A stretch of 64,000 nt of DNA from Halorussus halophilus. Lineage in GTDB: Archaea; Halobacteriota; Halobacteria; Halobacteriales; Haladaptataceae. This document shows, piece by piece, positions 1 through 64,000 of the stretch (positions are counted from its first letter, which is position 1; the number at the start of each line of letters is the position of its first letter). The stretch covers positions 1,798,001 to 1,862,000 of the forward strand of contig NZ_CP044523.1 of the NCBI RefSeq assembly GCF_008831545.1, in the 5' to 3' direction. Below the pieces are notes generated by a model. That model searched no databases and had not been told where the DNA came from. It was given only the letters and a program-made list of their open reading frames with translations. The position numbers were made by a program, and so were the translations under genes.

Positions 1-88
1 CAACGGCGTTCGTCGTCGGATTCGCAGCGGGGGCCGTACACCCCGCGAGCAAGAGACAGAAGACGCAGACGATAGCGGTCCGTGACAC
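1..88 (-). CDS. Putative lipoprotein, N-terminal part only
   Basis: The minus strand reads GTG followed by a short hydrophobic stretch ending in the lipobox LLLAGC, then a Pro/Ala/Asn/Thr-rich start of a mature chain. An in-frame TGA lies two codons upstream, so GTG at 88 is the earliest possible start. The rest lies beyond the window edge. The lipobox suggests export and lipid anchoring to the outer face of the membrane. It follows purL on the same strand. Nothing about function can be said from about 29 codons. Confidence 0.6.
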   Translation of the reverse strand, partial: MSRTAIVCVFCLLLAGCTAPAANPTTNAV

Positions 89-142
89 GTTTCACCACGG
101 GGACCGCCGGAGCAAAGGAGTTGCGGTGACCGAAGTGAAAAG

Positions 143-2308
143 TCAGTCCAACTCGCGGGCGAGCGTCTCTCGAAGTCCGCCGATTTCGGCCGCGTCGTAG
201 ACTAGCGACTCGTCGCCGACCGAGAGTTCCAAGACGCCAGTGTCGTCGCTCTCGCCGAGTTCCGCGATTGGGGCGACGCCGTCGAACGCCGTGCGAACTG
301 CTTCAGGGTCGGTGGTCTCCACCACTGCGCGCCCTGGCGTCTCTGCGAAGAGCACTTCGATGCTCGAAACGTCCACCGTCGCACCCGCCTCCTCGGTGAC
401 CATCTCGGCGAGCGTGACCCCGAGGCCACCGTTGCTCACGTCGTGAACTGCGAGCGACGAGTCGAGGTTTGCGACTTCCGCGAGTGCCGCCACGACTTCG
501 CTCGCGTTTTCCGGGAGTTCGGGGAACTGGTCGCTCCCGCCCATCTGCGCGAGATACTCTGAACCGCCCAACTTCGCGCCGCCGTCGTCGCCGACGACGA
601 GCAGGGTACCGTCACCTGAGAGCGCGGCGGGCGGCGCATCGTACCCTTCTTTCGTGCCGGTCATCGCCAGCGTCGGCGTCGGCGGAATCGGCCCCGACGG
701 CGAGTCGTTGTACAGCGAGACGTTGCCACCGACGACGGGCACCGAGAGTTCCGAACACATGTCGGCCAGACCGTCTACGATTCCTTTGAAGCCGCCGTAC
801 ACGTCGGGTTTTTCGGGGTTGCCGCCGTTCAGGCAGTCCACTGCCGCGAGGGGTGTCGCGCCCTTCGCCGCGATGTTCGTCGCGTTTTCGAGTGCGACGG
901 CGCGAGCGCCGTCGTACGGCGCGGCAGTCGTCCAGTGCGGAATCGCGCCCGAAGAAAATGCGAGTCCGGTTTCAGCTTCTCTGAGCGCCAACACCGCCGA
1001 ATCGTCACCCGGGCCAGTCGCCGTGCGGACCTGCACTTCGTGGTCGTACTGTCGGTAGACCCACCGCTTACTCGCGCAGTTTGGACTGGCGACGACTGCT
1101 TCGAACGCCTCCCTGAGGTCGGCGTCGGGCAGGTCCGTCTCTTGTTCCTCCGGGTTCTCAGACGCTAAGTCGTTCATCGGCGCGCCTTCCCCAAGGAAGT
1201 AGGCGTCTACGTCTACGACAGTTTCACGACCTCCCGAGTCGCTTCTCTCCTCGGTCGGCTTTTCCGAGTCGTTCGCCTCGCTATCGAAGGTGCAAGTGTA
1301 GTTGCCCTCAGTGACTTCGCCGATGACCGAACAGCCGAGGTCGTACTTCTCGGCGATTGCCTCGACTGCTTCGACGTTCTCCGGCGTGACCTCGTAGCAC
1401 ATGCGCTCCTGCGATTCGGCGAGCAGGATTTCGAGCGCGTTCATGTTGGGTTCGCGCTGGTGGACGTCCTCCAATCGAATCTCACAGCCGAGACCGCCTT
1501 TGGCTATCATCTCCGAGGACGCGCCGCCAAGTCCGGCCGCGCCGAGGTCGCGGGCCGCCTCGATGAGGTCCTCGTCCAACAGTTCCTCGTTGGCTTCGAC
1601 GAGCAACTTCTCGGTGTAGGGGTCCCCAACCTGCACGGCGGGGCGGTCCTCCGTTTCGGCGTCTTCGCCCAAGTCCTCGCTAGCGAAACTCGCACCGCCG
1701 AGGCCATCGCGGCCCGTCGCGTTGCCCACGAGAACGAGTTTGTTGCCGACTTCCTTGGCGTCGGCAGTCACGAGGCGGTCTTCGGAGAGCAGTCCGACGC
1801 ACGCGACGTTGACGAGCGGGTTACCCTCGTAGTCCGGGTGGAACTCCGTGCTGCCCGTGACCGTCGGGACGCCAATCGAGTTGCCGTAGTCCGAGATGCC
1901 CTCCACGACGCCGTCTAGCAGGTAGCGCGAATGCTCCCTCTCGAAGTCGCCGAAGTACAGCGAGTCAGCCAGGGCGATTGGGTAGGCACCCATCGAGAGC
2001 GTGTCGCGGACGATGCCGCCGACGCCTGTCGCCGCGCCGTCGTAGGGGTCCACGAACGAGGGGTGATTGTGGCTCTCGATGCCCATCGTGATGTAAGTGC
2101 CGTCCGCGACTTCCACGACTGCCGCGTCGTCGCCCGGCCCGACGACGACCTGCTCGCCCTCCGAATCGAAGGCAGAGAGCAGGGGTCGAGACGAGCGGTA
2201 CGCACAGTGTTCGCTCCAGAGGTTTTCGAACAGCGCCGCCTCCGCCGGGGTCGGTTCCCGGTCGAGTTCGGCGACGACCAGTTCGCGGTCTTGCTCGGAG
2301 AGACTCAT
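143..2308 (-). CDS. purL: Phosphoribosylformylglycinamidine synthase subunit PurL
   Basis: At 721 residues this is the small-type PurL that works with separate PurS and PurQ subunits. It converts FGAR to FGAM with ATP and ammonia in de novo purine synthesis. The N-terminal segment [18 protein letters not shown], the ATP-site stretch [11 protein letters not shown] near residue 57, and the C-terminal [15 protein letters not shown] are typical PurL signatures. The two AIRS-like halves are complete. A TATA-like element 26-31 bp upstream of the ATG suggests a leaderless transcript. purS and purQ are not in the window; the downstream gene encodes a putative lipoprotein. Confidence 0.97.
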
Positions 2309-2609
2309 TCACTCTTCTGTACAGACAGGGCAGATTAATGCCTTTCCATGTGCAGGGACGTGCATACCAACGAGGAGTCGTCCGAGTTCGGACGTTCCCG
2401 CGAGCGAGACGGTTTTTCCGGCATATTCAGTTCTGGATTCTGACACTATCTCCTCAAATCTGACACTTACTCCGTCCGACCTCGAACTAATAAATCTCAT
2501 GATGATATACAAAACTGGTGGCGAGGGAGTCTGCATCGGTGACGGGTAGCGCGCTGCTTAGACCGTACTATTTGCCAGAAGAAGCGCTCCGAACCGCAAT
2601 TCGGTACGA
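2309..2609. other. Intergenic region upstream of purL
   Basis: About 300 bp separate purL from the small membrane gene. It holds the purL promoter. A 75-codon minus-strand reading frame ends exactly at the base before the purL ATG, but its composition is unlike a haloarchaeal protein and I do not call it. Confidence 0.5.
2334..2339 (-). promoter_or_regulatory. TATA element of purL
   Basis: The hexamer ATTAAT lies 26-31 bp upstream of the purL ATG. This is the archaeal TATA spacing expected if transcription starts at or next to the start codon. Confidence 0.5.
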
Positions 2610-2816
2610 CTATCGGTTCCCAGTTGCGACGAGAACGAGACCGAAGACGACCCCGATTACGACGAGGACGAGACCGCTAATGCCGTAGAGTTCTGCTGGG
2701 CTGAGTCGAAACTGGTCGCCGTACTTAGCGATACCGGCGGAGAGGAGGAGCGTGACCCCGGAGCCAGTCAGTACTGTTGCGAGATCGAAGCCAGCCGGAT
2801 TACCGAAATCGGACAC
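2610..2816 (-). CDS. Small two-helix membrane protein
   Basis: The frame encodes about 68 residues from a GTG. There is one hydrophobic segment around VLTGSGVTLLLSAGIA and a second at the C-terminus, LVLVVIGVVFGLVLVATG, with a short polar loop containing KYGDQFRLSPAE between them. The open frame extends upstream to 3056, but that part has no coherent composition and would overlap the divergent PHP gene, so I chose the shorter start. Function is unknown. The start is uncertain. Confidence 0.5.
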   Translation of the reverse strand: MSDFGNPAGFDLATVLTGSGVTLLLSAGIAKYGDQFRLSPAELYGISGLVLVVIGVVFGLVLVATGNR

Positions 2817-3065
2817 GTCACGTGATATTCCGTGAAAACAAATAGCACTGACGGCTACAAACGAAAGTCCCCTTTCAAACGAGCCGTGACAGACGACACT
2901 GAGGATGCTTGCGGAGGTTGGACAAGCGCCAGCCACGCGCGTCCGGAACGGTTGTAGTCGCCGTGGAGCGCGTCCGGACCGTGGCGGACGGCGCTCGGCA
3001 ATGGGTTCGTTGGCCATCCATTTCGTACCGAGTCGCTTTTGCCGCCGCCATGCCAACGTCCGCCT

Positions 3066-3749
3066 GTGCTATCGGTCGAGTTACACGCCCACTCGTCGCT
3101 CTCCTACGACGGTCGGGACCCCATAGACCTCCTGCTCCAGCAGGCGGAGGCCGTCGGGTTGGACGCCGTCGCGGTCACCGACCACGACGAGATAGACGCC
3201 AGCCTCGAAGCCGCAGAGAAGGCCCCGGAGTACGGGCTGGTCGGACTCCCCGGCATGGAAATCAGTACGACGGCGGGTCACGTCCTCGCGCTCGGTATCG
3301 AGGAACGCATCCCCGCCGGACTGTCCTTCGACGAGACGCTCGACCGAATCGCCGATGCGGGCGGCGTCGCAGTCGTTCCCCACCCGTTCCAGAAGTCCCG
3401 CAGTGGCGTGATGGCGAACATTACCGGATCGCAACTCGCCCAGGCAGACGCCATCGAGGTGTACAACTCGCGCCTACTCACGGGCCGCGGTAACCGGAAG
3501 GCAGAACAGTTCGCCGAGCGCCACGACCTGCCGAAGACGGCGGGCAGTGACGCCCACATCAGCGAGATGGTTGGGCAAGCAGTCACGCGAATCGACGCCG
3601 AGGAGCGAACGACGGAGGGGATTCTCGACGCGGTCCTCGACGGCCGGACGAGCGTCGAAGGAAAACGCACGCCGTGGCGAATCAGCTTCCGACAGGCGGC
3701 GGGCGGTGCGAAACGCCGGGTCAAGAATCGACTCGGCGACATGCTGTGA
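3066..3749 (+). CDS. PHP domain phosphoesterase
   Basis: The protein shows the metal-binding motifs of the PHP family in order: ELHAHSSLSYDG at the N-terminus, VTDHDEIDA, VVPHPFQ and AGSDAHI. Such proteins are usually metal-dependent phosphoesterases; the substrate here is unknown. GTG at 3066 is preferred over a TTG at 3039 because the family begins a few residues before the ELHAHS motif. The stop overlaps the GTG of the next gene by four bases, so the two are probably translationally coupled. Confidence 0.85.
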   Translation: MLSVELHAHSSLSYDGRDPIDLLLQQAEAVGLDAVAVTDHDEIDASLEAAEKAPEYGLVGLPGMEISTTAGHVLALGIEERIPAGLSFDETLDRIADAGGVAVVPHPFQKSRSGVMANITGSQLAQADAIEVYNSRLLTGRGNRKAEQFAERHDLPKTAGSDAHISEMVGQAVTRIDAEERTTEGILDAVLDGRTSVEGKRTPWRISFRQAAGGAKRRVKNRLGDML

Positions 3750-4861
3750 TTCGCGGCGCGTCGGTCGAACACGTCGCCTCGGCCGTCGCCGACGGTGACG
3801 CGCTATCTGGAACTACTGGCTTCGCTGGCCGACTGCCCGACGGCCGACTCGTCCGGGACGTACTCGGCAGGCAACCGCTCTTCTACGACCGCGACGACGC
3901 AGCAGCGTGGAGTTTCGACCCGTCGGACCTCGATACTCCCGAGTCGGTTCCGGCGGGACACGTGTGCCCGGCGGGCGCTTCGGACGCGCCCGCCGAGGAG
4001 TTCGAGCAGATTTTCTCACTCCCAGACCCCGCTCTGTTCGAAGACGACCGTCGAGCAGTCACGGAACTCCGTGACGCACTCGCGGCGAGTTTAGATGTAA
4101 CAGCAAGCGACTCGCTCGCGGTCGCGTTTTCTGGCGGTGTGGATTCGGCAGTCGTCGCCAGCGCGTTCGACGCACCGCTGTACGTCGTCGGCTTCCCGGA
4201 GAGTCACGACGTTGCGGCCGCGCGGCAGGCCGCACGACTGATGGACAGAGAGTTGGACGTTATCGAACTCTCGCTGTCGGACGTGGAAGACGCAGTTCCG
4301 GAAGTCGCGCGCGAGACGAATCGAACGAACGCGATGGACGTGAGCATCGCACTCCCGCTGTTCCTTGCCGGAAAGCGCGCGGCCGAAGACGGCTACGACC
4401 GACTCGCCGTCGGACAGGGCGCAGACGAGTTGTTCGGTGGCTACGCGAAGGTCGCTCGTGCGCCAGAAGACCCCCGCGTCGAAGCGGACACGGTTCGCGG
4501 TGCGGCCCGCGAAGTCGTCGGCACGCTCCCTGCCCAACTAGAGCGCGACGTGCTGGCACTGCGCGGCGCTGGCGTCGAACCGGTCGCACCATTGCTGGAC
4601 GACCAGGTAGTGCGTGTGGCGCTCCGATTGCCGGGCGAGTTGCTGGTCGATTCCCGCGGTGAGAGAAAGAAGGCACTCCGACTGGCGGCCCGCGAGTTCG
4701 TCCCCGACCCCGTGGCGTTCCGCGAGAAGAAGGCTGTCCAGTACGGGAGTCTCGTGAGTCGGGAACTCGATAGATTGGCTCGGCAGGCCGGGTTCAAGCG
4801 TCGGATGGACGACCACGTCTCGCAGTACGTGGCCTCGCAGGTGGGTTCTGTCGATTCTTAA
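3746..4861 (+). CDS. Asparagine synthetase-like ATP-pyrophosphatase
   Basis: The protein has about 371 residues. The PP-loop AVAFSGGVDSAVVA lies near residue 125 and GQGADELFGGYAKV near residue 235, both typical of the asparagine synthetase C-terminal domain. The N-terminal portion is short, with no N-terminal Cys2 glutaminase nucleophile, so it is unlikely to hydrolyse glutamine as AsnB does. It could be an ammonia-dependent amidating enzyme or another adenylating member of the family. The start GTG overlaps the PHP stop (GTGA). Its stop overlaps the convergent downstream gene by four bases. Confidence 0.8.
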   Translation: MIRGASVEHVASAVADGDALSGTTGFAGRLPDGRLVRDVLGRQPLFYDRDDAAAWSFDPSDLDTPESVPAGHVCPAGASDAPAEEFEQIFSLPDPALFEDDRRAVTELRDALAASLDVTASDSLAVAFSGGVDSAVVASAFDAPLYVVGFPESHDVAAARQAARLMDRELDVIELSLSDVEDAVPEVARETNRTNAMDVSIALPLFLAGKRAAEDGYDRLAVGQGADELFGGYAKVARAPEDPRVEADTVRGAAREVVGTLPAQLERDVLALRGAGVEPVAPLLDDQVVRVALRLPGELLVDSRGERKKALRLAAREFVPDPVAFREKKAVQYGSLVSRELDRLARQAGFKRRMDDHVSQYVASQVGSVDS

Positions 4862-5352
4862 TCGTCCGCGCCGGCGACGAGTTTCCGGAGTTCGGGAGCG
4901 ACGTCCTCGGAGGTGACGAAAGTGAGTCGCTGGCGCTCGTTGTCGATGACGAGCGTCGTTTCGTAGTGGTCCGTGCCGAACGAGTCGCCGACCGTACTTC
5001 CGACGCCGAGGAGCATTAGCGAGAGGACGATAAGTCCGAGTCCATCGACGAAATCTCGCGTCGTGACGACGAGTCCGACGAACAGGCCGACAGCGCCCGA
5101 CGCGCCGAACGCGAGGGTGAGTCCTGGCCCGCTCCCCGACCGCTCGCACTCGATGGCGCGGACGTGGTCGTACTCGACGGTCACCGTTCGAGACCCGTTC
5201 GAGAGGAGCAAGCGACGCTCCGTGGCGGCGAACTCGATGGGCGAGTCGCGGGGGTCCTCGCGCGTACCTGCCCACCGTACGTCGGAGGCTTCCCACGAGA
5301 GTGCCGATTGCTCGCCAGCACGCAGTACGTCCTCGAATCCGCCGAGGCTCAT
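4858..5352 (-). CDS. Membrane protein with PH-like domain, unknown function
   Basis: About 164 residues. The N-terminal half is soluble, with beta-rich stretches such as SPIEFAATERRLLLSNGSR and TVTVEYDHVRAIE resembling bacterial PH-like folds. Two hydrophobic segments follow (GAVGLFVGLVV and GLGLIVLSLMLLGVG), then a second soluble stretch. ATG at 5352 is chosen because a TATA element sits 27-33 bp upstream; the open frame continues 21 codons further without protein-like sequence. It is convergent with, and overlaps by four bases, the asparagine-synthetase-like gene. Confidence 0.7.
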   Translation of the reverse strand: MSLGGFEDVLRAGEQSALSWEASDVRWAGTREDPRDSPIEFAATERRLLLSNGSRTVTVEYDHVRAIECERSGSGPGLTLAFGASGAVGLFVGLVVTTRDFVDGLGLIVLSLMLLGVGSTVGDSFGTDHYETTLVIDNERQRLTFVTSEDVAPELRKLVAGADD

Positions 5353-5378
5353 GTTGGTAACGTATTGACACCCGTGGA

Positions 5379-5385
5379 TAATTAA
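5379..5385 (-). promoter_or_regulatory. TATA element
   Basis: TTAATTA on the minus strand lies 27-33 bp upstream of the ATG at 5352. It supports that start and a leaderless transcript. Confidence 0.5.
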
Positions 5386-5460
5386 GCTTCTCAGAGTATA
5401 AAATAGCGTGTTCAATTGAAAATCGTTCGTGGGTAGTCGTCAGTCGATACGGCCTCTTGC

Positions 5461-5934
5461 TCAGCGCGACTCGACGCGTTCGATAGCCTCTTTGCCGAGT
5501 TGGACGACTTCGGTCGCCAGTTCCTCGCGGGCGTCCAGTTCGTCGGCGGTGAGCCACCTCCACGCAGACGCACCTTTCTCGCCGTCTTCCGGGTCGATTG
5601 CTCGGTTCTCGGCTTCGGCGTAGTAGATGAAATCGATGTGCTGGTGGCCGACATCGCCGTCTGGGTACACGTCGATGTCGAACAGCATCGTGTGTTCGGC
5701 AGGCGGGAGTTCTCGTCCGGCGTCGGCGACTACGCTCGTCTCCGGTTCGAGCAGTTCTACGTCGAGACCAGTCTCTTCGCGAACTTCACGTTCGGCGGCT
5801 TCGCGGGGGAGTTCATCCCGGTCTACGTGCCCACCGGGCGCGAGCCACATGTCGAGTCGGTCGTGGTGGTGCAGGGCGAGCGCGCCGCTCTCGACGACGT
5901 ACGTCGTCGCGGTGAAGTGGCGAGTGGTTTCCAT
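5461..5934 (-). CDS. Nudix hydrolase
   Basis: The 157-residue protein carries a complete Nudix box, starting GGHVDRDELPREAAERE and ending VREETGL, around residues 34-57, with all the glutamates needed for metal binding. It should cleave a nucleoside diphosphate linked to some other moiety; the substrate cannot be read from the sequence. A WRWL motif and acidic C-terminal helix follow. It is divergent from the DUF1801-like gene across about 180 bp. Confidence 0.9.
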   Translation of the reverse strand: METTRHFTATTYVVESGALALHHHDRLDMWLAPGGHVDRDELPREAAEREVREETGLDVELLEPETSVVADAGRELPPAEHTMLFDIDVYPDGDVGHQHIDFIYYAEAENRAIDPEDGEKGASAWRWLTADELDAREELATEVVQLGKEAIERVESR

Positions 5935-6113
5935 GTGTGTCCACAGTCATTCGGTCGATTTTGGCGTTCCGACTTTAACTAGCGTCGCGCCAGAAACTAA
6001 TCGCACATCCTCGATACCCGTATCGTCTGTTGACACCACCGGAAACGGCTGAAATCGGCGTTCTGTGAACCACAAGAATTTTGATACCCTCACACCGCGT
6101 ATTGGACCTGACT

Positions 6114-6920
6114 ATGAGCGCATCCGGGTCACTGACCGTCCAGCGGGTCTCCGAACTCGTGATGGCGAACCGAACAATCAGAGCACCCTACTACCAAGCC
6201 GACCACGACGAGGGAGTTCGTTTCACGGACTTGGAGAAGGGACTCCAATGGGGTGCCGACGCTATTCCAGCCCTGTTGGGTCTCTTTCGAGTCGAGCGAG
6301 ACACCCGTGACGACCATCCCGACGGCTGGGTAGGCTTCGCTCGTCACTGGCGAGGAGATACGTTGCGGGTGGACTTCGACCTGTTTTCTGGACCCGAAGA
6401 GCCAGACTCAGTCTTGGTCGTGACCGCGATTTCAGGCCGAGCGGGCGAGGAGACCATCGTGGACGAGGACTTCGGGGAAATCGAGTTGACCGACGAGGTT
6501 CCGACGCAGGAGGAGTGGGAAGTACGGAGCAAACGGTACCAAGCGGCACGGAGGAAGGACGACACCGATGGCTCGACGGCGGTGAAGGCGTACGTTGCGG
6601 CGTTACCGGGTTGGAAGAGTGAGGTTGCGACACAGTTCGACGAGATTATTCAACGAGAAGTGCCCGACGTGCGCCGCGCCGTGAAGTATCACCAGCCGTT
6701 CTATGGCGTCGAAGACGGAGGCTGGTTCGCGTCGTTCAGTGCGTTCAAGAACCACGTGAAACTGTCCTTCGTGTGTGACGCCTACCTCGAACCCGAACCG
6801 CCGAGCGGGACTGGACCGGAGAGACAAGCCTTGGACGTGAAAGAGACGGACACGCTGGACGAGGAGCAGGTCGCTTCCTGGGTCCGACAGGCCGCCGATA
6901 ATCCCGGGATGGGCTGGTGA
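6114..6920 (+). CDS. DUF1801-domain protein with unrecognised N-terminal half
   Basis: The C-terminal part (about residues 155-245) contains WKSEVATQFDEIIQREVPDV, AVKYHQPFYG and WFASFSAFKNHVKLSF. These are the hallmarks of the DUF1801/YdhG iron-chaperone-like fold. The first 140 residues, starting SLTVQRVSELVMANRTIRAP, are soluble and not recognised, so this may be a fusion. ATG at 6114 is used; a TTG 33 bp upstream is also in frame. Function unknown. Confidence 0.7.
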   Translation: MSASGSLTVQRVSELVMANRTIRAPYYQADHDEGVRFTDLEKGLQWGADAIPALLGLFRVERDTRDDHPDGWVGFARHWRGDTLRVDFDLFSGPEEPDSVLVVTAISGRAGEETIVDEDFGEIELTDEVPTQEEWEVRSKRYQAARRKDDTDGSTAVKAYVAALPGWKSEVATQFDEIIQREVPDVRRAVKYHQPFYGVEDGGWFASFSAFKNHVKLSFVCDAYLEPEPPSGTGPERQALDVKETDTLDEEQVASWVRQAADNPGMGW

Positions 6921-6961
6921 GGAAATCCGAGACGTTCGGATGACCTCCAGCCAGTCACACG

Positions 6962-7066
6962 TCAATCGATACGCCGTATCGCAACTGTCGCGGCCGCGAT
7001 AGAGAGAACCGTCATCAGCGCCAGCGCGCCCATCGCAAGCCACGCGTCTTCGGCGGTTCCCGTCAC
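6962..7066 (-). CDS. 34-residue single-helix membrane peptide coupled to the MFS gene
   Basis: The GTG start overlaps the stop codon of the MFS transporter as GTGA. The frame has a short acidic N-terminus (TGTAEDAW), then one hydrophobic helix (LAMGALALMTVLSIAAATVA), then a positively charged end (IRRID). This inside-positive, one-helix layout and the four-base overlap suggest a real accessory peptide, possibly of the transporter. It is too short for a homology judgement. Confidence 0.45.
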   Translation of the reverse strand: MTGTAEDAWLAMGALALMTVLSIAAATVAIRRID

Positions 7067-8778
7067 TCGCCAGTCGAGACCGTCTCTTCATCATTAGCCG
7101 TCGCTGTCGGTTCCGACGTATCCCCCCGTTGGAATTTCGTCAGTGGGAGGAAACTCGACACGAAGATTGTCACCAAGACGAACAGCACGAGGATTACCAG
7201 CACGCTCTTCTGGGCCGTCAACATCGCGTTCTGAACGGCTTCGGTAATCTGGCGTTGGGTCGCAGGTGGAAGCCCGTTCACGAACGCCTCCTGTTGTGCT
7301 TGGGTCGTCGTCTCCGTCGCATCTTGGAGACGAACGGCGAGTTGTCGCCGAGCGTCCGCCGCGAGCGTCGTACCACTCGTGAGGCGGGTGACGCTAGCGA
7401 CGACGCTCCCGTAGAACCGCGACAGCAGGACAGAACCGGCCACTGCCGTCCCGAACGCGTAGCCCAGTTGACTCAGTGAGTTGATGACGCCCGACGAGAC
7501 GGCCGATTCGGACTCGGGCACGGCCGACATCGATAAATCGACCACTTGCCCGGTGAACAGTCCGAGACCGATGCCGATGACCGACATCGGCAGGACCAGT
7601 TTAGAGACAGTCAAGTCGAGTCCGATACGGCCGGTCAGCAGTAGCATTCCGACGCCGATGAGTACGAGTCCCAACTGGATGATGTGCTTCTGAGCGACGT
7701 ACTGCCGCCAACCGGTCGAGACCACTGCCAATACGAGCGTGGTCACGGAGAACGGCAGTAGTGCGACACCGCTTTCGAACGCCGAAAACTCCAGTGCTGA
7801 CTGGAGAAACACTGGAACCGTGAACATGAACCCGGCGAGGAACAACGACTCGCTGGCGAACGTCGAGATGCCCGCCGCGAACGTTCGATTCTGCAAGACT
7901 GTTGGAGGGACTAGCACAGGTCGGTCGGCACGCTCCTGTCGGAGTTCCCACTGCACGAACGCGAAGAGGACTACGATTCCGACCCCGATGCACCAAATCG
8001 CTGGCGAGAGGCCGAGCGGCTGAATTTGGGTCCCGCCGACGACGAACGGCCGAAGCGGGCGAATCCACCCGTAGTGCCCGGCGAGCAACGACCCGCCGAT
8101 GATGCCGACGACTCCGAGAATCGACAGTATCGTCCCGCCAGCGTCGAACGCGATGGTCTCGTCGTTCGGCTTCGATTCCAGATACCGGAGCGCCAATACG
8201 ACGATTACGAACACGACGAGGAGTTCGCCGAGCAAGCCCCAGCGCCAGCTTCCGTAGGTCGTGAGGGTTCCACCGACCATCGGTCCGACGGCGACCCCGA
8301 CGGCCGTCACGCCCCCGATGGCCCCGAAGGCTTTCGCCCGGTTGGTTCCAGCGTAGTTCTCCACGACGATAGAGTAGGTAATCGGCAACAGGAGAGCGGC
8401 CGCGACGCCTTCGATGAGTGACCAACCGAGAAAGAGGACAGCGAAGTTCCAGCTGATGCCTGCCAGAAAGGTCCCGACGCTGTAGACGGCGAGCGTGACG
8501 AGGAGGAGTCGCCTGGAATCGAGGGCCGCTCTGAGGCTTCCGCCGGGAATGATGAGTGCGGCCATCACCATCGAATACACGGCGATAGCTCCTTGCAGCG
8601 AACTGACCGTGGTGTTCAAGTCCTCGACGATGGACGGCACGGCGACGTTCATCATCGACGAGTCGAGTACCCCGAGGAACATGCTCATCGACGCGATGAC
8701 TGCGGGTCCCCAGAACCGAACGCTCGACTGCGTTCGCGTGTCTCCCGGTTGCGTTTCCCCCGACTCCGGGTTACTCAT
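7063..8778 (-). CDS. MFS drug:proton antiporter, DHA2 (14-TM) type
   Basis: The 571-residue protein begins with a short polar tail, then MFLGVLDSSMMNVAVPSI, the conserved first helix of DHA2 exporters. Further regularly spaced hydrophobic segments give about 14 helices, and a loop of roughly 60 polar residues precedes the last helix. GAIGGVTAVGVAVGPMVGG fits motif C of antiporters. It should export hydrophobic compounds using the proton gradient; the substrate is unknown. A 34-codon ORF is coupled to its stop. No adjacent regulator is evident. Confidence 0.88.
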   Translation of the reverse strand: MSNPESGETQPGDTRTQSSVRFWGPAVIASMSMFLGVLDSSMMNVAVPSIVEDLNTTVSSLQGAIAVYSMVMAALIIPGGSLRAALDSRRLLLVTLAVYSVGTFLAGISWNFAVLFLGWSLIEGVAAALLLPITYSIVVENYAGTNRAKAFGAIGGVTAVGVAVGPMVGGTLTTYGSWRWGLLGELLVVFVIVVLALRYLESKPNDETIAFDAGGTILSILGVVGIIGGSLLAGHYGWIRPLRPFVVGGTQIQPLGLSPAIWCIGVGIVVLFAFVQWELRQERADRPVLVPPTVLQNRTFAAGISTFASESLFLAGFMFTVPVFLQSALEFSAFESGVALLPFSVTTLVLAVVSTGWRQYVAQKHIIQLGLVLIGVGMLLLTGRIGLDLTVSKLVLPMSVIGIGLGLFTGQVVDLSMSAVPESESAVSSGVINSLSQLGYAFGTAVAGSVLLSRFYGSVVASVTRLTSGTTLAADARRQLAVRLQDATETTTQAQQEAFVNGLPPATQRQITEAVQNAMLTAQKSVLVILVLFVLVTIFVSSFLPLTKFQRGDTSEPTATANDEETVSTGE

Positions 8779-8915
8779 GAACCGGAGGTTCTACGACACG
8801 GAACCACTAATACGTATCTTCGGTGGCTCTTCCGTAATCAGCGATACTCTCGGCGAGCGACCTCGCCGGTTCGAGAGTTTGCCGAGCAATTCGGAGGCGC
8901 GGTAGCGACGGAAAA

Positions 8916-9887
8916 TTAGAGCGCGACGGTGTCTTCTTCCGCTTCGAGCAGTTCGTGATAGCGGTTGCGAATGGTGACCTCGCTGATGTCCGAAACGTCG
9001 CTGACCTCGGCTTGGGTCACTTTCTCGTTGCTGAGGAGAGCACCGGCGTAGACGGCCGCAGCGGCGAGACCGACCGGCGACTTGCCGCTGTGGATGCCCT
9101 TCTCGGTGGCGTTGTCGAGGAGTTCCCGGGCACGCCGTTCGACTTCCTCGCTCACGCCGAGGTCCGAGACGAACCGCGGGACGTAGCTCTTGGGGTCTGC
9201 GGGCTGGATTTCGAGGCCGAGTTCTCGGACGACGTAGCGATACGTGCGAGCGATTTCGTCCTTCTCGACCCGCGAGACGTTCGCTATCTCGTCCAGACTT
9301 CGCGGGGTTCCCGCTTGGCGGGCGGCCGCGTAGAGCGCGCTCGTAGCGACACCTTCGATGGAGCGGCCCGGTAGGAGGTCCTCGTTCAGTGCGCGCCGAT
9401 AGATGACCGACGCCGTCTCCCGGACGTTGTCGGGGAGACCAGACGCACTCGCCATCCGGTCGATTTCGCCGAGCGCCTGCTTGAGGTTGCGCTCCTTGCT
9501 GTCTCGTGTTCGGAACCGCTCGTTCCACTTACGCAGGCGCTGCATCTTCTGGCGTTGGCGCGACCCCAGTGAGTTGCCGTAGGCGTCCTTGTCCTGCCAG
9601 CCGATGTTGGTCGAGAGACCCTTGTCGTGCATCGTGTTGGTGGTGGGCGCGCCGACCCTGCTCTTCTCGTCTTTCTCACTGGCGTCGAAGGCACGCCACT
9701 CCGGGCCGGGGTCGATTTGGTCTTCGTCCACGACTAGTCCGCACTCCGCACAGACGGTCTCACCGCGCTCGTCGTCGGCGACGAGGTTGCCGCCACATTC
9801 GGGGCAGACCTGCTCGTCCTCCCGTTCACGCTCCGTTTCGTCCGCCGCTCGCTCGTTCGTTCGGTTGCGAATTTGTGTGTTAGTCAT
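8916..9887 (-). CDS. tfb: Transcription initiation factor IIB (TFB)
   Basis: A zinc ribbon at residues about 25-50 (CPECGG and CAECGLVV) is followed by the B-finger region (GPEWRAFDASEKDEKSR) and two cyclin-like repeats. The first repeat contains GRSIEGVATSALYAAARQAG and the second KSPVGLAAAAVYAGALL. The protein recruits RNA polymerase to TBP-bound promoters. ATG at 9887 is used because the four upstream codons are poorly supported. Haloarchaea carry several TFBs, so which paralogue this is cannot be stated. It is divergent from gatC. Confidence 0.96.
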   Translation of the reverse strand: MTNTQIRNRTNERAADETEREREDEQVCPECGGNLVADDERGETVCAECGLVVDEDQIDPGPEWRAFDASEKDEKSRVGAPTTNTMHDKGLSTNIGWQDKDAYGNSLGSRQRQKMQRLRKWNERFRTRDSKERNLKQALGEIDRMASASGLPDNVRETASVIYRRALNEDLLPGRSIEGVATSALYAAARQAGTPRSLDEIANVSRVEKDEIARTYRYVVRELGLEIQPADPKSYVPRFVSDLGVSEEVERRARELLDNATEKGIHSGKSPVGLAAAAVYAGALLSNEKVTQAEVSDVSDISEVTIRNRYHELLEAEEDTVAL

Positions 9888-10187
9888 GGTCAGAATCATA
9901 GGTGCGTCGTTCGACGGGACAACCGAAGGTAGAGGGGTCGCTGTCGCAGAGGTCAGAATACGTTCTTCAGTTGCGGTCGTATCTACTTAAAGACTGTGGC
10001 GGTTCGATGCAACGTTTTCTTCAGTTCATCAATATCTGACTTTCTCGGTCCCGAAAACCCCGGAATCTCTATGTTGTGTGTTCGGCGCAATTCCCTATCT
10101 TTTTAATATGGTTGTTGCGAGCGGTTCAGCGTCGAATCGAGACCCCGTATCGAAACCCTTACCGCTGGCCCACGAAACCCTACAGGT

Positions 10188-10466
10188 ATGAGCGAATCGT
10201 CTCCCGGACCCGAGGAGGTCCGCAACATCGCCCGCCTCGCGCGCGTCGATCTCGACGACGAGGAGGTCGAGCGGTTCACCGAGCAGTTCGCGGACATCCT
10301 CGACTACTTCGAAACGCTGGACGAAGTACCAGAGGTCGAACGTGACGCCGACCTCGTGAACGTGATGCGCGAAGACGAGGCCCGCGAGTGCCTGAGCCAA
10401 GAGGACGCACTCGCCAACGCACCAGAGACCGAAGACGGCTACTTCAAAGGACCGAACGTCTCGTAA
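10188..10466 (+). CDS. gatC: Asp-tRNA(Asn)/Glu-tRNA(Gln) amidotransferase subunit C
   Basis: The 92-residue protein shows the GatC pattern: EEVRNIARLARVDLDDEEVE at the N-terminus, a FADILDYFETLDEVPEVE helix, and a C-terminal EDGYFKGPNV. GatC stabilises GatA in the GatCAB amidotransferase. gatA follows two bases after the stop, so the two form an operon; gatB is not in the window. AT-rich sequence near 10101-10110 is the likeliest promoter. Confidence 0.95.
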   Translation: MSESSPGPEEVRNIARLARVDLDDEEVERFTEQFADILDYFETLDEVPEVERDADLVNVMREDEARECLSQEDALANAPETEDGYFKGPNVS

Positions 10467-10468
10467 CT

Positions 10469-11746
10469 ATGAGTTCCGACGCGAACATCTTCATCACGGA
10501 AACGACCATCGAGGGCGAGGAGGACGGCCCGCTCGCGGGCAAGTCCGTCGCCGTCAAGGACAACATCAGCACCGAGGGCGTGCGCACGACCTGCGCCTCC
10601 GAGATGCTGGACGACTACGTGCCGCCGTACGACGCCACGGTCGTCCAGAAGTTGAAGGACGCTGGCGCGACCATCGTCGGTAAGACGAACATGGACGAGT
10701 TCGGCATGGGTTCGACCACCGAAACGTCGGCGTATGGCGCGACGGTGAATCCTGTCGCGACCGACCGGGTTCCCGGTGGTTCTTCCGGCGGCAGTGCGGC
10801 CGCCGTCGCGGCAGGAAAAGCAGACCTCGCGCTCGGGTCCGACACGGGTGGCTCGATTCGGAACCCGGCGGCGTTCTGCGGCGTCGTCGGCATCAAGCCG
10901 ACCTACGGACTCGTCTCGCGCTACGGACTCGTGGCCTACGCGAACAGTCTCGAACAGATCGGCCCGCTCGCGCCGACTGTCGAGGAGGCCGCAGGCCTGC
11001 TGGACGTGATTAGTGGTCCTGACGAACACGACGGTACCTCCCGAGAAGAAGGTGCAGACTCCGACTACGCCAGCGCGGCGGACGGCGATGTCGAGGGGCT
11101 AACGATTGGTGTTCCAACCGAACTCATCGAGGGTGCGGACGAAGGCGTCGTGGAGCGCTTCGAGGAGACGCTGGACGACCTCCGAGAGCAGGGCGCGACC
11201 GTCGAAGAGGTCACGCTCCCCTCGGTCGAACACGCGGTGGAAGCCTACTACGTCATCGCCATGTCGGAAGCCTCCTCGAACCTCGCGCGCTTCGACGGCG
11301 TGCGCTACGGGAAATCGGGCGGTTTCGACGGTAACTGGAACGAGACGTTCAGCGAGGCTCGCGAAGAGGCCTTCGGCGAAGAGGTCAAGCGCCGCATCCT
11401 GCTCGGCACGTACGCGCTTTCGGCGGGGTACCACGACAAGTACTACAAGCAGGCACAGGACGCTCGCGCGTGGATCAAGCAGGACTTCGACGAGACCTTC
11501 GAACAGGTTGACGTCGTGGCGAGTCCGACGATGCCGACCCCGCCGTTCGAAGTCGGCGAGAGTCTGGACGACCCGCTCAAGATGTACCTCGCGGACGCGA
11601 ACACCGTCCCCGCGAATCTGGCCGACCTGCCCGCTATTTCGGTGCCTGCTGGTGAGGTTGACGGATTGCCGGTTGGGATTCAGTTCATGGGTCCGGCGTT
11701 CGGCGAGGAGACGATTGTTCGGGCGGGCAGTGCTGTGGAGAACTGA
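10469..11746 (+). CDS. gatA: Asp-tRNA(Asn)/Glu-tRNA(Gln) amidotransferase subunit A
   Basis: This is the glutaminase/amidase subunit, 425 residues from the ATG just after gatC. The amidase signature is intact: the catalytic lysine lies in SVAVKDNIS, and SSGGSAAAVAAGKADLALGS and DTGGSIRNPAAFCG carry the Ser-cis-Ser-Lys triad. It supplies ammonia to amidate misacylated tRNAs. The open frame extends upstream through gatC, but the ATG at 10469 matches the family start. Confidence 0.97.
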   Translation: MSSDANIFITETTIEGEEDGPLAGKSVAVKDNISTEGVRTTCASEMLDDYVPPYDATVVQKLKDAGATIVGKTNMDEFGMGSTTETSAYGATVNPVATDRVPGGSSGGSAAAVAAGKADLALGSDTGGSIRNPAAFCGVVGIKPTYGLVSRYGLVAYANSLEQIGPLAPTVEEAAGLLDVISGPDEHDGTSREEGADSDYASAADGDVEGLTIGVPTELIEGADEGVVERFEETLDDLREQGATVEEVTLPSVEHAVEAYYVIAMSEASSNLARFDGVRYGKSGGFDGNWNETFSEAREEAFGEEVKRRILLGTYALSAGYHDKYYKQAQDARAWIKQDFDETFEQVDVVASPTMPTPPFEVGESLDDPLKMYLADANTVPANLADLPAISVPAGEVDGLPVGIQFMGPAFGEETIVRAGSAVEN

Positions 11747-11833
11747 CCGTTTCGTTCGATTTTCGCTTTTTGGTGAGCTATTCTGTTCGACGTAGCGACG
11801 GAAGAATCTGCAAGAGAAGTCGTCTGTATCGGA

Positions 11834-12175
11834 TTATTCGTACGCCAAGTTCATGATCCACTGCGAGAAGGCGTCGCTCTCGGCGTCGATTTCCTCTTCA
11901 CCGATGAACGGCGAGAGCATGTCGCCTGCCATCAACAGCGAGAAGTCCAAGTCGCGTGGCGCGGGCGTGATGAGATAGGTGTTGTGTCCGTTGTACACCG
12001 TCTCCTCGCGCTGGACGAGGCCCTTCTCGAACAGGGAGTCCACGATGCGACTCCCCTTGCGGGAGTCAACGTCGAGTTCCTTCCAGAAGTCGCTCTGGTG
12101 GATGCCGCCGGTCTCCCTGACGAGTTCGAGGCCCGCGAGCTCCGCTTCGCTGAGGTCCTCTTCGGATACAGCCAT
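11834..12175 (-). CDS. Winged-helix transcriptional regulator
   Basis: The 113-residue protein begins with an acidic helix (MAVSEEDLSEAELAGLELV). A winged-helix segment follows, with GGIHQSDFWKELDVDSRKGS as helix-turn-helix and RIVDSLFEKGLVQREETV leading into the wing (NGHNTYLITP). The C-terminal 40 residues are acidic and may mediate dimerisation. It resembles small MarR/Lrp-like haloarchaeal regulators. A TATA element lies 25-30 bp upstream of the ATG. No target can be inferred. Confidence 0.8.
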   Translation of the reverse strand: MAVSEEDLSEAELAGLELVRETGGIHQSDFWKELDVDSRKGSRIVDSLFEKGLVQREETVYNGHNTYLITPAPRDLDFSLLMAGDMLSPFIGEEEIDAESDAFSQWIMNLAYE

Positions 12176-12199
12176 ACCACAACGTGAGAACGGGAGCGG

Positions 12200-12206
12200 T
12201 TTAAAA
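12200..12206 (-). promoter_or_regulatory. TATA element overlapping the end of the upstream gene
   Basis: A TTTAAA-type element lies 25-30 bp before the ATG at 12175. It overlaps the stop codon of the NRDE-family gene, so the promoter is embedded at the end of the upstream gene. Confidence 0.5.
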
Positions 12207-12905
12207 TTGATTGTCTTCGATTTCGACCCGCTCGTAGTCGGTCTCGCAGGGCTTGCCGTCGGCGAACCAGTAGCGTCCCGTTCCGTCTTCGTCGAGCGTG
12301 ACCAGCGACGAGGACTTCGTCCCGTAGCCCTCCGCGTGGACGCAGGCTTTCAGGTCGTGGTCGCGCAGGACGCCTTTCACGTGGTCGAACCACGCGTCGG
12401 CCGTCTCGTGATACTCGGGATGTGCGGCTTCGCGGATGCGCTTGGCTTTCGGGGCCGCGCCGTTGTGCCCTTCGTTGACGACGACGTGAACGCCGGGTCC
12501 AAGATGCGAGGTTCGAAGGACCCCGTCCCACTCTAACAGGGTCGCCTCCTCGGCGTCGGCGACGACGAGGTTGAAGCCAGCGTACTCTCGCCCCGCGAGT
12601 TCCGTTCGGACGAACGAAACGGCGTCTGCGGCCGACTCGCTGGCGAGGGCGTCCCGGACGAGTAGACCACGCGAGCGTTCGCCGTCGATGTCCGACCGTC
12701 GATTCGTGATGGCGACGAACAAGCCCTCGTCGTTGTAGCCGAGCCACGTCCCGCCCGCTTCGGCGTCCTGTGGCGCGACGACCGTGGGGTCGCTGTCGAG
12801 GACGCCGGGCGGCCGAGAGGGGCGACCCAGTGCTTCGTCACGGTTCGCGGCGGCGGCTATCGGCGTCCCGTCGAACACCCGCCACGCGAGGATGAGCGTG
12901 CACAC
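12201..12905 (-). CDS. NRDE (TANGO2-like) family protein
   Basis: The protein begins CTLILAWRVF right after the initiator when GTG at 12905 is used, placing Cys at position 2. It contains the family signature AAANRDEALGRPS near residue 20, then GGTWLGYNDEGLFVAITNRR. The Cys2 start and the NRDE motif define this family, which has an Ntn-hydrolase-like fold. An alternative GTG two codons upstream would bury the Cys. The biological role in archaea is not established; human TANGO2 has been linked to haem and lipid handling. Confidence 0.85.
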   Translation of the reverse strand: MCTLILAWRVFDGTPIAAAANRDEALGRPSRPPGVLDSDPTVVAPQDAEAGGTWLGYNDEGLFVAITNRRSDIDGERSRGLLVRDALASESAADAVSFVRTELAGREYAGFNLVVADAEEATLLEWDGVLRTSHLGPGVHVVVNEGHNGAAPKAKRIREAAHPEYHETADAWFDHVKGVLRDHDLKACVHAEGYGTKSSSLVTLDEDGTGRYWFADGKPCETDYERVEIEDNQF

Positions 12906-13050
12906 GGGCACTACTACGGTCGTTACCGGCTAAAAGGTCGCGGCCCCGGCAGGAAGCGGGGGCTGCCCGTCTCGTGGTCGAATACCGCTATCTTGTCAGG
13001 TAGACAAGGACTTATGCTCGTTCGGGTCGAGAGAGGGCCGGGGTTCGAGA

Positions 13051-13608
13051 ATGATAGAGCGGATAGAGAGACGCGAACTCATCAAATTGGGAGTCGCTCT
13101 CACCGGAATCGGCGTCGTGGAGTCGGCGGGCGCGCAAGAAACGACTACCGAACAGGAGACTACCACGCAGGGCGAGGCGACGACGCTATTCGTCGCCGCC
13201 CTCTCGGGAGTCGAGCAGAACCCGCCAGTCGAGACGCCTGCGACGGGCCTCGCCATCTTCGCTGTCGGCGAAGACGGCGTGGACTACTCGCTGGCGGTGG
13301 CGAACGTCGAGAACGTCATCATGGCGCACGTCCACCTCGGCGGCCCGGACGAGAACGGCCCGGTGGGCGTCTGGCTCTATCCCAGCGTGGACGCGCGCGA
13401 GCCAGAATTACGACAGGGAGAATCGAACGGAGTCATAGCACAGGGGACCATCACGAGTGACGAGTTCGTAGGGCCGCTCGACGGCGAATCGCTGTCGGTA
13501 CTGCTCGACGCCATGCGCTCGGAGGAAGCGTACGTCAACGTCCACACCCAGCAGAACGAGGCAGGCGAAATCCGCGGACAGACGCGTCCCGTCGAGACAC
13601 TACTGTAG
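13051..13608 (+). CDS. Tat-exported CHRD-domain protein
   Basis: The N-terminus reads ERRELIKLGVALTGIG, a twin-arginine signal, with a likely cleavage near ESAGAQE. A Thr/Glu/Gln-rich linker follows. The CHRD domain spans about residues 45-175: LSGVEQNPPVETPATGLAIF, IMAHVHLGGPDENGPVGVWL and the end YVNVHTQQNEAGEIRGQTRP are typical. It should be a folded, exported protein outside the cell membrane. Its function is unknown in archaea. It is convergent with menE, with only four bases between the two stops. Confidence 0.88.
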   Translation: MIERIERRELIKLGVALTGIGVVESAGAQETTTEQETTTQGEATTLFVAALSGVEQNPPVETPATGLAIFAVGEDGVDYSLAVANVENVIMAHVHLGGPDENGPVGVWLYPSVDAREPELRQGESNGVIAQGTITSDEFVGPLDGESLSVLLDAMRSEEAYVNVHTQQNEAGEIRGQTRPVETLL

Positions 13609-13612
13609 CTGA

Positions 13613-15235
13613 CTACTCGTCGCAATCGTCACCCTCGTCGTGCTCGTCGCGCTCGTCGCGCTCGTCGCGCTCATCTCCGCGCTCGTCACACTCGCCGTCC
13701 GCTAGCAGACGCTCGCGGACGGCCTCGCGCTCGACGGTTCCGGACGCGGTCCGCGGCAGTTCGTCGGCGAACGCGATTGTCTTCGGACATTTGTAGCCCG
13801 CCAATCTATCGCGGCAGTGAGCGTCGAGGGCGTCTTCTGTGAGCGATGCGTCCCGGTCAGTCGCGTCCTCCTCCGGCACCACGAGTGCGGCGACGCGCTC
13901 GCCCCACTCGTCGTCTGCGAGGCCGACGACAGCGGCTTCGCGGATTTTCGGATGCGAGCGCAGGACCTCGACTACCTCGCCGGGGTGGACGTTCTCGCCG
14001 CCGGTGACGATGCGGTCCTCGCGCCGATTCAGAATCCAGAGTCGCCCACCGTCGTCGCGGTAGCCCACGTCGCCGGTATGGAATCCGTGGGTACCGAACG
14101 CTTCTTCCGTTGCCTCCGAATCGCCGTAGTAGCCAGTCATCACGGTCGGTCCCGAAACGACGAGTTCACCCGCTTCACCGGACGGCAGAGGAGTACCGTC
14201 GTCGTCCACCACGGTCACGTCGGTGCCGAGTAGGGGACGGCCGACCGTACCGTCGTAGTCGAACGCCTCTCGGGGGGACGCGGTGGCAATCTGAGAAGTC
14301 GTCTCGGTCATGCCGTAGGTCGGGTGGACTGGCACGCCGCGCGTCTCACAGCGCGCGAGAAGTTCGTCCGAGGCAGGTGCGCCACCGAGTAGGACGAACC
14401 GGAGCGAGTCGGCTAGGTCGGAAGCACCGAGCATCCGCCGGAGCATCGTCGGCACGAGCGAGACGCCGGTGACCTCGTACTCAGCAATCGCGGTCGTCGC
14501 GGCAGTCGCGTCGAAGCCCTCCTGCAAGACGACGGCCGTCCCGTACAGCGCCGACCGGAGGACGACCGAGAGGCCGCCCATGTGGTACATCGAGAGGCAG
14601 AGCAACCAGCGGTCCTCGGGGAGGACGCCGAGGCGGAACGCCGAGGCAGTCGCGCTGGCGAAGAAGTTCCCCATCGAGAGGGAGACTGCTTTCGGGTCGC
14701 CGGTCGTGCCGGAGGTGAACAGCATCGCCATCGTGTCTGTGGGGGACCACTCGACTGGTTCGAATTGCTGTGTTCCCTGTTCGCGCAGGGCGACCGCTCC
14801 TTTCTCCTCGGGCGAATCGACGCTTGCCACTGGAATCGTCGCGGCGCGCTCTGACGTGCTACGACGCTGCGCGACGGCGATGGCATCGGCTTCCGTCTGG
14901 CGCTCGCAGACGAGTGCCGTCACGTCTGCCGTCTCGGCCTGCCGCTCCAACTCTGGCCGAGCGAGTCTCGCGTTCAGCGGCACCAGCACCGCACCGAGTC
15001 GCATCGCCGCGTGAACGACCCTGACGAACGCCACGCGAGTCTCCATCAGCACGCCGAGGTGGTCGCCTTCTTCGACACCCCGCGCGGCGAGTTGACCAGC
15101 GGTCTCCGCGACCGCGTCGTCTAGTTCTGCGTAGCTCCATTCGGTCCCGTCGTCGGCTTCCACGAGCGCCGTCTTTTCGGGAGACGCGCGCGCTCTGTGG
15201 GTCAACCAGTCGCGCGTTGGCGGTTCCTCACGCAT
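13613..15235 (-). CDS. menE: 2-succinylbenzoate-CoA ligase MenE
   Basis: An AMP-forming acyl-CoA synthetase of about 540 residues. It contains the P-loop-like motif AMLFTSGTTGDPKAVSLS, HPTYGMTETTSQIA, and the C-terminal YKCPKTIAFADELPRTASG that carries the catalytic lysine region. It follows menC with an eight-base overlap and menA before that, which fixes the role in menaquinone synthesis. The last 28 residues are a charged repeat built on RDERDERDEHDE, encoded by a 9-bp tandem repeat, and are unlikely to be part of the enzyme fold. Confidence 0.92.
   Translation of the reverse strand: MREEPPTRDWLTHRARASPEKTALVEADDGTEWSYAELDDAVAETAGQLAARGVEEGDHLGVLMETRVAFVRVVHAAMRLGAVLVPLNARLARPELERQAETADVTALVCERQTEADAIAVAQRRSTSERAATIPVASVDSPEEKGAVALREQGTQQFEPVEWSPTDTMAMLFTSGTTGDPKAVSLSMGNFFASATASAFRLGVLPEDRWLLCLSMYHMGGLSVVLRSALYGTAVVLQEGFDATAATTAIAEYEVTGVSLVPTMLRRMLGASDLADSLRFVLLGGAPASDELLARCETRGVPVHPTYGMTETTSQIATASPREAFDYDGTVGRPLLGTDVTVVDDDGTPLPSGEAGELVVSGPTVMTGYYGDSEATEEAFGTHGFHTGDVGYRDDGGRLWILNRREDRIVTGGENVHPGEVVEVLRSHPKIREAAVVGLADDEWGERVAALVVPEEDATDRDASLTEDALDAHCRDRLAGYKCPKTIAFADELPRTASGTVEREAVRERLLADGECDERGDERDERDERDEHDEGDDCDE
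13635..13690. repeat. 9-bp tandem repeat in the menE 3' end
   Basis: On the plus strand the unit CTCGTCGCG recurs with small variations. It encodes Arg-Asp-Glu on the menE strand. Because the unit is a multiple of three, gain or loss of units would keep the reading frame. Confidence 0.7.
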
Positions 15236-16343
15236 CGCTCTCGCCTCCGTTCTCCCCGTCGATTCCCTCGCCTCCGCTATTATTGGCACCCCACGTATCC
15301 GCGGTGCCGTTGCCGTCGCCCTGCGGGACCAGCACGTGGCCGTCTGCGACCGGGGCGATGTCCGGCCCCAAATCCGAGTCGAGCATCGTCGCGGTAGCGA
15401 GACCGCAGGCCGACACGTCCGGAATCGCGGCCGCGACGTGGACTGCCGCGGTGCGAGCGACTGCGCCGTCGATAGTCGTGGTCACGACCGGTTCGACGCC
15501 GGATTCGCGTGCGTTTCTCGCTAACTCGACCGTTCTGCTCGGGCCACCGAGTGCCATCGGCTTCAAAATCACCGCTTCGGGATTCGCGTCGAGGGCGTCT
15601 TCGAGTGGGACTTCGGCGAGCGTCTCGTCTAGTGCGACCGGTCCGTCGAGCGCGGCGAGACCCGCGATGTCGGTCGCGTCGAGCGGTTGCTCGACGTATT
15701 CGATACTCTCGCCGACCGCACCTAAGAAAGTCTGGGCCTGCCCGCGATTCCACGCGGCGTTGGCGTCGGCGCGGAGTTCGGCGTCTGGACAGGCGTCCCG
15801 GACTGCTTCGACGCGTGCGATATCAGCTGAGAGGTCTCGCGCGCCGACCTTCAGCTTCAAGCAATCGAAGCCTTCGGTGGTCGCTCGCTCTGCATCCGCT
15901 ACGGTCTCCTCGACTCCGGAGTCCCCGATGGTCGCATTGGCGGGAACTCGTTCGACGACGCGGTCGGTCGATTCGTCGCCGTCGGCACGCCAGAGAGCGT
16001 CGAGATACTGGTAAAGCGGGACGCCTTCGTTGGTCGCTTCGCGGTCGGCGAGCGCGAGGTCGAGGGCGTGGCGCGCGGCGGGAGTTTCGTCCATGCCCGC
16101 GATAACGCCTTTCGAAGCCGGATTTTCCGGCTCTGCGTCGAGTCGCTCTATCGCAGTTTCGAGTGCCTGTTCGCAGTCGTCTCTCGATTCGGTCCATCCC
16201 GGAAGCGGAGTGGCTTCGCCGACGCCGACGACTCCCGCGGACTCCACTCGGAACAGGAAGCCGTCCCGTCGCTCGATTGGACCGCGAGCAGTGTCGAGCG
16301 GCGAAGCGAGCGGCAACGAGAACGGTCGAATTTCGGCGTTCAT
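15228..16343 (-). CDS. menC: o-Succinylbenzoate synthase MenC
   Basis: An enolase-superfamily protein of about 371 residues. The catalytic KLKVG lysine lies near residue 165, and the metal ligands follow in ELRADANAAW, YVEQPLD and ALDETL. A second lysine motif is VILKPMALGG. It dehydrates SHCHC to o-succinylbenzoate. ATG at 16343 is used; an upstream TTG would overlap menA. The gene lies between menA (five-base gap) and menE (eight-base overlap). Confidence 0.92.
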   Translation of the reverse strand: MNAEIRPFSLPLASPLDTARGPIERRDGFLFRVESAGVVGVGEATPLPGWTESRDDCEQALETAIERLDAEPENPASKGVIAGMDETPAARHALDLALADREATNEGVPLYQYLDALWRADGDESTDRVVERVPANATIGDSGVEETVADAERATTEGFDCLKLKVGARDLSADIARVEAVRDACPDAELRADANAAWNRGQAQTFLGAVGESIEYVEQPLDATDIAGLAALDGPVALDETLAEVPLEDALDANPEAVILKPMALGGPSRTVELARNARESGVEPVVTTTIDGAVARTAAVHVAAAIPDVSACGLATATMLDSDLGPDIAPVADGHVLVPQGDGNGTADTWGANNSGGEGIDGENGGESDA

Positions 16344-16348
16344 CGTGT

Positions 16349-17293
16349 TCAAACTAACATCCCGAGCGCGAACAGCACGGAATGACCCGCAAGCAGTTTA
16401 CCGGTCTGTTCGAGCGCAGGGTTCAGCGCTTCTCCCGACGTATCGGAGAGGACGGTCTGGGTAATCTTGGCGGCGTAGGGAAGTGTCACCAGCGGCAGGA
16501 GAACGGCGGGACTGTACCCCGCTTCCAGCCAGAACCAGAAGGGGGCGAGATACGCGAGTGCGAGCATCCCGACGTACTCGGCTCTGCTGGCACCGTAGCC
16601 GATGATCACCGCGAGCGTCTGCTTGCCCGCCTCTTTGTCGGTTTCGAGGTCTCGGATATTGTTCACGACGAGGATGTTCGTAGAGATAGCCGCGACAGGC
16701 AGACTTGCCACGAACGCCGCGAGTGTGACGGTTCCTTCGGGAATCCCCATCGGGAACGGTGCGGCGGCGACCACAGCGGCGGCCTGCACGTAGAAGGTAC
16801 CCATCACGGCGATGACGCCGAAGAAGAGGAAGACGAAAAGGTCGCCGAGGCCGTTCGACCCTAAGGGGAATGGGCCGCCCGCGTAGGCGATACCGGAGAC
16901 GACGCTGGCGAGGCCGATGAGCAGGATGGGAAGCCCACCGACGTAGACCAGATAGACGCCGACGAGAATTGCGATTGCGAAGGTGAGATACATCGCGCGC
17001 TTGACTTCGGCGGGCGCGATGAGACCCGACTGCGTGACGCGGGTGAATCCCTTGCGTTCGTCGGTATCGACGCCCTTCACGGCGTCGTAGTAGTCGTTGG
17101 CGAAGTTCGTCCCGATTTGGATGAGGGCCGCGCCGACGAACGCGGCGAGTGCCGGGAGTGCGGCGAACTTAGACTCGTGGACTGCGAGGCCGACGCCGAC
17201 GAAGATGGGCGCGGCGGCCGCCGGGAGGGTGTGTGGCCGGGCGGCCATCCACCACGCCTCGCGGCGGGAGTGTTCGGTAGCTACGTCGCTCAT
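16349..17293 (-). CDS. menA: 1,4-Dihydroxy-2-naphthoate polyprenyltransferase MenA
   Basis: A 314-residue UbiA-family membrane enzyme. The first aspartate motif is NFANDYYDAVKGVDTDERKG and the second NNIRDLETDKEAGKQTLAV, both intact, and there are about eight or nine hydrophobic helices. It attaches the polyprenyl tail to DHNA on the membrane, giving demethylmenaquinone. The men context and the first gene position of a menA-menC-menE run support this over other UbiA enzymes such as DGGGP synthase. Confidence 0.93.
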   Translation of the reverse strand: MSDVATEHSRREAWWMAARPHTLPAAAAPIFVGVGLAVHESKFAALPALAAFVGAALIQIGTNFANDYYDAVKGVDTDERKGFTRVTQSGLIAPAEVKRAMYLTFAIAILVGVYLVYVGGLPILLIGLASVVSGIAYAGGPFPLGSNGLGDLFVFLFFGVIAVMGTFYVQAAAVVAAAPFPMGIPEGTVTLAAFVASLPVAAISTNILVVNNIRDLETDKEAGKQTLAVIIGYGASRAEYVGMLALAYLAPFWFWLEAGYSPAVLLPLVTLPYAAKITQTVLSDTSGEALNPALEQTGKLLAGHSVLFALGMLV

Positions 17294-17378
17294 TATTTGG
17301 GGATTATGCCGAACGGGTCATAGCGTCTGTGGTTTGGGAGGTCGGAGGAATTTTGGCTTCACATCAACGAAGCAAGAT

Positions 17379-17870
17379 ATGAACGTCCGTGAGACGACGG
17401 CCGACGACGCCGAGGCGGTCCAGCGAGTCGCTCGCGCGTCATGGCACGCGGCCTACGACGAGATACTCGGGGAGGGAACAGTTACGGATAAAGTCGATTC
17501 GTGGTTCAACCTCGAGAACGTGACCGCAGACGTAAACCGCGAGGAACGACCGTTCTTCGTCGCAACCACCGAGGGTCGGGTCGTCGGGTTCGCCATTGGT
17601 GCGCCGGACGACGACCGCGACGCGACCTACCACCTGTATCGAATCTACGTCCAGCCCAACGATTGGGGGCGAGGAGTCGGAACGAAACTGCTCGAACGAT
17701 TGGAGGCGGAACTGCAAAGTCGTGGCGTGGAACGGCTCCGACTGTCGGTGTTTCAGGAGAACGAGGATGCAATCGGATTCTACGAGTCGTCTGGTTTCGA
17801 GCGAGTCGAAGAGGGTGGTGCGGGTAACTTCGACTTGCCGCGACTCACATATGCCAAGGATTTGGGGTAG
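17379..17870 (+). CDS. GNAT family N-acetyltransferase
   Basis: The 163-residue protein starts MNVRETTADDAEAVQRVARA and carries the acetyl-CoA binding motif VQPNDWGRGVGTKLLERLE near residue 95. The C-terminal NEDAIGFYESSGFERVEEG is also typical. Substrate unknown. It is divergent from menA across 85 bp, and convergent with menB across a hairpin-rich spacer. It is probably not functionally linked to menaquinone synthesis. Confidence 0.88.
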   Translation: MNVRETTADDAEAVQRVARASWHAAYDEILGEGTVTDKVDSWFNLENVTADVNREERPFFVATTEGRVVGFAIGAPDDDRDATYHLYRIYVQPNDWGRGVGTKLLERLEAELQSRGVERLRLSVFQENEDAIGFYESSGFERVEEGGAGNFDLPRLTYAKDLG

Positions 17871-17960
17871 AAGGCGTCAAGACAGGACTGACCACCGGCG
17901 GAAACGAGAGGACGAATCAACCACCTCCAGCGTCTGCGCGAACGCAGTGAGCGCGGTTCT

Positions 17961-17977
17961 GCGCGCCTGCGGCGCGC
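17961..17977. repeat. Palindrome GCGCGCC / GGCGCGC
   Basis: A perfect 7-bp stem with a three-base loop in the convergent GNAT-menB spacer. It is the first hairpin of a cluster. Confidence 0.7.
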
Positions 17978-18004
17978 TTGCGGTCCAGTGGCAGAAGACG
18001 TGAG

Positions 18005-18047
18005 AAATCCGTGCGCTCGGCGCACGGATTTCGAGCGTCCCTTTTTT
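18005..18047. terminator. Hairpin followed by T-tract, likely terminator
   Basis: A perfect 12-bp stem (18005-18016 with 18020-18031, three-base loop) is followed at 18042-18047 by six T. It lies between the convergent GNAT and menB stops. Archaeal termination relies mainly on T-tracts, so this could end the GNAT transcript. Confidence 0.5.
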
Positions 18048-18059
18048 CATCGACGTTTT
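18044..18059 (+). repeat. Copy 1 of a shared 16-bp core element
   Basis: The 16-mer TTTTCATCGACGTTTT occurs here and twice more near 26.1-26.5 kb. All three copies sit among GC-rich hairpins in noncoding DNA. Confidence 0.7.
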
Positions 18060-18069
18060 TTGCGCGAGC

Positions 18070-18114
18070 GGTGGCAGGGCCGCGAAGCGGCCCGTTGCCA
18101 CCCGAGCGGAAAAA
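18070..18114. terminator. Bulged hairpin with A/T tract facing menB
   Basis: Two 7-bp stems (GGTGGCA with TGCCACC, GGGCCGC with GCGGCCC) form one hairpin with a GAA loop and a small bulge. Six A at 18109-18114 read as a T-tract on the minus strand. It may terminate the menB transcript from the opposite side, making the spacer bidirectional. Confidence 0.4.
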
Positions 18115-18123
18115 AGGCCGGTC

Positions 18124-19017
<894 letters not shown>

Positions 19018-19395
19018 GTGTCGGGGTCCGGACGGAGCGCGCAAAAAGATTCCTCGTTCACGACGAGGAGGAATTTCTATCGAGAACGTAGCTGTCTCGA
19101 AAGTCGTGATTGGTTCACCACGGTCGATAGATTCCATCACCACTACTGTGACTACTTCGAAAGCCCCGGCCCGCTCGCGGTCTCCCGACGACATATTCGA
19201 CGCTCTCAGCAACGCCCGCGCCGAATAGAGGTCGCCGAACCGACCACGCAAACGCGAGCGGGCCGCCCCTTTCAGTCCCACCCGTAGTGAAATCCAGAGA
19301 GGCGATACTGGTAGTTTGAGTAGCCACCGAGACCATCAGGTCGCTTCCCTTCCGGGGCGAAAACTTACTTGCGGGCACGTTCCGTGGGTATCGGC
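19018..19395. other. Intergenic region between menB and the aminotransferase
   Basis: These 378 bp contain the promoters of two divergent genes. A short plus-strand frame ends SPDDIFDALSNARAE before a stop at about 19228. This looks like the opening of a haloarchaeal DUF7344-type HTH domain, and may be a gene remnant. Nothing else is recognisable. Confidence 0.4.
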
Positions 19396-20577
19396 ATGAC
19401 AGAGACTACCGAGACTGCCCGGCGACTCGCCGACCGGGTGGACAACCTCGAACGCTCGACGATTCGGGTGATGTTCGGTCTCGCCGAGAAAGCGGAGGGT
19501 GATATCGTCCGACTCGAAGTGGGCGAACCGGACTTCGACACGCCCGGCCACGTCATCGACGCCGCCGCGGAGGCCGCTCGCGCAGGCGAGACCCACTACA
19601 CCGCGAACGCCGGTATCCCAGAACTTCGGGAAGCCATCGCCGAGACGATGGCCCGCGAGAGCGGCGTCGAGGTCGGTCCCGAGCAGGTGACTGTGACGAA
19701 CGGCGCGATGGAAGCATTGTCGCTGGCGACCCTCGCGCTTGCAGGGCCGGGCGACGAAGTGGTCGTTCCCACGCCCGCGTGGCCGAACTACGTCAACCAA
19801 GCACGAATCGCTGGGGCGACTCCAGTGACGGTTCCGCTGGCCTCCGAAACGGGGTTCGACCTCGACCCCGAACGCGTGGTGGACGCTATCGGCGAGGAGA
19901 CTGCGATGGTCATTCTGACGAGTCCGTCGAATCCAACCGGTCGGGTCTACGAGGAGGACGCAATCGAGGAAGTCGTCGCGGCCGCTGCGGCACACGACGC
20001 CTACGTCGTCGCCGACGAGGTGTACGGCCGACTGGTCTACGACCGCGACTTTCGGGGGGTCGCAAGCTACACGGGGTACCCCGAAAACGTGCTAACCGTC
20101 GATTCCTGCTCGAAGACGTATGCGATGACTGGCTGGCGACTCGGATGGCTGGCCGGGCCACAGGAAGTCGTTGACGCGGTGAGCCACATCGGCGAGAGTA
20201 CGACCGCCTGTACGTCGAGCGTGAGCCAATACGCCGCGCTGGCCGCACTGACTGGTCCGCAGGAACCGGTCGCGGAGATGAAGTCCGCGTTCGAAGCACG
20301 TCGCGATTTGGTAGTCGAGCGAATCGCGGAGATTCCCGGTGTCTCCTGTGCGAACCCGGAGGGTGCCTTCTACGCCTTCCTCGACGTGGGCGACCTCCCC
20401 GGAACGAGTTTCGAAGTTGCCAAGAAACTGCTCGAAGAGTACGGCGTCGTCACAGTTCCCGGAGAGGGCTTCGGCGACGCGGGAGCAGGCTATCTTCGAA
20501 TCAGTTTCGCGAACAGCGAGAAGCGCATCGAGACCGGAATAGGCCGCCTCGAAGAGATGGCGCGCGCAGTTCAGTAA
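19396..20577 (+). CDS. Class I/II pyridoxal-phosphate aminotransferase
   Basis: The 393-residue protein has the fold-type I aminotransferase signatures: VGEPDFDTPGHVIDAAAEAA, YTANAGIPELREAI, TSPSNPTGRVYEEDAI, ADEVYGRLVY and the PLP lysine in SCSKTYAMTGWRLGW. An FANSEKRIETGIGRLEEMA end is typical. It probably acts on aspartate or an aromatic or branched amino acid; the specificity cannot be assigned. ATG at 19396 matches the family start. Confidence 0.92.
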   Translation: MTETTETARRLADRVDNLERSTIRVMFGLAEKAEGDIVRLEVGEPDFDTPGHVIDAAAEAARAGETHYTANAGIPELREAIAETMARESGVEVGPEQVTVTNGAMEALSLATLALAGPGDEVVVPTPAWPNYVNQARIAGATPVTVPLASETGFDLDPERVVDAIGEETAMVILTSPSNPTGRVYEEDAIEEVVAAAAAHDAYVVADEVYGRLVYDRDFRGVASYTGYPENVLTVDSCSKTYAMTGWRLGWLAGPQEVVDAVSHIGESTTACTSSVSQYAALAALTGPQEPVAEMKSAFEARRDLVVERIAEIPGVSCANPEGAFYAFLDVGDLPGTSFEVAKKLLEEYGVVTVPGEGFGDAGAGYLRISFANSEKRIETGIGRLEEMARAVQ

Positions 20578-20610
20578 GGGAAACAGAGACGCAGACGTAG
20601 TTCCGGTCTG

Positions 20611-20985
20611 TCACTCTTCCATCGCTTCGAGACACTTGCCGATGAAGGTGTTGTGGATGGCGAACACCTCGCCGTCTAGCGCGACTGCGGTTCCGCTCGT
20701 CTCGTCGTGGGCAAAGTGCATCTCGACTGCGTCCTCGAAACACCGAACCGTGCAGTTCAGCGGCCCGTGTTCGTAGAGGTCCTCTTGATGGGGCTTCTCG
20801 AACGCTTCGAGGCGCACGTCTTGAAGGACTTTCTCCCGTTCGCTGTCGTCGTACTGCTCGGCAACGTCGTCACGGAGATACAGCACGTTCCCCCCGTCGC
20901 TATCGTAGTAGAGAACGCTCCGCAGGTGGTCGCCGACGCGCTGTTTCAGAAAATCGGCCAGTGCTTCGGAGGCGACTTCGCTCAT
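20611..20985 (-). CDS. Conserved haloarchaeal protein, DUF7522-like
   Basis: A 124-residue soluble acidic protein: SEALADFLKQRVGDHLRSVL, then YYDSDGGNVLYLRDDVAEQY, a central helix and a beta-rich C-terminus (DGEVFAIHNTFIGKCLEAME). I associate this pattern with the small haloarchaeal DUF7522 family, often found near signalling genes; the assignment is from memory. Function unknown. Two AT-rich elements precede the ATG. Confidence 0.65.
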   Translation of the reverse strand: MSEVASEALADFLKQRVGDHLRSVLYYDSDGGNVLYLRDDVAEQYDDSEREKVLQDVRLEAFEKPHQEDLYEHGPLNCTVRCFEDAVEMHFAHDETSGTAVALDGEVFAIHNTFIGKCLEAMEE

Positions 20986-21012
20986 TGGGACTCCCTGATA
21001 TTATACTTCCGC

Positions 21013-21022
21013 TATAATTAAT
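21013..21022 (-). promoter_or_regulatory. TATA element of the DUF7522-like gene
   Basis: ATTAATTATA on the minus strand lies 28-37 bp upstream of the ATG at 20985. Confidence 0.45.
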
Positions 21023-21082
21023 CTTGATGATCTGACCAGAATATTAAATAATCTAAGGGAACGATTAGAATTCGAGAGGTGA

Positions 21083-22912
21083 CTACTCGCCGTCTGTCAG
21101 TTCTGCACCGAGTCGCTCGGTCAACTGCTCGCGGAATCGATGGCTCGCTTCGGCGTCGGTGACGACTTCGATGATTTGTGTCCCCTCGCTGGACACCGAC
21201 TGGACGAACGCATCGCGGAAGCCGTCTATCGTCTCGACGCGCTCGAACTCCACGTCGTACAGGTCGCCCGTGGCGTCGAAGTCGAGGCCGTGGGGCGTTC
21301 GGAACTGCTCGGTGAACGGCGGGTCGAACTCCTCTATCGGGAGCATGTGAAAGATGCCGCCGCCGTCGTTGTTGATTTCCACGATGGTCGCGTCCACGCC
21401 GCATCGCGCGACTGCGAGCAGGCCGTTCATGTCGTGGTAGTACGCAACGTCGCCAGTCACGAGGACGAGCGGGTCGTCCGTGGCGCTTCCGGCACCCAAT
21501 GCGGTGCTGGTGATTCCGTCGATGCCGCTCGCCCCGCGGTTGCCAAGCACCGTCACGTCCGCCGCGCGTGGCGCGCCGAACCGGTCGAGGTCCCGAACCG
21601 GCATGCTGTTCGAGACCATCACGGTCGCCGGGTCGGGCGTCTCGTCGGCGACGAGCGAGAGGACGCCACCTTCGAACAGTCGTTCCTCCCGCCCGTCGGC
21701 GACGGCCTCCCAGTAGCGCCCTTCGGCGCGCTCGAAGTGCTCGCGCCACGCCGAGTTTTCGGGGCTCTCCACGCCATCGAATTCGGACGCGACTCGCTCG
21801 GCGAATCGCGTCGGGTCCACAACAAGCAAGTCCGTCGTCGTGTAGGTCGCCTCGCGCCACTCGCCAGCGGGGTCAACGAGGAACTGCCGGGCATCGCTCG
21901 CTTCGAGGTAGTTGCGCAGAACTTTCGAAGTCGGCGACGCCCCGAATCGGACGACGACCTCCGGGTCGGGCCACGCCTCGGAAACCGCGTCGAGGTAGCC
22001 GTCGTAGCCGCCGACGATAGTCGGCCCTGCTTTCTCACCGCTTTGGGGGTGGCCGAACCGATGGCCCGACAGCGGGTCGGCGAGAATCGGGAATCCGGTG
22101 GCGTCCGCGAGGTCCGCGAGTGCGTCTCTATCGGGCGTCGGTGTGTCGGCAGGCCCGACGACGAGGAGTCCGCGCCCGCCCTCCACCGATTCGAGTGCTT
22201 GGCCAACTTCCGAAACGTCGGCCTCCGAGAGTTCGGGAACTCCCTGCGTGGTTCGGACGAACGGGCCGTCTCGCCCCTCAGCAGCGAGCGGATTCGCAGA
22301 CTCGAAGCCCTCCGCTACGTCGTCGGGCACCTCGACCGGTTCCAGCGGTTTGCGGAACGGGACGTTGAGATGAACGGGGCCTGGCGGATTTCCTGTTGCT
22401 TGCACCATCGCTCGCGCCGCGGTGGTCCGGAGATACCGCAGTTTCCGGCCGGTCGCTTCTGGCTCCGCGAGGTCCTTGTACCACCTGACCGAGTCGCCGT
22501 ACAACTTCTCTTGGTCGATGGTCTGGTTCGCCCCGCTGTCGCGCAGTTCCGGGGGTCGGTCGGCCGTCAGGACGACCATCGGGACGCGGGCCTGATTGGC
22601 CTCGATTATTGCGGGGTGGAAGTTCGCGGCGGCAGTTCCCGAGGTGCAGACGAGAGGTGTGGGTTTCCCGGTACGCTTCGCTCGGCCGAGCGCAAAGAAG
22701 GCGGCCGAGCGCTCGTCTAAGTGCGAGAAAATCTCGATTTCGGGGTGCTGCGCGAAGGCGACTGTGAGCGGTGTCGAACGACTACCGGGTGCGATACAGA
22801 CCGCATCGACGCCCTGCTCTGCGAGTTCCGAGACGAGCGTCTCGGCCCAGAGCGTATTTCGATTTGGCGCAGTGTCGCGGTTCGAGGGAGTGTCGCGGTT
22901 GTCGTCCGTCAT
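21083..22912 (-). CDS. menD: SEPHCHC synthase MenD
   Basis: A 609-residue thiamine-diphosphate enzyme. It contains the N-terminal VCIAPGSRSTPLTVAFAQHP and VCTSGTAAANFHPAIIEA, and the ThDP/Mg motif beginning GDVAYYHDMNGLLAV and ending INNDGGGIFHMLP. It condenses isochorismate with 2-oxoglutarate. Its ATG overlaps the menF stop by four bases, so the two are translationally coupled and catalyse successive steps. Confidence 0.96.
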   Translation of the reverse strand: MTDDNRDTPSNRDTAPNRNTLWAETLVSELAEQGVDAVCIAPGSRSTPLTVAFAQHPEIEIFSHLDERSAAFFALGRAKRTGKPTPLVCTSGTAAANFHPAIIEANQARVPMVVLTADRPPELRDSGANQTIDQEKLYGDSVRWYKDLAEPEATGRKLRYLRTTAARAMVQATGNPPGPVHLNVPFRKPLEPVEVPDDVAEGFESANPLAAEGRDGPFVRTTQGVPELSEADVSEVGQALESVEGGRGLLVVGPADTPTPDRDALADLADATGFPILADPLSGHRFGHPQSGEKAGPTIVGGYDGYLDAVSEAWPDPEVVVRFGASPTSKVLRNYLEASDARQFLVDPAGEWREATYTTTDLLVVDPTRFAERVASEFDGVESPENSAWREHFERAEGRYWEAVADGREERLFEGGVLSLVADETPDPATVMVSNSMPVRDLDRFGAPRAADVTVLGNRGASGIDGITSTALGAGSATDDPLVLVTGDVAYYHDMNGLLAVARCGVDATIVEINNDGGGIFHMLPIEEFDPPFTEQFRTPHGLDFDATGDLYDVEFERVETIDGFRDAFVQSVSSEGTQIIEVVTDAEASHRFREQLTERLGAELTDGE

Positions 22913-24252
22913 CGCTCCAACTCGTCTAGAATCGGCCGGTATTTCAACTGTACCTCCTCGTACTCCTCGTCTGGGTCGCTGTCGGCGACGATGCCGTTGC
23001 CCGCGAACAGCGTGACGCGCTCGTCGGCCGCGACGCCAGACCGGATACCGACCGCGAAGGTGCCGTCGCCATCGGCGTCGAACCAGCCGACCGGGGCGGC
23101 GTACCAGCCACGGTCGAAGGTCTCGGTGTCACGAATCGCGCGCAGTGCGTCTTCGGGCGGGAGGCCACCAACTGCCGGGGTCGGGTGGAGTGCCTCCACG
23201 ATGGACAGCACGTGGTCCGACGATTCGAGGTCGGCTTCGATGGGCGTCCAGAGGTGCTGGATGTTCGCCAACTTCCGTACGCGACGGTCGGCGATTCGGA
23301 GGCCGTCGGCTCCTGTGAGGGGAGATAGCTGGTCGCGGATGGCGTCCACGACCAACTCGTGTTCGTGTGCTATCTTCTCGCTGTCGAGGAGACTGTGTTC
23401 CAGTTCGGCGTCCTCCTCCGGAGTTTCGCCGCGGCCGACCGACCCTGCGAGTCCGTCTGCTTCGACGGTCTGGCCGCGAAGCGTGGCGAGTCGTTCCGGC
23501 GTCGCACCGAAGAAGCCCGCGTCGGCAGTCGGTTCGAAGAAGAACCGGAAACAGTCGGGGTACGACTCACCGAGGCGTTCCAGCACGTCAGGAACGGCGG
23601 TTTCCCCGTCTAAATCGACGGCCAGCGCTTGCGCGAGGACGACTTTTTGCAAGTCGTCGTCTTCGATTTTCCTGACTGCCGCCTCGACCTGTTCGGCCCA
23701 CTCCTCGCGGCTCGTGGTCGGTTCCGTGCCGACGACGCCCGGTGGGTCGGTGAATTCGGGGTCGGAGTTCGCAACCAGTTCGTCACGAACAGTTGCGAGT
23801 ACGTCCTCGACGACTTCGGGACTCTCGTCGCGTGCCGAAACCGTGAGCCACGTCTCGCCGTCGGCGCGGATGAGTTGTGTTTGGGGAAGGACGAACTGCG
23901 CGCCCGGGAAGCCGACCCAAGGTGCGCTCGCGCGGTGCTGGTCGTGGAACGCGAAGCCGCCGAACAGTCGCGGGCGAGCGAGTTCGGGACCGTCGTAGCC
24001 GAGGTTCGAGAAGAGATTCTGTGCCCCGTCTCTGACGGCGTCGAACCGGTCGGGACCGTCGGCCGTGATTCGGGCGGCCGTGCCGCTACCGGCGAGTTCC
24101 GGGCCGTACGGACTCGACCAGTAGACGCGCGGGGCGTCTCGGCCGACGAGGAACGCTCGGGCGGTGCGGTCCGGTAGTTTCGTGGTCCGGCTGACGAGGG
24201 TGGAGCCGGTCGCTTCGGCCGACACCTGTCCGTCGCGGGGCGGTGACTCCAT
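22909..24252 (-). CDS. menF: Isochorismate synthase MenF
   Basis: A 447-residue chorismate-utilising enzyme. The C-terminal catalytic part shows GFFGATPERLATLRGQTVEA, AGSVGRGETPEEDAELEHSL, LHPTPAVGGLPPEDALRAIR and GIVADSDPDEEYEEVQLK. These are hallmarks of isochorismate synthases. It opens the menaquinone branch from chorismate. It is the first gene of menF-menD. Confidence 0.94.
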   Translation of the reverse strand: MESPPRDGQVSAEATGSTLVSRTTKLPDRTARAFLVGRDAPRVYWSSPYGPELAGSGTAARITADGPDRFDAVRDGAQNLFSNLGYDGPELARPRLFGGFAFHDQHRASAPWVGFPGAQFVLPQTQLIRADGETWLTVSARDESPEVVEDVLATVRDELVANSDPEFTDPPGVVGTEPTTSREEWAEQVEAAVRKIEDDDLQKVVLAQALAVDLDGETAVPDVLERLGESYPDCFRFFFEPTADAGFFGATPERLATLRGQTVEADGLAGSVGRGETPEEDAELEHSLLDSEKIAHEHELVVDAIRDQLSPLTGADGLRIADRRVRKLANIQHLWTPIEADLESSDHVLSIVEALHPTPAVGGLPPEDALRAIRDTETFDRGWYAAPVGWFDADGDGTFAVGIRSGVAADERVTLFAGNGIVADSDPDEEYEEVQLKYRPILDELER

Positions 24253-24284
24253 TCGTTCGCACTCAGGACCCAGTGACTTTCAGT

Positions 24285-24878
24285 TTAACTATATCGCTCT
24301 TCTTCCCACGGGTTCGCCGTGTTGGAGTAGCCGCGCTTTTCCCAATAGCCTCGTTCCGGTTCGGTGAGGAATTCGACGCCGTCTACCCACTTCGCGCCCT
24401 TGTAAGCGTACTTGTGGGGCGTGACGACCCGGAGCGGGCCACCGTGTTCGGCGGGAAGCGAGTCGCCGTCGAAGTCGTAGACGAACATGACTTCCTCGCG
24501 CATGCAGTCAGAAAGGGGGAGATTCGTCGTGTAGCCGTCGAGCGCAGAGAACATGACGTGGACGGCGTCGTCTTCGACGCCTGCGGCCTCGGCGAGCGTG
24601 GGGAACGTGACGCCGGTGAACTCGCAGTCGAACTTGCTCCAGCCCGTGACGCAGTGGAAGTCCTGCGTTTGCGTCTCGCTGGGGAGGTCGGTGAACTCCG
24701 TCCACGAGAGGTCGAGTTCGTCCTCGACAGCGCCGCCGACTGTGAAGTTCCACGACTCGGGGTCCCAGTCGGGCGTCGAACCCTTCGAAAGGACCGGGAA
24801 CTTGCTCGTCTCGCGCTGGCCCGGCGGGAGTCGTTCGCCGTCGAACTCCTCGTGGAGGTCGGTCACGTCCGTAGTCAT
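24285..24878 (-). CDS. Sulfite oxidase-like molybdopterin oxidoreductase
   Basis: A single-domain molybdenum-cofactor protein of 197 residues. The SKFPVLSKGSTPDWDPESW start, QDFHCVTGWSKFDCEFTGV with the predicted Mo-ligand cysteine, and EHGGPLRVVTPHKYAYKGAK match the oxidoreductase molybdopterin-binding domain. No signal peptide or dimerisation domain is present, so it is predicted to be cytoplasmic. The substrate is unknown; the upstream part of the open frame is not coding. Confidence 0.88.
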   Translation of the reverse strand: MTTDVTDLHEEFDGERLPPGQRETSKFPVLSKGSTPDWDPESWNFTVGGAVEDELDLSWTEFTDLPSETQTQDFHCVTGWSKFDCEFTGVTFPTLAEAAGVEDDAVHVMFSALDGYTTNLPLSDCMREEVMFVYDFDGDSLPAEHGGPLRVVTPHKYAYKGAKWVDGVEFLTEPERGYWEKRGYSNTANPWEEERYS

Positions 24879-25009
24879 GGTCGTGAATCGGCTATCGAGC
24901 GTGGTATGTCTATCGACTGCGGTCGCTGCTGCCGAACTAACCCTGCGTTTCCCCGACGGTAATCTCTCACATCGTTCGGCAATGTAGGGTACCACCAAGT
25001 ACCGACTGA

Positions 25010-25019
25010 ATAACAAAGG
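25010..25019 (+). promoter_or_regulatory. ATAACAAAGG element upstream of the membrane protein
   Basis: The decamer lies 27-36 bp before the ATG at 25046, at the archaeal TATA position. The same element with one more G occurs upstream of both PKD surface-protein genes. Confidence 0.45.
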
Positions 25020-25045
25020 ACGCCGTGGGCTAACCTACGGGTCGC

Positions 25046-25327
25046 ATGTCCACGCAAAAACGACGGACGATGGAAGGTGAGACGAAGGTGGAGGCCGCCG
25101 AGGAGACGGCGACCGACCTGACAGTACTGGCCGCCGCCACCTCCGTCGCGCTCGCGCTACATCAGTTCTTCGTCCGGGGGAACAAAGAACAGGGAATCTT
25201 CATCGGTCTCTGGCCGCCGACTATACTCGCGTTCGCCAGTTACTACAATCAAAAACGTATCGAAGAAGCCGTGAAGTCGGTCGGTCCGAGTCGGATTCGA
25301 AAGTCTCTCGAACAGATGCTGAGCTAA
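25046..25327 (+). CDS. Small conserved membrane protein
   Basis: A 93-residue protein with a charged N-terminus (MSTQKRRTMEGETKVEAAEE) and two hydrophobic segments: DLTVLAAATSVALALHQFFV and GIFIGLWPPTILAFASYY. The C-terminus is basic and helical. A second ATG exists at 25070. Function unknown; it looks like a haloarchaeal core protein of unknown role. Confidence 0.7.
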   Translation: MSTQKRRTMEGETKVEAAEETATDLTVLAAATSVALALHQFFVRGNKEQGIFIGLWPPTILAFASYYNQKRIEEAVKSVGPSRIRKSLEQMLS

Positions 25328-25498
25328 ATCGAGAGACTATCGCCGTTTTTCACTGTCTTACGGCCAGTAATCACAGGTTTCGCCGGTTCTGCCCTGCGGC
25401 CCTGATTGTCACTCCAGTATAATTAGTTCCAAAAATGAGAACTTATCTTCGGTTGAGAAGCCAAAATATTCGCGGGCAGGAATAATCTACCCGTCAGA

Positions 25499-25504
25499 CT
25501 TAAG
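25499..25504 (+). promoter_or_regulatory. TATA element of the RHH gene
   Basis: CTTAAG lies 31-36 bp upstream of the ATG at 25535. Confidence 0.4.
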
Positions 25505-25534
25505 AACACCCCTCCCGAACCCTCGAATGTTCCA

Positions 25535-25753
25535 ATGCCGAAGGTAGAGATAACTATCCCGGAGCATCTCGAAATGCAGATCGCGCAGATGGTGGAGCAG
25601 GGGGAGTTCGTCAACCGAGAGGAGGCGATAGAAGACCTCCTCTCGACCGGTCTGAAAGCCTACAAGACGAGCGGCCCCATGGACGACGACGACCGAGACC
25701 CCGGACTTGAAGACGAAGGGATGATGGGTCACGAAGACGAGTACGTCTTCTAA
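25535..25753 (+). CDS. Ribbon-helix-helix (CopG-like) DNA-binding protein
   Basis: The first 45 residues, MPKVEITIPEHLEMQIAQMV followed by EQGEFVNREEAIEDLLSTGL, form a clear ribbon-helix-helix domain. The tail is acidic (MDDDDRDPGLEDEGMMGHE). Such haloarchaeal proteins are presumed small DNA-binding regulators that dimerise. The gene is single, with a promoter about 31-36 bp upstream. No partner toxin gene is adjacent, so an antitoxin role is not supported. Confidence 0.8.
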   Translation: MPKVEITIPEHLEMQIAQMVEQGEFVNREEAIEDLLSTGLKAYKTSGPMDDDDRDPGLEDEGMMGHEDEYVF

Positions 25754-25786
25754 TCTCCACTGCGTGCCAACCGTTCTCAGAAATCC

Positions 25787-25792
25787 TTAAAC
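25787..25792 (+). promoter_or_regulatory. TATA element of the UPF0058 gene
   Basis: TTAAAC lies 24-29 bp upstream of the ATG at 25816. Confidence 0.5.
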
Positions 25793-25815
25793 CGGACAGT
25801 TCCGTAGCCACAGAC

Positions 25816-26094
25816 ATGCACAAAGACGAACTTCTCGAACTCCACGAGGAGATGGTTCTCATCATGGAGTACTTCCAGCGTCAGGAGAGCGTGAAAGACG
25901 GCCTGTTCGACGAGTACGAACAACTCGACGTGGACCCCTCGCACGTCCACAAGTCCAAGAGCGAACACAAACACGCCGTGTTCGTGCTGGGCAACAAACT
26001 CGCCGTGGCGATGAGTGAAGACGAGTTCAGCGAAGCGGGCCGCATCGGCAAGCGCATGGAAGAACTTGCTGATGATGCTGAGCAGAAGATCTAA
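25816..26094 (+). CDS. UPF0058 family protein
   Basis: A 92-residue helical protein beginning MHKDELLELHEEMVLIMEYF, followed by DEYEQLDVDPSHVHKSKSEH and KHAVFVLGNKLAVAMS. The conserved His residues fit the archaeal UPF0058 family, whose function is unknown. A second member of the family lies at 31204-31527. The hairpin cluster begins just downstream. Confidence 0.88.
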   Translation: MHKDELLELHEEMVLIMEYFQRQESVKDGLFDEYEQLDVDPSHVHKSKSEHKHAVFVLGNKLAVAMSEDEFSEAGRIGKRMEELADDAEQKI

Positions 26095-26147
26095 TTCGAC
26101 CTTTTACTGCGCTCGGTCGGTGGAAGCCGTTGGCTTCCACACGACCT

Positions 26148-26186
26148 CGCTGGCAAAACGTCGATGAAAAGCACGGCGTTACCGCC
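26148..26186 (+). repeat. Left arm of a 39-bp inverted repeat
   Basis: This segment matches the reverse complement of 26475-26513 with two mismatches. It contains the 16-bp core at 26155-26170 in inverse orientation. Together the arms bound a 366-bp hairpin-rich segment. Confidence 0.8.
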
Positions 26187-26397
26187 TCAGTCGCTTGCGA
26201 GTCGGAGGAGCCGACTCGCTGACGCTCCTTCGACGGTTCCTTGGCCCGCTCGCTACGCTCACGGTAGGTTACGGTGTTCAACCGCACAAGGTTAGCCGAG
26301 CGGAACTGGGGGTGGTTTCGGCAAGTGATTTGTGAACTATATCGACATGCGACACTTTCTACCTGCGGTCGAACACAAGTGTCTGTACCGCGAGAGA

Positions 26398-26424
26398 AGC
26401 CAGACGCGCAGAGCGCGTCTGGCT
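26398..26424. repeat. 12-bp perfect hairpin
   Basis: AGCCAGACGCGC and its exact complement are separated by AGA. It lies inside the inverted-repeat element. Confidence 0.8.
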
Positions 26425-26474
26425 GAACGAGCGCGTCCGAGGAACCGTCGGAGACGCGGCGAAGCCGCGTCGTA

Positions 26475-26513
26475 GGCGGTGACGACGTGCTTTTCATCGA
26501 CGTTTTGCCAGCG
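26475..26513 (-). repeat. Right arm of a 39-bp inverted repeat
   Basis: Partner of 26148-26186, containing the 16-bp core at 26491-26506. No obvious target-site duplication is seen outside the arms. Confidence 0.8.
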
Positions 26514-26612
26514 CAGCGTCGCCTTAGGCGACGCAAGCGCAGCAAAAGGTTGAGTAGAAAAGTTGGGGGTTGGCCCGAAAAATATATGGGTGGCTTGTGG
26601 TTTCACCGTAAT

Positions 26613-28991
26613 ATGGAAACGCGCACGGTCGAACAAGTGGAGGGCTGGGACTCCCGGTCGTTCTCCGGTGGGTACGACGGGTTGCGACAGCTCTCTGACA
26701 GGGAATTTTCGGGGGCCATCAACGCCCGTGGTGCGTGGCTGTTCATGCTCAACGGGCGCATCATTGGTATCTACGAGGGGTCACTCGAAAGCTTCGAGGA
26801 CGCGAGCGGAACCGCCTACAGTGCTCCCCATCCCTCTCTCCCACTGCTGTTTAGCATGCGAGAGAAGGGTGGCGAGACGCAGGCGAAGTACTACACCAAC
26901 GACACGGCCCTCTCGGAGGCCGACTCGACGCTGAAGAGTGGGAACTTCACCGGTTTCATCGAACTCAGCGAGAACGTTCTGAGCGGGGACTACTACGTCG
27001 CCTACTACGGAGGGCGGTCGATGAGTGTGGCCTTCGTCGGCGCGAGCGAGCAGGTCGTCACCGGCGACGACGCCTTCCAGCGGGCTAACGACGAAGTCGG
27101 CATCTACGAAGTCCGGAACGTGGACTTAGACGTCATCGACGTTCCCGAATCCGAGACGGACGAAGAGCCAGCGGCCTCCGGGTCCGCAGGTGCTGGTGCT
27201 GCAACTGGGGCCGGTGCAACCGGAGCAGCGGCTGGTGCCGCCGGAGCAGGACAGGCCACTGGAAGCAGTGGGGCGAGCGAATCGAACAAGTCAACGGCGA
27301 CTGAATCGACGACCGAAGCGACGGGCGACTACGAGTCCTTCGACCCGAGTGGCGGGAAAACGGCCGATTCCGACCCGAGTCCAGAAGCAGGGAGTACGGC
27401 CGGGTCTTCTGATGCGCACGAACAGACTGGTGAATCGAATGCCCAATCGACTGACTCGGCGACGGAGACGGCCGAGCAGTCACGAACTGAGCGCAGCGAG
27501 CGCACTGCTGCAGAATCTGACGCCGCCAGCCAAGCCAGCACGAACCAGTCGGGCAGTCAGAGTGCGTCGCAATCGGCCAGTGAGTCGCCAGCGCAGTCGT
27601 CAGAAGCCTCGGCTTCGACTCCAGCGTCGAAGGCGTCCGATCCGGAGACACCTGCCGAACCGAACACAGAAGCGAGTTCGAGCGAGAAAGCGGCAGCCGC
27701 AAGTTCTGGTGCTGGCGCCGAAACGGACGCCGACGGGGCTGCGTTCGACGACGAAGAGGAGTGGCGCGAGACGACGACGATTCCCTCGCTGAACCCCGAC
27801 CGGAGCAAGTCCCAATCGAAGTCGAAGGCTGCGGGCGCAGGTGCGTCGAACGCTGCGAGCGCGGCGGCAGGGACCACCGAAAGAGCGACGAGTACGTCGA
27901 GTCAGTCCGCCAGTGGAGCGGGGTCGTCCAGCGACCAGAGTACGCCGTCGGAACAGTCTGCTCGTAGTTCGTCCGCGCAGTCGAGTTCGCGTAGCTCCGG
28001 TAGTTCCGCCGAGCGACAGTCGAACAGTACTGCGCAGTCCGCACAAGCTTCGAGTACAGAACAACACTCCCAGTCGAACGAACGCACCGAGCAGTTACGC
28101 TCGAAGCTCAAGCAGAGCCAACAGCAGGTCGAGCAGTTAGAACAGCGCGTTTCGACGGTCGAGTCCGAGCGCGACGAACTGAAGCGCGAACGCGACACCC
28201 TCCGCCAAGAGGTCGAACGACTAGAATCGAAGCTCTCGGCGGCCCAGCAGGGCGGCGGGACGAGCGCCGGAACACAGCTCACCGTCGCACAGGCGTTCGA
28301 GGGAACGAACCTGTTCGTCCGCTATCAGTCGAAGGGGAAGGCGACCTTAGACGAAGCCGCGCAAGGTAACGCGGACCCGGACGACGTGAACGCGAACCTC
28401 CAACTCGAACACCACACGCAGTTCGACGCCGACGACGTGGCCGTCGATGGAGAGGAGTTCGACGCCTTCCTGACCGACTCCTTCGAGTACCGGTTCGCGT
28501 CGTGGGTCGTCGAGAACCTCCTGTACGAAATCCGCGACACTGGCCATCGTGGCAGTCTGAAGGACCTCTACGACGCCATCCCGAAGGTGGACCGCGTGGA
28601 CTTCCACGGTTCGGTCAGCGCAGGCGAGGACGAGGACGGCACGCGCCAAGAGTCGTTCGACGTCATCATGCGCGACCGGATGGGCAACCCGCTCGTGGCG
28701 GCAGACCTCAACGCCTCGCGTGACCCGACGACCGGCGAGATGATGGGGTCGCTGGTGGACGCCTCGACGGGCGTCGCAGAGGCCCACGAGGAACTCGCTG
28801 GCGCGTTCCAAGTCACTGCGAGCTTCTTCGAACCGGCCGCGCTCGAAACTGCCGAGAACGCGACTAGCGGCGGGTTCCTGAGCCGCGAAAAGAGAGAGAG
28901 CTTCGTCAAGCTCTCTCGAAAGCGGGGGTTCCACCTCTGCTTGGTGGAGTCACGTAGTGGCGGTTTCCACCTGAACGTCCCCGAACTGTAG
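26613..28991 (+). CDS. Large haloarchaeal protein with Ser/Ala-rich linker and coiled coil (DUF7527-like)
   Basis: A 792-residue protein in three parts. Residues 1-180 are a folded domain (RTVEQVEGWDSRSFSGGYDG, GAWLFMLNGRIIGIYEG). Residues about 190-490 are low-complexity Ser/Ala/Thr/Gln/Glu sequence. A coiled coil (LRSKLKQSQQQVEQLEQRVS) follows at about 495-545. The last 240 residues form a second folded domain (TVAQAFEGTNLFVRYQSKG, DVIMRDRMGNPLVAADLNA). No signal peptide or transmembrane helix is present. I recall similar haloarchaeal proteins as DUF7527, without a known function. Confidence 0.7.
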   Translation: METRTVEQVEGWDSRSFSGGYDGLRQLSDREFSGAINARGAWLFMLNGRIIGIYEGSLESFEDASGTAYSAPHPSLPLLFSMREKGGETQAKYYTNDTALSEADSTLKSGNFTGFIELSENVLSGDYYVAYYGGRSMSVAFVGASEQVVTGDDAFQRANDEVGIYEVRNVDLDVIDVPESETDEEPAASGSAGAGAATGAGATGAAAGAAGAGQATGSSGASESNKSTATESTTEATGDYESFDPSGGKTADSDPSPEAGSTAGSSDAHEQTGESNAQSTDSATETAEQSRTERSERTAAESDAASQASTNQSGSQSASQSASESPAQSSEASASTPASKASDPETPAEPNTEASSSEKAAAASSGAGAETDADGAAFDDEEEWRETTTIPSLNPDRSKSQSKSKAAGAGASNAASAAAGTTERATSTSSQSASGAGSSSDQSTPSEQSARSSSAQSSSRSSGSSAERQSNSTAQSAQASSTEQHSQSNERTEQLRSKLKQSQQQVEQLEQRVSTVESERDELKRERDTLRQEVERLESKLSAAQQGGGTSAGTQLTVAQAFEGTNLFVRYQSKGKATLDEAAQGNADPDDVNANLQLEHHTQFDADDVAVDGEEFDAFLTDSFEYRFASWVVENLLYEIRDTGHRGSLKDLYDAIPKVDRVDFHGSVSAGEDEDGTRQESFDVIMRDRMGNPLVAADLNASRDPTTGEMMGSLVDASTGVAEAHEELAGAFQVTASFFEPAALETAENATSGGFLSREKRESFVKLSRKRGFHLCLVESRSGGFHLNVPEL

Positions 28992-29103
28992 TATCGCCTC
29001 GTTTTCGCGTTTTGTCTCGTTTGCAACCGCAGTTACAGAAGTGACACAGCGAATAGCTGGGGGACACTTCACAGGGCGTGCAAACGAGACAGTAGGTAGT
29101 TAG

Positions 29104-29406
29104 TTACTCTGCTTCGGCGGTTTCGCCGATCTTCATGCCTTCGAGTTTGTCGTTGATCTCGTTGATCTTGTCGTCGAGTTCGGCGACGAACTCCGAGGTG
29201 CGCTCGGTCGTGATGGCACCTTGGCTCGATGGCTCGATGAGGTTCTCTTCTTCGAGGACGCGCAGGGAGTAGCGCACCTTGTGGTGCGGGTAGCCCGTCT
29301 CGTTCGACATCTTCACGATGCCGATAGGCTCGCTCTCGATTACCATCTTCAGAACCTGCAGGTGACGTTCCAACATATCGACTTCCTTCTCAAGTCGGTC
29401 TATCAT
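29104..29406 (-). CDS. Small HTH protein with N-terminal coiled coil
   Basis: A 100-residue protein: a helix MIDRLEKEVDMLERHLQVLK, a winged-helix segment (GIVKMSNETGYPHHKVRYSL then RVLEEENLIEPSSQGAI) and a second helix (FVAELDDKINEINDKLEGMK). The layout fits an archaeal dimeric transcriptional regulator family. It is divergent from purA. The strong TATA element 27-34 bp upstream indicates leaderless expression. Confidence 0.8.
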   Translation of the reverse strand: MIDRLEKEVDMLERHLQVLKMVIESEPIGIVKMSNETGYPHHKVRYSLRVLEEENLIEPSSQGAITTERTSEFVAELDDKINEINDKLEGMKIGETAEAE

Positions 29407-29432
29407 GGCATGTGTTAACTTGTCTTAGAGGC

Positions 29433-29440
29433 TTTTAAAA
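29433..29440 (-). promoter_or_regulatory. TATA element of the HTH gene
   Basis: TTTTAAAA lies 27-34 bp upstream of the ATG at 29406. Confidence 0.6.
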
Positions 29441-29645
29441 GTTGTTGTCGAAGACCGCAGAATCGCAGGACGTTGTTCGAATATTTCTGGTGCTAGTAGT
29501 TAACAGTTCTGGCCTCGGCTGGTGACAGATATCCTCGAAAGTGCGTTATGATGTGCTGACAGCCACTGTTTTATGCACGTTCGTGTATTTTCGGATGAGA
29601 AAGACCGTAATCGGTTTAGGAAGTGCGCGAGAACCATTCGGCGTA

Positions 29646-31010
29646 ATGACCGTAACCATCGTCGGTTCACAACTCGGCGACGAGGGAAAAGGCGGCATCG
29701 TGGACGTTTGGGGCGACGCCGCCGACGTAGTCGCCCGCTATCAGGGCGGGGACAACGCAGGCCACACCGTCGTCGAGGACGGCACTGAGTACAAACTCTC
29801 GCTCGTGCCGAGCGGCGCGGTGCGAGGGAAAGTCGGCGTTCTCGGCAACGGCTGTGTCATCAACCCCGAGACGCTGTTCGAGGAGATAGACGCACTTCGA
29901 GAACGCGGACTGGACCCCGACGTTCGCGTGGCGCGGCGCGCACACGTCATCCTCCCCTATCACCGAGTGCTGGACGGCATCGAAGAAGAGGTCAAGAGCG
30001 ACTCGGACGTGAAGGTGGGAACGACCGGTCGCGGAATCGGCCCGACCTACGAGGACAAGATGGGCCGCCGAGGCATCCGCGTCGGCGACCTGCTCGACCC
30101 CGACGTCCTCCGCGAGAAACTGGAGTACGTCGTCCCGCAGAAGCGCGCGCTCGCCGAAGACGTGTTCGGCGTCGAAGTCGGCGAAGAGTTCGACATCGCC
30201 GCGCTCTACGACCAGTACAAACGCTACGGGGAGCGTCTCGAAGAGAACGACATGACCGTCGCCGCGGGCGAGTTCCTCGCCGACCGGATGGACGACGGCG
30301 AGGAAGTCATGTTCGAGGGTGCGCAGGGAACCATCATCGACATCGACCACGGCAACTACCCGTACGTCACTTCCTCGAATCCGACCGCTGGCGGCGCGGC
30401 GACAGGCACCGGTCTCAGCCCCGGCGTCGTCGGCGGTGGCGAAATCGTCGGCATCGTCAAAGCGTACCTCACGCGCGTCGGGAGCGGTCCACTACCGACG
30501 GAACTCGGTGGCGTCGAAGGCGACACCCCCGGCTACGACGAACAGGGCGCAGGCGAAAACGAGGAACTCGCCACGTACATTCGCGAAGAAGGTGGCGAGT
30601 ACGGCACAGTCACCGGCCGCCCGCGCCGCGTCGGCTGGCTCGACATGCCGATGCTTCGGCACTCCACGCGAGCGAATGGCTTCACTGGTCTCGCAGTCAA
30701 CCACATCGACGTGCTGTCCGGACTCGACGAAGTGAAAGTCGGCCACAGCTACGACCTCCGCGGCGAGGAGCGTTTCACCATCCCCGCGACCACGGAGATG
30801 TGGAGCGAGTGCGAACCGAACTTCAAGAGTTTCGAGGGCTGGGAGTCCGTCGATTGGGGCGAGGTCGCCGAGACCGGATACGACGCCATCCCGGCGAACG
30901 CACGGACCTACCTCGAATACGTTAGCGACGAACTCGACACGGACATCTACGCGGTTGGCGTCGGTCCCGGCCGAGAAGAGACCGTCGTCGTAGAGGACCC
31001 CTTCGCGTAG
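29646..31010 (+). CDS. purA: Adenylosuccinate synthetase
   Basis: A 454-residue enzyme starting MTVTIVGSQLGDEGKGGIVD, which holds the GTP P-loop GDEGKGG. FEGAQGTIIDIDHGNYPYVT and VEGDTPGYDEQ are further family motifs. It joins IMP and aspartate using GTP in AMP synthesis. The frame is open 35 codons upstream, but the ATG at 29646 is where the family begins. It stands alone, divergent from the HTH gene; purL is elsewhere in the window. Confidence 0.97.
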   Translation: MTVTIVGSQLGDEGKGGIVDVWGDAADVVARYQGGDNAGHTVVEDGTEYKLSLVPSGAVRGKVGVLGNGCVINPETLFEEIDALRERGLDPDVRVARRAHVILPYHRVLDGIEEEVKSDSDVKVGTTGRGIGPTYEDKMGRRGIRVGDLLDPDVLREKLEYVVPQKRALAEDVFGVEVGEEFDIAALYDQYKRYGERLEENDMTVAAGEFLADRMDDGEEVMFEGAQGTIIDIDHGNYPYVTSSNPTAGGAATGTGLSPGVVGGGEIVGIVKAYLTRVGSGPLPTELGGVEGDTPGYDEQGAGENEELATYIREEGGEYGTVTGRPRRVGWLDMPMLRHSTRANGFTGLAVNHIDVLSGLDEVKVGHSYDLRGEERFTIPATTEMWSECEPNFKSFEGWESVDWGEVAETGYDAIPANARTYLEYVSDELDTDIYAVGVGPGREETVVVEDPFA

Positions 31011-31203
31011 TTGGGCCTCTCGTCGCGTAGTCGAACCTCCTGTCCTCTCTACGCGGACGTTTTCTCTTTCGGACCTGTCGGTGTCAGACGAACATATTTT
31101 AAGGAATTTTAGTCACACTCTATTAGCGGGTTGGTCGGGGAGGCGTGACGCGACTGTCGAGGAGCGTCGTCTGTGTCAGTCAGCCTCGACGCCCGAGAGA
31201 AGC

Positions 31204-31527
31204 ATGCGGAAGGTCGAACTCATCTATCTCCACGCGCTGTTCGCACAGTTGTACGAGCACGTGGCGAGACGACGGGACCTCCAATCGGACGCGTTCGAGG
31301 AGTACGAGACGAGCGCAGTCGGCCCGTATCAGGTCCAACGCCGGAAAGCAGACCACGAGGCGGCGGTGCAGTTGCTGTCGAAGGGATTGGGCGCGTCATT
31401 GCTGGAAGTCGAACGGTCGAGCGAATCGGCGGAGTCGGTCAGGTCCGCCGACACAACGGAAGCGACCGAATCGCACGAACGTAGCCGCGAACCGACGAAG
31501 AACGGGTGTAAGCCCGCGCGGCAGTAG
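31204..31527 (+). CDS. UPF0058 family protein, second copy
   Basis: A 107-residue protein. MRKVELIYLHALFAQLYEHV, DLQSDAFEEYETSAVGPYQV and RRKADHEAAVQLLSKGLGAS align with the UPF0058 protein at 25816-26094. The C-terminal 35 residues are a Ser/Glu/Thr-rich extension absent from that copy. A TATA-like stretch at 31094-31103 suggests a leader of about 80 bases. Function unknown. Confidence 0.82.
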   Translation: MRKVELIYLHALFAQLYEHVARRRDLQSDAFEEYETSAVGPYQVQRRKADHEAAVQLLSKGLGASLLEVERSSESAESVRSADTTEATESHERSREPTKNGCKPARQ

Positions 31528-31678
31528 GTTTGCGCTCGCAGTCGAAGCAGGTGCGACGGTTCCCGATTCGTCGCCACGCCGCGCCGCGGAACAGTTTCTT
31601 CGAGAGGTGACGACGAGTAGCTACGCTCGGCCCACCGAACCCGTCACGCTTTTGCCCCGTCCGCTCACACCCACCTGT

Positions 31679-31870
31679 ATGAAGCAGTCGCTGATGGACA
31701 TCATCTGTTGCCCGCTGGACAAACAGGAGCTCGAACTTGACGCCGAGCGGGAGGAGGGCGAGGAGGTTCTCGAAGGAACCCTGACCTGCACGGAGTGTGG
31801 CGAAACCTACCCCATCGAGGACGGGATTCCGAACCTCCTGCCGCCGGACATGCGCGACATCGAGGCCTGA
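31679..31870 (+). CDS. Trm112-like methyltransferase partner
   Basis: A 63-residue zinc protein: MDIICCPLDKQELELDAERE, then TCTECGETYPIEDGIPNLLP. The CCPLD and CTECGETYPIEDGIPNLLP motifs match Trm112, the small subunit that activates several tRNA and rRNA methyltransferases in archaea. It is followed after about 40 bp by a membrane-anchored protein. Confidence 0.9.
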   Translation: MKQSLMDIICCPLDKQELELDAEREEGEEVLEGTLTCTECGETYPIEDGIPNLLPPDMRDIEA

Positions 31871-31909
31871 CGATACTTTTTTCTATTAGCCGTTTGAGGT
31901 TGGACTACT

Positions 31910-32509
31910 GTGTCCGAGAGTCTCTCCGTCAGCCTCAACGACGACCGCCTGCACGAGATTCGCACCGCGACAGCGTTCGAGGCGACGGGGTCGTTCCCGC
32001 TCCTGTTGAAGAACGGTGACGCCCCCGTCCACGTCCACCTGCACTTGGACGACGCACTCTCGGAAGTCGCGACGATTCCGGCGAACAACCACTACGTCGA
32101 TGCCGACTCGACTCGACAAGTGACCGTCGAAGTTCGGGACGGCGCTTACCCCGTCGAAGGCCGACTCAAGATAGTCACTGGCCACGGGGCGGAGACGGAG
32201 TACATCGACATCTCCATCGTCGAACCCGAAGACCGCGAAGACGCGGTCGATATCGACGGCACGCTCGCTACACCCGCCGCCCAATTCAAGCAACGCGCGA
32301 ACGCCGAGGACACGAACGAGGGCGACGCTGGTGGACTCGTATCTTCCATCGATACCGTACGCGAAAGCGCCCCAGTCCTCGCGTTCGCGGTGTTCGCAGT
32401 TCTCGTGGCCGGAGGGTCGGCCGTGCTTTCCCACAGCGGCGTGGTCTTCGTCGGTGCGCTGGTCGTCGTCGGAAGCGTCCTCGTCGCCGGATACCTACTG
32501 GTCGGGTAG
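31910..32509 (+). CDS. Membrane-anchored haloarchaeal protein (DUF7524-like)
   Basis: A 199-residue protein from a GTG. The first 100 residues are beta-rich (HVHLHLDDALSEVATIPANN, RQVTVEVRDGAYPVEGRLKI), and two C-terminal hydrophobic helices follow (VLAFAVFAVLVAGGSAVL and VVFVGALVVVGSVLVAGYLL). There is no signal peptide, so the soluble domain is probably cytoplasmic. Function unknown; the family name is from memory. It is probably co-transcribed with the next gene. Confidence 0.7.
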   Translation: MSESLSVSLNDDRLHEIRTATAFEATGSFPLLLKNGDAPVHVHLHLDDALSEVATIPANNHYVDADSTRQVTVEVRDGAYPVEGRLKIVTGHGAETEYIDISIVEPEDREDAVDIDGTLATPAAQFKQRANAEDTNEGDAGGLVSSIDTVRESAPVLAFAVFAVLVAGGSAVLSHSGVVFVGALVVVGSVLVAGYLLVG

Positions 32510-32555
32510 GTCGGTAATCGCATCGTTTTTCGCACTCGGGTTCGACCAGTCGCGC

Positions 32556-33071
32556 ATGTCACTTGCGGAAGACGCACGCGCCGCCGTTCGCCGCCGTCCG
32601 TTCCTCCTCGACGCGCTCCGGGCAGGCGTCCTGAACTACACTGCGGCCGCCCGATTTCTGGCCGAGGAACTGGACCGCGACGCGGACGTAGACGCTGTCG
32701 CGACCGCACTTCGCCGGTTCTCTGAATCGCTGGACGACTACGAAACTACCGACCGACGCGCACGCGTGAGCATGAAGAGTGGGCTTGGGGAATTAAAAGA
32801 TAGCAACGCCGGGGACGAACTCCTCGCAGTCGGCGACAGTGGGTTCGTTCCGGGAGAAGGTTCGCTGACCGGGATTCTCGCCACTGGAGCGGTCGATACG
32901 ACGGCACTGACCGCGGTTCTCGCGCGACTCGCCGCCGAAGAGGTCGAGATTCTCGCGGCAGGCGTCTCCGAAGCGGCGCTTCTCGTAGTGGTCGAGCGCC
33001 GCGACGGTCCGGATGCGGTGCGACTCGTCGAAGACGCACTCGACGTGGTGCCGCGTCACGGCTCTGCGTAG
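32556..33071 (+). CDS. Haloarchaeal protein with DNA-binding-like N-terminus and ACT-like fold
   Basis: A 171-residue protein. The N-terminal half (RRRPFLLDALRAGVLNYTAA, ARFLAEELDRDADVDAVATA) looks like a helical domain, possibly HTH. The C-terminal half (LTAVLARLAAEEVEILAAGV, SEAALLVVVERRDGPDAVRL) resembles an ACT or GlnB-like fold. It may be a regulator; no ligand can be named. I recall the pattern as DUF7523. Confidence 0.65.
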   Translation: MSLAEDARAAVRRRPFLLDALRAGVLNYTAAARFLAEELDRDADVDAVATALRRFSESLDDYETTDRRARVSMKSGLGELKDSNAGDELLAVGDSGFVPGEGSLTGILATGAVDTTALTAVLARLAAEEVEILAAGVSEAALLVVVERRDGPDAVRLVEDALDVVPRHGSA

Positions 33072-33110
33072 ATTTCCCGAAAAATAGGCGCGTAATGTTG
33101 TTACCGACGC

Positions 33111-33118
33111 TTTAAAAC
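33111..33118 (+). promoter_or_regulatory. TATA element of cysS
   Basis: TTTAAAAC lies 25-32 bp upstream of the cysS ATG, indicating a leaderless message. Confidence 0.6.
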
Positions 33119-33142
33119 GGCCGCTACGGATACTATTGTGCA

Positions 33143-34597
33143 ATGACGCTCCACGTGACGAACACGCTGACTGGCGAGCGTGAGACGTTCGAACCGCAGG
33201 ACCCCGAATCTGTACTGCTGTACTACTGCGGGTTGACCGTCTCGGACTTCGCCCACCTTGGCCACGCGCGGTCGTGGGTCCACGTAGACGTAATGCACCG
33301 CTGGCTCGAACACTCCGGCTACGACGTGCGCCACGTCGAGAACTTCACCGACGTGAACGAGAAAATCGTCGCCAGAATCGGCGAGGACGAGTTAGGCGAC
33401 AGCGAGGGCGAAATCGCACAGAAGTTCATCTCGGAAGTCATCGAGGACATGCGCTCGCTGAACCTCCTTCGGGCGGAGGTCTACCCCCGTGTCAGCGAGC
33501 ACATTCCGGAAATCATCGACCTCGTGGAGACGCTCATCGAGAAAGGCTACGCCTACGAGTCGAACGGCTCTGTCTACTTCGACGTGACGAAGTTCGAAGA
33601 GTACGGTAAGCTCTCGAACCAGCAAGTCGAGGAGATGGAGGCCCAAGGCGAGGAAGACGAACTTGCCGACAAGCGCCACGCTGCGGACTTCGCGCTCTGG
33701 AAAGCTGGGGAAGCACACCCGGACGACGCCTCTTCCGGGGGCCAAACGTGGGAGTCTCCGTGGAGCGAGGGCCGCCCCGGTTGGCACATCGAATGCTCGG
33801 CGATGAGTCAGACCCATCTGGGCGACACCATCGACATCCACGTCGGCGGCCAGGACCTCGTGTTCCCGCACCACGAGAACGAAATCGCTCAGAGCGAGGC
33901 CGCCACAGGGAAGCAGTTCGTCAACTACTGGCTTCACGTGCGCCTGCTCGAAACCGGCGGCGAGAAGATGTCGTCGAGTCTCCAGAACTACTTCACGGTG
34001 CGCAACGCGGTCGCGGAGTTCGGCGGCGACGCCATCCGGATGTTCCTGCTCTCGACGGCGTACAACAACCGCCAGACCTACAGCGAGGAAGTTCTCGAAG
34101 AGGCCGTCGAACGCTGGGAGCGACTCGAACGCGGCTACGAACGGGCCGTCGAAGCGGTCGATAGCCCCACCGCGCGAACGAAAGTCGAAGACGACGCGCT
34201 TCGCGCCGCAGTCGCCGAGACTCGCGACACCTTCGCGGAAGCGATGAACGACGACTTCAACACCCGCGAAGCCATCACCGCCCTGCTCGAACTCGTGAGT
34301 GCGGTGAACAAACACCTCGACAGCAACGAGGAATACGACTATCGGGCGCTCTGCGACGCCGTCGAGACGTTCGAAGAACTCGGCGAAGACGTACTCGGCT
34401 TCGCACTCGTCGGCGACGGCGAAGGCGACGTCCACCTGCTCGAAGAGGTGGTCGAACTCGTCCTCGACCTGCGCGAGCAGGAACGGGACTCCGGCAACTA
34501 CGAGCGCGCCGACGAGTTGCGCGACGACTTGGAAGCGCTCGGCGTCGAAGTGCAGGACACCGACGAGGGACCGACGTTCCGCCTCGGCGACACGTAG
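33143..34597 (+). CDS. cysS: Cysteinyl-tRNA synthetase
   Basis: A 484-residue class I synthetase. The zinc ligand region is YYCGLTVSDFAHLGHARSWV, which includes the HIGH motif as HLGH. IECSAMS, PHHENEIAQSEA and the KMSKS equivalent EKMSSSLQNYF follow in order. It charges tRNA-Cys directly. All catalytic elements are present. Confidence 0.97.
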   Translation: MTLHVTNTLTGERETFEPQDPESVLLYYCGLTVSDFAHLGHARSWVHVDVMHRWLEHSGYDVRHVENFTDVNEKIVARIGEDELGDSEGEIAQKFISEVIEDMRSLNLLRAEVYPRVSEHIPEIIDLVETLIEKGYAYESNGSVYFDVTKFEEYGKLSNQQVEEMEAQGEEDELADKRHAADFALWKAGEAHPDDASSGGQTWESPWSEGRPGWHIECSAMSQTHLGDTIDIHVGGQDLVFPHHENEIAQSEAATGKQFVNYWLHVRLLETGGEKMSSSLQNYFTVRNAVAEFGGDAIRMFLLSTAYNNRQTYSEEVLEEAVERWERLERGYERAVEAVDSPTARTKVEDDALRAAVAETRDTFAEAMNDDFNTREAITALLELVSAVNKHLDSNEEYDYRALCDAVETFEELGEDVLGFALVGDGEGDVHLLEEVVELVLDLREQERDSGNYERADELRDDLEALGVEVQDTDEGPTFRLGDT

Positions 34598-34660
34598 AAC
34601 CCCATATACACCAGTTCTCGGTCGCCGGATTGATTACCTCCCCCTGTATTGGCCGTTTAC

Positions 34661-35299
34661 ATGACACGGAGCGCAGTTGCTGGCGTCGCATTGGCGTTGC
34701 TACTCGTCACGAGCGGTTGCGTCGGGATGCTATCGGGACCGGTCACGTTCACGGCCTCCGAGGCGACCGTCGAGGATGCGGCCTTGCAAGACACCGGCTA
34801 CGAGAAGAATCGCACGACAGAGATGACCGTGAGTCGGACGTTCTCCGCGGCGGGCCAGAGCAAGGAAGTGAAAGTGACTAACTGGGTCTCCGAGTACCAC
34901 CAGAGCGTCGGCATTCCCGGCATCGCCGAACAGCGCACGGCAGTCTTCGCTACCTTCTCCAGTCCGCAGGTCGAAGTCGTCGGGAAGTCGTTCAACCCGC
35001 TCGACAAGTACAACAATCGCAAACTCGCGGAGCAGTTCACGGCCAAGTTCGAGAACGTCGATATCCAGAAGGAGGTTAGCACGCGGCAGGTCACGATGCT
35101 CGGCAACGAGACGACCGTCTCGAAGTACGAAGCGACCGTGACGACGGTCGCTGGTATCCAGTTCGACGCGTACCTGCACGTCACCAAAGTCAAACACGGC
35201 AACGACCACGTCGTCGCGTTAGCCGTCTACCCCAAGCAACTCAGCGACCACGACCAGAAAGTAGACCGTCTCATCGAAGGCATCGAACACGAAGCGTAG
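34661..35299 (+). CDS. Lipoprotein, DUF6517-like
   Basis: A 212-residue protein starting MTRSAVAGVALALLLVTSGC, a lipoprotein signal with the lipobox cysteine at residue 20. The mature part (about 190 residues) is soluble and beta-rich, with VTFTASEATVEDAALQDTGY, VVGKSFNPLDKYNNRKLAE and IQFDAYLHVTKVKHGNDHVV. It should sit on the outer face of the membrane. I recall this as the haloarchaeal DUF6517 family; function unknown. Confidence 0.8.
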   Translation: MTRSAVAGVALALLLVTSGCVGMLSGPVTFTASEATVEDAALQDTGYEKNRTTEMTVSRTFSAAGQSKEVKVTNWVSEYHQSVGIPGIAEQRTAVFATFSSPQVEVVGKSFNPLDKYNNRKLAEQFTAKFENVDIQKEVSTRQVTMLGNETTVSKYEATVTTVAGIQFDAYLHVTKVKHGNDHVVALAVYPKQLSDHDQKVDRLIEGIEHEA

Positions 35300-35372
35300 C
35301 GTCTCGGCTTCCCTTCGACCTCGTCTGGATTTCTCCGATAACACTTTGCGTGCCGACGTATCAGCGAACCAC

Positions 35373-35537
35373 ATGAACACCGCGATGGCCGCCGGTCTCG
35401 GGTTCACCCTCGCCGGACTGGTCGGCTACCTCGTCGGACTCACCACCGCCTATCCCGGCCGGGCGTTTTCCGTGACTAGCGTGATGGTCGGGATTGCGCT
35501 TCTCGTCGTCGGTGCGGATGGAGGTGCAGAGACGTGA
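35373..35537 (+). CDS. 54-residue membrane protein coupled to corA
   Basis: Two hydrophobic helices: MAAGLGFTLAGLVGYLVGLT and SVTSVMVGIALLVVGAD, with almost no other sequence. Its stop overlaps the GTG of corA by four bases, so it is translated with the transporter. Function unknown. Confidence 0.65.
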   Translation: MNTAMAAGLGFTLAGLVGYLVGLTTAYPGRAFSVTSVMVGIALLVVGADGGAET

Positions 35538-36502
35538 CCGTCGAAGCCGTCGTCTACACCGAAGCGGGCGCGACCGACCACACCGACTTGCAGACCGCAC
35601 GTGACGCCGACGGCACGACGTGGGTTCGGGCCTCCGACGCTTCGACCGGGGAACTGAACCGCGTCGCCGAGACGTTCGATATCCACCCACTCTCGGTCGA
35701 AGACCTTCGAAACGGCGTTCGCCCGAAGACCGAGGAGTTCGAGGACCACACGTTCGTGTTGGTCAAATCGGCGACGCTACGCCGCGGCGAGACGACGTTC
35801 CGCGACGAAATCGGCACCCAATCGGTGGGACTGTTCGTCGGCGACGACTGGTTGGTCTCGCTGTCACAGGACCGACTCGGTTCCGTCCAACGAGTCTGGG
35901 AACTGGTCTCCCGAGAGGAGGGGCGAATACTCAGTCGCGGCCCCGACTTCGCGACGTACCGCATCGTGGACGGTATCACGGACGACTACTTCGAGGTACT
36001 CGACAGAATCGAAGACCAAATCGAAGCCGTCGAAGAGGAAGTCACGACTTCGACCGACGTGGAGACGCTCGAAGTCATCAACAACGTCCGCCGGGAACTG
36101 CTCTCGTTCCGGAAACTACTGTGGCCGACGCGGGAAGCCGTCGGCTACCTCGCACGGGGCGACCCCGACCAGATTCAGGAGCAAACCGAGAAGTACTTCC
36201 GCGACGTGTACGACCACCTCGTCCAACTGGTGGACCTGACCGAGACGTACCGCGACTTGGCCAGCGGTGCGCGCGACATCTACCTCAACACGCTCTCGCT
36301 CTCGACCAACGAGGTGATGAAGAAACTGACCGTCGTGGCGACCATCGTCCTTCCCCTAACGTTCGTCGCTGGCGTCTACGGCATGAACTTCACGACGATG
36401 CCCGAACTCGGCTGGACGTACGGCTATCCCGCGGTGATGCTCGGAATGGGCATGGTGACTGTGATTCTGGTGGCGTACTTCCGCGAAGCAGGGTACATCT
36501 GA
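35534..36502 (+). CDS. corA: CorA-like Mg2+/Co2+ transporter
   Basis: A 322-residue protein. The cytoplasmic part (about residues 1-255) ends in a long helix (TEKYFRDVYDHLVQLVDLTE). Two C-terminal helices follow, and the loop carries YGMNF, the selectivity-filter GMN motif. The GTG start overlaps the upstream small membrane gene. It should be a pentameric divalent-cation channel. Confidence 0.93.
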   Translation: MTVEAVVYTEAGATDHTDLQTARDADGTTWVRASDASTGELNRVAETFDIHPLSVEDLRNGVRPKTEEFEDHTFVLVKSATLRRGETTFRDEIGTQSVGLFVGDDWLVSLSQDRLGSVQRVWELVSREEGRILSRGPDFATYRIVDGITDDYFEVLDRIEDQIEAVEEEVTTSTDVETLEVINNVRRELLSFRKLLWPTREAVGYLARGDPDQIQEQTEKYFRDVYDHLVQLVDLTETYRDLASGARDIYLNTLSLSTNEVMKKLTVVATIVLPLTFVAGVYGMNFTTMPELGWTYGYPAVMLGMGMVTVILVAYFREAGYI

Positions 36503-36561
36503 CGCTCGTTCGCCCGAGAAGATGCGACGGCCCCACGACTCGTCCTGCCGGAACGGACCAG

Positions 36562-37254
36562 TTACTCCTCGTTCTGTTCGACGTGGTCTGCCAACCCGAG
36601 GTTCAGTTCCGCGACCCCGTCGAGAACCAGTTCGGCCATCCGGCGAGCCCCGCGCTCGCTGAAGTGCGTGTCGTCGGCCACACCTTCGGGATAGTTGGGG
36701 TGTTCGCCGGGCGACTGATGGTTGTAGAGGGCTTTCGACTCTTCCAGCCCCAGTTCGCGTAGGAGCGACCGACTCCGCTCGTCCGCGTCGATGAGCGGTA
36801 CGCTACGTGCCCGTGCTACCTCGCGTGTCAACTCCGAATAGACTCGATGGGTGTCTTTCGGGTCGCCATCCTCGTCGAAGTGACGGCGCGCGATGGGCGT
36901 GAGAAGAACCGCCGCTGCCCCGTGTTCGCGCGTCTCTTCGACGAACTTCTCGAGGTTGGCGACGAACGCCGCCTCGGTCGTGTGCTGTTCCTTCGAGGGT
37001 ACCTCGTCGTTGTGGCCGAACTGGACGAACACGTAGTGGGTCTCGGCTAAGCTACGGACGACGGGGTCCCAGCGACCCTCCTCCAAGAAGGTGCGGGTGC
37101 TGCGCCCGTTGCGAGCGTGGTTCTGCACCGTCACCGAGTCGTCGAGGCGTTCGGCGAACGGCGTCCCCCAGCCCGTCTCGGGGCGTTCGGCCGCCGCCTT
37201 CTCGGCCATGGTGGAATCTCCAATCAGGTGGACGGTAATCGACTCGGACGACAT
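36562..37254 (-). CDS. SGNH/GDSL hydrolase, rhamnogalacturonan acetylesterase-like
   Basis: A 230-residue protein. The catalytic serine lies in HLIGDSTMAEK, the oxyanion Asn in VFVQFGHNDEVPS, and the Asp/His pair in DDTHFSERGARRMAEL. This layout matches rhamnogalacturonan acetylesterases. No signal peptide is found from ATG 37254, so it may act in the cytoplasm on an imported or endogenous ester. The twelve upstream codons in the frame are poorly supported. Confidence 0.85.
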   Translation of the reverse strand: MSSESITVHLIGDSTMAEKAAAERPETGWGTPFAERLDDSVTVQNHARNGRSTRTFLEEGRWDPVVRSLAETHYVFVQFGHNDEVPSKEQHTTEAAFVANLEKFVEETREHGAAAVLLTPIARRHFDEDGDPKDTHRVYSELTREVARARSVPLIDADERSRSLLRELGLEESKALYNHQSPGEHPNYPEGVADDTHFSERGARRMAELVLDGVAELNLGLADHVEQNEE

Positions 37255-37366
37255 TTCGATAACGGTAGCCCGGACACTGCATATACGCACCGGTACCGTC
37301 TATTTTGCCCGTCGAATCTGCGGAGGGCGTGGGAGTGCAGTCTCCGCGCAGGTTCACTAGCGACCA

Positions 37367-38227
37367 CTACTCCGCGCCGGTCTGCACGAGCAACACGCCC
37401 GCAAGAACCAGTCCGGCCCCGACGACTGTCGCGCCGGTAATCGGTTCGTCCAAAATGACCGCGCCGAGCAACAGCGTCACCACGGGTTCCGCGGTGCTGA
37501 CGATGCTCGCGCGACTCGCGCCGATTCGGCGCAGTCCAGCGAAGAACGTGAAGATGGGAATCGCCGTCGCCACCGCCGCGATAGCGACGACTATCGCCCA
37601 CTGGTAGTCTGTCGCTGGAACGCCCAAATTTCCCGAAACCGTGCCGAAGACCAGATACGCCACCGCCGCGGCAGGAAGGACGTGCGCGGTCAACACCGGC
37701 GGTTCCACCGTGTCGAGCGCCGCGCGACTGGCCGTGATGTAGGAGGCGTACACCACCGCCGCCAGCAAGACGATGCCGATTCCGCGGGGGTCTGCACCGG
37801 CGGTGTCTGCGCCCGTGACCAGCGCGACGCCAGCGAGTGCGGCGACTAGCGCCACGACCTTTCGGCGCGTCACCGACTCGCCGAGTCGCATCGCCGCGAA
37901 TCCGACGACGAAGACGGGGTACGTGTACAGAACCACGCCGACCAGTCCGGCGGTCATGAACTCCAAGCCCCAGAAGAACAGGCCGCTCATGACCGCGTAG
38001 CCGAGCGCGCCGAGTCCGAAACCGACTGCCAGCGCGCGCCCACGAAGCAGTTTCAACTGACCACGAGTGGCCAGTACTACCCAGACGATTGCGGAAGCAA
38101 GCAGAAACCGAAACGCCAGCACGGTCGGAATCGACAACCCCGCCGCCGTCGCTAGCTTGCCGAGGACTCCCAACGTGGCGAATCCGGCGGCCGAAATCAA
38201 CACCAACGCGACGCCGACACGGTCCAT
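37367..38227 (-). CDS. EamA family transporter
   Basis: A 286-residue protein with about ten hydrophobic helices in two repeated halves. VLAFRFLLASAIVWVVLAT in the first half and ASRASIVSTAEPVVTLLLGA in the second are typical EamA (DMT superfamily) segments. It probably exports or imports a metabolite; the substrate is unknown. It is divergent from a second EamA gene. Confidence 0.88.
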   Translation of the reverse strand: MDRVGVALVLISAAGFATLGVLGKLATAAGLSIPTVLAFRFLLASAIVWVVLATRGQLKLLRGRALAVGFGLGALGYAVMSGLFFWGLEFMTAGLVGVVLYTYPVFVVGFAAMRLGESVTRRKVVALVAALAGVALVTGADTAGADPRGIGIVLLAAVVYASYITASRAALDTVEPPVLTAHVLPAAAVAYLVFGTVSGNLGVPATDYQWAIVVAIAAVATAIPIFTFFAGLRRIGASRASIVSTAEPVVTLLLGAVILDEPITGATVVGAGLVLAGVLLVQTGAE

Positions 38228-38294
38228 GGTCGGCGTTCGGAGAGGAGTCACTAAACCGGTTCGACTAAACGTCTCCCCCCTAATTTCGGGCACG

Positions 38295-39209
38295 ATGGAA
38301 CCGCTGGTCTCGCTCGAAGATCGAACACCGCCGATGGCGGCCTTAGCCGTCGCTATCGTCGCGGTGAGTACCAGCGCGATTCTGATTCGGTTCAGCGACG
38401 CCCCGAGCGTCGTGAAGGCGTTCTACCGCGTCGTACTGACGACGCTCCTGCTCGCGCCGGTCGCGGTGACGCGCTACCGCGACGACCTCGCGGCCCTATC
38501 TGGCCGCGATTTGACCGTGGCCGTCGTGACTGGTGTGGCGCTCGCGGCGCACTTCGCGACGTGGTTCGAGAGTCTGAATTGGACGAGCGTCGCCGCGAGC
38601 GTGACGCTCGTGCAGGCCCAACCCATCTTCGTCGCGATGGGCGCGGCGGCGCTGTTAGACGAGCGAATCTCGCGCCGGATGGTGTTCGGAATACTGGTAG
38701 CGGTCGCCGGAACCGTCGAGATGTCTCTCGGCGGGTTCTTGTCCGGTGCGGCACTCGCTGGTGCCCGACCACTCTACGGCAACGGACTCGCACTCGTCGG
38801 TGCGGTGATGGCCGCCGGGTACGTCCTCGCCGGTCGGTCGCTCCGCCAGCGCGTCGCGCTCGTCCCCTACGTGACGGTGGTCTACACTGTCTGTGCGGTG
38901 GTACTGCTCGGGGTCGCAGTCGCTGAGGGAGCGGTAGTCGCGCCGACTGCGTACCCACCCCACGAGTGGCTTCTCTTCCTCGGGATGGCAGTCGGACCCG
39001 GCATCTTCGGACACACAGTCATCAACTGGGCGCTGAAGTACGTCGAGTCGAGCGTCGTCAGTGTCACGCTACTCGGGGAACCGGTCGGTTCGACGTTGCT
39101 CGCGCTCGCGCTTCTCGGCGAGGTCCCCGACGCGTTCACCGTGGTCGGCGGTGTCGTCGTCCTCCTCGGAATCTACGTCACTGCGACGGGCCGAGAATCG
39201 GCGGCGTAG
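38295..39209 (+). CDS. EamA family transporter
   Basis: A 304-residue protein with about ten helices. SVVKAFYRVVLTTLLLAPVA and ESSVVSVTLLGEPVGSTLLA are EamA hallmarks. It is divergent from, and only moderately similar to, the neighbouring EamA protein. The intergenic gap is only 67 bp, so the two promoters face each other. Confidence 0.88.
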   Translation: MEPLVSLEDRTPPMAALAVAIVAVSTSAILIRFSDAPSVVKAFYRVVLTTLLLAPVAVTRYRDDLAALSGRDLTVAVVTGVALAAHFATWFESLNWTSVAASVTLVQAQPIFVAMGAAALLDERISRRMVFGILVAVAGTVEMSLGGFLSGAALAGARPLYGNGLALVGAVMAAGYVLAGRSLRQRVALVPYVTVVYTVCAVVLLGVAVAEGAVVAPTAYPPHEWLLFLGMAVGPGIFGHTVINWALKYVESSVVSVTLLGEPVGSTLLALALLGEVPDAFTVVGGVVVLLGIYVTATGRESAA

Positions 39210-39591
39210 GAACGGCGAAGGGGCCGTGTAGGCACCGCTTGTCGATAGTAGATGCTCCTTGCTAGCGAACAGCCACTGCTTCTCGATTCGGAATACGCCG
39301 CCTGCCAGTTCTACAGTCGGACGATAACAAAGGGTGGTCCTGTTGGATGCTCTGGATAACGATGCCGTGATACTCGTCTCGGACGTTAAGACCGCCGAAA
39401 TGGACTGAAAACGCGAACTTACCCACTGAAACCGAACCGACGATGCCCGGAACGAATACCCCCAATAGACCGCCCGAATCGTCCGATACTCGGCTGTACT
39501 CTCGGACTATCCCCGACGGGCGACCCAGACAGTATCGGCCTATAACTACGGCGTGGTGCGCGCCGCGAAGCGTACCGACGGGAGCGACTGC
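39210..39591. other. 382-bp region upstream of the first PKD gene
   Basis: Noncoding apart from the motif ATAACAAAGGG at 39324-39334. If that is the TATA-region element, the 5' leader would be about 230 bases. No open reading frame of haloarchaeal character is seen. Confidence 0.5.
39324..39334 (+). promoter_or_regulatory. ATAACAAAGGG element, copy 1
   Basis: The same 11-mer lies upstream of the second PKD gene at 44041-44051. It may be the shared promoter or regulator site of the two surface proteins. Confidence 0.45.
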
Positions 39592-42500
39592 GTGACCCGC
39601 CAGCGACTTCGGAGTCTGTTGCTCGTCGCCATGCTGTTGCTCTCGCCGCTGACAGCAGTCGGCGTCGGGACCGCACCCGCGAGTGCCGCGACGTCGCCGA
39701 CGTTCCACGTCACGCAAGCGGGCCAGTGTTACGAGGTGACCCCAATCGGTGACGGCACCGTCAGTGCCGAGGAGTTCTACGACTACCGCGCCGGAGCGGG
39801 AACGAAGTACGGCTCCTACGGTGCTGGCTCCCAAGCAATTCAGGAGAACCAAGTCAGCCATCTCTTCCTCTACAGCGGCTCGGAGGGCCTCAGCTTGGTC
39901 ATGCTCCACGACGACCTCAATCAGTCGGAGGGCGGCGCGATTACGTTCGACATCGCGGGCCTCCCGAGCGACCGCGAGTGGTTGGTCGAGGACGACGACT
40001 ATCAGAACCGCGACGACAACTTCGACCACGCCGCGACCAGTTCCTCCATCGACTGGATGTGGTCGAACGGCCGCACCGACGGTGCAATCGTCCGTGGGAT
40101 GAGTGCCGACTTCGACGCGATCACCATCGACCCCGCCTTCGGCGAGCAGTCGTGGGCATATCAGGAGCGAAGCCCCCAGTGGCCCGACGCGACCGACGAC
40201 CTCAGTTGGGAACTCCAATCGGGCGACGGTACCGAGATTCCGCTCGATAAGGGCCAGCAGGTGAGCATCTCGAAGGGTAGCTGTCCGGACACGACCGACC
40301 CGAGCGCGGCCCTCTCGGCCTCGCCTTCGACAGTTGAGACCGGAGAGAGCGTCACCTTCGACGCCAGCGGGTCCGACGGTACCGGCACGGCTATCAGCGA
40401 GTACCGCTGGGACTTCGACGGCGACGGGAACGTCGATGAGACGACCACCGCCGCAACCGTCACGCATAGCTACGCCAACGCGAGTTCCTACGACGCGACG
40501 GTGACCGTCGTGGACGGCGGCGGCAACACTGACTCGGCGACTGCGAGCGTGACGGTCGAAGAGACTGTTGACGACACGCCGCCAGACGCGAAGGCGAGCG
40601 TCTCGCCCGACACCGTTTCAGTCGGCGAGTCCGCCACCTTCGACGGCAGTGGCTCGTCTGACGACACCGGTATCGTCAGCTACGAGTGGTCCTTCGACGA
40701 CGGCGACACCGCGACCGGCGAGACGGTCACGCACGCGTTCGACTCCGCGGGCGACCACACCGCGACGCTGACCGTCATCGATGCCGCTGGAAACAACAAC
40801 TCTACGACGGTGACGGTCACCGTCGAAGAAACCGAGACCGACACGCCGCCGACGGCCCGAATCGAAGCGCCCGACTGGGCCTTCATGAACGAAGGTGCCT
40901 CGTTCAGCGCGAGCGGTTCCACTGACGACGACGCCATCGTCAGCTACCACTGGCAGTTCGACGACGGCGACACCGCGACCGGCGAAGAAGTCACGCACGC
41001 GTTCGACTCGACCGGTGAACACACGGTGACGCTGACCGTGACCGACACGGCAGGCAAGACCGACAGCACGACGGCGACCGTCGAGATTCGGGAGGAAGAC
41101 CTGAACTCGCCGACCGCCGACCTGACAGCGTCGAAAACCACCGTCGAGGTCGGAGAATCCGTCGGATTCGACGCCTCGAATAGCTCCGACGAAGAGAGCG
41201 GCATCGAGTTCTATCACTGGAACTTCGACGGCGACAACCAGTTCGAGGAGACCACCGAATCGCCGACGAACACCCACGCGTTCTCGGCCCCCGGTGAGTA
41301 TCAGGTCGAAGTGATGGTCGAGGACAACGGGACGAACGGCCTCACCGACACCGCGTCGGTCGATATCACGGTGCAGGAAGCCGACGACGAACCGACTATC
41401 GAGTACATCAACGCGACGGCAGTCCGCATCGACGGCGACTTCGAGACGGTGTTCGTGGATTCGACGTTCTTCGACTCTAGCGGCGTCGGCACCTCGAACT
41501 ACGACCTCGGTCCGGTCAGCGGGACGACGGTCGTCAACGCTCGTGAAGAGGGCGTCTGGGGACCGGTCATCTCCCACGTGGCGGTTCACGAGGGCGACCT
41601 CGACTCGCCCCAAGAGGCAGCGAAGGACAACCCGAACTTCGACGCGCAACTCGACGCAGTCCGACCGGACCGACCGAGTACGTTCGTCGAGAACGCGACG
41701 AAGGTCAGCGACGGCACCTACGAGGTGACGTTCGGCTACGTCAACCCGAACGACGAGATGATGGTGGGCGGCAGCGAGTTCACCAGCGGGTCGGCTACCC
41801 CGGCACCCCCGACGGAATTCGAACCCGGTCGCCACACGTTCACGGTGACGTGGGAACCCGCCAGCAACGACTCGAACCTCGTCTGGGAGACTGACTTCTC
41901 CACCTTCGGCTACGGTGCGACGACGGCGACGAGTCCGACGCCCGAGCAAATCGGCGAGGAGCCGACCGAAACCGCGCCGCCGACCGCCGTAATCGACGTG
42001 CCCGCGACCGTGACCGTCGGCGAACAGTTCACCGCGAGCGGAAGCGACTCGACCGACGACAACGGCATCGTCAGCTACCACTGGCAGTTCGACGACGGCA
42101 CGACGAAGACCGGCGAGACAGTGACTCACACCTACGACAGCGCGAGCCTACACACCGTCACCCTGACCGTGACCGACGCAGCCGGGAAGACGGACACGAC
42201 GACAGCGACGTTCATGGTCGAGGAATCGGAACCGCCGAGTAACGACCCGCCGGAGAACGTCCCGCCTAAGGCGGATTTCTCGATTCCTGAATCGTCGCCG
42301 CTGAGCGAGAAGTTCCACCTCGACGCGAGCGGTTCTGAAGACGACAAAGGCATCGCGGCCTACAAGTGGGACTTCGACAGCGACGGCACGTACGAACACA
42401 CGTTCACGGACCAGTCGGGTGTGTGGGTCGTTCCGTGGAAGGACGCCATCTACGGACAGGCTGGCACCTACGACGTGACGCTGACCGTCGTTGACGAGGA

Positions 42501-43785
42501 AGGCGAGACCGACAGCGTGACCAAGACGGTCACTATCGAGCAGAAAGACCACACGAAACCGACGGCGACCATCGACGCGCCGAACACCGTCACCGTCGGC
42601 GAGCAGTTCGAACTCCGAGCAACGGAGTTCAGCGAGGGGAACCTCGCACACATCTGCTGGGTGTTCTCCGCCAACGGCCACGGCGAGGAACACGGCCCCG
42701 AAGGAAAGACGGCCACGTGGTCGTTCGACTCGACCGGTGAGAAGACCGTGCAGGTCGTTCTCCGAGACCGTGCGGGCAACCAGCACACCGTCGAGACGAC
42801 CATAACCGTGGTCGCCGACTCGGGTAGCGACCCGAAGGACCCGACTCCGAGCGACCCCGGCCCGAGTGACCCTGAGAACCCCGACGAAGGCGGATTGGGC
42901 GACGAACCGCCGAAAGGTTCGACCGGTGGCTCGGTCCCCGCCGCGAACCCGCCGAGCAACTCGAACGGCGACTCGGCCGCGAAGACAGCGCCGATTACCG
43001 AGAGCTTCGGCGACGACCTCGGAACGATTTCGCTGAAGACCGGTTCGGGCGACGCGTCCGTCGCGACGAACGCGACGGTTCCGCAGAACGTTCGCGAACC
43101 CGCGTTCGAGGATGGCTTCGCCGCGCTCTCGTATCTCCAGATTACGGGGGACGCGAAGCGAATGACGTTCACGGTCGATCAAGACCGACTCGCGAACGAG
43201 AGCGCGACAGTGGACGAGGTGAACCTCTTCCGCTTCGAGAACGGTAGCTGGTCCGCGGTCGAAGTCGAGCAACTGGAGACGAAGGGAGACGCCTACCGGT
43301 TCCGAACTATCGAGTCGGTAAGCGGCACCTACGCGGTCGGTCTCGACCAGCCTTCGATTTCGGTCGCCGACCTCTCGCTGGCCGAGACGCGCATCGACGC
43401 CGACGGTTCGACGGAACTGACCGTCACGCTCTCGAACGACGGCCGTGCGAACGGCACCTTCGAGGCGATACTGACCGTCGGCGGCAACGCCGTCGTCGCG
43501 AAACCGGTCGAAGTGGCCGCGGGCGAGACCCGCGAAGTGACCTTCGACGTGAGTGCCGACGCGCCCGGCATCTACACGGTCGGCGTCGGTGACGCGACGA
43601 CTTCGCTGACCATCGCTGGCATCGAGACGGAGACGACGACCGAGACGACGACGGGAACCGCGACGACGGTGCCCGACGTGACGGAGACGAACGACGAATC
43701 GACGGGGACCGTCCCCGGCTTCGGCGTCGCGGCCGCGCTACTCGCGCTGGCACTCGCCGCGTTCGTCGCCACGCGGAAGCGATGA
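39592..43785 (+). CDS. Secreted PKD-repeat surface protein with PGF-CTERM anchor (A)
   Basis: A 1397-residue exported protein. A signal peptide (VTRQRLRSLLLVAMLLL to ASA) is followed by a domain shared with the next gene (about 33-233), four PKD-like repeats (236-596), a unique region (601-781), three more PKD-like repeats (796-1076), a Pro/Ser/Asp linker, a PGF-pre-PGF-like domain (1133-1249) and a CARDB-like domain (1253-1343). The tail is Thr-rich, then VPGFGVAAALLALAL and RKR, a PGF-CTERM signal for archaeosortase. GTG at 39592 is chosen because it aligns with the start of the paralogue; GTGs at 39553 and 39556 are alternatives. Confidence 0.88.
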   Translation: MTRQRLRSLLLVAMLLLSPLTAVGVGTAPASAATSPTFHVTQAGQCYEVTPIGDGTVSAEEFYDYRAGAGTKYGSYGAGSQAIQENQVSHLFLYSGSEGLSLVMLHDDLNQSEGGAITFDIAGLPSDREWLVEDDDYQNRDDNFDHAATSSSIDWMWSNGRTDGAIVRGMSADFDAITIDPAFGEQSWAYQERSPQWPDATDDLSWELQSGDGTEIPLDKGQQVSISKGSCPDTTDPSAALSASPSTVETGESVTFDASGSDGTGTAISEYRWDFDGDGNVDETTTAATVTHSYANASSYDATVTVVDGGGNTDSATASVTVEETVDDTPPDAKASVSPDTVSVGESATFDGSGSSDDTGIVSYEWSFDDGDTATGETVTHAFDSAGDHTATLTVIDAAGNNNSTTVTVTVEETETDTPPTARIEAPDWAFMNEGASFSASGSTDDDAIVSYHWQFDDGDTATGEEVTHAFDSTGEHTVTLTVTDTAGKTDSTTATVEIREEDLNSPTADLTASKTTVEVGESVGFDASNSSDEESGIEFYHWNFDGDNQFEETTESPTNTHAFSAPGEYQVEVMVEDNGTNGLTDTASVDITVQEADDEPTIEYINATAVRIDGDFETVFVDSTFFDSSGVGTSNYDLGPVSGTTVVNAREEGVWGPVISHVAVHEGDLDSPQEAAKDNPNFDAQLDAVRPDRPSTFVENATKVSDGTYEVTFGYVNPNDEMMVGGSEFTSGSATPAPPTEFEPGRHTFTVTWEPASNDSNLVWETDFSTFGYGATTATSPTPEQIGEEPTETAPPTAVIDVPATVTVGEQFTASGSDSTDDNGIVSYHWQFDDGTTKTGETVTHTYDSASLHTVTLTVTDAAGKTDTTTATFMVEESEPPSNDPPENVPPKADFSIPESSPLSEKFHLDASGSEDDKGIAAYKWDFDSDGTYEHTFTDQSGVWVVPWKDAIYGQAGTYDVTLTVVDEEGETDSVTKTVTIEQKDHTKPTATIDAPNTVTVGEQFELRATEFSEGNLAHICWVFSANGHGEEHGPEGKTATWSFDSTGEKTVQVVLRDRAGNQHTVETTITVVADSGSDPKDPTPSDPGPSDPENPDEGGLGDEPPKGSTGGSVPAANPPSNSNGDSAAKTAPITESFGDDLGTISLKTGSGDASVATNATVPQNVREPAFEDGFAALSYLQITGDAKRMTFTVDQDRLANESATVDEVNLFRFENGSWSAVEVEQLETKGDAYRFRTIESVSGTYAVGLDQPSISVADLSLAETRIDADGSTELTVTLSNDGRANGTFEAILTVGGNAVVAKPVEVAAGETREVTFDVSADAPGIYTVGVGDATTSLTIAGIETETTTETTTGTATTVPDVTETNDESTGTVPGFGVAAALLALALAAFVATRKR

Positions 43786-44185
43786 CGCGATAGTCTCCGG
43801 TTCCTCTCTTCTCTGTCACCTTTCGTTGCGGTCGCTGTTTTCCCCGCTTCGTTCCGCGAGACCGGGACGTTACTCTCGCCCTTCCGAGTCGCTACGCGCA
43901 CACTAGCTCCAGTTCGACCGACTCGGAGTTGATACCGACAGTTCGGTCAGTTCTGGTGGTTCGTTCGGCGGTCGCAGACGCTCGGTTAAGCTACGCCGTC
44001 GTCTCAGGCCCCGTGTGTCCGGTTCACGTACAGCTGACACATAACAAAGGGCGAATCACAGGAACGTCGGGGTATCCCGCCAACTCGGCGGCGGTGACAC
44101 AACGCGGCCCCCTGACGACGTGGTTCGATGTCGCCCACGACTCACGTCGTCTGCCTCGGGCCGTCATCCGCGAACACACGAACAT
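43786..44185. other. 400-bp region between the PKD genes
   Basis: Noncoding. It contains a second ATAACAAAGGG at 44041-44051, about 135 bp before the start codon of the second PKD gene. The rest shows no hairpin with a T-tract that I can support. Confidence 0.5.
44041..44051 (+). promoter_or_regulatory. ATAACAAAGGG element, copy 2
   Basis: Identical to the motif upstream of the first PKD gene. It would give a leader of roughly 110 bases if it marks the promoter. Confidence 0.45.
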
Positions 44186-47100
44186 ATGACTCGGATACGA
44201 ACCCCACTCGTCGTCTGTATCGTTCTCCTGTTGGTCGTGGCGGCGGTCCCGCCCGTGCCGCCCTCCGTCGGCACCGCTAGCGCGGCCACCCACAGTTTCG
44301 CTATCGAGCAAGGCTCTCGCTGTGTCGAGGTGACGCCACTCCGTGGAAGTCAGAACGCGGTGAACTTCTACGACTATCGGAGTACCGACAACTACGACGG
44401 CCGAACTGCGACGACGTACAGTTCGTACATGCCGAACCACCTCCAAGCCGACGACACCAGTCGGCTGTTTCTCTACGACGGCCCGGACGGCGTGAGCCTC
44501 GTCGTCGTCCACAACAGGTTGCGAAACGGCGGCCGAAGTACCAGCGGCGGCAGCGCCGCGACGTTCCGGTTCAGCGGCCTCCCCAGCGGCGGCGACTGGG
44601 TGGTCGTGGACGACACCTACAGCGACCAAGACGACCGCTTCTCGCGCAACCGAATCGACTGGACGTGGTACGGCGAGCGAACCGACGGCGGCGTGTTCCG
44701 TGGCTTGGACCGCGACGGCACGAGCGTCACCATTCGCCCGCAGTTCGACGAGGACGCTGCGCTCTACGACGACCTGAACCGAGACGGCAACGTCCGCGCG
44801 TGGCAGTTCCTCACTGGAAGCATCAACGACTACCAGACGGTCGGGTTGAACATGAACCGGCCAGTCACGATTCGGACCGGGACGTGCGGTCCCGACGTGA
44901 CGCCGCCGAGCGCGTCACTCGCGGGCGTCGATGGCGTCGAGGGCCACCCCGTCACGCTGAACGCCGCCGGGTCCACCGACGACGAAGGCATCGAGCAGTA
45001 CCGCTGGGACTTCGACGGCGACGGCGAAATCGACCGAACGACCACCGGGCCGCGGACGAGTTTCACCTACCAATCGACCGGCGAGTACGAAGCTAGCGTC
45101 ACCGTGGTCGATGGCGGTGACAACACTGCGAGCGCAACGGCCACAGTCACTATCGACACGGACGACCCGCCGGACGCGGCCTTCGGCACTAACGCTGGCG
45201 AGTTCGTCGTCAGCAACGACACCATCGTCTTCGACGCTTCGAACAGCTCTGACGACCTCGCCATCAGCGAATACCGCTGGACGTTCGGCGACGACGCCAC
45301 CGCGACCGGTCAGCGAGTGACCTACCAGTTCCCCGACGAGGGGACCTACACAGTGACGCTCGAAACGACCGACAACAGCGGTCAGAACACGACCGTCAGC
45401 CGAACCTTCGACGTGTTGGCTCCCGACGAGTCGCCGCCCGACGCCAGAGCGAGCGCGAACCGGACGCGCGTCGAGGCAGGCGCACCCATCGGTTTCGACG
45501 CCACCGACTCGACGGACAACCGGCAACTCGCCGAGTTCCGTTGGGACTTCGGCGACGGGAGTAGTGGGTCCGGAGCGAACGCTGCGCACCGCTACACGAG
45601 TCCGGGTACGTACACCGCGACTGTGACGGTCACCGACGGTAACGACAACGCCGACTCGGTGAACGTGACCGTCGAAGTGACCAACCGGAGCGCGCCGGAG
45701 GCCAGTATCGAACTCCCCGACCAAGTGTCGGCAGGCGCGTCGGTCACCGCCGAAGCGACGGCCTCCGACGACAGCGGCGTCGCGAGCTACGAGTGGGACT
45801 TCGACGGCGACGGTCAGTTCGACGACGCGACCGGCGAGCGAGCATCCTACACCTACGCTCCGGCCGGAAACGAGTCGCGGAACGTGACGGTGACGCTCCG
45901 AGTCACGGACGCCGTCGGGGAGACGACCACGACGAGCGCGCAAATCGAGGTGCTAGGTCCGGACACCACGCCGCCGGACGTCTCGGCCGCGATAAACGAC
46001 GACACGGTTCGCGTCGGGGAATCTGTCTCCTTCGAGGCGACGGGTGCCGACGACAGGGGGTCGGTCACCTACGAATGGGACTTCAGCAACGGCACGACGA
46101 AAACCGGCGAGACGGTGACTCACAGCTACGAAGCGACCGGCAACTACACCGCGACGGTGACTGCGACCGACGAGGCAGGCAATACGAACACGGCCACCGT
46201 CGCCTTCGAAGTGAAACCGAAGCGGAGCAACTTCGGCGGCGGTGGCGGCGGAGGCGGTGGCGGTGGCGGCGGAGCGTCCAGTGTCGGCCCGCCGCCGGTC
46301 GCGTTGGACGTGCAATCGCAGGGCGACGGCAGCGCGCTCGTAGACGTGCAGAACGGCCGCGACGACAAGACGATTCGGGCGACGTTGCCCGAGACGGCGG
46401 CCGACGACGAAACCGGCGTGCGGTTCTACAGTCTCGCGGTGGACCTCGCGGACGACGAACCGCACTTCGCGGTGGAAACTGACCGGAACGTGGAGCTTTC
46501 GCCGATTCCAGCCGACGTGACCCTCGGATCGCTCTCGACCACACCAAAGTATCTCGACGGTGGGGCAGTCTCCGAAGTTCGGTACGTCGTGGACGTTCAG
46601 AAGAGCAAACTCGCCGACCTCGGCGTCACCGAGGAGGACCTAAGAGCGTACGGACAACTGGACGGGGAGTGGACCGAACTGAACACCACAGTAGACGACC
46701 GCGGCGACTCCGTGCGCGTCAAAGCTCGCGCGGACAAGTTCACTGCCGTCGCAGTCGGTGTAGACCGCCCGGCGCAGGTGACTGGTGTGAGTCTCGATGC
46801 GGAGCGAGTCGGGCCGGACGAGCCGGTCGTCGTGACGGCGACGGTCGAGAACCCGGGTGGAGACGCCGAATCGCTCGCCCTGAATCTCACCACAGACGGT
46901 AAAGTCGTCGCCAGCGAGGAGGTCGAGGTGGAGGGCGGCGAAACCAAGAACGTCTCGCTCGAAGCGACGCTCTCGGTCGGCACCCACGAACTCGCCGTCG
47001 GTGGCGAAAACGTCAGTATCGACGGCGAGCGCGTCGGGTCGGTGACCGTGGCCCAGAATCCTGCCGACCTACGAGTGACGAATCTGTCGCTCAATAGTTC

Positions 47101-47443
47101 CACCGTGACCGCGGGCGACTCTGTCGAGATAACGGCGACCGTCGAAAACCTCGGCGGGGCGTCGGGGTCCCGGTCGGTCGCACTCTCGCTATTCGGCGAG
47201 CAGATAGCGACCGAGAACGTGACAGTAGCCGCTGGTGAGCAGAAGCAGGTGACGTTCGTCCAGCAGGTTGACGCGCCGGGCGACTACGACGTGCAGGTTG
47301 GCGAGCAGACGGTCGAGTTGTCGGTGAAGGCCCAAGAGAAGAAGAGCGGAACCGGCGGAATTGGAATGATTCCCGGATTCGGGGTTGGAATTTCGCTGGT
47401 CGCGCTGGTGGTTGCGGTGCTGTTGGCGCGACGGCGAGCGTGA
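44186..47443 (+). CDS. Secreted PKD-repeat surface protein with PGF-CTERM anchor (B)
   Basis: A 1085-residue paralogue of the preceding protein. A signal peptide (MTRIRTPLVVCIVLLLVV to ASA) precedes the shared N-terminal domain (about 36-235), then five PKD-like repeats with motifs such as YRWDFDGDGEIDRTTTG and YEWDFDGDGQFDDATGE. A run of 13 glycines lies near residue 690. It is followed by a PGF-pre-PGF domain (about 700-865), two CARDB-like domains and the tail IPGFGVGISLVALVVAV plus RRRA. It should be lipid-anchored at the S-layer. Possible roles include adhesion, but no ligand is evident. Confidence 0.9.
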   Translation: MTRIRTPLVVCIVLLLVVAAVPPVPPSVGTASAATHSFAIEQGSRCVEVTPLRGSQNAVNFYDYRSTDNYDGRTATTYSSYMPNHLQADDTSRLFLYDGPDGVSLVVVHNRLRNGGRSTSGGSAATFRFSGLPSGGDWVVVDDTYSDQDDRFSRNRIDWTWYGERTDGGVFRGLDRDGTSVTIRPQFDEDAALYDDLNRDGNVRAWQFLTGSINDYQTVGLNMNRPVTIRTGTCGPDVTPPSASLAGVDGVEGHPVTLNAAGSTDDEGIEQYRWDFDGDGEIDRTTTGPRTSFTYQSTGEYEASVTVVDGGDNTASATATVTIDTDDPPDAAFGTNAGEFVVSNDTIVFDASNSSDDLAISEYRWTFGDDATATGQRVTYQFPDEGTYTVTLETTDNSGQNTTVSRTFDVLAPDESPPDARASANRTRVEAGAPIGFDATDSTDNRQLAEFRWDFGDGSSGSGANAAHRYTSPGTYTATVTVTDGNDNADSVNVTVEVTNRSAPEASIELPDQVSAGASVTAEATASDDSGVASYEWDFDGDGQFDDATGERASYTYAPAGNESRNVTVTLRVTDAVGETTTTSAQIEVLGPDTTPPDVSAAINDDTVRVGESVSFEATGADDRGSVTYEWDFSNGTTKTGETVTHSYEATGNYTATVTATDEAGNTNTATVAFEVKPKRSNFGGGGGGGGGGGGGASSVGPPPVALDVQSQGDGSALVDVQNGRDDKTIRATLPETAADDETGVRFYSLAVDLADDEPHFAVETDRNVELSPIPADVTLGSLSTTPKYLDGGAVSEVRYVVDVQKSKLADLGVTEEDLRAYGQLDGEWTELNTTVDDRGDSVRVKARADKFTAVAVGVDRPAQVTGVSLDAERVGPDEPVVVTATVENPGGDAESLALNLTTDGKVVASEEVEVEGGETKNVSLEATLSVGTHELAVGGENVSIDGERVGSVTVAQNPADLRVTNLSLNSSTVTAGDSVEITATVENLGGASGSRSVALSLFGEQIATENVTVAAGEQKQVTFVQQVDAPGDYDVQVGEQTVELSVKAQEKKSGTGGIGMIPGFGVGISLVALVVAVLLARRRA

Positions 47444-47474
47444 CAGGAGGACGTATCCGACGCTGGGTCACGCT

Positions 47475-47690
47475 TCACAACAACAGGCCGAGAACCACGA
47501 ACGTCAGTCCGAAAAGGACGAAGAAAATCGCTGACCGCCGAGCACGACGCTCGTGCAGTCGTTCGGCGTAGTTCGGACGCTGAGCCCACGTTCGGGCACT
47601 GACGAAACTCCGCGTTCGCTCCGGATACCTGTACGCGTAGTATCCCAACGATACGAAGGAGACGCCTAAGACGAGTGCCATCGGCTCCAT
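47475..47690 (-). CDS. Small two-helix membrane protein
   Basis: 71 residues: MALVLGVSFVSLGYYAYRYP, a basic middle (RTWAQRPNYAERLHERRARR) and a C-terminal helix (IFFVLFGLTFVVLGLLL). The positive loop suggests both ends face outward. It is convergent with the PKD gene. Function unknown. Confidence 0.65.
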   Translation of the reverse strand: MEPMALVLGVSFVSLGYYAYRYPERTRSFVSARTWAQRPNYAERLHERRARRSAIFFVLFGLTFVVLGLLL

Positions 47691-47767
47691 GTCCAGGGTT
47701 CAGTCCTTCCGCTGGGTACTATCGACCAGAGTAAAGGATTTTCGACGATTGGAGGGGCACTTCCGAA

Positions 47768-48469
47768 CTACGCTTCGCTGTACTCCGGCCGCTCTTCGTA
47801 CTCGATGGGGTCCCGAACGCCGATATTCTGGAACGCCTGCAAGCGGAACGCACAGGCGTCGCAGGTACCACAGGCCGGTGCCTCGGCGCGGTAGCAACTC
47901 CACGTGTGTTCGTACGGCACTCCCAACTCGGTGCCGCGTTCCGCGATGTCGGTCTTCGACCACTCCACGAAGGGTGCTTCGAGGTCGATTTGCGTGTCGT
48001 CTTTCGTGCCCACGTCCACGACCTGTTGGAATGCGTCGAAGAACGCCGGACGGCAGTCGGGATACCCCGAGAAGTCCTCGCTGTGCGCGCCGATGAACAC
48101 GGCGTCACAGTCGTTCGCTTCGGCGTAGGAAACCGCCATCGAGAGCAGGTTGGCGTTCCGAAACGGGACGTAGGAGGTCGGAATCTCCTCGCTCTCCATG
48201 TCGGCGTCGTCTACGTCCATCTCGTCGTCCGTGAGACTTGACCCGCCGATTTTGGCGAGGTGGCTCGTCTCGACGTGGAGGAAGTCCTCGGCGTCGGTCT
48301 CCTCCGCGAGTCGTTCCGCACAGTCGAACTCCTTGTTCTCGGTTTCCTGTCCGTAGGAAGTGTGGAGCAGGTAAAGGTCGTACCCCTGTTCCGCGGCGTG
48401 ATAGGCCGCCGTCGCGCTGTCCATGCCGCCGGACGCGAGGACGACGGCACGTTTCGAATCGTCGCTCAT
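47768..48469 (-). CDS. queC: 7-Cyano-7-deazaguanine synthase QueC
   Basis: A 233-residue ATP-dependent enzyme. The PP-loop AVVLASGGMDSATAAYHAAE is near the N-terminus, and the C-terminal zinc motif CYRAEAPACGTCDACAFR is intact. It converts CDG to preQ0, the precursor of archaeosine in archaeal tRNA. ATG at 48469 is used; an in-frame ATG at 48496 has a TATA-like stretch about 30 bp upstream and could be the true start. Confidence 0.95.
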   Translation of the reverse strand: MSDDSKRAVVLASGGMDSATAAYHAAEQGYDLYLLHTSYGQETENKEFDCAERLAEETDAEDFLHVETSHLAKIGGSSLTDDEMDVDDADMESEEIPTSYVPFRNANLLSMAVSYAEANDCDAVFIGAHSEDFSGYPDCRPAFFDAFQQVVDVGTKDDTQIDLEAPFVEWSKTDIAERGTELGVPYEHTWSCYRAEAPACGTCDACAFRLQAFQNIGVRDPIEYEERPEYSEA

Positions 48470-48613
48470 GGACGACAGAAGGGGAGAACGCGACATGAGT
48501 CGTGCGGTATCGGCAGCCCCAATTCGCATAATTGCTGAATAGGTAATATTTGAGCCGAGACGAGAAGTCAGGTTTACCAACAACATTATCAATTCACAAA
48601 ATAACACGTCAGT

Positions 48614-49456
48614 ATGAGTGTCACTTCCTCCGTTTCGACGGCTCTCAGTACGTTGAAACAAAATCCAGTGCTGTTCGTCGCAGCGTTCTTCGTATCGCTC
48701 GTCAGTTCCGTCGTACTCGGCGTCCAATCGGCCGTAGCCGAGGTGTCGCCGTTTCTCGTCTCGGGACTGTCGTTCGTCGTGCAGTTCGTTTCGCTGTTCT
48801 TCGTCGCCGGAGCGTACGCGATGGCCGACGAAGCACTCGACGGCCGGACGAGTCTCGGCACGCTCTTCACGGGTGGCAAGGAGAACTACGTCTCGATGCT
48901 CGGAGCGACGCTGCTCCTCGTCGGCGTGATGATTGCGACGTTCATCCCCATCTTCATCGTCGGCTTCATCGTGATATTCGGTGCCGCGGCAGCAGGTGGT
49001 GGTGGTTCGATGATGGTTCTCGGAATCGTCCTCATCTACTTGCTTGCACTGCTGCCGGTGTTCTTCCTGCAGTTCTACGGCCCGGCAGTCGTCGTCTCCG
49101 ACACTGGCGCGGTCGGGTCGCTCAAGAAGAGTTTCGGCCTGGTTCGTCGGAACGTTCTCGCCACGCTCGGATTCGACGTCGTCGTCTTCGTCATCGGCGT
49201 CCTGAGTAGTCTTCCGACCGTTTGGCTCTACGTCTCGCAGTTCGAACAACTCATGGAGAACCCCCAGACGTTCACGCTCTACACGGGCCTCAGCACGGCG
49301 ACTATCGCAGGCTACCTCGTCTCGACCCTCCTGATGACTGCGCTGTTCGGCGGGTTCATGTACACCTACCAGGTGGCGTTCTACGGCGAACTCGTGGAGC
49401 GAACCGACGACCCCGGCAAGTCCGAAGACGCTGGCGTCGCCATGGGCGCTGACTAA
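48614..49456 (+). CDS. Polytopic membrane protein (DUF7847-like)
   Basis: A 280-residue protein with about six helices. It includes FVAAFFVSLVSSVVLGVQSA, LLLVGVMIATFIPIFIVGFI, the amphipathic DTGAVGSLKKSFGLVRRNVL and a C-terminal helix before a charged tail. The pattern resembles haloarchaeal DUF7847 and bacterial YciC-like membrane proteins. It lies between queE and queC on the opposite strand, so it is unlikely to take part in preQ0 synthesis. Confidence 0.75.
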   Translation: MSVTSSVSTALSTLKQNPVLFVAAFFVSLVSSVVLGVQSAVAEVSPFLVSGLSFVVQFVSLFFVAGAYAMADEALDGRTSLGTLFTGGKENYVSMLGATLLLVGVMIATFIPIFIVGFIVIFGAAAAGGGGSMMVLGIVLIYLLALLPVFFLQFYGPAVVVSDTGAVGSLKKSFGLVRRNVLATLGFDVVVFVIGVLSSLPTVWLYVSQFEQLMENPQTFTLYTGLSTATIAGYLVSTLLMTALFGGFMYTYQVAFYGELVERTDDPGKSEDAGVAMGAD

Positions 49457-49476
49457 CTACACTTCTTTTCGTTCAC

Positions 49477-50271
49477 TTACGTTTCCGGCGCGTCGTTCCA
49501 GAGGTTGACGTGCAGTCGTGGGGTGTATCGGAACCCGTACTCGCGCGCCAACTCGGCGGTCACGGGGCGCGTCTCTTCCAATTGCTCGCGGGTCGCACCC
49601 TCGGGCATGAGAAGAACGTCCGTGTCCAGAATCGAGACGCTCGTAGCGTCTCGAATCTGTGCGAGGAGGTCCGTTATCTCTGGCATGTCGTCGGAATCGC
49701 TGACGACAAACTTCAGTTGCGAGTCGTACTCTTCGACCAGTCGAACGAGCGAGTCGAGGTCGATGCGTCGCTCCTCGTGACGGTCGGCCCACTCGCCGTC
49801 GCCTTTGGGGTCCTTTTCTGGTGTGGGCGTGCTGGACGCCAACTTGGGACTGACACTAGCGAGGTCAATGGGCGCATCGCGGTAGATGGTCCCGTTGGTC
49901 TCGACGGTAGTGTGGTACCCGCGGTCGGCCAGCCGTTCGAGCAGGTCCACCACGCCGTCGTGGACCAGCGGTTCGCCACCCGTGACGACGACGTGGTCGG
50001 CGTCGTAGCCGTCGATTTTCGTCAGAATCTCTTCGACGCGCATCGACGCGTGGGTCGGTTCCCACGATGTGTGATAGGAGTCACAGAACCAACAGCGGAG
50101 GTTGCACCCGGAGGTCCGAACGAAGACGCTCGGGACGCCTGCGAGTCGGCCCTCGCCCTGTAGCGACTCGAACAGTTCGTTGATAGGGAGCGAGGGAGAG
50201 TCCCCTGCGGTGGTCGCCTCGTCGTCCGTCGCATCGGTTTCCCCATCGTCTACGTCGCTCGTGACTGGCAT
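49477..50271 (-). CDS. queE: 7-Carboxy-7-deazaguanine synthase QueE
   Basis: A 264-residue radical SAM enzyme. The 4Fe-4S motif is SGCNLRCWFCDSYHTSWE near residue 55, and VVVTGGEPLVHDGVVDLL follows. An acidic N-terminal extension of about 26 residues (DDGETDATDDEATTAG) precedes LPINELFESLQGEGRLAG. It converts CPH4 to CDG. queD ends two bases upstream, so the two form an operon. Confidence 0.95.
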   Translation of the reverse strand: MPVTSDVDDGETDATDDEATTAGDSPSLPINELFESLQGEGRLAGVPSVFVRTSGCNLRCWFCDSYHTSWEPTHASMRVEEILTKIDGYDADHVVVTGGEPLVHDGVVDLLERLADRGYHTTVETNGTIYRDAPIDLASVSPKLASSTPTPEKDPKGDGEWADRHEERRIDLDSLVRLVEEYDSQLKFVVSDSDDMPEITDLLAQIRDATSVSILDTDVLLMPEGATREQLEETRPVTAELAREYGFRYTPRLHVNLWNDAPET

Positions 50272-50273
50272 GG

Positions 50274-50723
50274 TCAGAACCCGCCAGCACAGAGTTCGGT
50301 CGTCTCGCGAACTTGCACCGCGACCGACTCGACGTTGTCGGGCAGTGCGGCGAGCAGTCGCCGTTCTAACACCACGCTCATCACTTCGGCGGTCGGCGGG
50401 GCGTCTAGCACGACTGTCGCATCCTCGTCACCACTCGCTTCGAAGGCTTCCACGAGCGGGTCTCCTGCTTCCAAGATGAACCTGTGGTCCCACTGGTCGA
50501 TTACCGTGGTAATATCACCCTTGTCTACGACCCACCCTTCCTCGGTGAGTTCGCCGACGACTTTCACGGTTATCTCGTAGTTGTGCCCGTGCGGGCGGCT
50601 ACATTTCCCGTCGTGGTGGAGCAGTCGATGCCCGGCACTGATGCGAATCGGCCGGTCCCGTCCCACGTAGAGGGTGCGCAATCTGTCGGTGTCTTCGTCA
50701 TCCCAGAGCGCGCCACTAGTCAT
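50274..50723 (-). CDS. queD: 6-Carboxy-5,6,7,8-tetrahydropterin synthase QueD
   Basis: A 149-residue PTPS-family enzyme. The zinc-binding and catalytic stretch is ISAGHRLLHHDGKCSRPHGH, followed by NYEITVKVVG; the C-terminus has PPTAEVMSVVLERRL and VRETTELCAG. It makes CPH4, the substrate of QueE. Its ATG has a TATA element 22-29 bp upstream, and it heads the queD-queE operon. Confidence 0.94.
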   Translation of the reverse strand: MTSGALWDDEDTDRLRTLYVGRDRPIRISAGHRLLHHDGKCSRPHGHNYEITVKVVGELTEEGWVVDKGDITTVIDQWDHRFILEAGDPLVEAFEASGDEDATVVLDAPPTAEVMSVVLERRLLAALPDNVESVAVQVRETTELCAGGF

Positions 50724-50744
50724 ATCTGGAGATTATTTGGAGAA

Positions 50745-50752
50745 TACTTAAG
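50745..50752 (-). promoter_or_regulatory. TATA element of queD-queE
   Basis: CTTAAGTA on the minus strand lies 22-29 bp upstream of the queD ATG. Confidence 0.5.
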
Positions 50753-50835
50753 CCTGCGCAAACCGCCTCGGCTCCCCGCGTCAAGTGTAGACGTCTCGTA
50801 CGTCACTGATTATCACGTTCGATACTCTCGCTAAT

Positions 50836-50956
50836 GAAAATTCGAATATATATCGTTAGATTAAGGATGTTCGGATTCGTATCCTGTTTCAGTACGGCGA
50901 TTGTAGTGTCAATGAGGATTTGAATATCAAATTTGGTAATTCGAGAAATGTATTAG
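50836..50956. promoter_or_regulatory. AT-rich control region of the peptide-CHAT genes
   Basis: This stretch is much richer in A and T than its surroundings. It contains TATATAT near 50846 and an inverted repeat ATTTGA-ATA-TCAAAT at 50918-50932. GTATTA around 50950 lies about 27-31 bp before the peptide ATG. It could hold the promoter and an operator; no regulator is known. Confidence 0.4.
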
Positions 50957-50980
50957 AGCGACGTAGCGAAATCGGGTGGC

Positions 50981-51178
50981 ATGCCAGTAACGAAGGTGTC
51001 ACGACTGGCTGTAACGCATCCGAGACTCGTACTCACGGTGACGCTGTTCGCCGTGCTGGTACTGCTCGCAGCAGACCCCGCTTCGGCCATGTCTCATGGC
51101 AGGTTCGAACCACTAATCAGGTTGGACTTGGTCGGCGGAATGGACCCGAACGGCGCGTACATCGACGGCGGCCCATAA
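50981..51178 (+). CDS. Small secreted peptide upstream of the CHAT gene
   Basis: A 65-residue protein. MPVTKVSRLAVTHPRLVLTV is a basic start leading into a hydrophobic core (TLFAVLVLLAADPASA) with an apparent signal-peptidase site after ASA. The predicted mature peptide is only about 29 residues, with RFEPLIRLDLVGGMDPNGAY and a glycine/proline end (DGGP). It has no cysteine, so it is not a disulfide-rich bacteriocin. It lies 43 bp ahead of the CHAT gene on the same strand. Candidate substrate, signal or partner of that protein. Confidence 0.65.
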   Translation: MPVTKVSRLAVTHPRLVLTVTLFAVLVLLAADPASAMSHGRFEPLIRLDLVGGMDPNGAYIDGGP

Positions 51179-51221
51179 GCAAGACCCCTCGAAAACACCA
51201 TTTCAGTACACCACATAGCAG

Positions 51222-53585
51222 ATGACCCTCGACATCACGACGGACGACCGAAAGCGGTGGACGATTACGGACACGGCCGAACGACGACAGCTCTCGCTAT
51301 TGTTCCCCAGTACGGTGTCGCCGACTGCGGAATCCGTAGACGAGTTCATCTATCCGGTAGACGATGCTTTTTCGGTCGAGGCCCGTAACGTCGTCGTCGA
51401 GGACGGTGCATCTGCCACCGTGTTAGACGCCGACGGCGAGGTTTGGGCGAAAGTCGGAACCGAGTCGTGGACCAACGACGTTCCGCCCGGGACGTACTAC
51501 CTACAGGTCGCCAACCACATCAAGACCTACCTCCGCGTAACCGCACCCGAAGGCATCGAAATCGAAGCCGACCCGAAAGCCTCGACTGTCGAGGTCGATT
51601 TTCACGAACCGGTCGAAATCTCCGTCGGCGCGCGTTCGGTCCACGACCGACCGACGGAGACTATCACGACGACTGCCGCACCGGAAGACGTGATGACGGC
51701 GGTGTCGTACCTCGGGTCCGCACTCAAAGACTTCGGGGCGATGCGGTCGTTCCCCTCGCTGAGAGGCCACCCACCGGAGGTCGAACTCGGCGACGAACTC
51801 CACGTTCCCGAGTCACTTTCGAAACCCGACACGGGAGTCGTCGTAGAACTCCCGCCGACGTACGACCACGTGTTCGCGGTCGCACCGCTCGCGTACTACC
51901 TCGGTGCCGAAGTCGTTCCGGGCGACAGACCCACGCTTCGGGCCGGGGAGTTCGAGTTCCCGCTCGACGGCGCAGACGGATTCGAGCAGACGGTCAACGA
52001 CGTGCTTCAGCACGTGTTCGTCTGCGACTGCTTCGTCCGAACGGCAGGCCCGTACTCGTTCGGCTTGGGAAGACAAGCCGACTTCGAGCGCGAAACCGGA
52101 CTCGACCCCGAGGAGGTGTTCGGGCAACCGCTCGCTCGCCAAGTCGAGACCTACCTCTCGGTCCCGTTCGAGGCAGTCGAACCGTTCCGTCCCCACTGGG
52201 GCCTCGGCGCACACCTCGAACCGGTACCCGAGAACGTCGAGTACCTCCCGTTCCTCGCGCGGGACCTCGCCGTCGTTCGGTCGCCTTCTACTCGCAAGCA
52301 GTGGCCGTCCGTAGACGCGGTCACGGGAGCCGAAGCGACGCCCGCCGACGGTGAATTCAACCGGAGTGCGGCGGCAGTCTCCGACGACGCGGGCGACGCG
52401 TTCGGTCCCGAGACGCCGTCCGTATCCGGTGGTCCGACCGACGGAGAGACGGAGTCACCAGATTCGCTCTCGCATCTCTCTTGGGCGTCCGAAACGCCGT
52501 CCGTGGTCGTTCCCGAACCGCTGGAGACCCAGGAGCAACAGTGGATGAGCGATGGCGTCCCTCTCGGTGCGGACAAGCCACTGTTGGAGTCGTACCGGAA
52601 CGAACTCGACAGAGACCCCGTCGAGGGCGACATCGAGATACTCGTCGTCTGCAACGACGACCGGATGGCCGCAGAGGACGACGCAGTTCGGAACCTCCTC
52701 AGTGCGGACACGCCGTTCGACGTCCACATTCGACCGTACCGAAACCTCACGACCGAGGAGCTTCGCACGTTGCTCGAACGCGGTGGCGAGTACCTCCACT
52801 ACATCGGCCACATCGACGAGAATGGATTCGTCTGTGCCGACGGGTCGCTCGACGTGGCAACGATAGACACCGTCAACGTGGACGCGTTCTTCTTGAACGC
52901 CTGCCAGTCCTACGAACAGGGACGGGCGCTGGTCGATGCAGGTGCCCTCGCTGGCGTCGTCACGCTGACGGACGTGTTGAACGACAACGCCGGACGAACC
53001 GGCGAATCGATGGCTCGACTGTTGAACAACGGCTTCCCACTCAACACGTCGCTCCGACTGACCTGCGACGAACACGACGCCTCCGAGAAGTACACGGTCA
53101 TCGGCGACGGCAGTCTCCAAATCGCACAGGCCAAGAGCATCTCGTACACCGTGGACACGGCGCTAACGGGCACCGACGAAGTGGCCTACGAGTTCCGCTC
53201 GTTCGTCTCACCACAGTTCCGCTTGGGTGCGATTCAGACGCCCGCCATCGACGACATCGAGGGCTGGTTCCTCTCGGGAACGACGGTCGAAGCGCACGTC
53301 GATAGTCGGCAACTGACCGAGAGTTTCACCCACGCAGACGCCCCGGTTCACTTCCACGGTGGCTTCCACTGGACGACGGACCTCGTGGACCGAATCGCCA
53401 GCCTCGTCGAGTTCGACAAGCGACTGGAGACGTCAGCCGCGTTAGCGACCGACGAGGAGCGTTCGACGGCCGCAGACGACTCTTCCGGGGCGAGTCAGTT
53501 CGCAGCCATCCAAAAAGAACTCGACCAACTTCTCGACACCTTCGACACCGAAGACTTCCAGCTCGCGTTCCACACACTCGACTGA
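51222..53585 (+). CDS. CHAT-domain (caspase-like) protein
   Basis: A 787-residue acidic protein without signal peptide. Residues about 1-390 form an unrecognised beta-rich N-terminal part, followed by an acidic Ser/Thr-rich linker (about 391-430). The CHAT domain spans roughly 455-660: a helix-strand lead (EGDIEILVVCNDDRM), EYLHYIGHIDENGFVC with His526 and His530, and VDAFFLNACQSYEQGRALVD with Cys561. This His...Cys pair fits the catalytic dyad of CHAT proteases, His530 being the better candidate. A helical C-terminus (ELDQLLDTFDTEDFQLAFHT) follows. Confidence 0.75.
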   Translation: MTLDITTDDRKRWTITDTAERRQLSLLFPSTVSPTAESVDEFIYPVDDAFSVEARNVVVEDGASATVLDADGEVWAKVGTESWTNDVPPGTYYLQVANHIKTYLRVTAPEGIEIEADPKASTVEVDFHEPVEISVGARSVHDRPTETITTTAAPEDVMTAVSYLGSALKDFGAMRSFPSLRGHPPEVELGDELHVPESLSKPDTGVVVELPPTYDHVFAVAPLAYYLGAEVVPGDRPTLRAGEFEFPLDGADGFEQTVNDVLQHVFVCDCFVRTAGPYSFGLGRQADFERETGLDPEEVFGQPLARQVETYLSVPFEAVEPFRPHWGLGAHLEPVPENVEYLPFLARDLAVVRSPSTRKQWPSVDAVTGAEATPADGEFNRSAAAVSDDAGDAFGPETPSVSGGPTDGETESPDSLSHLSWASETPSVVVPEPLETQEQQWMSDGVPLGADKPLLESYRNELDRDPVEGDIEILVVCNDDRMAAEDDAVRNLLSADTPFDVHIRPYRNLTTEELRTLLERGGEYLHYIGHIDENGFVCADGSLDVATIDTVNVDAFFLNACQSYEQGRALVDAGALAGVVTLTDVLNDNAGRTGESMARLLNNGFPLNTSLRLTCDEHDASEKYTVIGDGSLQIAQAKSISYTVDTALTGTDEVAYEFRSFVSPQFRLGAIQTPAIDDIEGWFLSGTTVEAHVDSRQLTESFTHADAPVHFHGGFHWTTDLVDRIASLVEFDKRLETSAALATDEERSTAADDSSGASQFAAIQKELDQLLDTFDTEDFQLAFHTLD

Positions 53586-53597
53586 ACTGTGACTTTC

Positions 53598-54179
53598 TCA
53601 CCGATTTCGAACTTCGACCGACGTACCTCTCGGACCGGTGGTCACGACTGCGTCGAACAGATGCTCGAACGTGGCGACGGTCGTCTGGTCGTGAGCGGCA
53701 GGGTCTAAGCGATACCATCCGATGCCGTTGCTGTGCTCGACGCGACCGCTCACGAGATGCAGGAAAGAGAACGCGTCCTCGACGGTCACGTGGTCGAGGA
53801 GCGCGGTGAGAGAATCGAAGACGACCACTATCGACTCGTCGCCGCCGTGCCACCGCGTCAGCGCTTCGTTTATCTGGAGGCCGATGCCCGACAGGTCGTC
53901 CGGTGCTTCTCGCCGGACTTGTCCACGGGAGTGTTCGGTCGCCGGGGTGTCCTTCGTCGCTTCGACGACACGTACTTCGCTGGGGTCTACCGCCCGGAAT
54001 CGGTCTCGAATAGCGTCGGTGTTGGTGTCGGCGTCGGTGTCTGCGTCAGCGTCGGTGTCGGCATAGCTAACGACGAGTAGGCGTGGTGACTCGGGAACTC
54101 GTTCGAGACAGAGTTCCTGCGTCTCGTCCGAGACGAGGGCCAGAACGCTCGTCCCGTTCGGTAGCGGTCTAGAATTCAT
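53598..54179 (-). CDS. RecA-like protein of haloarchaeal signalling (DUF7504-like)
   Basis: A 193-residue protein. NGTSVLALVSDETQELCLER and ESPRLLVVSYAD resemble the start of KaiC/RecA-like haloarchaeal proteins, but no Walker A P-loop is present. ESIVVVFDSLTALLDHVTVE looks like the Walker B strand and LVSGRVEHSNGIGWYRLDP the next element. It fits the DUF7504 type as I recall it. A tandem DADTDAD repeat lies at residues 43-54. It is convergent with the CHAT gene. Confidence 0.6.
   Translation of the reverse strand: MNSRPLPNGTSVLALVSDETQELCLERVPESPRLLVVSYADTDADADTDADTNTDAIRDRFRAVDPSEVRVVEATKDTPATEHSRGQVRREAPDDLSGIGLQINEALTRWHGGDESIVVVFDSLTALLDHVTVEDAFSFLHLVSGRVEHSNGIGWYRLDPAAHDQTTVATFEHLFDAVVTTGPRGTSVEVRNR
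54010..54062. repeat. 6-bp tandem repeat within the DUF7504-like gene
   Basis: Imperfect GTCGGT units on the plus strand encode alternating Asp-Ala/Thr residues. The unit keeps the frame, so copy-number change would alter the length of an acidic loop only. Confidence 0.6.
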
Positions 54180-54275
54180 ATCTCCCTGTATCGAGAACGA
54201 CTACTGAAACAGGTCATATTAACTTCTCGTTTTGCTGGCAAGAAGTTCCGACGAACCGCCCGCCGACTTCTACGG

Positions 54276-54686
54276 TCAGTCCGACGACGGGTCTGTGTCG
54301 GTCTCGTCTTCGTCGTCGTTCTCGTCGCGTTGGTCCAAACTTTCCTCGTGCTGGTCCGCGCGCGTTCCGTCGCCCTCGTTCGGTCGTCGCGCGAGTCGGT
54401 CGAACCGCGACTGAGCATCGGAAACGCGCCGCTCGGTCTCCTCGGCGTCGTACTCGATTTCGACGACGGTGCCGTCCCCCACTCGCAACTCGCAGACCGC
54501 GTCCTGCCGACGTGCCTCTTCGGGGAGTTCCGACGCCGACAGTAGCTTCTCGGCGACTACTCCGTCGTCGCCCTCCAACAGGAAGACGGCGACCCTGTTG
54601 TCGTCTCCGTCGTCTTCCTGCGTGTCCTCGAACCGGTCGAGTACTGCGGTGTAGGTGCCGTCAGCGACCATGTTGGGACGCTCCAT
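54276..54686 (-). CDS. DUF3006 family protein
   Basis: A 136-residue protein. MVADGTYTAVLDRFEDTQED and VVEIEYDAEETERRVSDAQS are the beta-strand core and linker helix of DUF3006, followed by an acidic tail. Its ATG overlaps the stop of the next gene as TAATG, so it is co-translated with the metallo-beta-lactamase protein. DUF3006 proteins often accompany ComEC-like MBL enzymes; the role is unknown. Confidence 0.85.
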   Translation of the reverse strand: MERPNMVADGTYTAVLDRFEDTQEDDGDDNRVAVFLLEGDDGVVAEKLLSASELPEEARRQDAVCELRVGDGTVVEIEYDAEETERRVSDAQSRFDRLARRPNEGDGTRADQHEESLDQRDENDDEDETDTDPSSD

Positions 54687-56143
54687 TAGCCATCATACTG
54701 TTCCTCCAACACGAGTGTCCCTTCGGCAGTGTGGACGAAAACCGTGTCGCCGTCGTTGTTCCAGACTGGACTGTCGGCGTTCCAGTAGTAGTCCGGCGGT
54801 GCGTCTTCGCCGGTGCCGGTGTGGAGTGTGAGCGTTTCGCCCGGTTTCAGCGTCGTTCCTTGGGGGAAGGTGTACTCGTGGTCCGCCTCGTCGGAGACTG
54901 TCCATCCCGAGAGGTCGAGCGACTCTTGGCCGTCGTTTCGAAGGACGACGTACTCGTCGTTCAAATTCGACTGTTCTTCGCCCGCCGCGTCGGGGTGTGC
55001 CTCTGCGAGCGAGAGGGTTGCGTCTGCTTTGGCCCCAGTCGTACCACCATCTGTTGCAACGGTTTCGCCACTGGCCGTCCCCGACAGCGACTGCCCGCCA
55101 CCGATTCGGAAGCGCCCGCGTTCTTCGAGCGGGTCGTCCGCACCCGGCGAGACGCCGGACACAGACCGAATTTTCGCGGGGTCTGTCGGGGCCGCACGCT
55201 GAGTTTTCACGACCACTCGGTCGCCGTCCGTCTCGAAGACGACGTCGCCGTGGACGCCGGTCCAGTAGGTCGGAATTTGGCGCTCGGCGAGTCGTTCGAG
55301 AACTTCGTCGTGTGGGTGCCCGTACGGTGAGTCGTACGCGCTCTGGATAGCGACGACGCGGGGCGTCGTCGCCGCGAGGAATCCGGGCGAACTGCTCGAA
55401 TTACTACCGTGGTGCCCTGCCGAGAGGAGGGTCGAATCGAGTCGCTTCTGCTGGCTGTCTTGCAGATACCCTTCACCGTCGCGCTCGACGTCGCCGGGGA
55501 GTAGGACGCTGGCGTTCTCGTAGCCGACCCGAAGCACGAGGCTGTTCTCGTTGCGGTCCTTCCTGTCGAGGTAGCCCTTCGGTGGACTGAGAACTCGCAC
55601 TGACGCGCCTTCCATCGGAATCACGTCGCCCGCTCGGGACTGATAGAGCGTGACGTTGTGTTCCTCCACGGCGTCGAGGTAGCGGTCGTAGGTATCTGTC
55701 GAAGCGGCGATTCCGGGGTCGTAGATTGCGCCGACACCGTCTGCTTGAGTCTCGTAGTAGTCGATGACCGCGGCGTGGCCGCCGATGTGGTCTGCGTCGG
55801 CGTGGGAGGTCACGAGATAGTCGATGCGAGAGATGTCGTGCTCCCGGAGGTAGTCGAGGACGTACTCGCCGTCGTCGTCCCAGTTGCCGGTGTCGTACAA
55901 CAGCGTCTCACCCGACGGGCCGACGACGAGGATGCTCGTTCCCTGCCCGACGTGGATGAAGTGAACCGAAAGCGTCCCGTCGTCGGCGAGCGACCCGACA
56001 GTGGCGTCTCCCGTCCCTGTGTCTCCTCCGGTCGTCTCCGTTGGCCCGGACGCACCGAGACACCCGGCGAAGACGAGCAGGAGCGCGACGGAGAGGGCAG
56101 CGAGACTGGTGTGGGACAGAACGGCGTCTGCCGAAGATGACAT
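54686..56143 (-). CDS. ComEC-like metallo-beta-lactamase lipoprotein with lamin-tail domain
   Basis: A 485-residue exported protein. The lipobox VALLLVFAGC is at about residues 18-27. The MBL domain (about 60-300) has LSVHFIHVGQGTSILVVGPS, LVTSHADADHIGGHAAVIDY with the metal ligands, and SAGHHGSNSSSSPGFL, as in ComEC MBL domains. A C-terminal lamin-tail (LTD) domain (about 380-480) shows YVVLRNDGQESLDLSGWTVS. It may be an extracellular nuclease or phosphodiesterase. DUF3006 follows immediately. Confidence 0.88.
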   Translation of the reverse strand: MSSSADAVLSHTSLAALSVALLLVFAGCLGASGPTETTGGDTGTGDATVGSLADDGTLSVHFIHVGQGTSILVVGPSGETLLYDTGNWDDDGEYVLDYLREHDISRIDYLVTSHADADHIGGHAAVIDYYETQADGVGAIYDPGIAASTDTYDRYLDAVEEHNVTLYQSRAGDVIPMEGASVRVLSPPKGYLDRKDRNENSLVLRVGYENASVLLPGDVERDGEGYLQDSQQKRLDSTLLSAGHHGSNSSSSPGFLAATTPRVVAIQSAYDSPYGHPHDEVLERLAERQIPTYWTGVHGDVVFETDGDRVVVKTQRAAPTDPAKIRSVSGVSPGADDPLEERGRFRIGGGQSLSGTASGETVATDGGTTGAKADATLSLAEAHPDAAGEEQSNLNDEYVVLRNDGQESLDLSGWTVSDEADHEYTFPQGTTLKPGETLTLHTGTGEDAPPDYYWNADSPVWNNDGDTVFVHTAEGTLVLEEQYDG

Positions 56144-56264
56144 GCGACTCGCTACGCACGGATACGGTAACACTTCTTTTCATCTACGTTGACAGGTCTG
56201 TCCGAGAACTCACGCGCTCCGGCCGGGCACAAGCGTTTAGCGGCGGGTTGTACTACTCTCACGC

Positions 56265-56801
56265 ATGGTAGACGTGGCAGGTCACTTCGCGATGGCGTTG
56301 TTGTTCGTGCTACCGGCGTGGTATCTGGCCGACGACACCGGGACCGCTAGCCGGTTCGTCGGACTCGCCATGGTGACTGCGATGCTGCCCGACAGCGACC
56401 TCTTCTTGGGACAACTCTTGTTCCTCAACATCAACCACCACGGTATCACTCACTCGTTGACGTTCGTCGTCCCCGCGAGCATCGTCTTCGGGGCGATTGC
56501 GACGGGACTGGTCGTCTGGTACCCCCGACGAACGACACCGCGTGCAGTGAAGTCGGTCGAACCGCTCTCGGCGTTCAAGTTCACGACGGCGGCGTTTCTC
56601 GTCGGCGGGGTGAGCCACCTCTTCGCGGATATCCTTTCGGCACCGGACATCGCGCCGCCCATCAAGCCCCTGATGCCGTTCTCCTACGCGACGTTGGGCA
56701 TCGACGTGGTCTACTACGACGGCGTCTTCGTGAATTTCGGGTTGCTCGTCGTAGCGCTCGTCGCGCACGGACTGGCGTATCGCTCGGCGAAAGCAGAATG
56801 A
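56265..56801 (+). CDS. Membrane-bound metal-dependent hydrolase (DUF457/YdjM-like)
   Basis: A 178-residue protein with about four to five helices. MVDVAGHFAMALLFVLPAWY, AMLPDSDLFLGQLLF, NINHHGITHSLTFVVPA and FLVGGVSHLFADILSA show the conserved His/Asp of this family, whose substrates are unknown. It is divergent from the MBL gene across about 120 bp. Confidence 0.85.
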   Translation: MVDVAGHFAMALLFVLPAWYLADDTGTASRFVGLAMVTAMLPDSDLFLGQLLFLNINHHGITHSLTFVVPASIVFGAIATGLVVWYPRRTTPRAVKSVEPLSAFKFTTAAFLVGGVSHLFADILSAPDIAPPIKPLMPFSYATLGIDVVYYDGVFVNFGLLVVALVAHGLAYRSAKAE

Positions 56802-56807
56802 CTGTTA

Positions 56808-58262
56808 CTACTTCGCTTTCAGATTGTGAACCGCGTCGAGCCACTCGATTATCTCGGCGGTCGGTTCGATGGCGTCGGCGATAGCCTCAGCAGACTTGTA
56901 CGCCATCGGCGCTTCGTCTACGACCGACTCGACGACGGACTCCGAGTAGACGCCCTCCATGGCTTCGCTGAACTCCGTCAGCGAGATGGTCTCGTGGGCG
57001 GCGCGGCGACTCATCACGCGGCCCGCGCCGTGCGGCGCGGTCTGGTGGTACGCCTCGTTCCCCTTTCCGCGGGCCAAAATCGACCCCTCGGCCATGTTGA
57101 ACGGGACGACGAGTCGTTGGCCTTCGCGGGCGGGCGTCGCCCCCTTCCGGATGGTCATGTCTTCGAAGTCGATGAAGTTGTGCGTCGATTGGAACTGCTC
57201 TGCTGGTTCGACGCCGAGCGCGTCGCAGATTGCCTCGCTCATCAGTTCGCGGTTCCAGCGGGCGTACTGCTGGGCGAACAGCATGTCCACGTAGTAACCG
57301 TGGGCTTCGCGGCCCTCCAGCCAGTCGAGGTCTTCGTTTCGACTCGATTCTGCGTCGTGGGCGGGACGAAGACTCGCCAGTAGGTCGAAGGCGTCCTCGA
57401 TGTCGCCGCCGTCGAAGTCTTGCCGGACTCGGTCCTTGCGGATGTGGGACTCGCCTTTGCCGCCCGTGACCCACTCGAAGAGGTCGCCACCTTCGACCGT
57501 CTCCGGGTCGAACTTGAGATAGTCGCCGTATCCCTCCGGGATCGCGTCTCGAATTTCATCCGCGCCGCGGTAGTCGGTCGCTTTCTCTTGCCAGTGCTGG
57601 GCCACCGACATGCCGAGATAGCGCGACCCGCTGTGGACGACGAGCCAATACTCGCCGGACTCGCGGCCGCGAGCGAACTCCACGAAGTGGTTCCCACCGC
57701 CGAGCGTTCCTGCACTCTGGATGACGTGGCCCATGCCTTGATTCTGGCTGGCTAGCACGCGCCGACAGAGCGACTTGAAGTACTCGCCGTCGTAGCCGTC
57801 GAAGTCGAACGTCAGCGGGTCGATTTCGCGGCCGAACTGCTCGCGGTACGCCGCGTCGAACTGTTCGAACACCTCGTTCGCTCGCTCGAAGGGGAACTCC
57901 TCGACGAGATGGGGCGCGTCGTCGTACTCGTGGACGTTTCTGCCCATCGGGACTGCCTGTCGGACGCGTCGTTCGCGCTCGTCGTCTTCGAGGGGTAGTT
58001 CGTCGCCGAGGTTGGTCGTGCACATGCCACAGCCGACGTCCACGCCGACGACGTTCGGAACGATGCGGTCGCCCAGCGGCATCGTGAACCCGATTGGCGC
58101 ACCGGCACCCCAGTGGGTGTCGGCCATCACGCGAACCGGTTCGGTGAACGCGGGGTGGTCGATGAGTTCTTGAATCTGCGCTCGACACTGCTCCTCCACG
58201 AGGCTCTCGTCCTCGACCATCACGCGGGCGTCGGTGTGCGCCCCAGTCATCTCGATAGGCAT
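56808..58262 (-). CDS. RtcB family RNA ligase, without the long N-terminal region
   Basis: A 484-residue protein. MADTHWGAGAPIGFTMPLGD and VVGVDVGCGMCTTNL start the fold, with the metal Asp and Cys. GGGNHFVEFA and LVVHSGSRYLGM follow, then STHNFIDFEDMTIRKGA and HGAGRVMSRRAAHETISL with the guanylated His. All catalytic positions of RtcB are present. The N-terminus resembles the shorter bacterial RtcB more than the tRNA-splicing archaeal form, so it may be an RNA-repair paralogue. Confidence 0.85.
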   Translation of the reverse strand: MPIEMTGAHTDARVMVEDESLVEEQCRAQIQELIDHPAFTEPVRVMADTHWGAGAPIGFTMPLGDRIVPNVVGVDVGCGMCTTNLGDELPLEDDERERRVRQAVPMGRNVHEYDDAPHLVEEFPFERANEVFEQFDAAYREQFGREIDPLTFDFDGYDGEYFKSLCRRVLASQNQGMGHVIQSAGTLGGGNHFVEFARGRESGEYWLVVHSGSRYLGMSVAQHWQEKATDYRGADEIRDAIPEGYGDYLKFDPETVEGGDLFEWVTGGKGESHIRKDRVRQDFDGGDIEDAFDLLASLRPAHDAESSRNEDLDWLEGREAHGYYVDMLFAQQYARWNRELMSEAICDALGVEPAEQFQSTHNFIDFEDMTIRKGATPAREGQRLVVPFNMAEGSILARGKGNEAYHQTAPHGAGRVMSRRAAHETISLTEFSEAMEGVYSESVVESVVDEAPMAYKSAEAIADAIEPTAEIIEWLDAVHNLKAK

Positions 58263-58424
58263 CGCTACTACTCGATTCGAGCGGTTGCTGAGACAAGAAA
58301 GTGTCTGAATCGTGGTAGCACGCACCCCTCGAAACCGAACCGCCAATCGACGGGCCTCGTCGGAAACCGCGAAGTCCGGCACTTCATGGAAAGATACATT
58401 GCGGAATCTGGTGAACAGTTCGAC

Positions 58425-59354
58425 ATGGAAATCGAGGACGCTACGGTCGCTATCACCGGAGCAGGCGGACTAATCGGCTCGGCTATGTGTCGCCGACTCT
58501 CCGCCCCCGACATCGTCGCCATCGACAACTTCTCGAAGGGGAGACGGGAGTGGATTCCGGACGGTCCCGAGGTACGAGAGGCCGACCTCACCGACCCCGA
58601 AGACGTGGAAGCGGTCATCACCGACGACATCGACCTCGTCGTCCACCTCGCCGCGCGCTCGGACGCCAACGACGCGGACCCGCGCGGCCAGTACGAGGAC
58701 AACGTGGCGATGGTGTACAACCTCCTCGAACGACTCGACGAAATCGACGTCGATAACTTCGCGTTCGCCTCCTCGTCTGCGGTCTACGGCGAGGCACCGC
58801 GACCGACGCCCGAGGACTACGCACCGCTTGAACCGACCAGCGAGTACGGCGCGAGCAAACTGGCTTGCGAAGGCGTCCTCTCGACGTACGCCCACTCGTA
58901 CGGCCTGAACGTCTGGCAGTTCCGATTCGCGAACGTCATCGGCCTCCACCAGCGCGGCAACGTCGTCCCCGACTTCGTCGAGAAGCTACTGGACGACGGG
59001 TCACAACTCCACATCCTCGGCAACGGCCGACAGGAGAAGTCCTACGTCCACGTAGACGACTGCGTAGACGCGATGCTCCACGTCGTCCAGCACACCGACC
59101 CGTCACCGCTCACGACGTTCAACATCGGCACGGCGACCACGACGACGGTGACCCAAATCGCAGAAGTCGTCTCCGACGTGATGGGACTCGACCCCGAGTT
59201 CGTCTACGAAGGCGGCGAGCGCGGTTGGACGGGCGACGTACCGCGGATGAAACTCTCCACCTCGAAAATCGGCCAGACGGGGTGGTCGCCAGCGCACAGT
59301 AGCGAGGAAGCGATTCGCCGAGCGGCCGAAGAGTTGTACGAAGAACTGCGCTGA
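58425..59354 (+). CDS. NAD-dependent epimerase/dehydratase
   Basis: A 309-residue extended-SDR protein. The NAD motif is VAITGAGGLIGSAMCRRLSA, followed by NFAFASSSAVYGEAPRPTPE and EYGASKLACEGVLSTYAHSY (the YxxxK catalytic pair). The end HILGNGRQEKSYVHVDDCVD is typical of UDP-glucose 4-epimerase-type enzymes. An in-frame ATG at 58386 exists, but a weak TATA-like stretch favours 58425. It acts on a nucleotide sugar, probably for surface glycan or lipid synthesis. Confidence 0.9.
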   Translation: MEIEDATVAITGAGGLIGSAMCRRLSAPDIVAIDNFSKGRREWIPDGPEVREADLTDPEDVEAVITDDIDLVVHLAARSDANDADPRGQYEDNVAMVYNLLERLDEIDVDNFAFASSSAVYGEAPRPTPEDYAPLEPTSEYGASKLACEGVLSTYAHSYGLNVWQFRFANVIGLHQRGNVVPDFVEKLLDDGSQLHILGNGRQEKSYVHVDDCVDAMLHVVQHTDPSPLTTFNIGTATTTTVTQIAEVVSDVMGLDPEFVYEGGERGWTGDVPRMKLSTSKIGQTGWSPAHSSEEAIRRAAEELYEELR

Positions 59355-59423
59355 GCGGACTGATTCCAGCGCTACTTCTTCTCGAACGTCACCAGGTTGT
59401 TTCGGGGGACGCCGTACTGGGCG

Positions 59424-59633
59424 CTACTCGGATTGCCACGCGTCCCGGCAGTCTTCGTCACAGAACAGGTACACAACGACGTTCTCGTCGTCGAAGGACG
59501 TTCGCGTCGGAAGCCACTCCGTGCTATCGAGAAGGGTGCCACAGTCGGCACACACTTTCTCGACTGACTCGCTCTCTTTACTCTCTCTGCGAGAGGCGTC
59601 TGCAATCGTCTCGTCGCTCTCTCGGTCGGTCAC
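59424..59633 (-). CDS. Small zinc-finger protein (DUF7576-like)
   Basis: A 69-residue protein. The first 26 residues are acidic and disordered. Then KVCADCGTLLDSTEWLPTRT and VVVYLFCDEDCRDAWQSE form two Cys pairs (CADC and CDEDC) in a treble-clef zinc-finger pattern. I recall this as a haloarchaeal DUF7576. It probably binds nucleic acid or protein. Confidence 0.75.
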   Translation of the reverse strand: MTDRESDETIADASRRESKESESVEKVCADCGTLLDSTEWLPTRTSFDDENVVVYLFCDEDCRDAWQSE

Positions 59634-59776
59634 TATCCCTCCTCCATCCGGTGCGGTCTCGTACAGTCCGAGGGGCGATTGGGTGAGTCTGTCGTGACGG
59701 GCGTCCGAATGTCGTGCTGTTTAGCTAGCATCGTCTGGTTTCGGTCTACGGTGTCTGTCGTCGGTCGAGCCTTCGA

Positions 59777-60091
59777 TTAGGCGGTGTCTGCTTCCTCGGC
59801 GAGCGAGAGGGTCTCCGCGAGCGTCCCGTCGCCGTCTACCTTCGTGACTGTAATCGTGTTCTGACTGGTGACTGCCACCAGACAGTCGGCCATCTCGAAG
59901 ACGACGACTCCCCGCCGTTTCTGTGGCACCGTCGGTCGGTCGAACAACTGGTCGAGTGCCCCCGCGTCGATACTCTCGTCGAGCGGCGGGAGTTCCGTCG
60001 CTGGTGTTCCGGTGACCTCCGAAACGGCGTCTACGATAGCGGTACTGGCCGATTCACCGTCTCGAAGCGTCTGTCGTGCTCTCTCGCTCAT
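59777..60091 (-). CDS. HalOD1 output domain protein
   Basis: A 104-residue protein. ARQTLRDGESASTAIVDAVS, EVTGTPATELPPLDESIDAG and GVVVFEMADCLVAVTSQNTI match the HalOD1 pattern, an output domain usually attached to or adjacent to haloarchaeal histidine kinases and response regulators. Here it stands alone. An inverted repeat (TCTAA...TTAGA) lies just upstream of the ATG at 60094-60107. Confidence 0.8.
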   Translation of the reverse strand: MSERARQTLRDGESASTAIVDAVSEVTGTPATELPPLDESIDAGALDQLFDRPTVPQKRRGVVVFEMADCLVAVTSQNTITVTKVDGDGTLAETLSLAEEADTA

Positions 60092-60093
60092 TA

Positions 60094-60107
60094 TCTAATT
60101 ATTTAGA
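60094..60107. promoter_or_regulatory. Inverted repeat next to the HalOD1 start
   Basis: TCTAA and TTAGA separated by four bases abut the start codon. It could be an operator or simply AT-rich leader. Confidence 0.3.
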
Positions 60108-60136
60108 CTATCTCTCGGCGCGGCCATAGTCCTACG

Positions 60137-60152
60137 TCGTATATGTGTAGCC
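60137..60152 (-). promoter_or_regulatory. Shared promoter motif, HalOD1 copy
   Basis: TCGTATATGTGTAG on the plus strand recurs at 60605-60620. It lies 46-61 bp upstream of the HalOD1 ATG. Confidence 0.5.
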
Positions 60153-60263
60153 GTCACGGGAAACGCCCCGGTATAGATATAGGAACCGTGTAACCCGACG
60201 AGAGACGACGCTCGCGGAAGTCGTCGAGAGTTCGAAGAACGAAGGCTACGGATTTCGAAACGA

Positions 60264-60422
60264 CTACTCGGTAACTGGATACGTGACCGACGAGTCGATC
60301 CAGGCGTGGTCGTTCTCGCTGTCCTGTAACACGACTCGCGGCTTCTCGTTTCGGTCGGTCTCGTACTTCGTCATTTCGTATCGGTCGAGCGCGTCCCACC
60401 GGGGGACGAACTGTCGCGCCAT
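60264..60422 (-). CDS. 52-residue haloarchaeal protein (DUF7331-like)
   Basis: A small acidic-basic protein: MARQFVPRWDALDRYEMTKY, then ETDRNEKPRVVLQDSENDHA and WIDSSVTYPVTE. I recall such short haloarchaeal proteins as DUF7331. The ATG overlaps the stop of an upstream small ORF as TAATG. Function unknown. Confidence 0.7.
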   Translation of the reverse strand: MARQFVPRWDALDRYEMTKYETDRNEKPRVVLQDSENDHAWIDSSVTYPVTE

Positions 60423-60556
60423 TACACCCACACCTCGGCGGCAGACGGACACACCGGGACCACATCTGACTGCGTTCGGGGTATTCGAAGGTCGGTGGCG
60501 GTCACGGCCGGTGTGTGCACTGATTCGGTGTCCGAAAACTGGACCATCTCTTGCAT
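60422..60556 (-). CDS. Predicted 44-residue coupled ORF
   Basis: ATG at 60556 opens MQEMVQFSDTESVHTPAVTA, with a Pro/Val/Cys end (TQSDVVPVCPSAAEVWV). Its stop overlaps the next ATG as TAATG. The motif at 60605-60620 lies 49-64 bp upstream, almost the same distance as in the HalOD1 gene. These two features suggest it is real; the sequence itself is not a recognised family. Confidence 0.45.
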   Translation of the reverse strand: MQEMVQFSDTESVHTPAVTATDLRIPRTQSDVVPVCPSAAEVWV

Positions 60557-60604
60557 TGGCTTACTCCAGTCCAGTTGTTTCGGACAGAGTGGGATAGATT
60601 TGAA

Positions 60605-60620
60605 TCGTATATGTGTAGGC
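60605..60620 (-). promoter_or_regulatory. Shared promoter motif, second copy
   Basis: TCGTATATGTGTAG on the plus strand, identical to the copy at 60137-60150. On the minus strand it reads as an AT-rich CACATATACGA element suitable for a promoter. Confidence 0.5.
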
Positions 60621-60734
60621 ACACAGCACCCCCCGCTAGTATACGTATTCGGTCGGCCGACGTCCGACTACTCGCGTCCGTCTCTCGCACCGGACGTGTC
60701 CGCCACTGACTCGCCGACTTGCGACGCCTGAATC

Positions 60735-60818
60735 GGGACCGCCGAACCAGGATTGGCGGACCGAAACTGACGAACCGGGACTACCGAACCGAGCTACCCG
60801 GTCGAGACTACTGAACCA
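60735..60818. repeat. Imperfect 42-bp tandem repeat
   Basis: Two 42-bp units, each holding two GAACC-ending blocks separated by 27 and 15 bp. About two thirds of positions match. Confidence 0.5.
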
Positions 60819-60919
60819 ATCCTCGTGAGCGCAGGTGTTTGTGTATTCGGGCGCGGGTGACCACGGGGGAATACACATACGAGGAACCCCTATTGGGGGA
60901 CAGCAGTCTAGACTGTTGT

Positions 60920-61207
60920 ATGTTCGTGCAAAACTGCGAGTTTTGTCAGACGACACTCAAAGCGGACTCCCTCCCTGAAATCAAGCAACGTGGAAAGGAA
61001 CATCTCGCGAGTAACCACCACGAGAGCTTCGCAGAACTGTTCGCGGAGAAGTACGCTGGCAGACGATGCGGTAACGAGTGTGGCTACACGTTCCCCGATG
61101 ACGTATCGAGAGTCGCTAACTCGGCATTTGTCTGCCCAAACTGTGACCACGACCACCTCAACCCGCTCGTCACGCAGTACGTGTTCTGGCGAATCAAACG
61201 CCAGTAA
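60920..61207 (+). CDS. Zinc-ribbon protein of unknown function
   Basis: A 95-residue protein with several Cys/His groups. FVQNCEFCQTTLKADSLPEI pairs with KEHLASNHHES like a C2H2-type finger, then RRCGNECGYTFPDDV and FVCPNCDHDHLNPLV form a ribbon. It is likely a nucleic-acid or protein binding zinc protein. It is convergent with the Bat-like gene. Confidence 0.75.
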   Translation: MFVQNCEFCQTTLKADSLPEIKQRGKEHLASNHHESFAELFAEKYAGRRCGNECGYTFPDDVSRVANSAFVCPNCDHDHLNPLVTQYVFWRIKRQ

Positions 61208-61227
61208 GTGGTCATGACCGCTCTCCG

Positions 61228-64000
61228 TCACTGCTCTCCGTTTGTCTCCGGATCTCCCTCGAAGATGAGGTCGAACAGTTTGCGCTCACCTTTGCGGAGA
61301 TGCCGATTTACCGTTGGTTGGGACACATCGAGGATTTCGGCCACTTCACTCCCGGAACTGTCCCGCGGGAAGTTGAAGAAGCCCGCGTAGTAGGCCGTCC
61401 GCAACACTTCTTCCTCGCGTTCGGTCAGTCGCTCTTCGTAGAGCGCTTGGAACTCCTGTTCGGTCCGAATCGGCCGGTCGAGTTCGCGGCGTGCGGTGAG
61501 TTCTGCACCGTCGTACGTCTGGAGGAACATCTCCAGAAACGCTTTGATGTCGCCGGTACTCGGGAGTTCGACCGTCAGTTGCGCGCCGTCCCCGGTGGCC
61601 GTGAGTTCGGTCGGGTGGGCACCCGCTTGCAGACAGGACGCGAGGAAACTCGACTCACTCACGGTCGCCTCGTAGAGGTATCCTTCTTCGCGCTCAGCGA
61701 TGAGGTTGAGGTCGTTGATGACGGTGGACCGACGGCTGTACTCCTCGACTCGTTCGGGCGGGCTTCCCGAGACGGTGAAGAACGCCCGCAGCGAACTGTC
61801 GGCCTGTTCGACCAACGCCTCGAACTCGAACAGACTGTCTTCGTCTCTGGCGAACTGCACGGCTGCGATGTCGGCGTTCGAAATCTGGAACTGCAGTTCG
61901 ACTGCTCTGTCGCTCACCAACGCCTTCTTGCGCTCCAGCGCGTTGATGGCGTAGCCGATCATCTGCCCTAACTCTTCCAACACCGTCATCTCTAACTCGT
62001 CGAAGACGCCCGGCGTCGCTGCGTACAAGTTCAAGACGCCGTACAGCGTCCCCATGTAGACCAGCGGCACGGAGATACTCGACCGGTATCCTCGCTGGAG
62101 CGCTTCGGCTCGCCACGGGTCGAACGGCGGGTCGCGATGTAGGTTGTTCTGGACTTGAGGTTCGTGGGTTTCGACAGCGCGCCCAGCCGGGCCGTTTCCG
62201 GTCGGCGATTCGTCTGCCGTGATCGTGATAGCGTCCAGATACCCCTGTTCGACGCCAGCGGACTCTCGGGAGACTATCTCTCCCCCGATAGCGTTCTGTT
62301 CGCCGATCCAGACGAACCGGTACGGGTCGGAGTTCGCCAGCAGCGTACAGACGGACTGCTCGATTTCCTCTCGACTGGAAGCCTGGGTCAACAACTGTGT
62401 GAGGTCTCGAATCACCGAATTGATTCGGTTGACTCGTTCGAGCGTCGTCGTCCGGTCTTCCAACTCCTCAGTGCGCTCTCTGAGTTGTGCTTCACGCTCG
62501 ACGCGGTCGAGGGCGGCTTCGACGTTCGCCACGAAGATGTTCGCAAGCGTGGCGTCCTGTTCACTGAACGCATCGGGAGTCGTCGCACCACTGATGAACA
62601 CGCCGTAGCTCCCGATAGGGAGGACGATGACGCTCTCTAGGGGCGTTTCGGCATCGGCTAGTTCTGCGTCCGATTCGATGTCGTTGACGACTCGCTCTCG
62701 TTGTTCGGTGTACACGCGCCACGGAAGGTCGCGCTCGGCTTCGAACAGCAATTCGTCGCCCACGAGTTCGGTCACCTCGGACGTCCTCGCAATCGGTGCC
62801 AACCGGCCGGTCTGGTCGTCGTAGCGTTCGATGGCCGTCATAGGCAGTTCGAGCGCCTCGTGAGCCGTCTCGACGGCCATCTCACACACTTCCTGTGCGG
62901 TCTCGGCAGTCGTGAGGGCTTGCGCGAGTTCGTTGAGTTGTTTCAGTTGCTCCTCTCGGCGCTTGCGGGCACTGATGTCTCGAACGACGCCCACCCTGCC
63001 GTTGCGCCCGTCCCCGAGTGGGAGCAGCGAGATTCGAGCCTCGATAGGTAACGGATTCCCGCCCGCAGTCTGGAGGACCGCTTCGTACGTCATCACGTCT
63101 TGGTCCGTTTCGGCGAGTTCGGCCTGAATCTCCTCGACGTCGGCACTGATTTGTTCGGACGTAATCATCGTCGCTGGCTGGCCGAGAATCTCTTCGCGAG
63201 GGTAGCCGACCATGTCCGCGTAGGCCTGATTCACGCCGATGAATCGGCCCTCCTCGTCGAGTGCGTAGACGCCGTCGCGGGCGGTCTCCAGCATCGCGTT
63301 GGCCTGTTCGAGTTCTCGCTCTCGTTCTTTGCGCTCGGTGACGTCCTCGAACGCGAAGACCGTCTTCGTGACCGCCCCAGTCTCGTCTTCGAGTGGCGCA
63401 CCGTTGACGGACAGCCAACGGGGTTCCCCTCCCGGACGCCGAACTTGCACTTCCTGCTGGAGAGATTCGCCGGTCTCCAAGACTTTCCGATACGGTCGTT
63501 GCGGGTCCTCGATTGGGTCGCCGCGCTCGTCCATTGTCTGGAGTTCGAGGTCGTCGTAGGTCAAGTCAGAATCGTCGTCTAGCGACACGTCGAGTATCGA
63601 CTCCGCGGCGTCGTTCACGTACTCGAACTGCCCCTGTGCGTCTATGATGACGATACCGAGCGGACTGGTTTCGAGGATACGAGTCTTGAGATTACGCTCC
63701 TCGCGGAGTGCCTGTTCCGCCTGTTTGCGGAGCATGAGGCGTCCGAGACTCGCCGCAACTCCCGCGGTCGCCTGTATCATACCGTCGTCGGACTCACGAT
63801 GCTCGGGCATCGCGAAGACGACTACCGCGACGACCTTGCCACCGGCCGTAATCGGAACCCCGAGTGCGGCCTGTAGTCCGACTCGCGCTGCCTCGTCGGC
63901 CCGAACGAACTGCGCTTCGGGTTCGCTGGACACGTCGGACATCCACTCCGGTTCGGCCGACTCCCAGACGCGTCCAGGGAGGCCTTCGTTACGCTTGAAC
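61228..64000 (-). CDS. Bat-like PAS/GAF sensor with HTH_10 output (5' end outside window)
   Basis: At least 923 residues; the frame is still open at the window edge, and the extra codons (GLPGRVWESAEPEW) read as a GAF domain. Approximate order: GAF (partial), PAS (105-225), PAS (228-345), GAF (350-500), GAF (505-675), a Bat-type regulatory domain (690-845) and a C-terminal HTH_10 with LYEERLTEREEEVLRTAYYA and SEVAEILDVSQPTVNRHLRK. This is the bacterioopsin-activator architecture of haloarchaea: a one-component, probably cytoplasmic sensor of light, redox or small molecules. Target genes unknown. Confidence 0.9.
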   Translation of the reverse strand, partial: FKRNEGLPGRVWESAEPEWMSDVSSEPEAQFVRADEAARVGLQAALGVPITAGGKVVAVVVFAMPEHRESDDGMIQATAGVAASLGRLMLRKQAEQALREERNLKTRILETSPLGIVIIDAQGQFEYVNDAAESILDVSLDDDSDLTYDDLELQTMDERGDPIEDPQRPYRKVLETGESLQQEVQVRRPGGEPRWLSVNGAPLEDETGAVTKTVFAFEDVTERKERERELEQANAMLETARDGVYALDEEGRFIGVNQAYADMVGYPREEILGQPATMITSEQISADVEEIQAELAETDQDVMTYEAVLQTAGGNPLPIEARISLLPLGDGRNGRVGVVRDISARKRREEQLKQLNELAQALTTAETAQEVCEMAVETAHEALELPMTAIERYDDQTGRLAPIARTSEVTELVGDELLFEAERDLPWRVYTEQRERVVNDIESDAELADAETPLESVIVLPIGSYGVFISGATTPDAFSEQDATLANIFVANVEAALDRVEREAQLRERTEELEDRTTTLERVNRINSVIRDLTQLLTQASSREEIEQSVCTLLANSDPYRFVWIGEQNAIGGEIVSRESAGVEQGYLDAITITADESPTGNGPAGRAVETHEPQVQNNLHRDPPFDPWRAEALQRGYRSSISVPLVYMGTLYGVLNLYAATPGVFDELEMTVLEELGQMIGYAINALERKKALVSDRAVELQFQISNADIAAVQFARDEDSLFEFEALVEQADSSLRAFFTVSGSPPERVEEYSRRSTVINDLNLIAEREEGYLYEATVSESSFLASCLQAGAHPTELTATGDGAQLTVELPSTGDIKAFLEMFLQTYDGAELTARRELDRPIRTEQEFQALYEERLTEREEEVLRTAYYAGFFNFPRDSSGSEVAEILDVSQPTVNRHLRKGERKLFDLIFEGDPETNGEQ

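Follow-up and report, generated by a model that had tools for sequence, protein, structure and literature searches.

A palindrome-rich noncoding module adjoining gene boundaries in haloarchaea, present as a tail-to-tail pair in Halorussus halophilus

The element between the UPF0058 and DUF7527 genes

The window analyzed here is a stretch of 64,000 nucleotides from Halorussus halophilus, in which the element under study lies between two genes on the forward strand, one of the UPF0058 family (PF01893; 25816-26094, stop codon at 26092-26094) and one of the DUF7527 family (PF24371; 26613-28991), both called by our gene finder and assigned by family matches. The gene finder, a codon-score script of our own rather than an annotation, calls no gene between 26094 and 26613, in agreement with an earlier note on this DNA that had seen no coding sequence here, though mechanical open reading frames do occur in the interval. 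There is no tRNA in the window and no Rfam 15 match at the gathering threshold, and the region 26000-26650 gives just two matches of chance level (E = 4 and 4.8).

The earlier note had described a 366-bp element bounded by 39-bp inverted-repeat arms with a 16-bp core. The arms do exist (26148-26186 and 26475-26513): a self-match between them covers 40 nt at 95%, the repeat search lengthens them to 47 nt with 89% complementarity, and their perfect core is longer than had been stated (28 bp, CGCTGGCAAAACGTCGATGAAAAGCACG). They are, however, internal to the real element, which by reading of the sequence covers 456 bp (26097-26552) and is built from two units, each about 170 bp long, placed tail to tail, and it is because of this arrangement that a long inverted repeat is seen at the site. 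Beyond each 39-bp arm comes a hairpin of differing sequence and then the true outer stem (left: CGACCTTTT...AAAACGTCG). The fold of the region 26100-26560 beats 100 of 100 dinucleotide shuffles on both strands (z = -14.8 and -17.9), which excludes chance, and takes on either strand the shape of a single long rod with side hairpins; folded with DNA parameters, 26097-26552 also beats all shuffles (z = -19.1).

The left unit (26097-26266, + strand; unit-model match C1:1824097-1824266) has its outer edge, CGACCTTTT, 2 nt past the UPF0058 stop codon, and the right unit (26386-26552, - strand; unit-model match C1:1824386-1824552) has its outer edge, CAACCTTTT, 60 nt before the DUF7527 start and facing that start. 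Sequence and pairing count place the 5' arm of the left outer stem, CGAC-C-TTTT, at 26097-26105 (+) with its T4 tract at 26102-26105, and the 3' arm, AAAA-C-GTCG, which is the internal matching segment, at 26155-26163 (+). Hairpin 1 of this unit (26115-26146, +) was located by sequence and by comparison among units, and hairpin 2 (26197-26219, +) by sequence and fold. The right unit carries hairpin 3 (26398-26424, -), whose 12-bp perfect stem came from the repeat search, hairpin 2 (26453-26471, -), read from the sequence and from folds of both strands, and hairpin 1 (26516-26534, -), read from the sequence. The tails of both units form a degenerate inner region (26267-26385) delimited by sequence and model matches.

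Anatomy of the unit and its outer stem

Read from the outer edge inward, own-genome copies of the unit begin with N-N-A-(C/A/G)-C-TTTT, followed by hairpin 1 and then by AAAA-c-(complement of the first four bases), AT(G/C)AAAA and CAC. The next part is a stem, CGTC..ACCN, around hairpin 2 that closes at NGGT..GACG, and the last part comprises CGCTCGCT, hairpin 3, CGCTCGCGGTA and a degenerate tail. Units are about 100-230 nt long, certain of them are without hairpin 2 or 3, and the three hairpins vary in sequence among copies while palindromy is kept. At one fixed place within the unit, before CGTCGTCACC, a further hairpin, about 53 nt long (CGGAAGAC...GTCTTCCG), may be inserted (L066 and other loci), and some relatives carry a different hairpin insert at about that same place. 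The tails of solo units (L005, L014, L201) often grade into degenerate repeats of the ACCGCACAGCAACCGC type, of variable length.

The RNAalifold consensus of the first alignment was poor because the variable hairpins misalign, and the structure was therefore written by hand. With this structure, pairs in 21 aligned units changed on both sides in 72 cells, compared with 35 in shuffles, and 77.4% of the paired cells were paired, compared with 71.1%. Because the hand-written structure was also fed to the covariance model (R1), pair counts taken from the R1 alignment would lean to it, and the counts of stem pairs were thus made on raw sequence.

Full pairing of the first four bases with the inner segment was counted in 46 of 53 units. 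A larger collection of 155 distinct units was parsed by a procedure that requires a recognisable A4 partner and so favours intact units, with success for 149; among these, all four outer pairs were present in 98 and the outer three in 134, TTTT was intact in 144, base 3 was A in 148, and base 5 was C in 134 whatever its partner. The bases outside the T4 tract thus vary and re-pair and the tract itself stays. Where the stop codon is TAG or TGA the unit may even start inside it (TAG/AACC, TGA/ACC), the inner segment changing to match. At the DUF7527 edge the relatives, read by eye, show outer bases CGAA, CAAA, CAAC or CGAC and inner segments TTCG, TTTG, GTTG or CTCG, with three or four matching positions wherever this was checked, and the window genome (G000) shows CAAC with GTCG, one mismatch.

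Copies and taxonomic range

Searches with BLAST found dozens of partial copies in the genome of H. halophilus itself and matches in 33 of 59 genomes, including this one and all 17 other Halorussus. The model R1, whose E-values are rough, gave 50 matches in the own genome at E <= 0.01. In an even draw of the class, which included the own genome and in which at most 19 candidates were scored per genome, it matched 101 of 145 genomes at E <= 1e-4; genus g7 had one match among its nine genomes listed, with 24 match-less genomes falling outside that listing. An even draw of the phylum gave matches in 13 of 148 genomes, all from the order of the window. Sixty class-wide loci, a non-random set picked by hand from the strongest class-draw matches listed, were re-found by R1, and nearly all have the C-TTTT...AAAA outer stem, L161 (+) and L169 being the exceptions. 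The element in the window is hence a tail-to-tail pair of an interspersed, palindrome-rich, noncoding module, carried by haloarchaea of several families, with three variable hairpins in a conserved frame. The earlier note had held that single-copy status would speak against its reading, an objection that fails since copies with the same arms occur both in the own genome and in other haloarchaea. Inverted pairs number three in the own genome (456-498 bp), and most copies are single units without terminal inverted repeats. Within the window there is also a weak unit-model match at 17934-18120 on the - strand (C1:1815934-1816120; 30 bits, E = 9e-4), perhaps a degraded unit.

A DNA pattern scan of named genomes returned 11 stretches, three of them in Halorussus records; the other eight, from unrelated bacteria, were taken as chance matches. 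One unit queried against a phage collection had no match, and haloarchaeal viruses were set aside as carriers on that result. The window element as query matches no plasmid, and two units from genomes of another family (f8) match seven plasmid records each, all haloarchaeal. Among five plasmid copies examined none had its outer edge near a stop codon listed in the incomplete gene table, and a dnaJ start is found about 52 nt away from one of them.

Age of the sites and likely exchange of hairpins

At the window site, the model found one or more units at E <= 0.001 in 11 of the 17 other Halorussus genomes, in one case at no better than 9e-4. The model was given 15 same-site loci, G002 (synteny broken) and G013 (no clear unit by eye) being left out; two units on opposite strands are found in six of the 15, and four loci without a match show degraded stems by eye. 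Several copies elsewhere in the relatives share flanks with own-genome copies, which together with the same-site units argues that many sites are old, and the window site does not look like a recent insertion.

Occupancy of other sites was read by eye from the spacers. Of nine genomes read at the L013-type stop site, G000 and G009 have a unit and the other seven show none; in four of these seven a native stretch of four or more T lies no further than about 10 nt from the stop. Among five genomes read at the L003-type promoter site, G000 alone has a unit. The L016-type site holds a unit, sometimes a degraded one, in G000, G003, G006 and G009 and is empty in G002, G005 and G016, and at the L066-type site all three genomes read (G000, G005 and G009) have one. 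As the earlier note had found, no target-site duplication is evident, either beside the pairs or by comparison with diverged empty sites, although the inner tail boundary of solo units cannot be fixed and this comparison is therefore not a strict test.

Hairpins appear to have been replaced within the genome in at least one case. A 39-nt region with hairpin 1 of the left unit is identical at two further own-genome loci (L004 and L005), whereas no same-site unit of a relative has more than 9 nt of it in common, a pattern that indicates within-genome hairpin exchange for the left unit. For the right unit, comparison with the sampled own-genome units gave no sign of exchange, its hairpin 1 having at most 8 nt in common with any of them.

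Placement at gene edges

The outer edge of the module adjoins gene boundaries. We placed 35 units in the own genome, 43 in relatives (mostly the best match of each genome) and 65 class-wide, of which 33, 43 and 56, respectively, have a called gene on both sides. To arrive at these sets, 6 of 45 own-genome rows were dropped (two duplicates of one place and four weak or partial matches) and eight merged into four; 3 of 62 rows from relatives were dropped, 16 more same-site rows entering the pairing counts only; and 4 of 69 class-wide rows were dropped. The placed units are not independent samples because several are orthologous or belong to pairs.

Outer edges that face a stop codon lie within -3 to +7 nt of it in 14 of 18 own-genome cases, 20 of 28 in relatives and 38 of 50 class-wide (72 of 96 in total, the other 24 falling outside this range). 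Uniform placement in the same spacers would give 1.0, 1.3 and 2.6 such cases (about 5 in total), and the highest values in 5000 simulations were 6, 7 and 10. Tail edges facing a stop fall within the same range in 0 of 19, 1 of 25 and 0 of 27 cases (1 of 71). When the outer edge faces a start codon it is most often 25-110 nt away (10 of 15 own-genome, 9 of 15 in relatives, 5 of 6 class-wide), which is where a haloarchaeal promoter would end. In all 74 stop-abutting units the T4 run begins 3-12 nt past the stop, and a T4 within 15 nt past the stop is found in 5 of the 28 window genes without a unit. Only one of the 78 placed units from the own genome and relatives overlaps a called gene.

Spacers with units are tandem or convergent and rarely divergent (5 of 33 own-genome units, 2 of 43 in relatives and 2 of 56 class-wide lie between divergent genes); at L139 and L141, where the spacers are convergent, both genes are followed by a unit of their own, 0-5 nt past the stop. 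Some of the remaining outer edges lie at tRNA ends. Thirteen loci picked for inspection included five in which a unit directly follows the tRNA 3' end and six in which a second element with a repeat of the tRNA end comes in between, neither arrangement being confirmed in the remaining two. This second element (L063, L071, L067, L028, L035 and L022) is about 130-165 bp long, sits between the tRNA 3' end and the unit, terminates in a copy of that 3' end and holds an inverted T-arm that fits the host tRNA.

A proposed outward-facing stop and its alternatives

The polarity of the units, the conservation of the T4 tract and the use of the module at stops, tRNA ends and promoter edges are most simply accounted for together by a stop for polymerases moving outward into the spacer. 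We therefore infer a REP/BIME-like DNA element whose present role is that of an outward-facing transcription stop and insulator, a function to which we give about an even chance. Haloarchaeal promoters also fire backwards. Under this reading an RNA polymerase leaving the upstream gene, or coming backwards from the downstream promoter, would run straight into the outer C-TTTT tract; the strong stems that lie behind this tract, as RNA hairpins or as DNA cruciforms, might then halt the polymerase or fix the 3' end of the RNA, and paired units would shield both neighbouring genes. Copies could spread, and exchange hairpins within a genome, through gene conversion or a putative transposase acting in trans. 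In the available text of a reporter study in Haloferax volcanii, termination reached 95% of transcripts with a T-stretch and 59% with one hairpin motif (PMC7237163). Against this reading stand the T4 tract itself, which lies in the 5' arm of its own stem, whereas an intrinsic terminator has the T tract after the hairpin, and which is shorter than the T5C tested in Haloferax; the several sites that are without a unit in relatives; the 24 outer edges facing a stop that fall outside the range given above; the five plasmid copies with no listed stop near their outer edges; and the counts of stem mismatches given below, which lend no support to selection on a sense RNA hairpin. A broader proposal, which we put forward only tentatively and regard as doubtful, is a class-wide gene-boundary module, that is, an archaeal insulator system spread like a repeat, whose palindrome would borrow the bases at its outer end from the host site (in some cases from the stop codon), pair them with the internal segment, swap hairpins within the genome and insulate genes and tRNAs on both sides.

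The units may instead be selfish REP-like mobile DNA, whose single-strand hairpins would be recognised by a Y1/HUH transposase in trans and whose internal segment would pair with the target beside the insertion as in IS200/IS605, gene edges being only target or tolerated sites. Dispersed copies, presence and absence between species at L003-type and L013-type sites, the pairing of the outer four bases with the internal segment and stems without G.U bias are all in keeping with this view. Nevertheless, we consider it unlikely. All 50 own-genome matches lie on C1, the contig of the window, and none on the other 0.81 Mb (a chance of 4e-5 if placement were uniform), whereas the only two Y1 transposases found in the own genome with Y1_Tnp are both on C3, a contig without a unit match. 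Archaeal Y1 proteins surveyed all fall in the IS200 subclass, as far as the accessible part of PMC6006769 goes. Moreover, relatives carry units at the same site. The native T-runs present at some vacant stop sites might serve as a target, but no such run was visible by eye at the vacant promoter-edge sites that were read.

Enterobacterial BIMEs bind gyrase, and the module could likewise form cruciforms in the DNA at gene ends and ahead of promoters, where it would buffer supercoiling or be bound by a topoisomerase or a nucleoid protein. Its strong stems on both strands, the lack of an RNA-like wobble bias and its position behind genes, upstream of promoters and also between divergent genes would suit such a role, which we nonetheless hold to be quite improbable, as topology leaves the T4 tract at 3-12 nt past stops unexplained.

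That the hairpins act in the transcript, as a 3'-UTR or small RNA family giving exonuclease block or stability, would agree with the excess of pairs changed on both sides over shuffles and with the fixed place behind stop codons, but the pairing in the stems has already weakened this explanation. A clear preference for G.U is the norm in structured RNAs. The 406 hairpin stems counted on the unit-sense strand of raw sequence comprise 3546 Watson-Crick pairs and show 44 G.T against 66 A.C mismatches (binomial P = 0.045, towards A.C), and in a strict count of positions flanked by pairs on both sides 15 against 22 of 1398. G.T thus has no advantage over A.C, which leaves selection for a hairpin in the sense RNA unsupported and calls for a two-way or DNA-level role; the result fits stems kept about alike on both strands, through a DNA role, a role in transcription from two directions, or palindrome correction in replication. 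Units also lie antisense at promoter edges and no Rfam match reaches threshold within the window, so that a structured RNA is in our view very unlikely. The description of the site as a structured noncoding locus was accordingly nearer the mark than the other suggestion of the earlier note, save that the stems lack a G.U preference on the unit-sense strand. A C/D guide RNA, suggested by a GATGA resembling Box C in the core, was dropped because GAAC-type units lose GATGA (by eye).

Finally, that other suggestion, an ordinary miniature inverted-repeat element (a DDE-type MITE with 39-bp terminal inverted repeats), accounts for the arms and the repeat copies and is otherwise contradicted, and hence extremely improbable: the arms are internal and arise only from tail-to-tail pairing, most copies are solo units without such repeats, relatives have units at the same site, and no full-length transposase parent was noticed beside the units, the search itself covering Y1_Tnp only.

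Comparison with known systems

The module resembles the REP/BIME elements of the GTAG and CGTC families in being a many-copy extragenic palindrome often found in inverted pairs, and CGTC-type REPs too are reported without a dedicated transposase (PMC3733652, available text). It differs in its length of about 100-230 nt, its three swappable hairpins and an outer stem able to take in host bases. It also lacks an unpaired GTAG or CGTC end tag, CGTC being present inside stems and the outer foot being mostly NNA(C/A/G)-C-TTTT, and no RAYT/TnpA-REP gene was seen with it, the two Y1 matches of the own genome being those on C3. Proximity to stops differs as well: 446 of 4,072 E. coli REPs lie within 15 nt, according to the portion of PMC12306157 available to us, compared with 72 of 96 outer edges facing a stop at -3 to +7 nt here. 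The T-stretch and hairpin terminators of Haloferax volcanii, as presented in the accessible sections of PMC7237163, are similar in having a T run behind genes and in that a hairpin can terminate; the module differs in being a conserved repeat family, in having the T run within a stem, on its 5' arm, and in lying also upstream of promoters.

Haloarchaeal MITEs are short noncoding repeats, from which the module differs in that single units have no terminal inverted repeats and no parent transposase was seen in the Y1 search. Elements of the IS200/IS605 family (PMC6006769) have subterminal hairpins. These go with guide sequences, and the likeness here is a hairpin with a short internal segment that matches bases just outside; the differences are that the matching segment of the unit lies behind the hairpin, pairs by plain Watson-Crick rules and has no linked transposase.

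How haloarchaeal genes are kept separate in a crowded genome, and how their transcripts end, is poorly known, and repeats that in many species come this close to stop codons, to the ends of tRNA genes and to the edges of promoters offer concrete archaeal sites at which to study termination, insulation and DNA cruciforms. The family is also a system for studying palindromes that stay paired while their sequence is replaced. No earlier description of it was found in the literature searched, which included few subscription journals, and the main texts of PMC12306157 and PMC3733652 contain no word starting with "halo". REPs as such have been reported in bacteria and archaea (PMC12306157, available text).

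Genes beside the units

Among the genes followed by units, one whose product has a thermosome-like Gly-Met tail (by eye) recurs across different genera and families, with the unit 2 nt past its stop (L023, L047, L116, L119 and L120). At L019, two outward-facing units (267-394 and 1470-1634) flank a 1.4-kb interval with a phoU-like gene, and the neighbouring unit, L004, follows a pstB-like gene, both genes being named by eye.

Follow-up and report, generated by a model that had tools for sequence, protein, structure and literature searches.

A CHAT protease with a dedicated substrate encoded next door is already known from Craspase, in which the TPR-CHAT protein Csx29 is paired with Csx30 (PMC10028731). 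In the SAVED-CHAT filament protease (PDB 8tl0), sensor and protease are combined in a protein of the CHAT caspase fold, and bacterial gasdermin systems have a caspase-like or CHAT protease adjacent to the gene for a membrane-acting protein. Separase and the gingipains R and K, of clan CD, have a two-part caspase fold with a His/Cys pair and prefer Arg or Lys. As for archaea, a metacaspase survey found matches in only 5 of 114 genomes (PMC3501461), and Haloferax volcanii is reported to have a caspase-like activity that is caspase-4-like (Asp at P1), with the genomes said to lack clear homologues (PMC3615174).

Here we examine a stretch of 64,000 nucleotides from Halorussus halophilus (the window; 1798001-1862000 of the main contig), in which a predicted CHAT protease stands between a small hydrophobic protein gene and a gene of the DUF7504 family. 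Like Craspase, the locus has a CHAT protease (VIA Z of about 13 to TPR-CHAT) with a neighboring partner gene, the partner being a putative substrate; unlike it, the haloarchaeal module has no TPR and no Cas7-11, and its genes lie tail to tail. Csx30 is a large soluble protein, whereas the usual haloarchaeal partner, DUF7503, is a transmembrane (TM) protein of ~44 aa. The likeness to SAVED-CHAT lies in the caspase fold and the sensor-plus-protease logic, but the window module has no SAVED domain or CRISPR genes, and its partner is a membrane mini-protein. From separase and the gingipains, whose Arg/Lys preference is only predicted for the window protein, it differs in its N-terminal domain, in its tiny partner, and in being a cytoplasmic archaeal protein. 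The bacterial gasdermin systems likewise set a protease beside the gene of a membrane-acting protein, but the haloarchaeal partner is one TM helix and nothing gasdermin-like. DUF7503 (PF24335) and DUF7504 (PF24336) are Pfam families of unknown function that take in, respectively, peptides of paralogous CHAT loci and the third gene of the window module; a search of open-licence papers found none naming either family or describing a haloarchaeal CHAT-peptide system. What is new here is a membrane partner of ~44 aa, kept tail to tail with CHAT across haloarchaea. As a CHAT client, it would be far smaller than any other known to us.

Results

A structure model of the window CHAT protein, made with AlphaFold from 84 homologues (pLDDT 86, pTM 0.85), matched SAVED-CHAT in Foldseek (E of 2e-7), as well as separase and gingipains. 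VIA gave Z values of 19.2 for gingipain R, 17.7 for gingipain K, 14.9 for separase, 14.5 for SAVED-CHAT (169 residues), 13.6 for the DdvA anti-sigma factor, and about 13 for TPR-CHAT. These model matches place the protein in the caspase/CHAT fold (CHAT peptidases PF12770, clan CD). Its Pfam score for PF12770 is 11.6 bits against a cutoff of 24; one paralogue reaches 30.9 bits, and with an E limit of 0.1 the family model picks up 8 of the 13. Metacaspase/Peptidase C14 (PF00656) matched neither the window protein (E up to 1) nor its 12 paralogues (E up to 0.1), and a sequence profile of the CHAT protein found only noise in the PDB. Six residues, His526, Gly529, His530, Asn559, Cys561, and Ser563, are invariant in all 84 homologues. 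Thus, the first-pass annotation of a CHAT-type protein with His530 and Cys561 holds up on both fold and residues, and the loss of either residue, for which it had asked that homologues be checked, was seen in none of the 84.

Asp479 lies where we take the S1 acid of Arg-specific clan CD members to be; it is a candidate S1 residue for Arg/Lys specificity, and the window CHAT and its family may well be Arg/Lys-directed proteases. The domains and other features are given in Table 1. Residues 154-370 are probably a pseudo-caspase half. No Foldseek match reached E 0.001 for the N-terminal half, and the resemblance of its first domain to a super-sandwich is borderline, so we draw no function for this half. 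We rejected the idea that the C-terminal tail comes from reading a former DUF7503 gene in antisense.

Table 1. Features of the module and its flanks (positions in the window)
Feature	Position	Strand	Basis or remark
queD, left flank of module	50274-50723	-	
Whole inserted module	50767..54275	.	between queD and the 136-aa gene; boundaries approximate
Presumed control region for the peptide and CHAT genes, AT rich	50800..50980	+	AT 58-72% in 50800-50950
Signal-peptide-like protein of 65 aa with DGGP at its end; probably a diverged DUF7503-type partner or a replacement for one	50981..51178	+	
His-Pro-Arg, residues 13-15, directly before hydrophobic segment	51017..51025	+	equivalent of DUF7503 [NH]P[RK]
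C-terminal Gly-Pro of the 65-aa protein	51170..51175	+	GP end in 81/85 DUF7503 peptides
CHAT-fold cysteine protease (predicted), 787 aa	51222..53585	+	structure model; gingipain, separase, and CHAT matches; weak Pfam CHAT score
N-terminal beta super-sandwich, residues 1-141, galactose-mutarotase-like/YidC-P1-like	51222..51644	+	borderline VIA Z (8.9 and 8.2)
Second alpha/beta domain, 154-370, with invariant RxxPxLRxHPP	51681..52331	+	conservation; gingipain/separase alignments start around model residues 324-328
Catalytic caspase-fold domain, about 436-640	52527..53141	+	VIA model range 325-636
Asp479, conserved acid ending strand 1; candidate S1 residue	52656..52658	+	D 81/84, E 2/84
Catalytic His530 (predicted)	52809..52811	+	84/84
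Catalytic Cys561 (predicted)	52902..52904	+	84/84
C-terminal helical tail, 718-787	53373..53582	+	window protein only, among its 13 paralogues
DUF7504 (PF24336) protein, KaiC-like fold without Walker A	53598..54179	-	103.4 bits vs cutoff 27
136-aa gene (p136), right flank of module	54276-54686	-	

The basic description of the locus was confirmed: the 65-codon and 787-codon ORFs, each starting with ATG, lie in tandem with a gap of 43 bp. The small product does look like the signal peptide ascribed to it: an N-terminus of charge +3 leads into a hydrophobic segment and then DPASA, and the remaining 29 residues end in DGGP. The region upstream of the pair is AT rich, as had been said, with 58 to 72% AT in the stretch given in Table 1 and about 37 to 40% in the window genes. 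The DUF7504 gene, a third component, is convergent with the CHAT gene, with 12 bp between the stop codons; the first-pass annotation did not have it.

The CHAT module at this locus is an insertion, and congeners show the empty site. Their homologues of queD, p136, and MBL495 (MBL-fold) follow in the same order without CHAT, peptide, or DUF7504 in between. This module-free queD-p136 neighborhood is the arrangement in most congeners, and in some the same gap holds another gene, lipoprotein-like by eye. The gene order in the window is peptide> CHAT> <DUF7504, and the canonical haloarchaeal order is DUF7504> CHAT> <DUF7503; turning only CHAT around in the canonical order, as seen from the opposite strand, gives the window order, and we take this to be a rearranged copy of the module. 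There were no convincing inverted repeats at the ends of the putative inversion. A perfect 12-nt inverted repeat, CCTGTTTCAGTA / TACTGAAACAGG, is found at 50883-50894 and 54202-54213 in the non-coding flanks of the module; it is near chance level and is possibly a shared promoter element or an insertion relic. Elsewhere in the window, upstream of the que genes, positions 44120-47443 encode a large surface protein that resembles PKD-repeat proteins and is apparently secreted; it has a hydrophobic segment at the C-terminus and an RRR tail.

The host genome has 13 CHAT paralogues, and at 8 of them an opposite-strand ORF of 42 to 67 codons, ending in Gly-Pro, abuts or overlaps the CHAT stop codon. 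Among the host peptides tested against DUF7503, three scored 64 to 71 bits and a diverged one, at locus L014, scored 19.8 (cutoff, 27). We then compared 80 CHAT loci from other haloarchaea, 79 of them intact; a convergent DUF7503 gene lies at the CHAT 3′ end in 73 of the 79, with a gap of -17 to +126 bp, mostly -4 to +7. A reverse search of 116 genomes, with Haloferax volcanii among them as a control, returned 128 DUF7503 matches, of which 119 were convergent at the 3′ end of a listed CHAT and none was on the same strand as, or divergent from, a listed CHAT within 400 bp. Two of the other 9 are known CHAT loci of the host genome that were not among the CHAT matches listed. Both genes are present in 95 genomes, CHAT only in 7, DUF7503 only in none, and neither in 14 (Fisher 3e-13, with kinship ignored); the CHAT family is thus present in 102 of 116 haloarchaeal genomes. 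The earlier proposal that a secreted peptide encoded upstream on the same strand is the conserved partner fails here by the test it had set itself, given homologues without an upstream small ORF and a partner that is convergent instead. Its more general part, that CHAT is paired with a dedicated small hydrophobic protein, survives, and the association is far stronger than could be seen from the sequence alone.

In a tree of 77 CHATs, the convergent peptide is ancestral and was lost once in a Halorussus clade and at two single loci. The branch of the window protein is long, and the exact place of this protein is unsure. Peptide and CHAT distances are correlated over 8 paralogous pairs of the host genome (Mantel r of 0.68, p of 0.002). 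CHAT and DUF7503 are near-universal and locally syntenic in Haloferacaceae and Haloarculaceae, and plasmid-borne copies of the module exist. RefSeq calls the CHAT proteins mostly "hypothetical protein," with two plasmid records given as "CHAT domain-containing" or "caspase family."

The Halorussus clade that has no recognizable peptide gene (L012, L016, L019, and L022 in the host genome; L164, L165, L166, L168, L177, and L179 in congeners) keeps both His and Cys, so the mini-protein is not the sole possible client of these proteases; in this clade, the client must be something else. At L171 (781-3624 in CHAT orientation), a 947-codon CHAT frame is followed by two tandem DUF7503-like ORFs, which suggests that the peptide gene was duplicated recently. 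A HalX-type response regulator of Haloferax (L077:6335-6925, minus strand) is encoded just ahead of the DUF7503 gene in the same direction and is a possible transcriptional input.

DUF7503 peptides are ~44 aa long with a single TM segment. The consensus of 85 of them is [NH]P[RK]-M-x-G-[VA]-L-F-T-x2-L3-[ST]-Q-A-G-x2-A-A-x(5-7)-G-P-stop; a basic residue follows the Pro in 84 of the 85, the GP end is present in 81, and the distance from the Pro to the C-terminus is 30 to 31 residues in 73. Of the two motifs singled out earlier in the window peptide, then, LVGGM/GGM is not conserved and the terminal Gly-Pro is. Haloferax DUF7503 is under purifying selection (pN/pS of 0.21), with pN 0.04 in the TM core and 0.17 in the tail. 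Ahead of the motif, the N-terminus is mostly net negative, unlike that of an ordinary signal peptide. With this N-terminus, a fixed length, and a highly conserved TM segment, the usual partner has the look of a mini-protein anchored in the membrane rather than of a classic secreted peptide.

DUF7504 is directly upstream of and codirectional with CHAT in 32 of the 79 loci and likewise at many loci of the genus. In an alignment of CHAT-linked members, a non-GKT sequence replaces Walker A and the FDSL strand is retained; DUF7504 would thus be like a KaiC-type pseudo-ATPase, the resemblance to KaiC being weak by sequence. Since this large family has many copies without a CHAT link, we regard it as accessory to the module, not core. 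The closest relatives of the window member (38 to 46% identity) are not CHAT linked. Its gene contains, at 54013-54062, short tandem repeats that code for an Asp/Ala/Thr-rich linker, DTDADTDADTN.

The window peptide shares with DUF7503 both the [NH]P[RK] motif before the TM segment (as HPR) and the C-terminal GP (as GGP). In 1.0 Mb of haloarchaeal DNA, 71 of 525 small hydrophobic ORFs end in GP, and 68 of the 71 carry [NHRDSE]P[RK] ahead of the segment; almost all of these are DUF7503 peptides. At the same time, PF24335 did not match the window peptide at E up to 1 (cutoff, 27 bits), and our own 22-sequence DUF7503 profile, which ranked it second among 581 window ORFs (E of 0.34), does not claim it. 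From the Pro to the C-terminus it has 52 residues (30 to 31 in DUF7503), it has no QAG, and plain searches found no homologue in the host genome or in 17 congeners. It is encoded upstream of CHAT on the same strand, whereas the canonical DUF7503 position is convergent at the CHAT 3′ end. Because it misses the profile, has a long 29-residue tail, and is without QAG or a congener homologue, we do not file it under DUF7503; most probably it is a CHAT partner that has diverged or has taken the place of the original one.

Discussion

The haloarchaeal module probably works as a protease that has a membrane protein of its own for substrate or anchor. Our preferred reading, to which we give a probability of only about 0.42, is that the window locus is a rearranged version of a three-part module, in which CHAT docks on the membrane mini-protein and cuts it, with the Arg/Lys of [NH]P[RK] as the cleavage site. 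We imagine the N-terminus of the membrane-embedded mini-protein on the inner side, so that this invariant residue would be the only basic one always at the cytoplasmic border, where a cytoplasmic CHAT could dock and cut. The cut would be gated by a stimulus, sensed through the N-terminal domain of CHAT and/or DUF7504, and cleavage would release or reshape the TM peptide, giving a signal or a change in the membrane. The window order would have arisen by a single inversion of CHAT (or an equivalent reshuffle), leaving the peptide gene ahead of CHAT on the same strand and DUF7504 behind it; the peptide and the CHAT tail would have diverged since.

Several lines of evidence argue for this module: the fold and catalytic pair, the convergent pairing, purifying selection, co-divergence, the conserved [NH]P[RK] and GP, the empty site in congeners, and DUF7504 upstream in 32 loci. 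A cut at Arg/Lys fits the expected S1 acid (Asp479) and the fold kinship with the Arg/Lys-specific gingipains and separase. Against the module count the failure of the window peptide to match the DUF7503 profile and the clade of CHATs without a peptide. The positive-inside rule also predicts a basic residue at a TM border, which counts against reading the motif as a cleavage site.

The window peptide raises the question of whether it is a partner at all. We think it unlikely that the 65-codon ORF is a chance signal-peptide-like frame beside a CHAT that has no partner, like those of the peptide-less clade. Such a view would account for the missing profile match and congener homologues, for the wrong position, and for the average codon usage, which is coding-like (GC1/GC2/GC3 of 0.65/0.45/0.68) but alone no proof of coding. 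However, the two marks are almost confined to DUF7503 peptides in 1.0 Mb, so that a chance peptide with both of them beside CHAT is not to be expected, and this one adjoins CHAT within a clean insertion. It can also be aligned to a paralogue's peptide (SRVA-RPRLV...LFA.VLLA), and the Mantel correlation persists with the window pair included (r of 0.72).

The mini-protein need not be a substrate. It might instead be a membrane anchor or sensor subunit that recruits CHAT and switches it on or off, the substrates being elsewhere, a possibility that is doubtful but to be taken seriously. Conservation is higher in the TM core than in the tail, the G, F, Q, and AG positions are conserved as in helix-helix contacts, the near-universal, syntenic occurrence in two families suggests a housekeeping role, and DdvA, among the CHAT fold relatives, is a transmembrane anti-sigma factor; yet anchoring alone does not account for a near-invariant C-terminal GP at fixed length, and the peptide-less clade suggests that anchoring is dispensable. 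It is improbable that DUF7503 is a pre-peptide, cut by signal peptidase after the AxA-like stretch to export a GP-ending oligopeptide of ~7 to 10 residues, a species-specific pheromone that CHAT and DUF7504 would help to process or to answer. That picture suits a conserved leader with a variable, less constrained short tail (pN of 0.17 versus 0.04) and a fixed GP end, the AA/AxA ahead of the tail, and the window version, which resembles a classic signal peptide, but not the mostly net-negative N-terminus of DUF7503 or a CHAT without an export signal. In Haloferax, the known density signal withstands proteinase K and behaves like a small molecule (PMC12240190); this speaks against the pheromone, and on account of the resistance we rejected that signal as the peptide product. 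Equally improbable, in our judgment, is a suicide or defense switch of gasdermin-like logic, in which CHAT, activated by damage or virus, would cut the mini-protein to form membrane pores. CHAT proteases do serve in the CRISPR Craspase and SAVED-CHAT systems, and the expansion to 13 copies in Halorussus, the module insertion, and the plasmid copies would fit. But no PADLOC protein model matched CHAT or DUF7504 (0 families at E up to 1), none of 50,697 phage records has a copy of the module, and there is no gasdermin-fold pore former in the window module, where CHAT's only neighbors are the 65-aa peptide and DUF7504; an NCBIfam search also gave no match. Near-universality and local synteny in some families are unlike patchy defense genes.

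Together with the absence from PADLOC and phages, that near-universality and family-level synteny speak for a core role, while the Halorussus expansion, the plasmid copies, and the inserted window copy point to mobility of the module. One can envision a more general role, as a near-universal haloarchaeal caspase-fold signaling or death module in which CHAT controls a ~44-residue, single-helix membrane protein ending in GP and which is the genetic basis of archaeal caspase-like activity, although we hold this to be unlikely. The activity in Haloferax volcanii (PMC3615174) is likewise haloarchaeal and caspase type; the link to it is a lead only, given Asp at P1 there and the Arg/Lys specificity predicted for haloarchaeal CHAT.

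Tail-to-tail convergent pairing is unusual for linked genes, and it gives two Pfam families of unknown function, DUF7503 and DUF7504, a context. For the study of archaeal caspase-type proteolysis, CHAT and the mini-protein provide defined genes and a candidate substrate in the genetically tractable Haloferax. If the general role proposed here is true, they would also supply the genes that have been missing for archaeal caspase-like activity.
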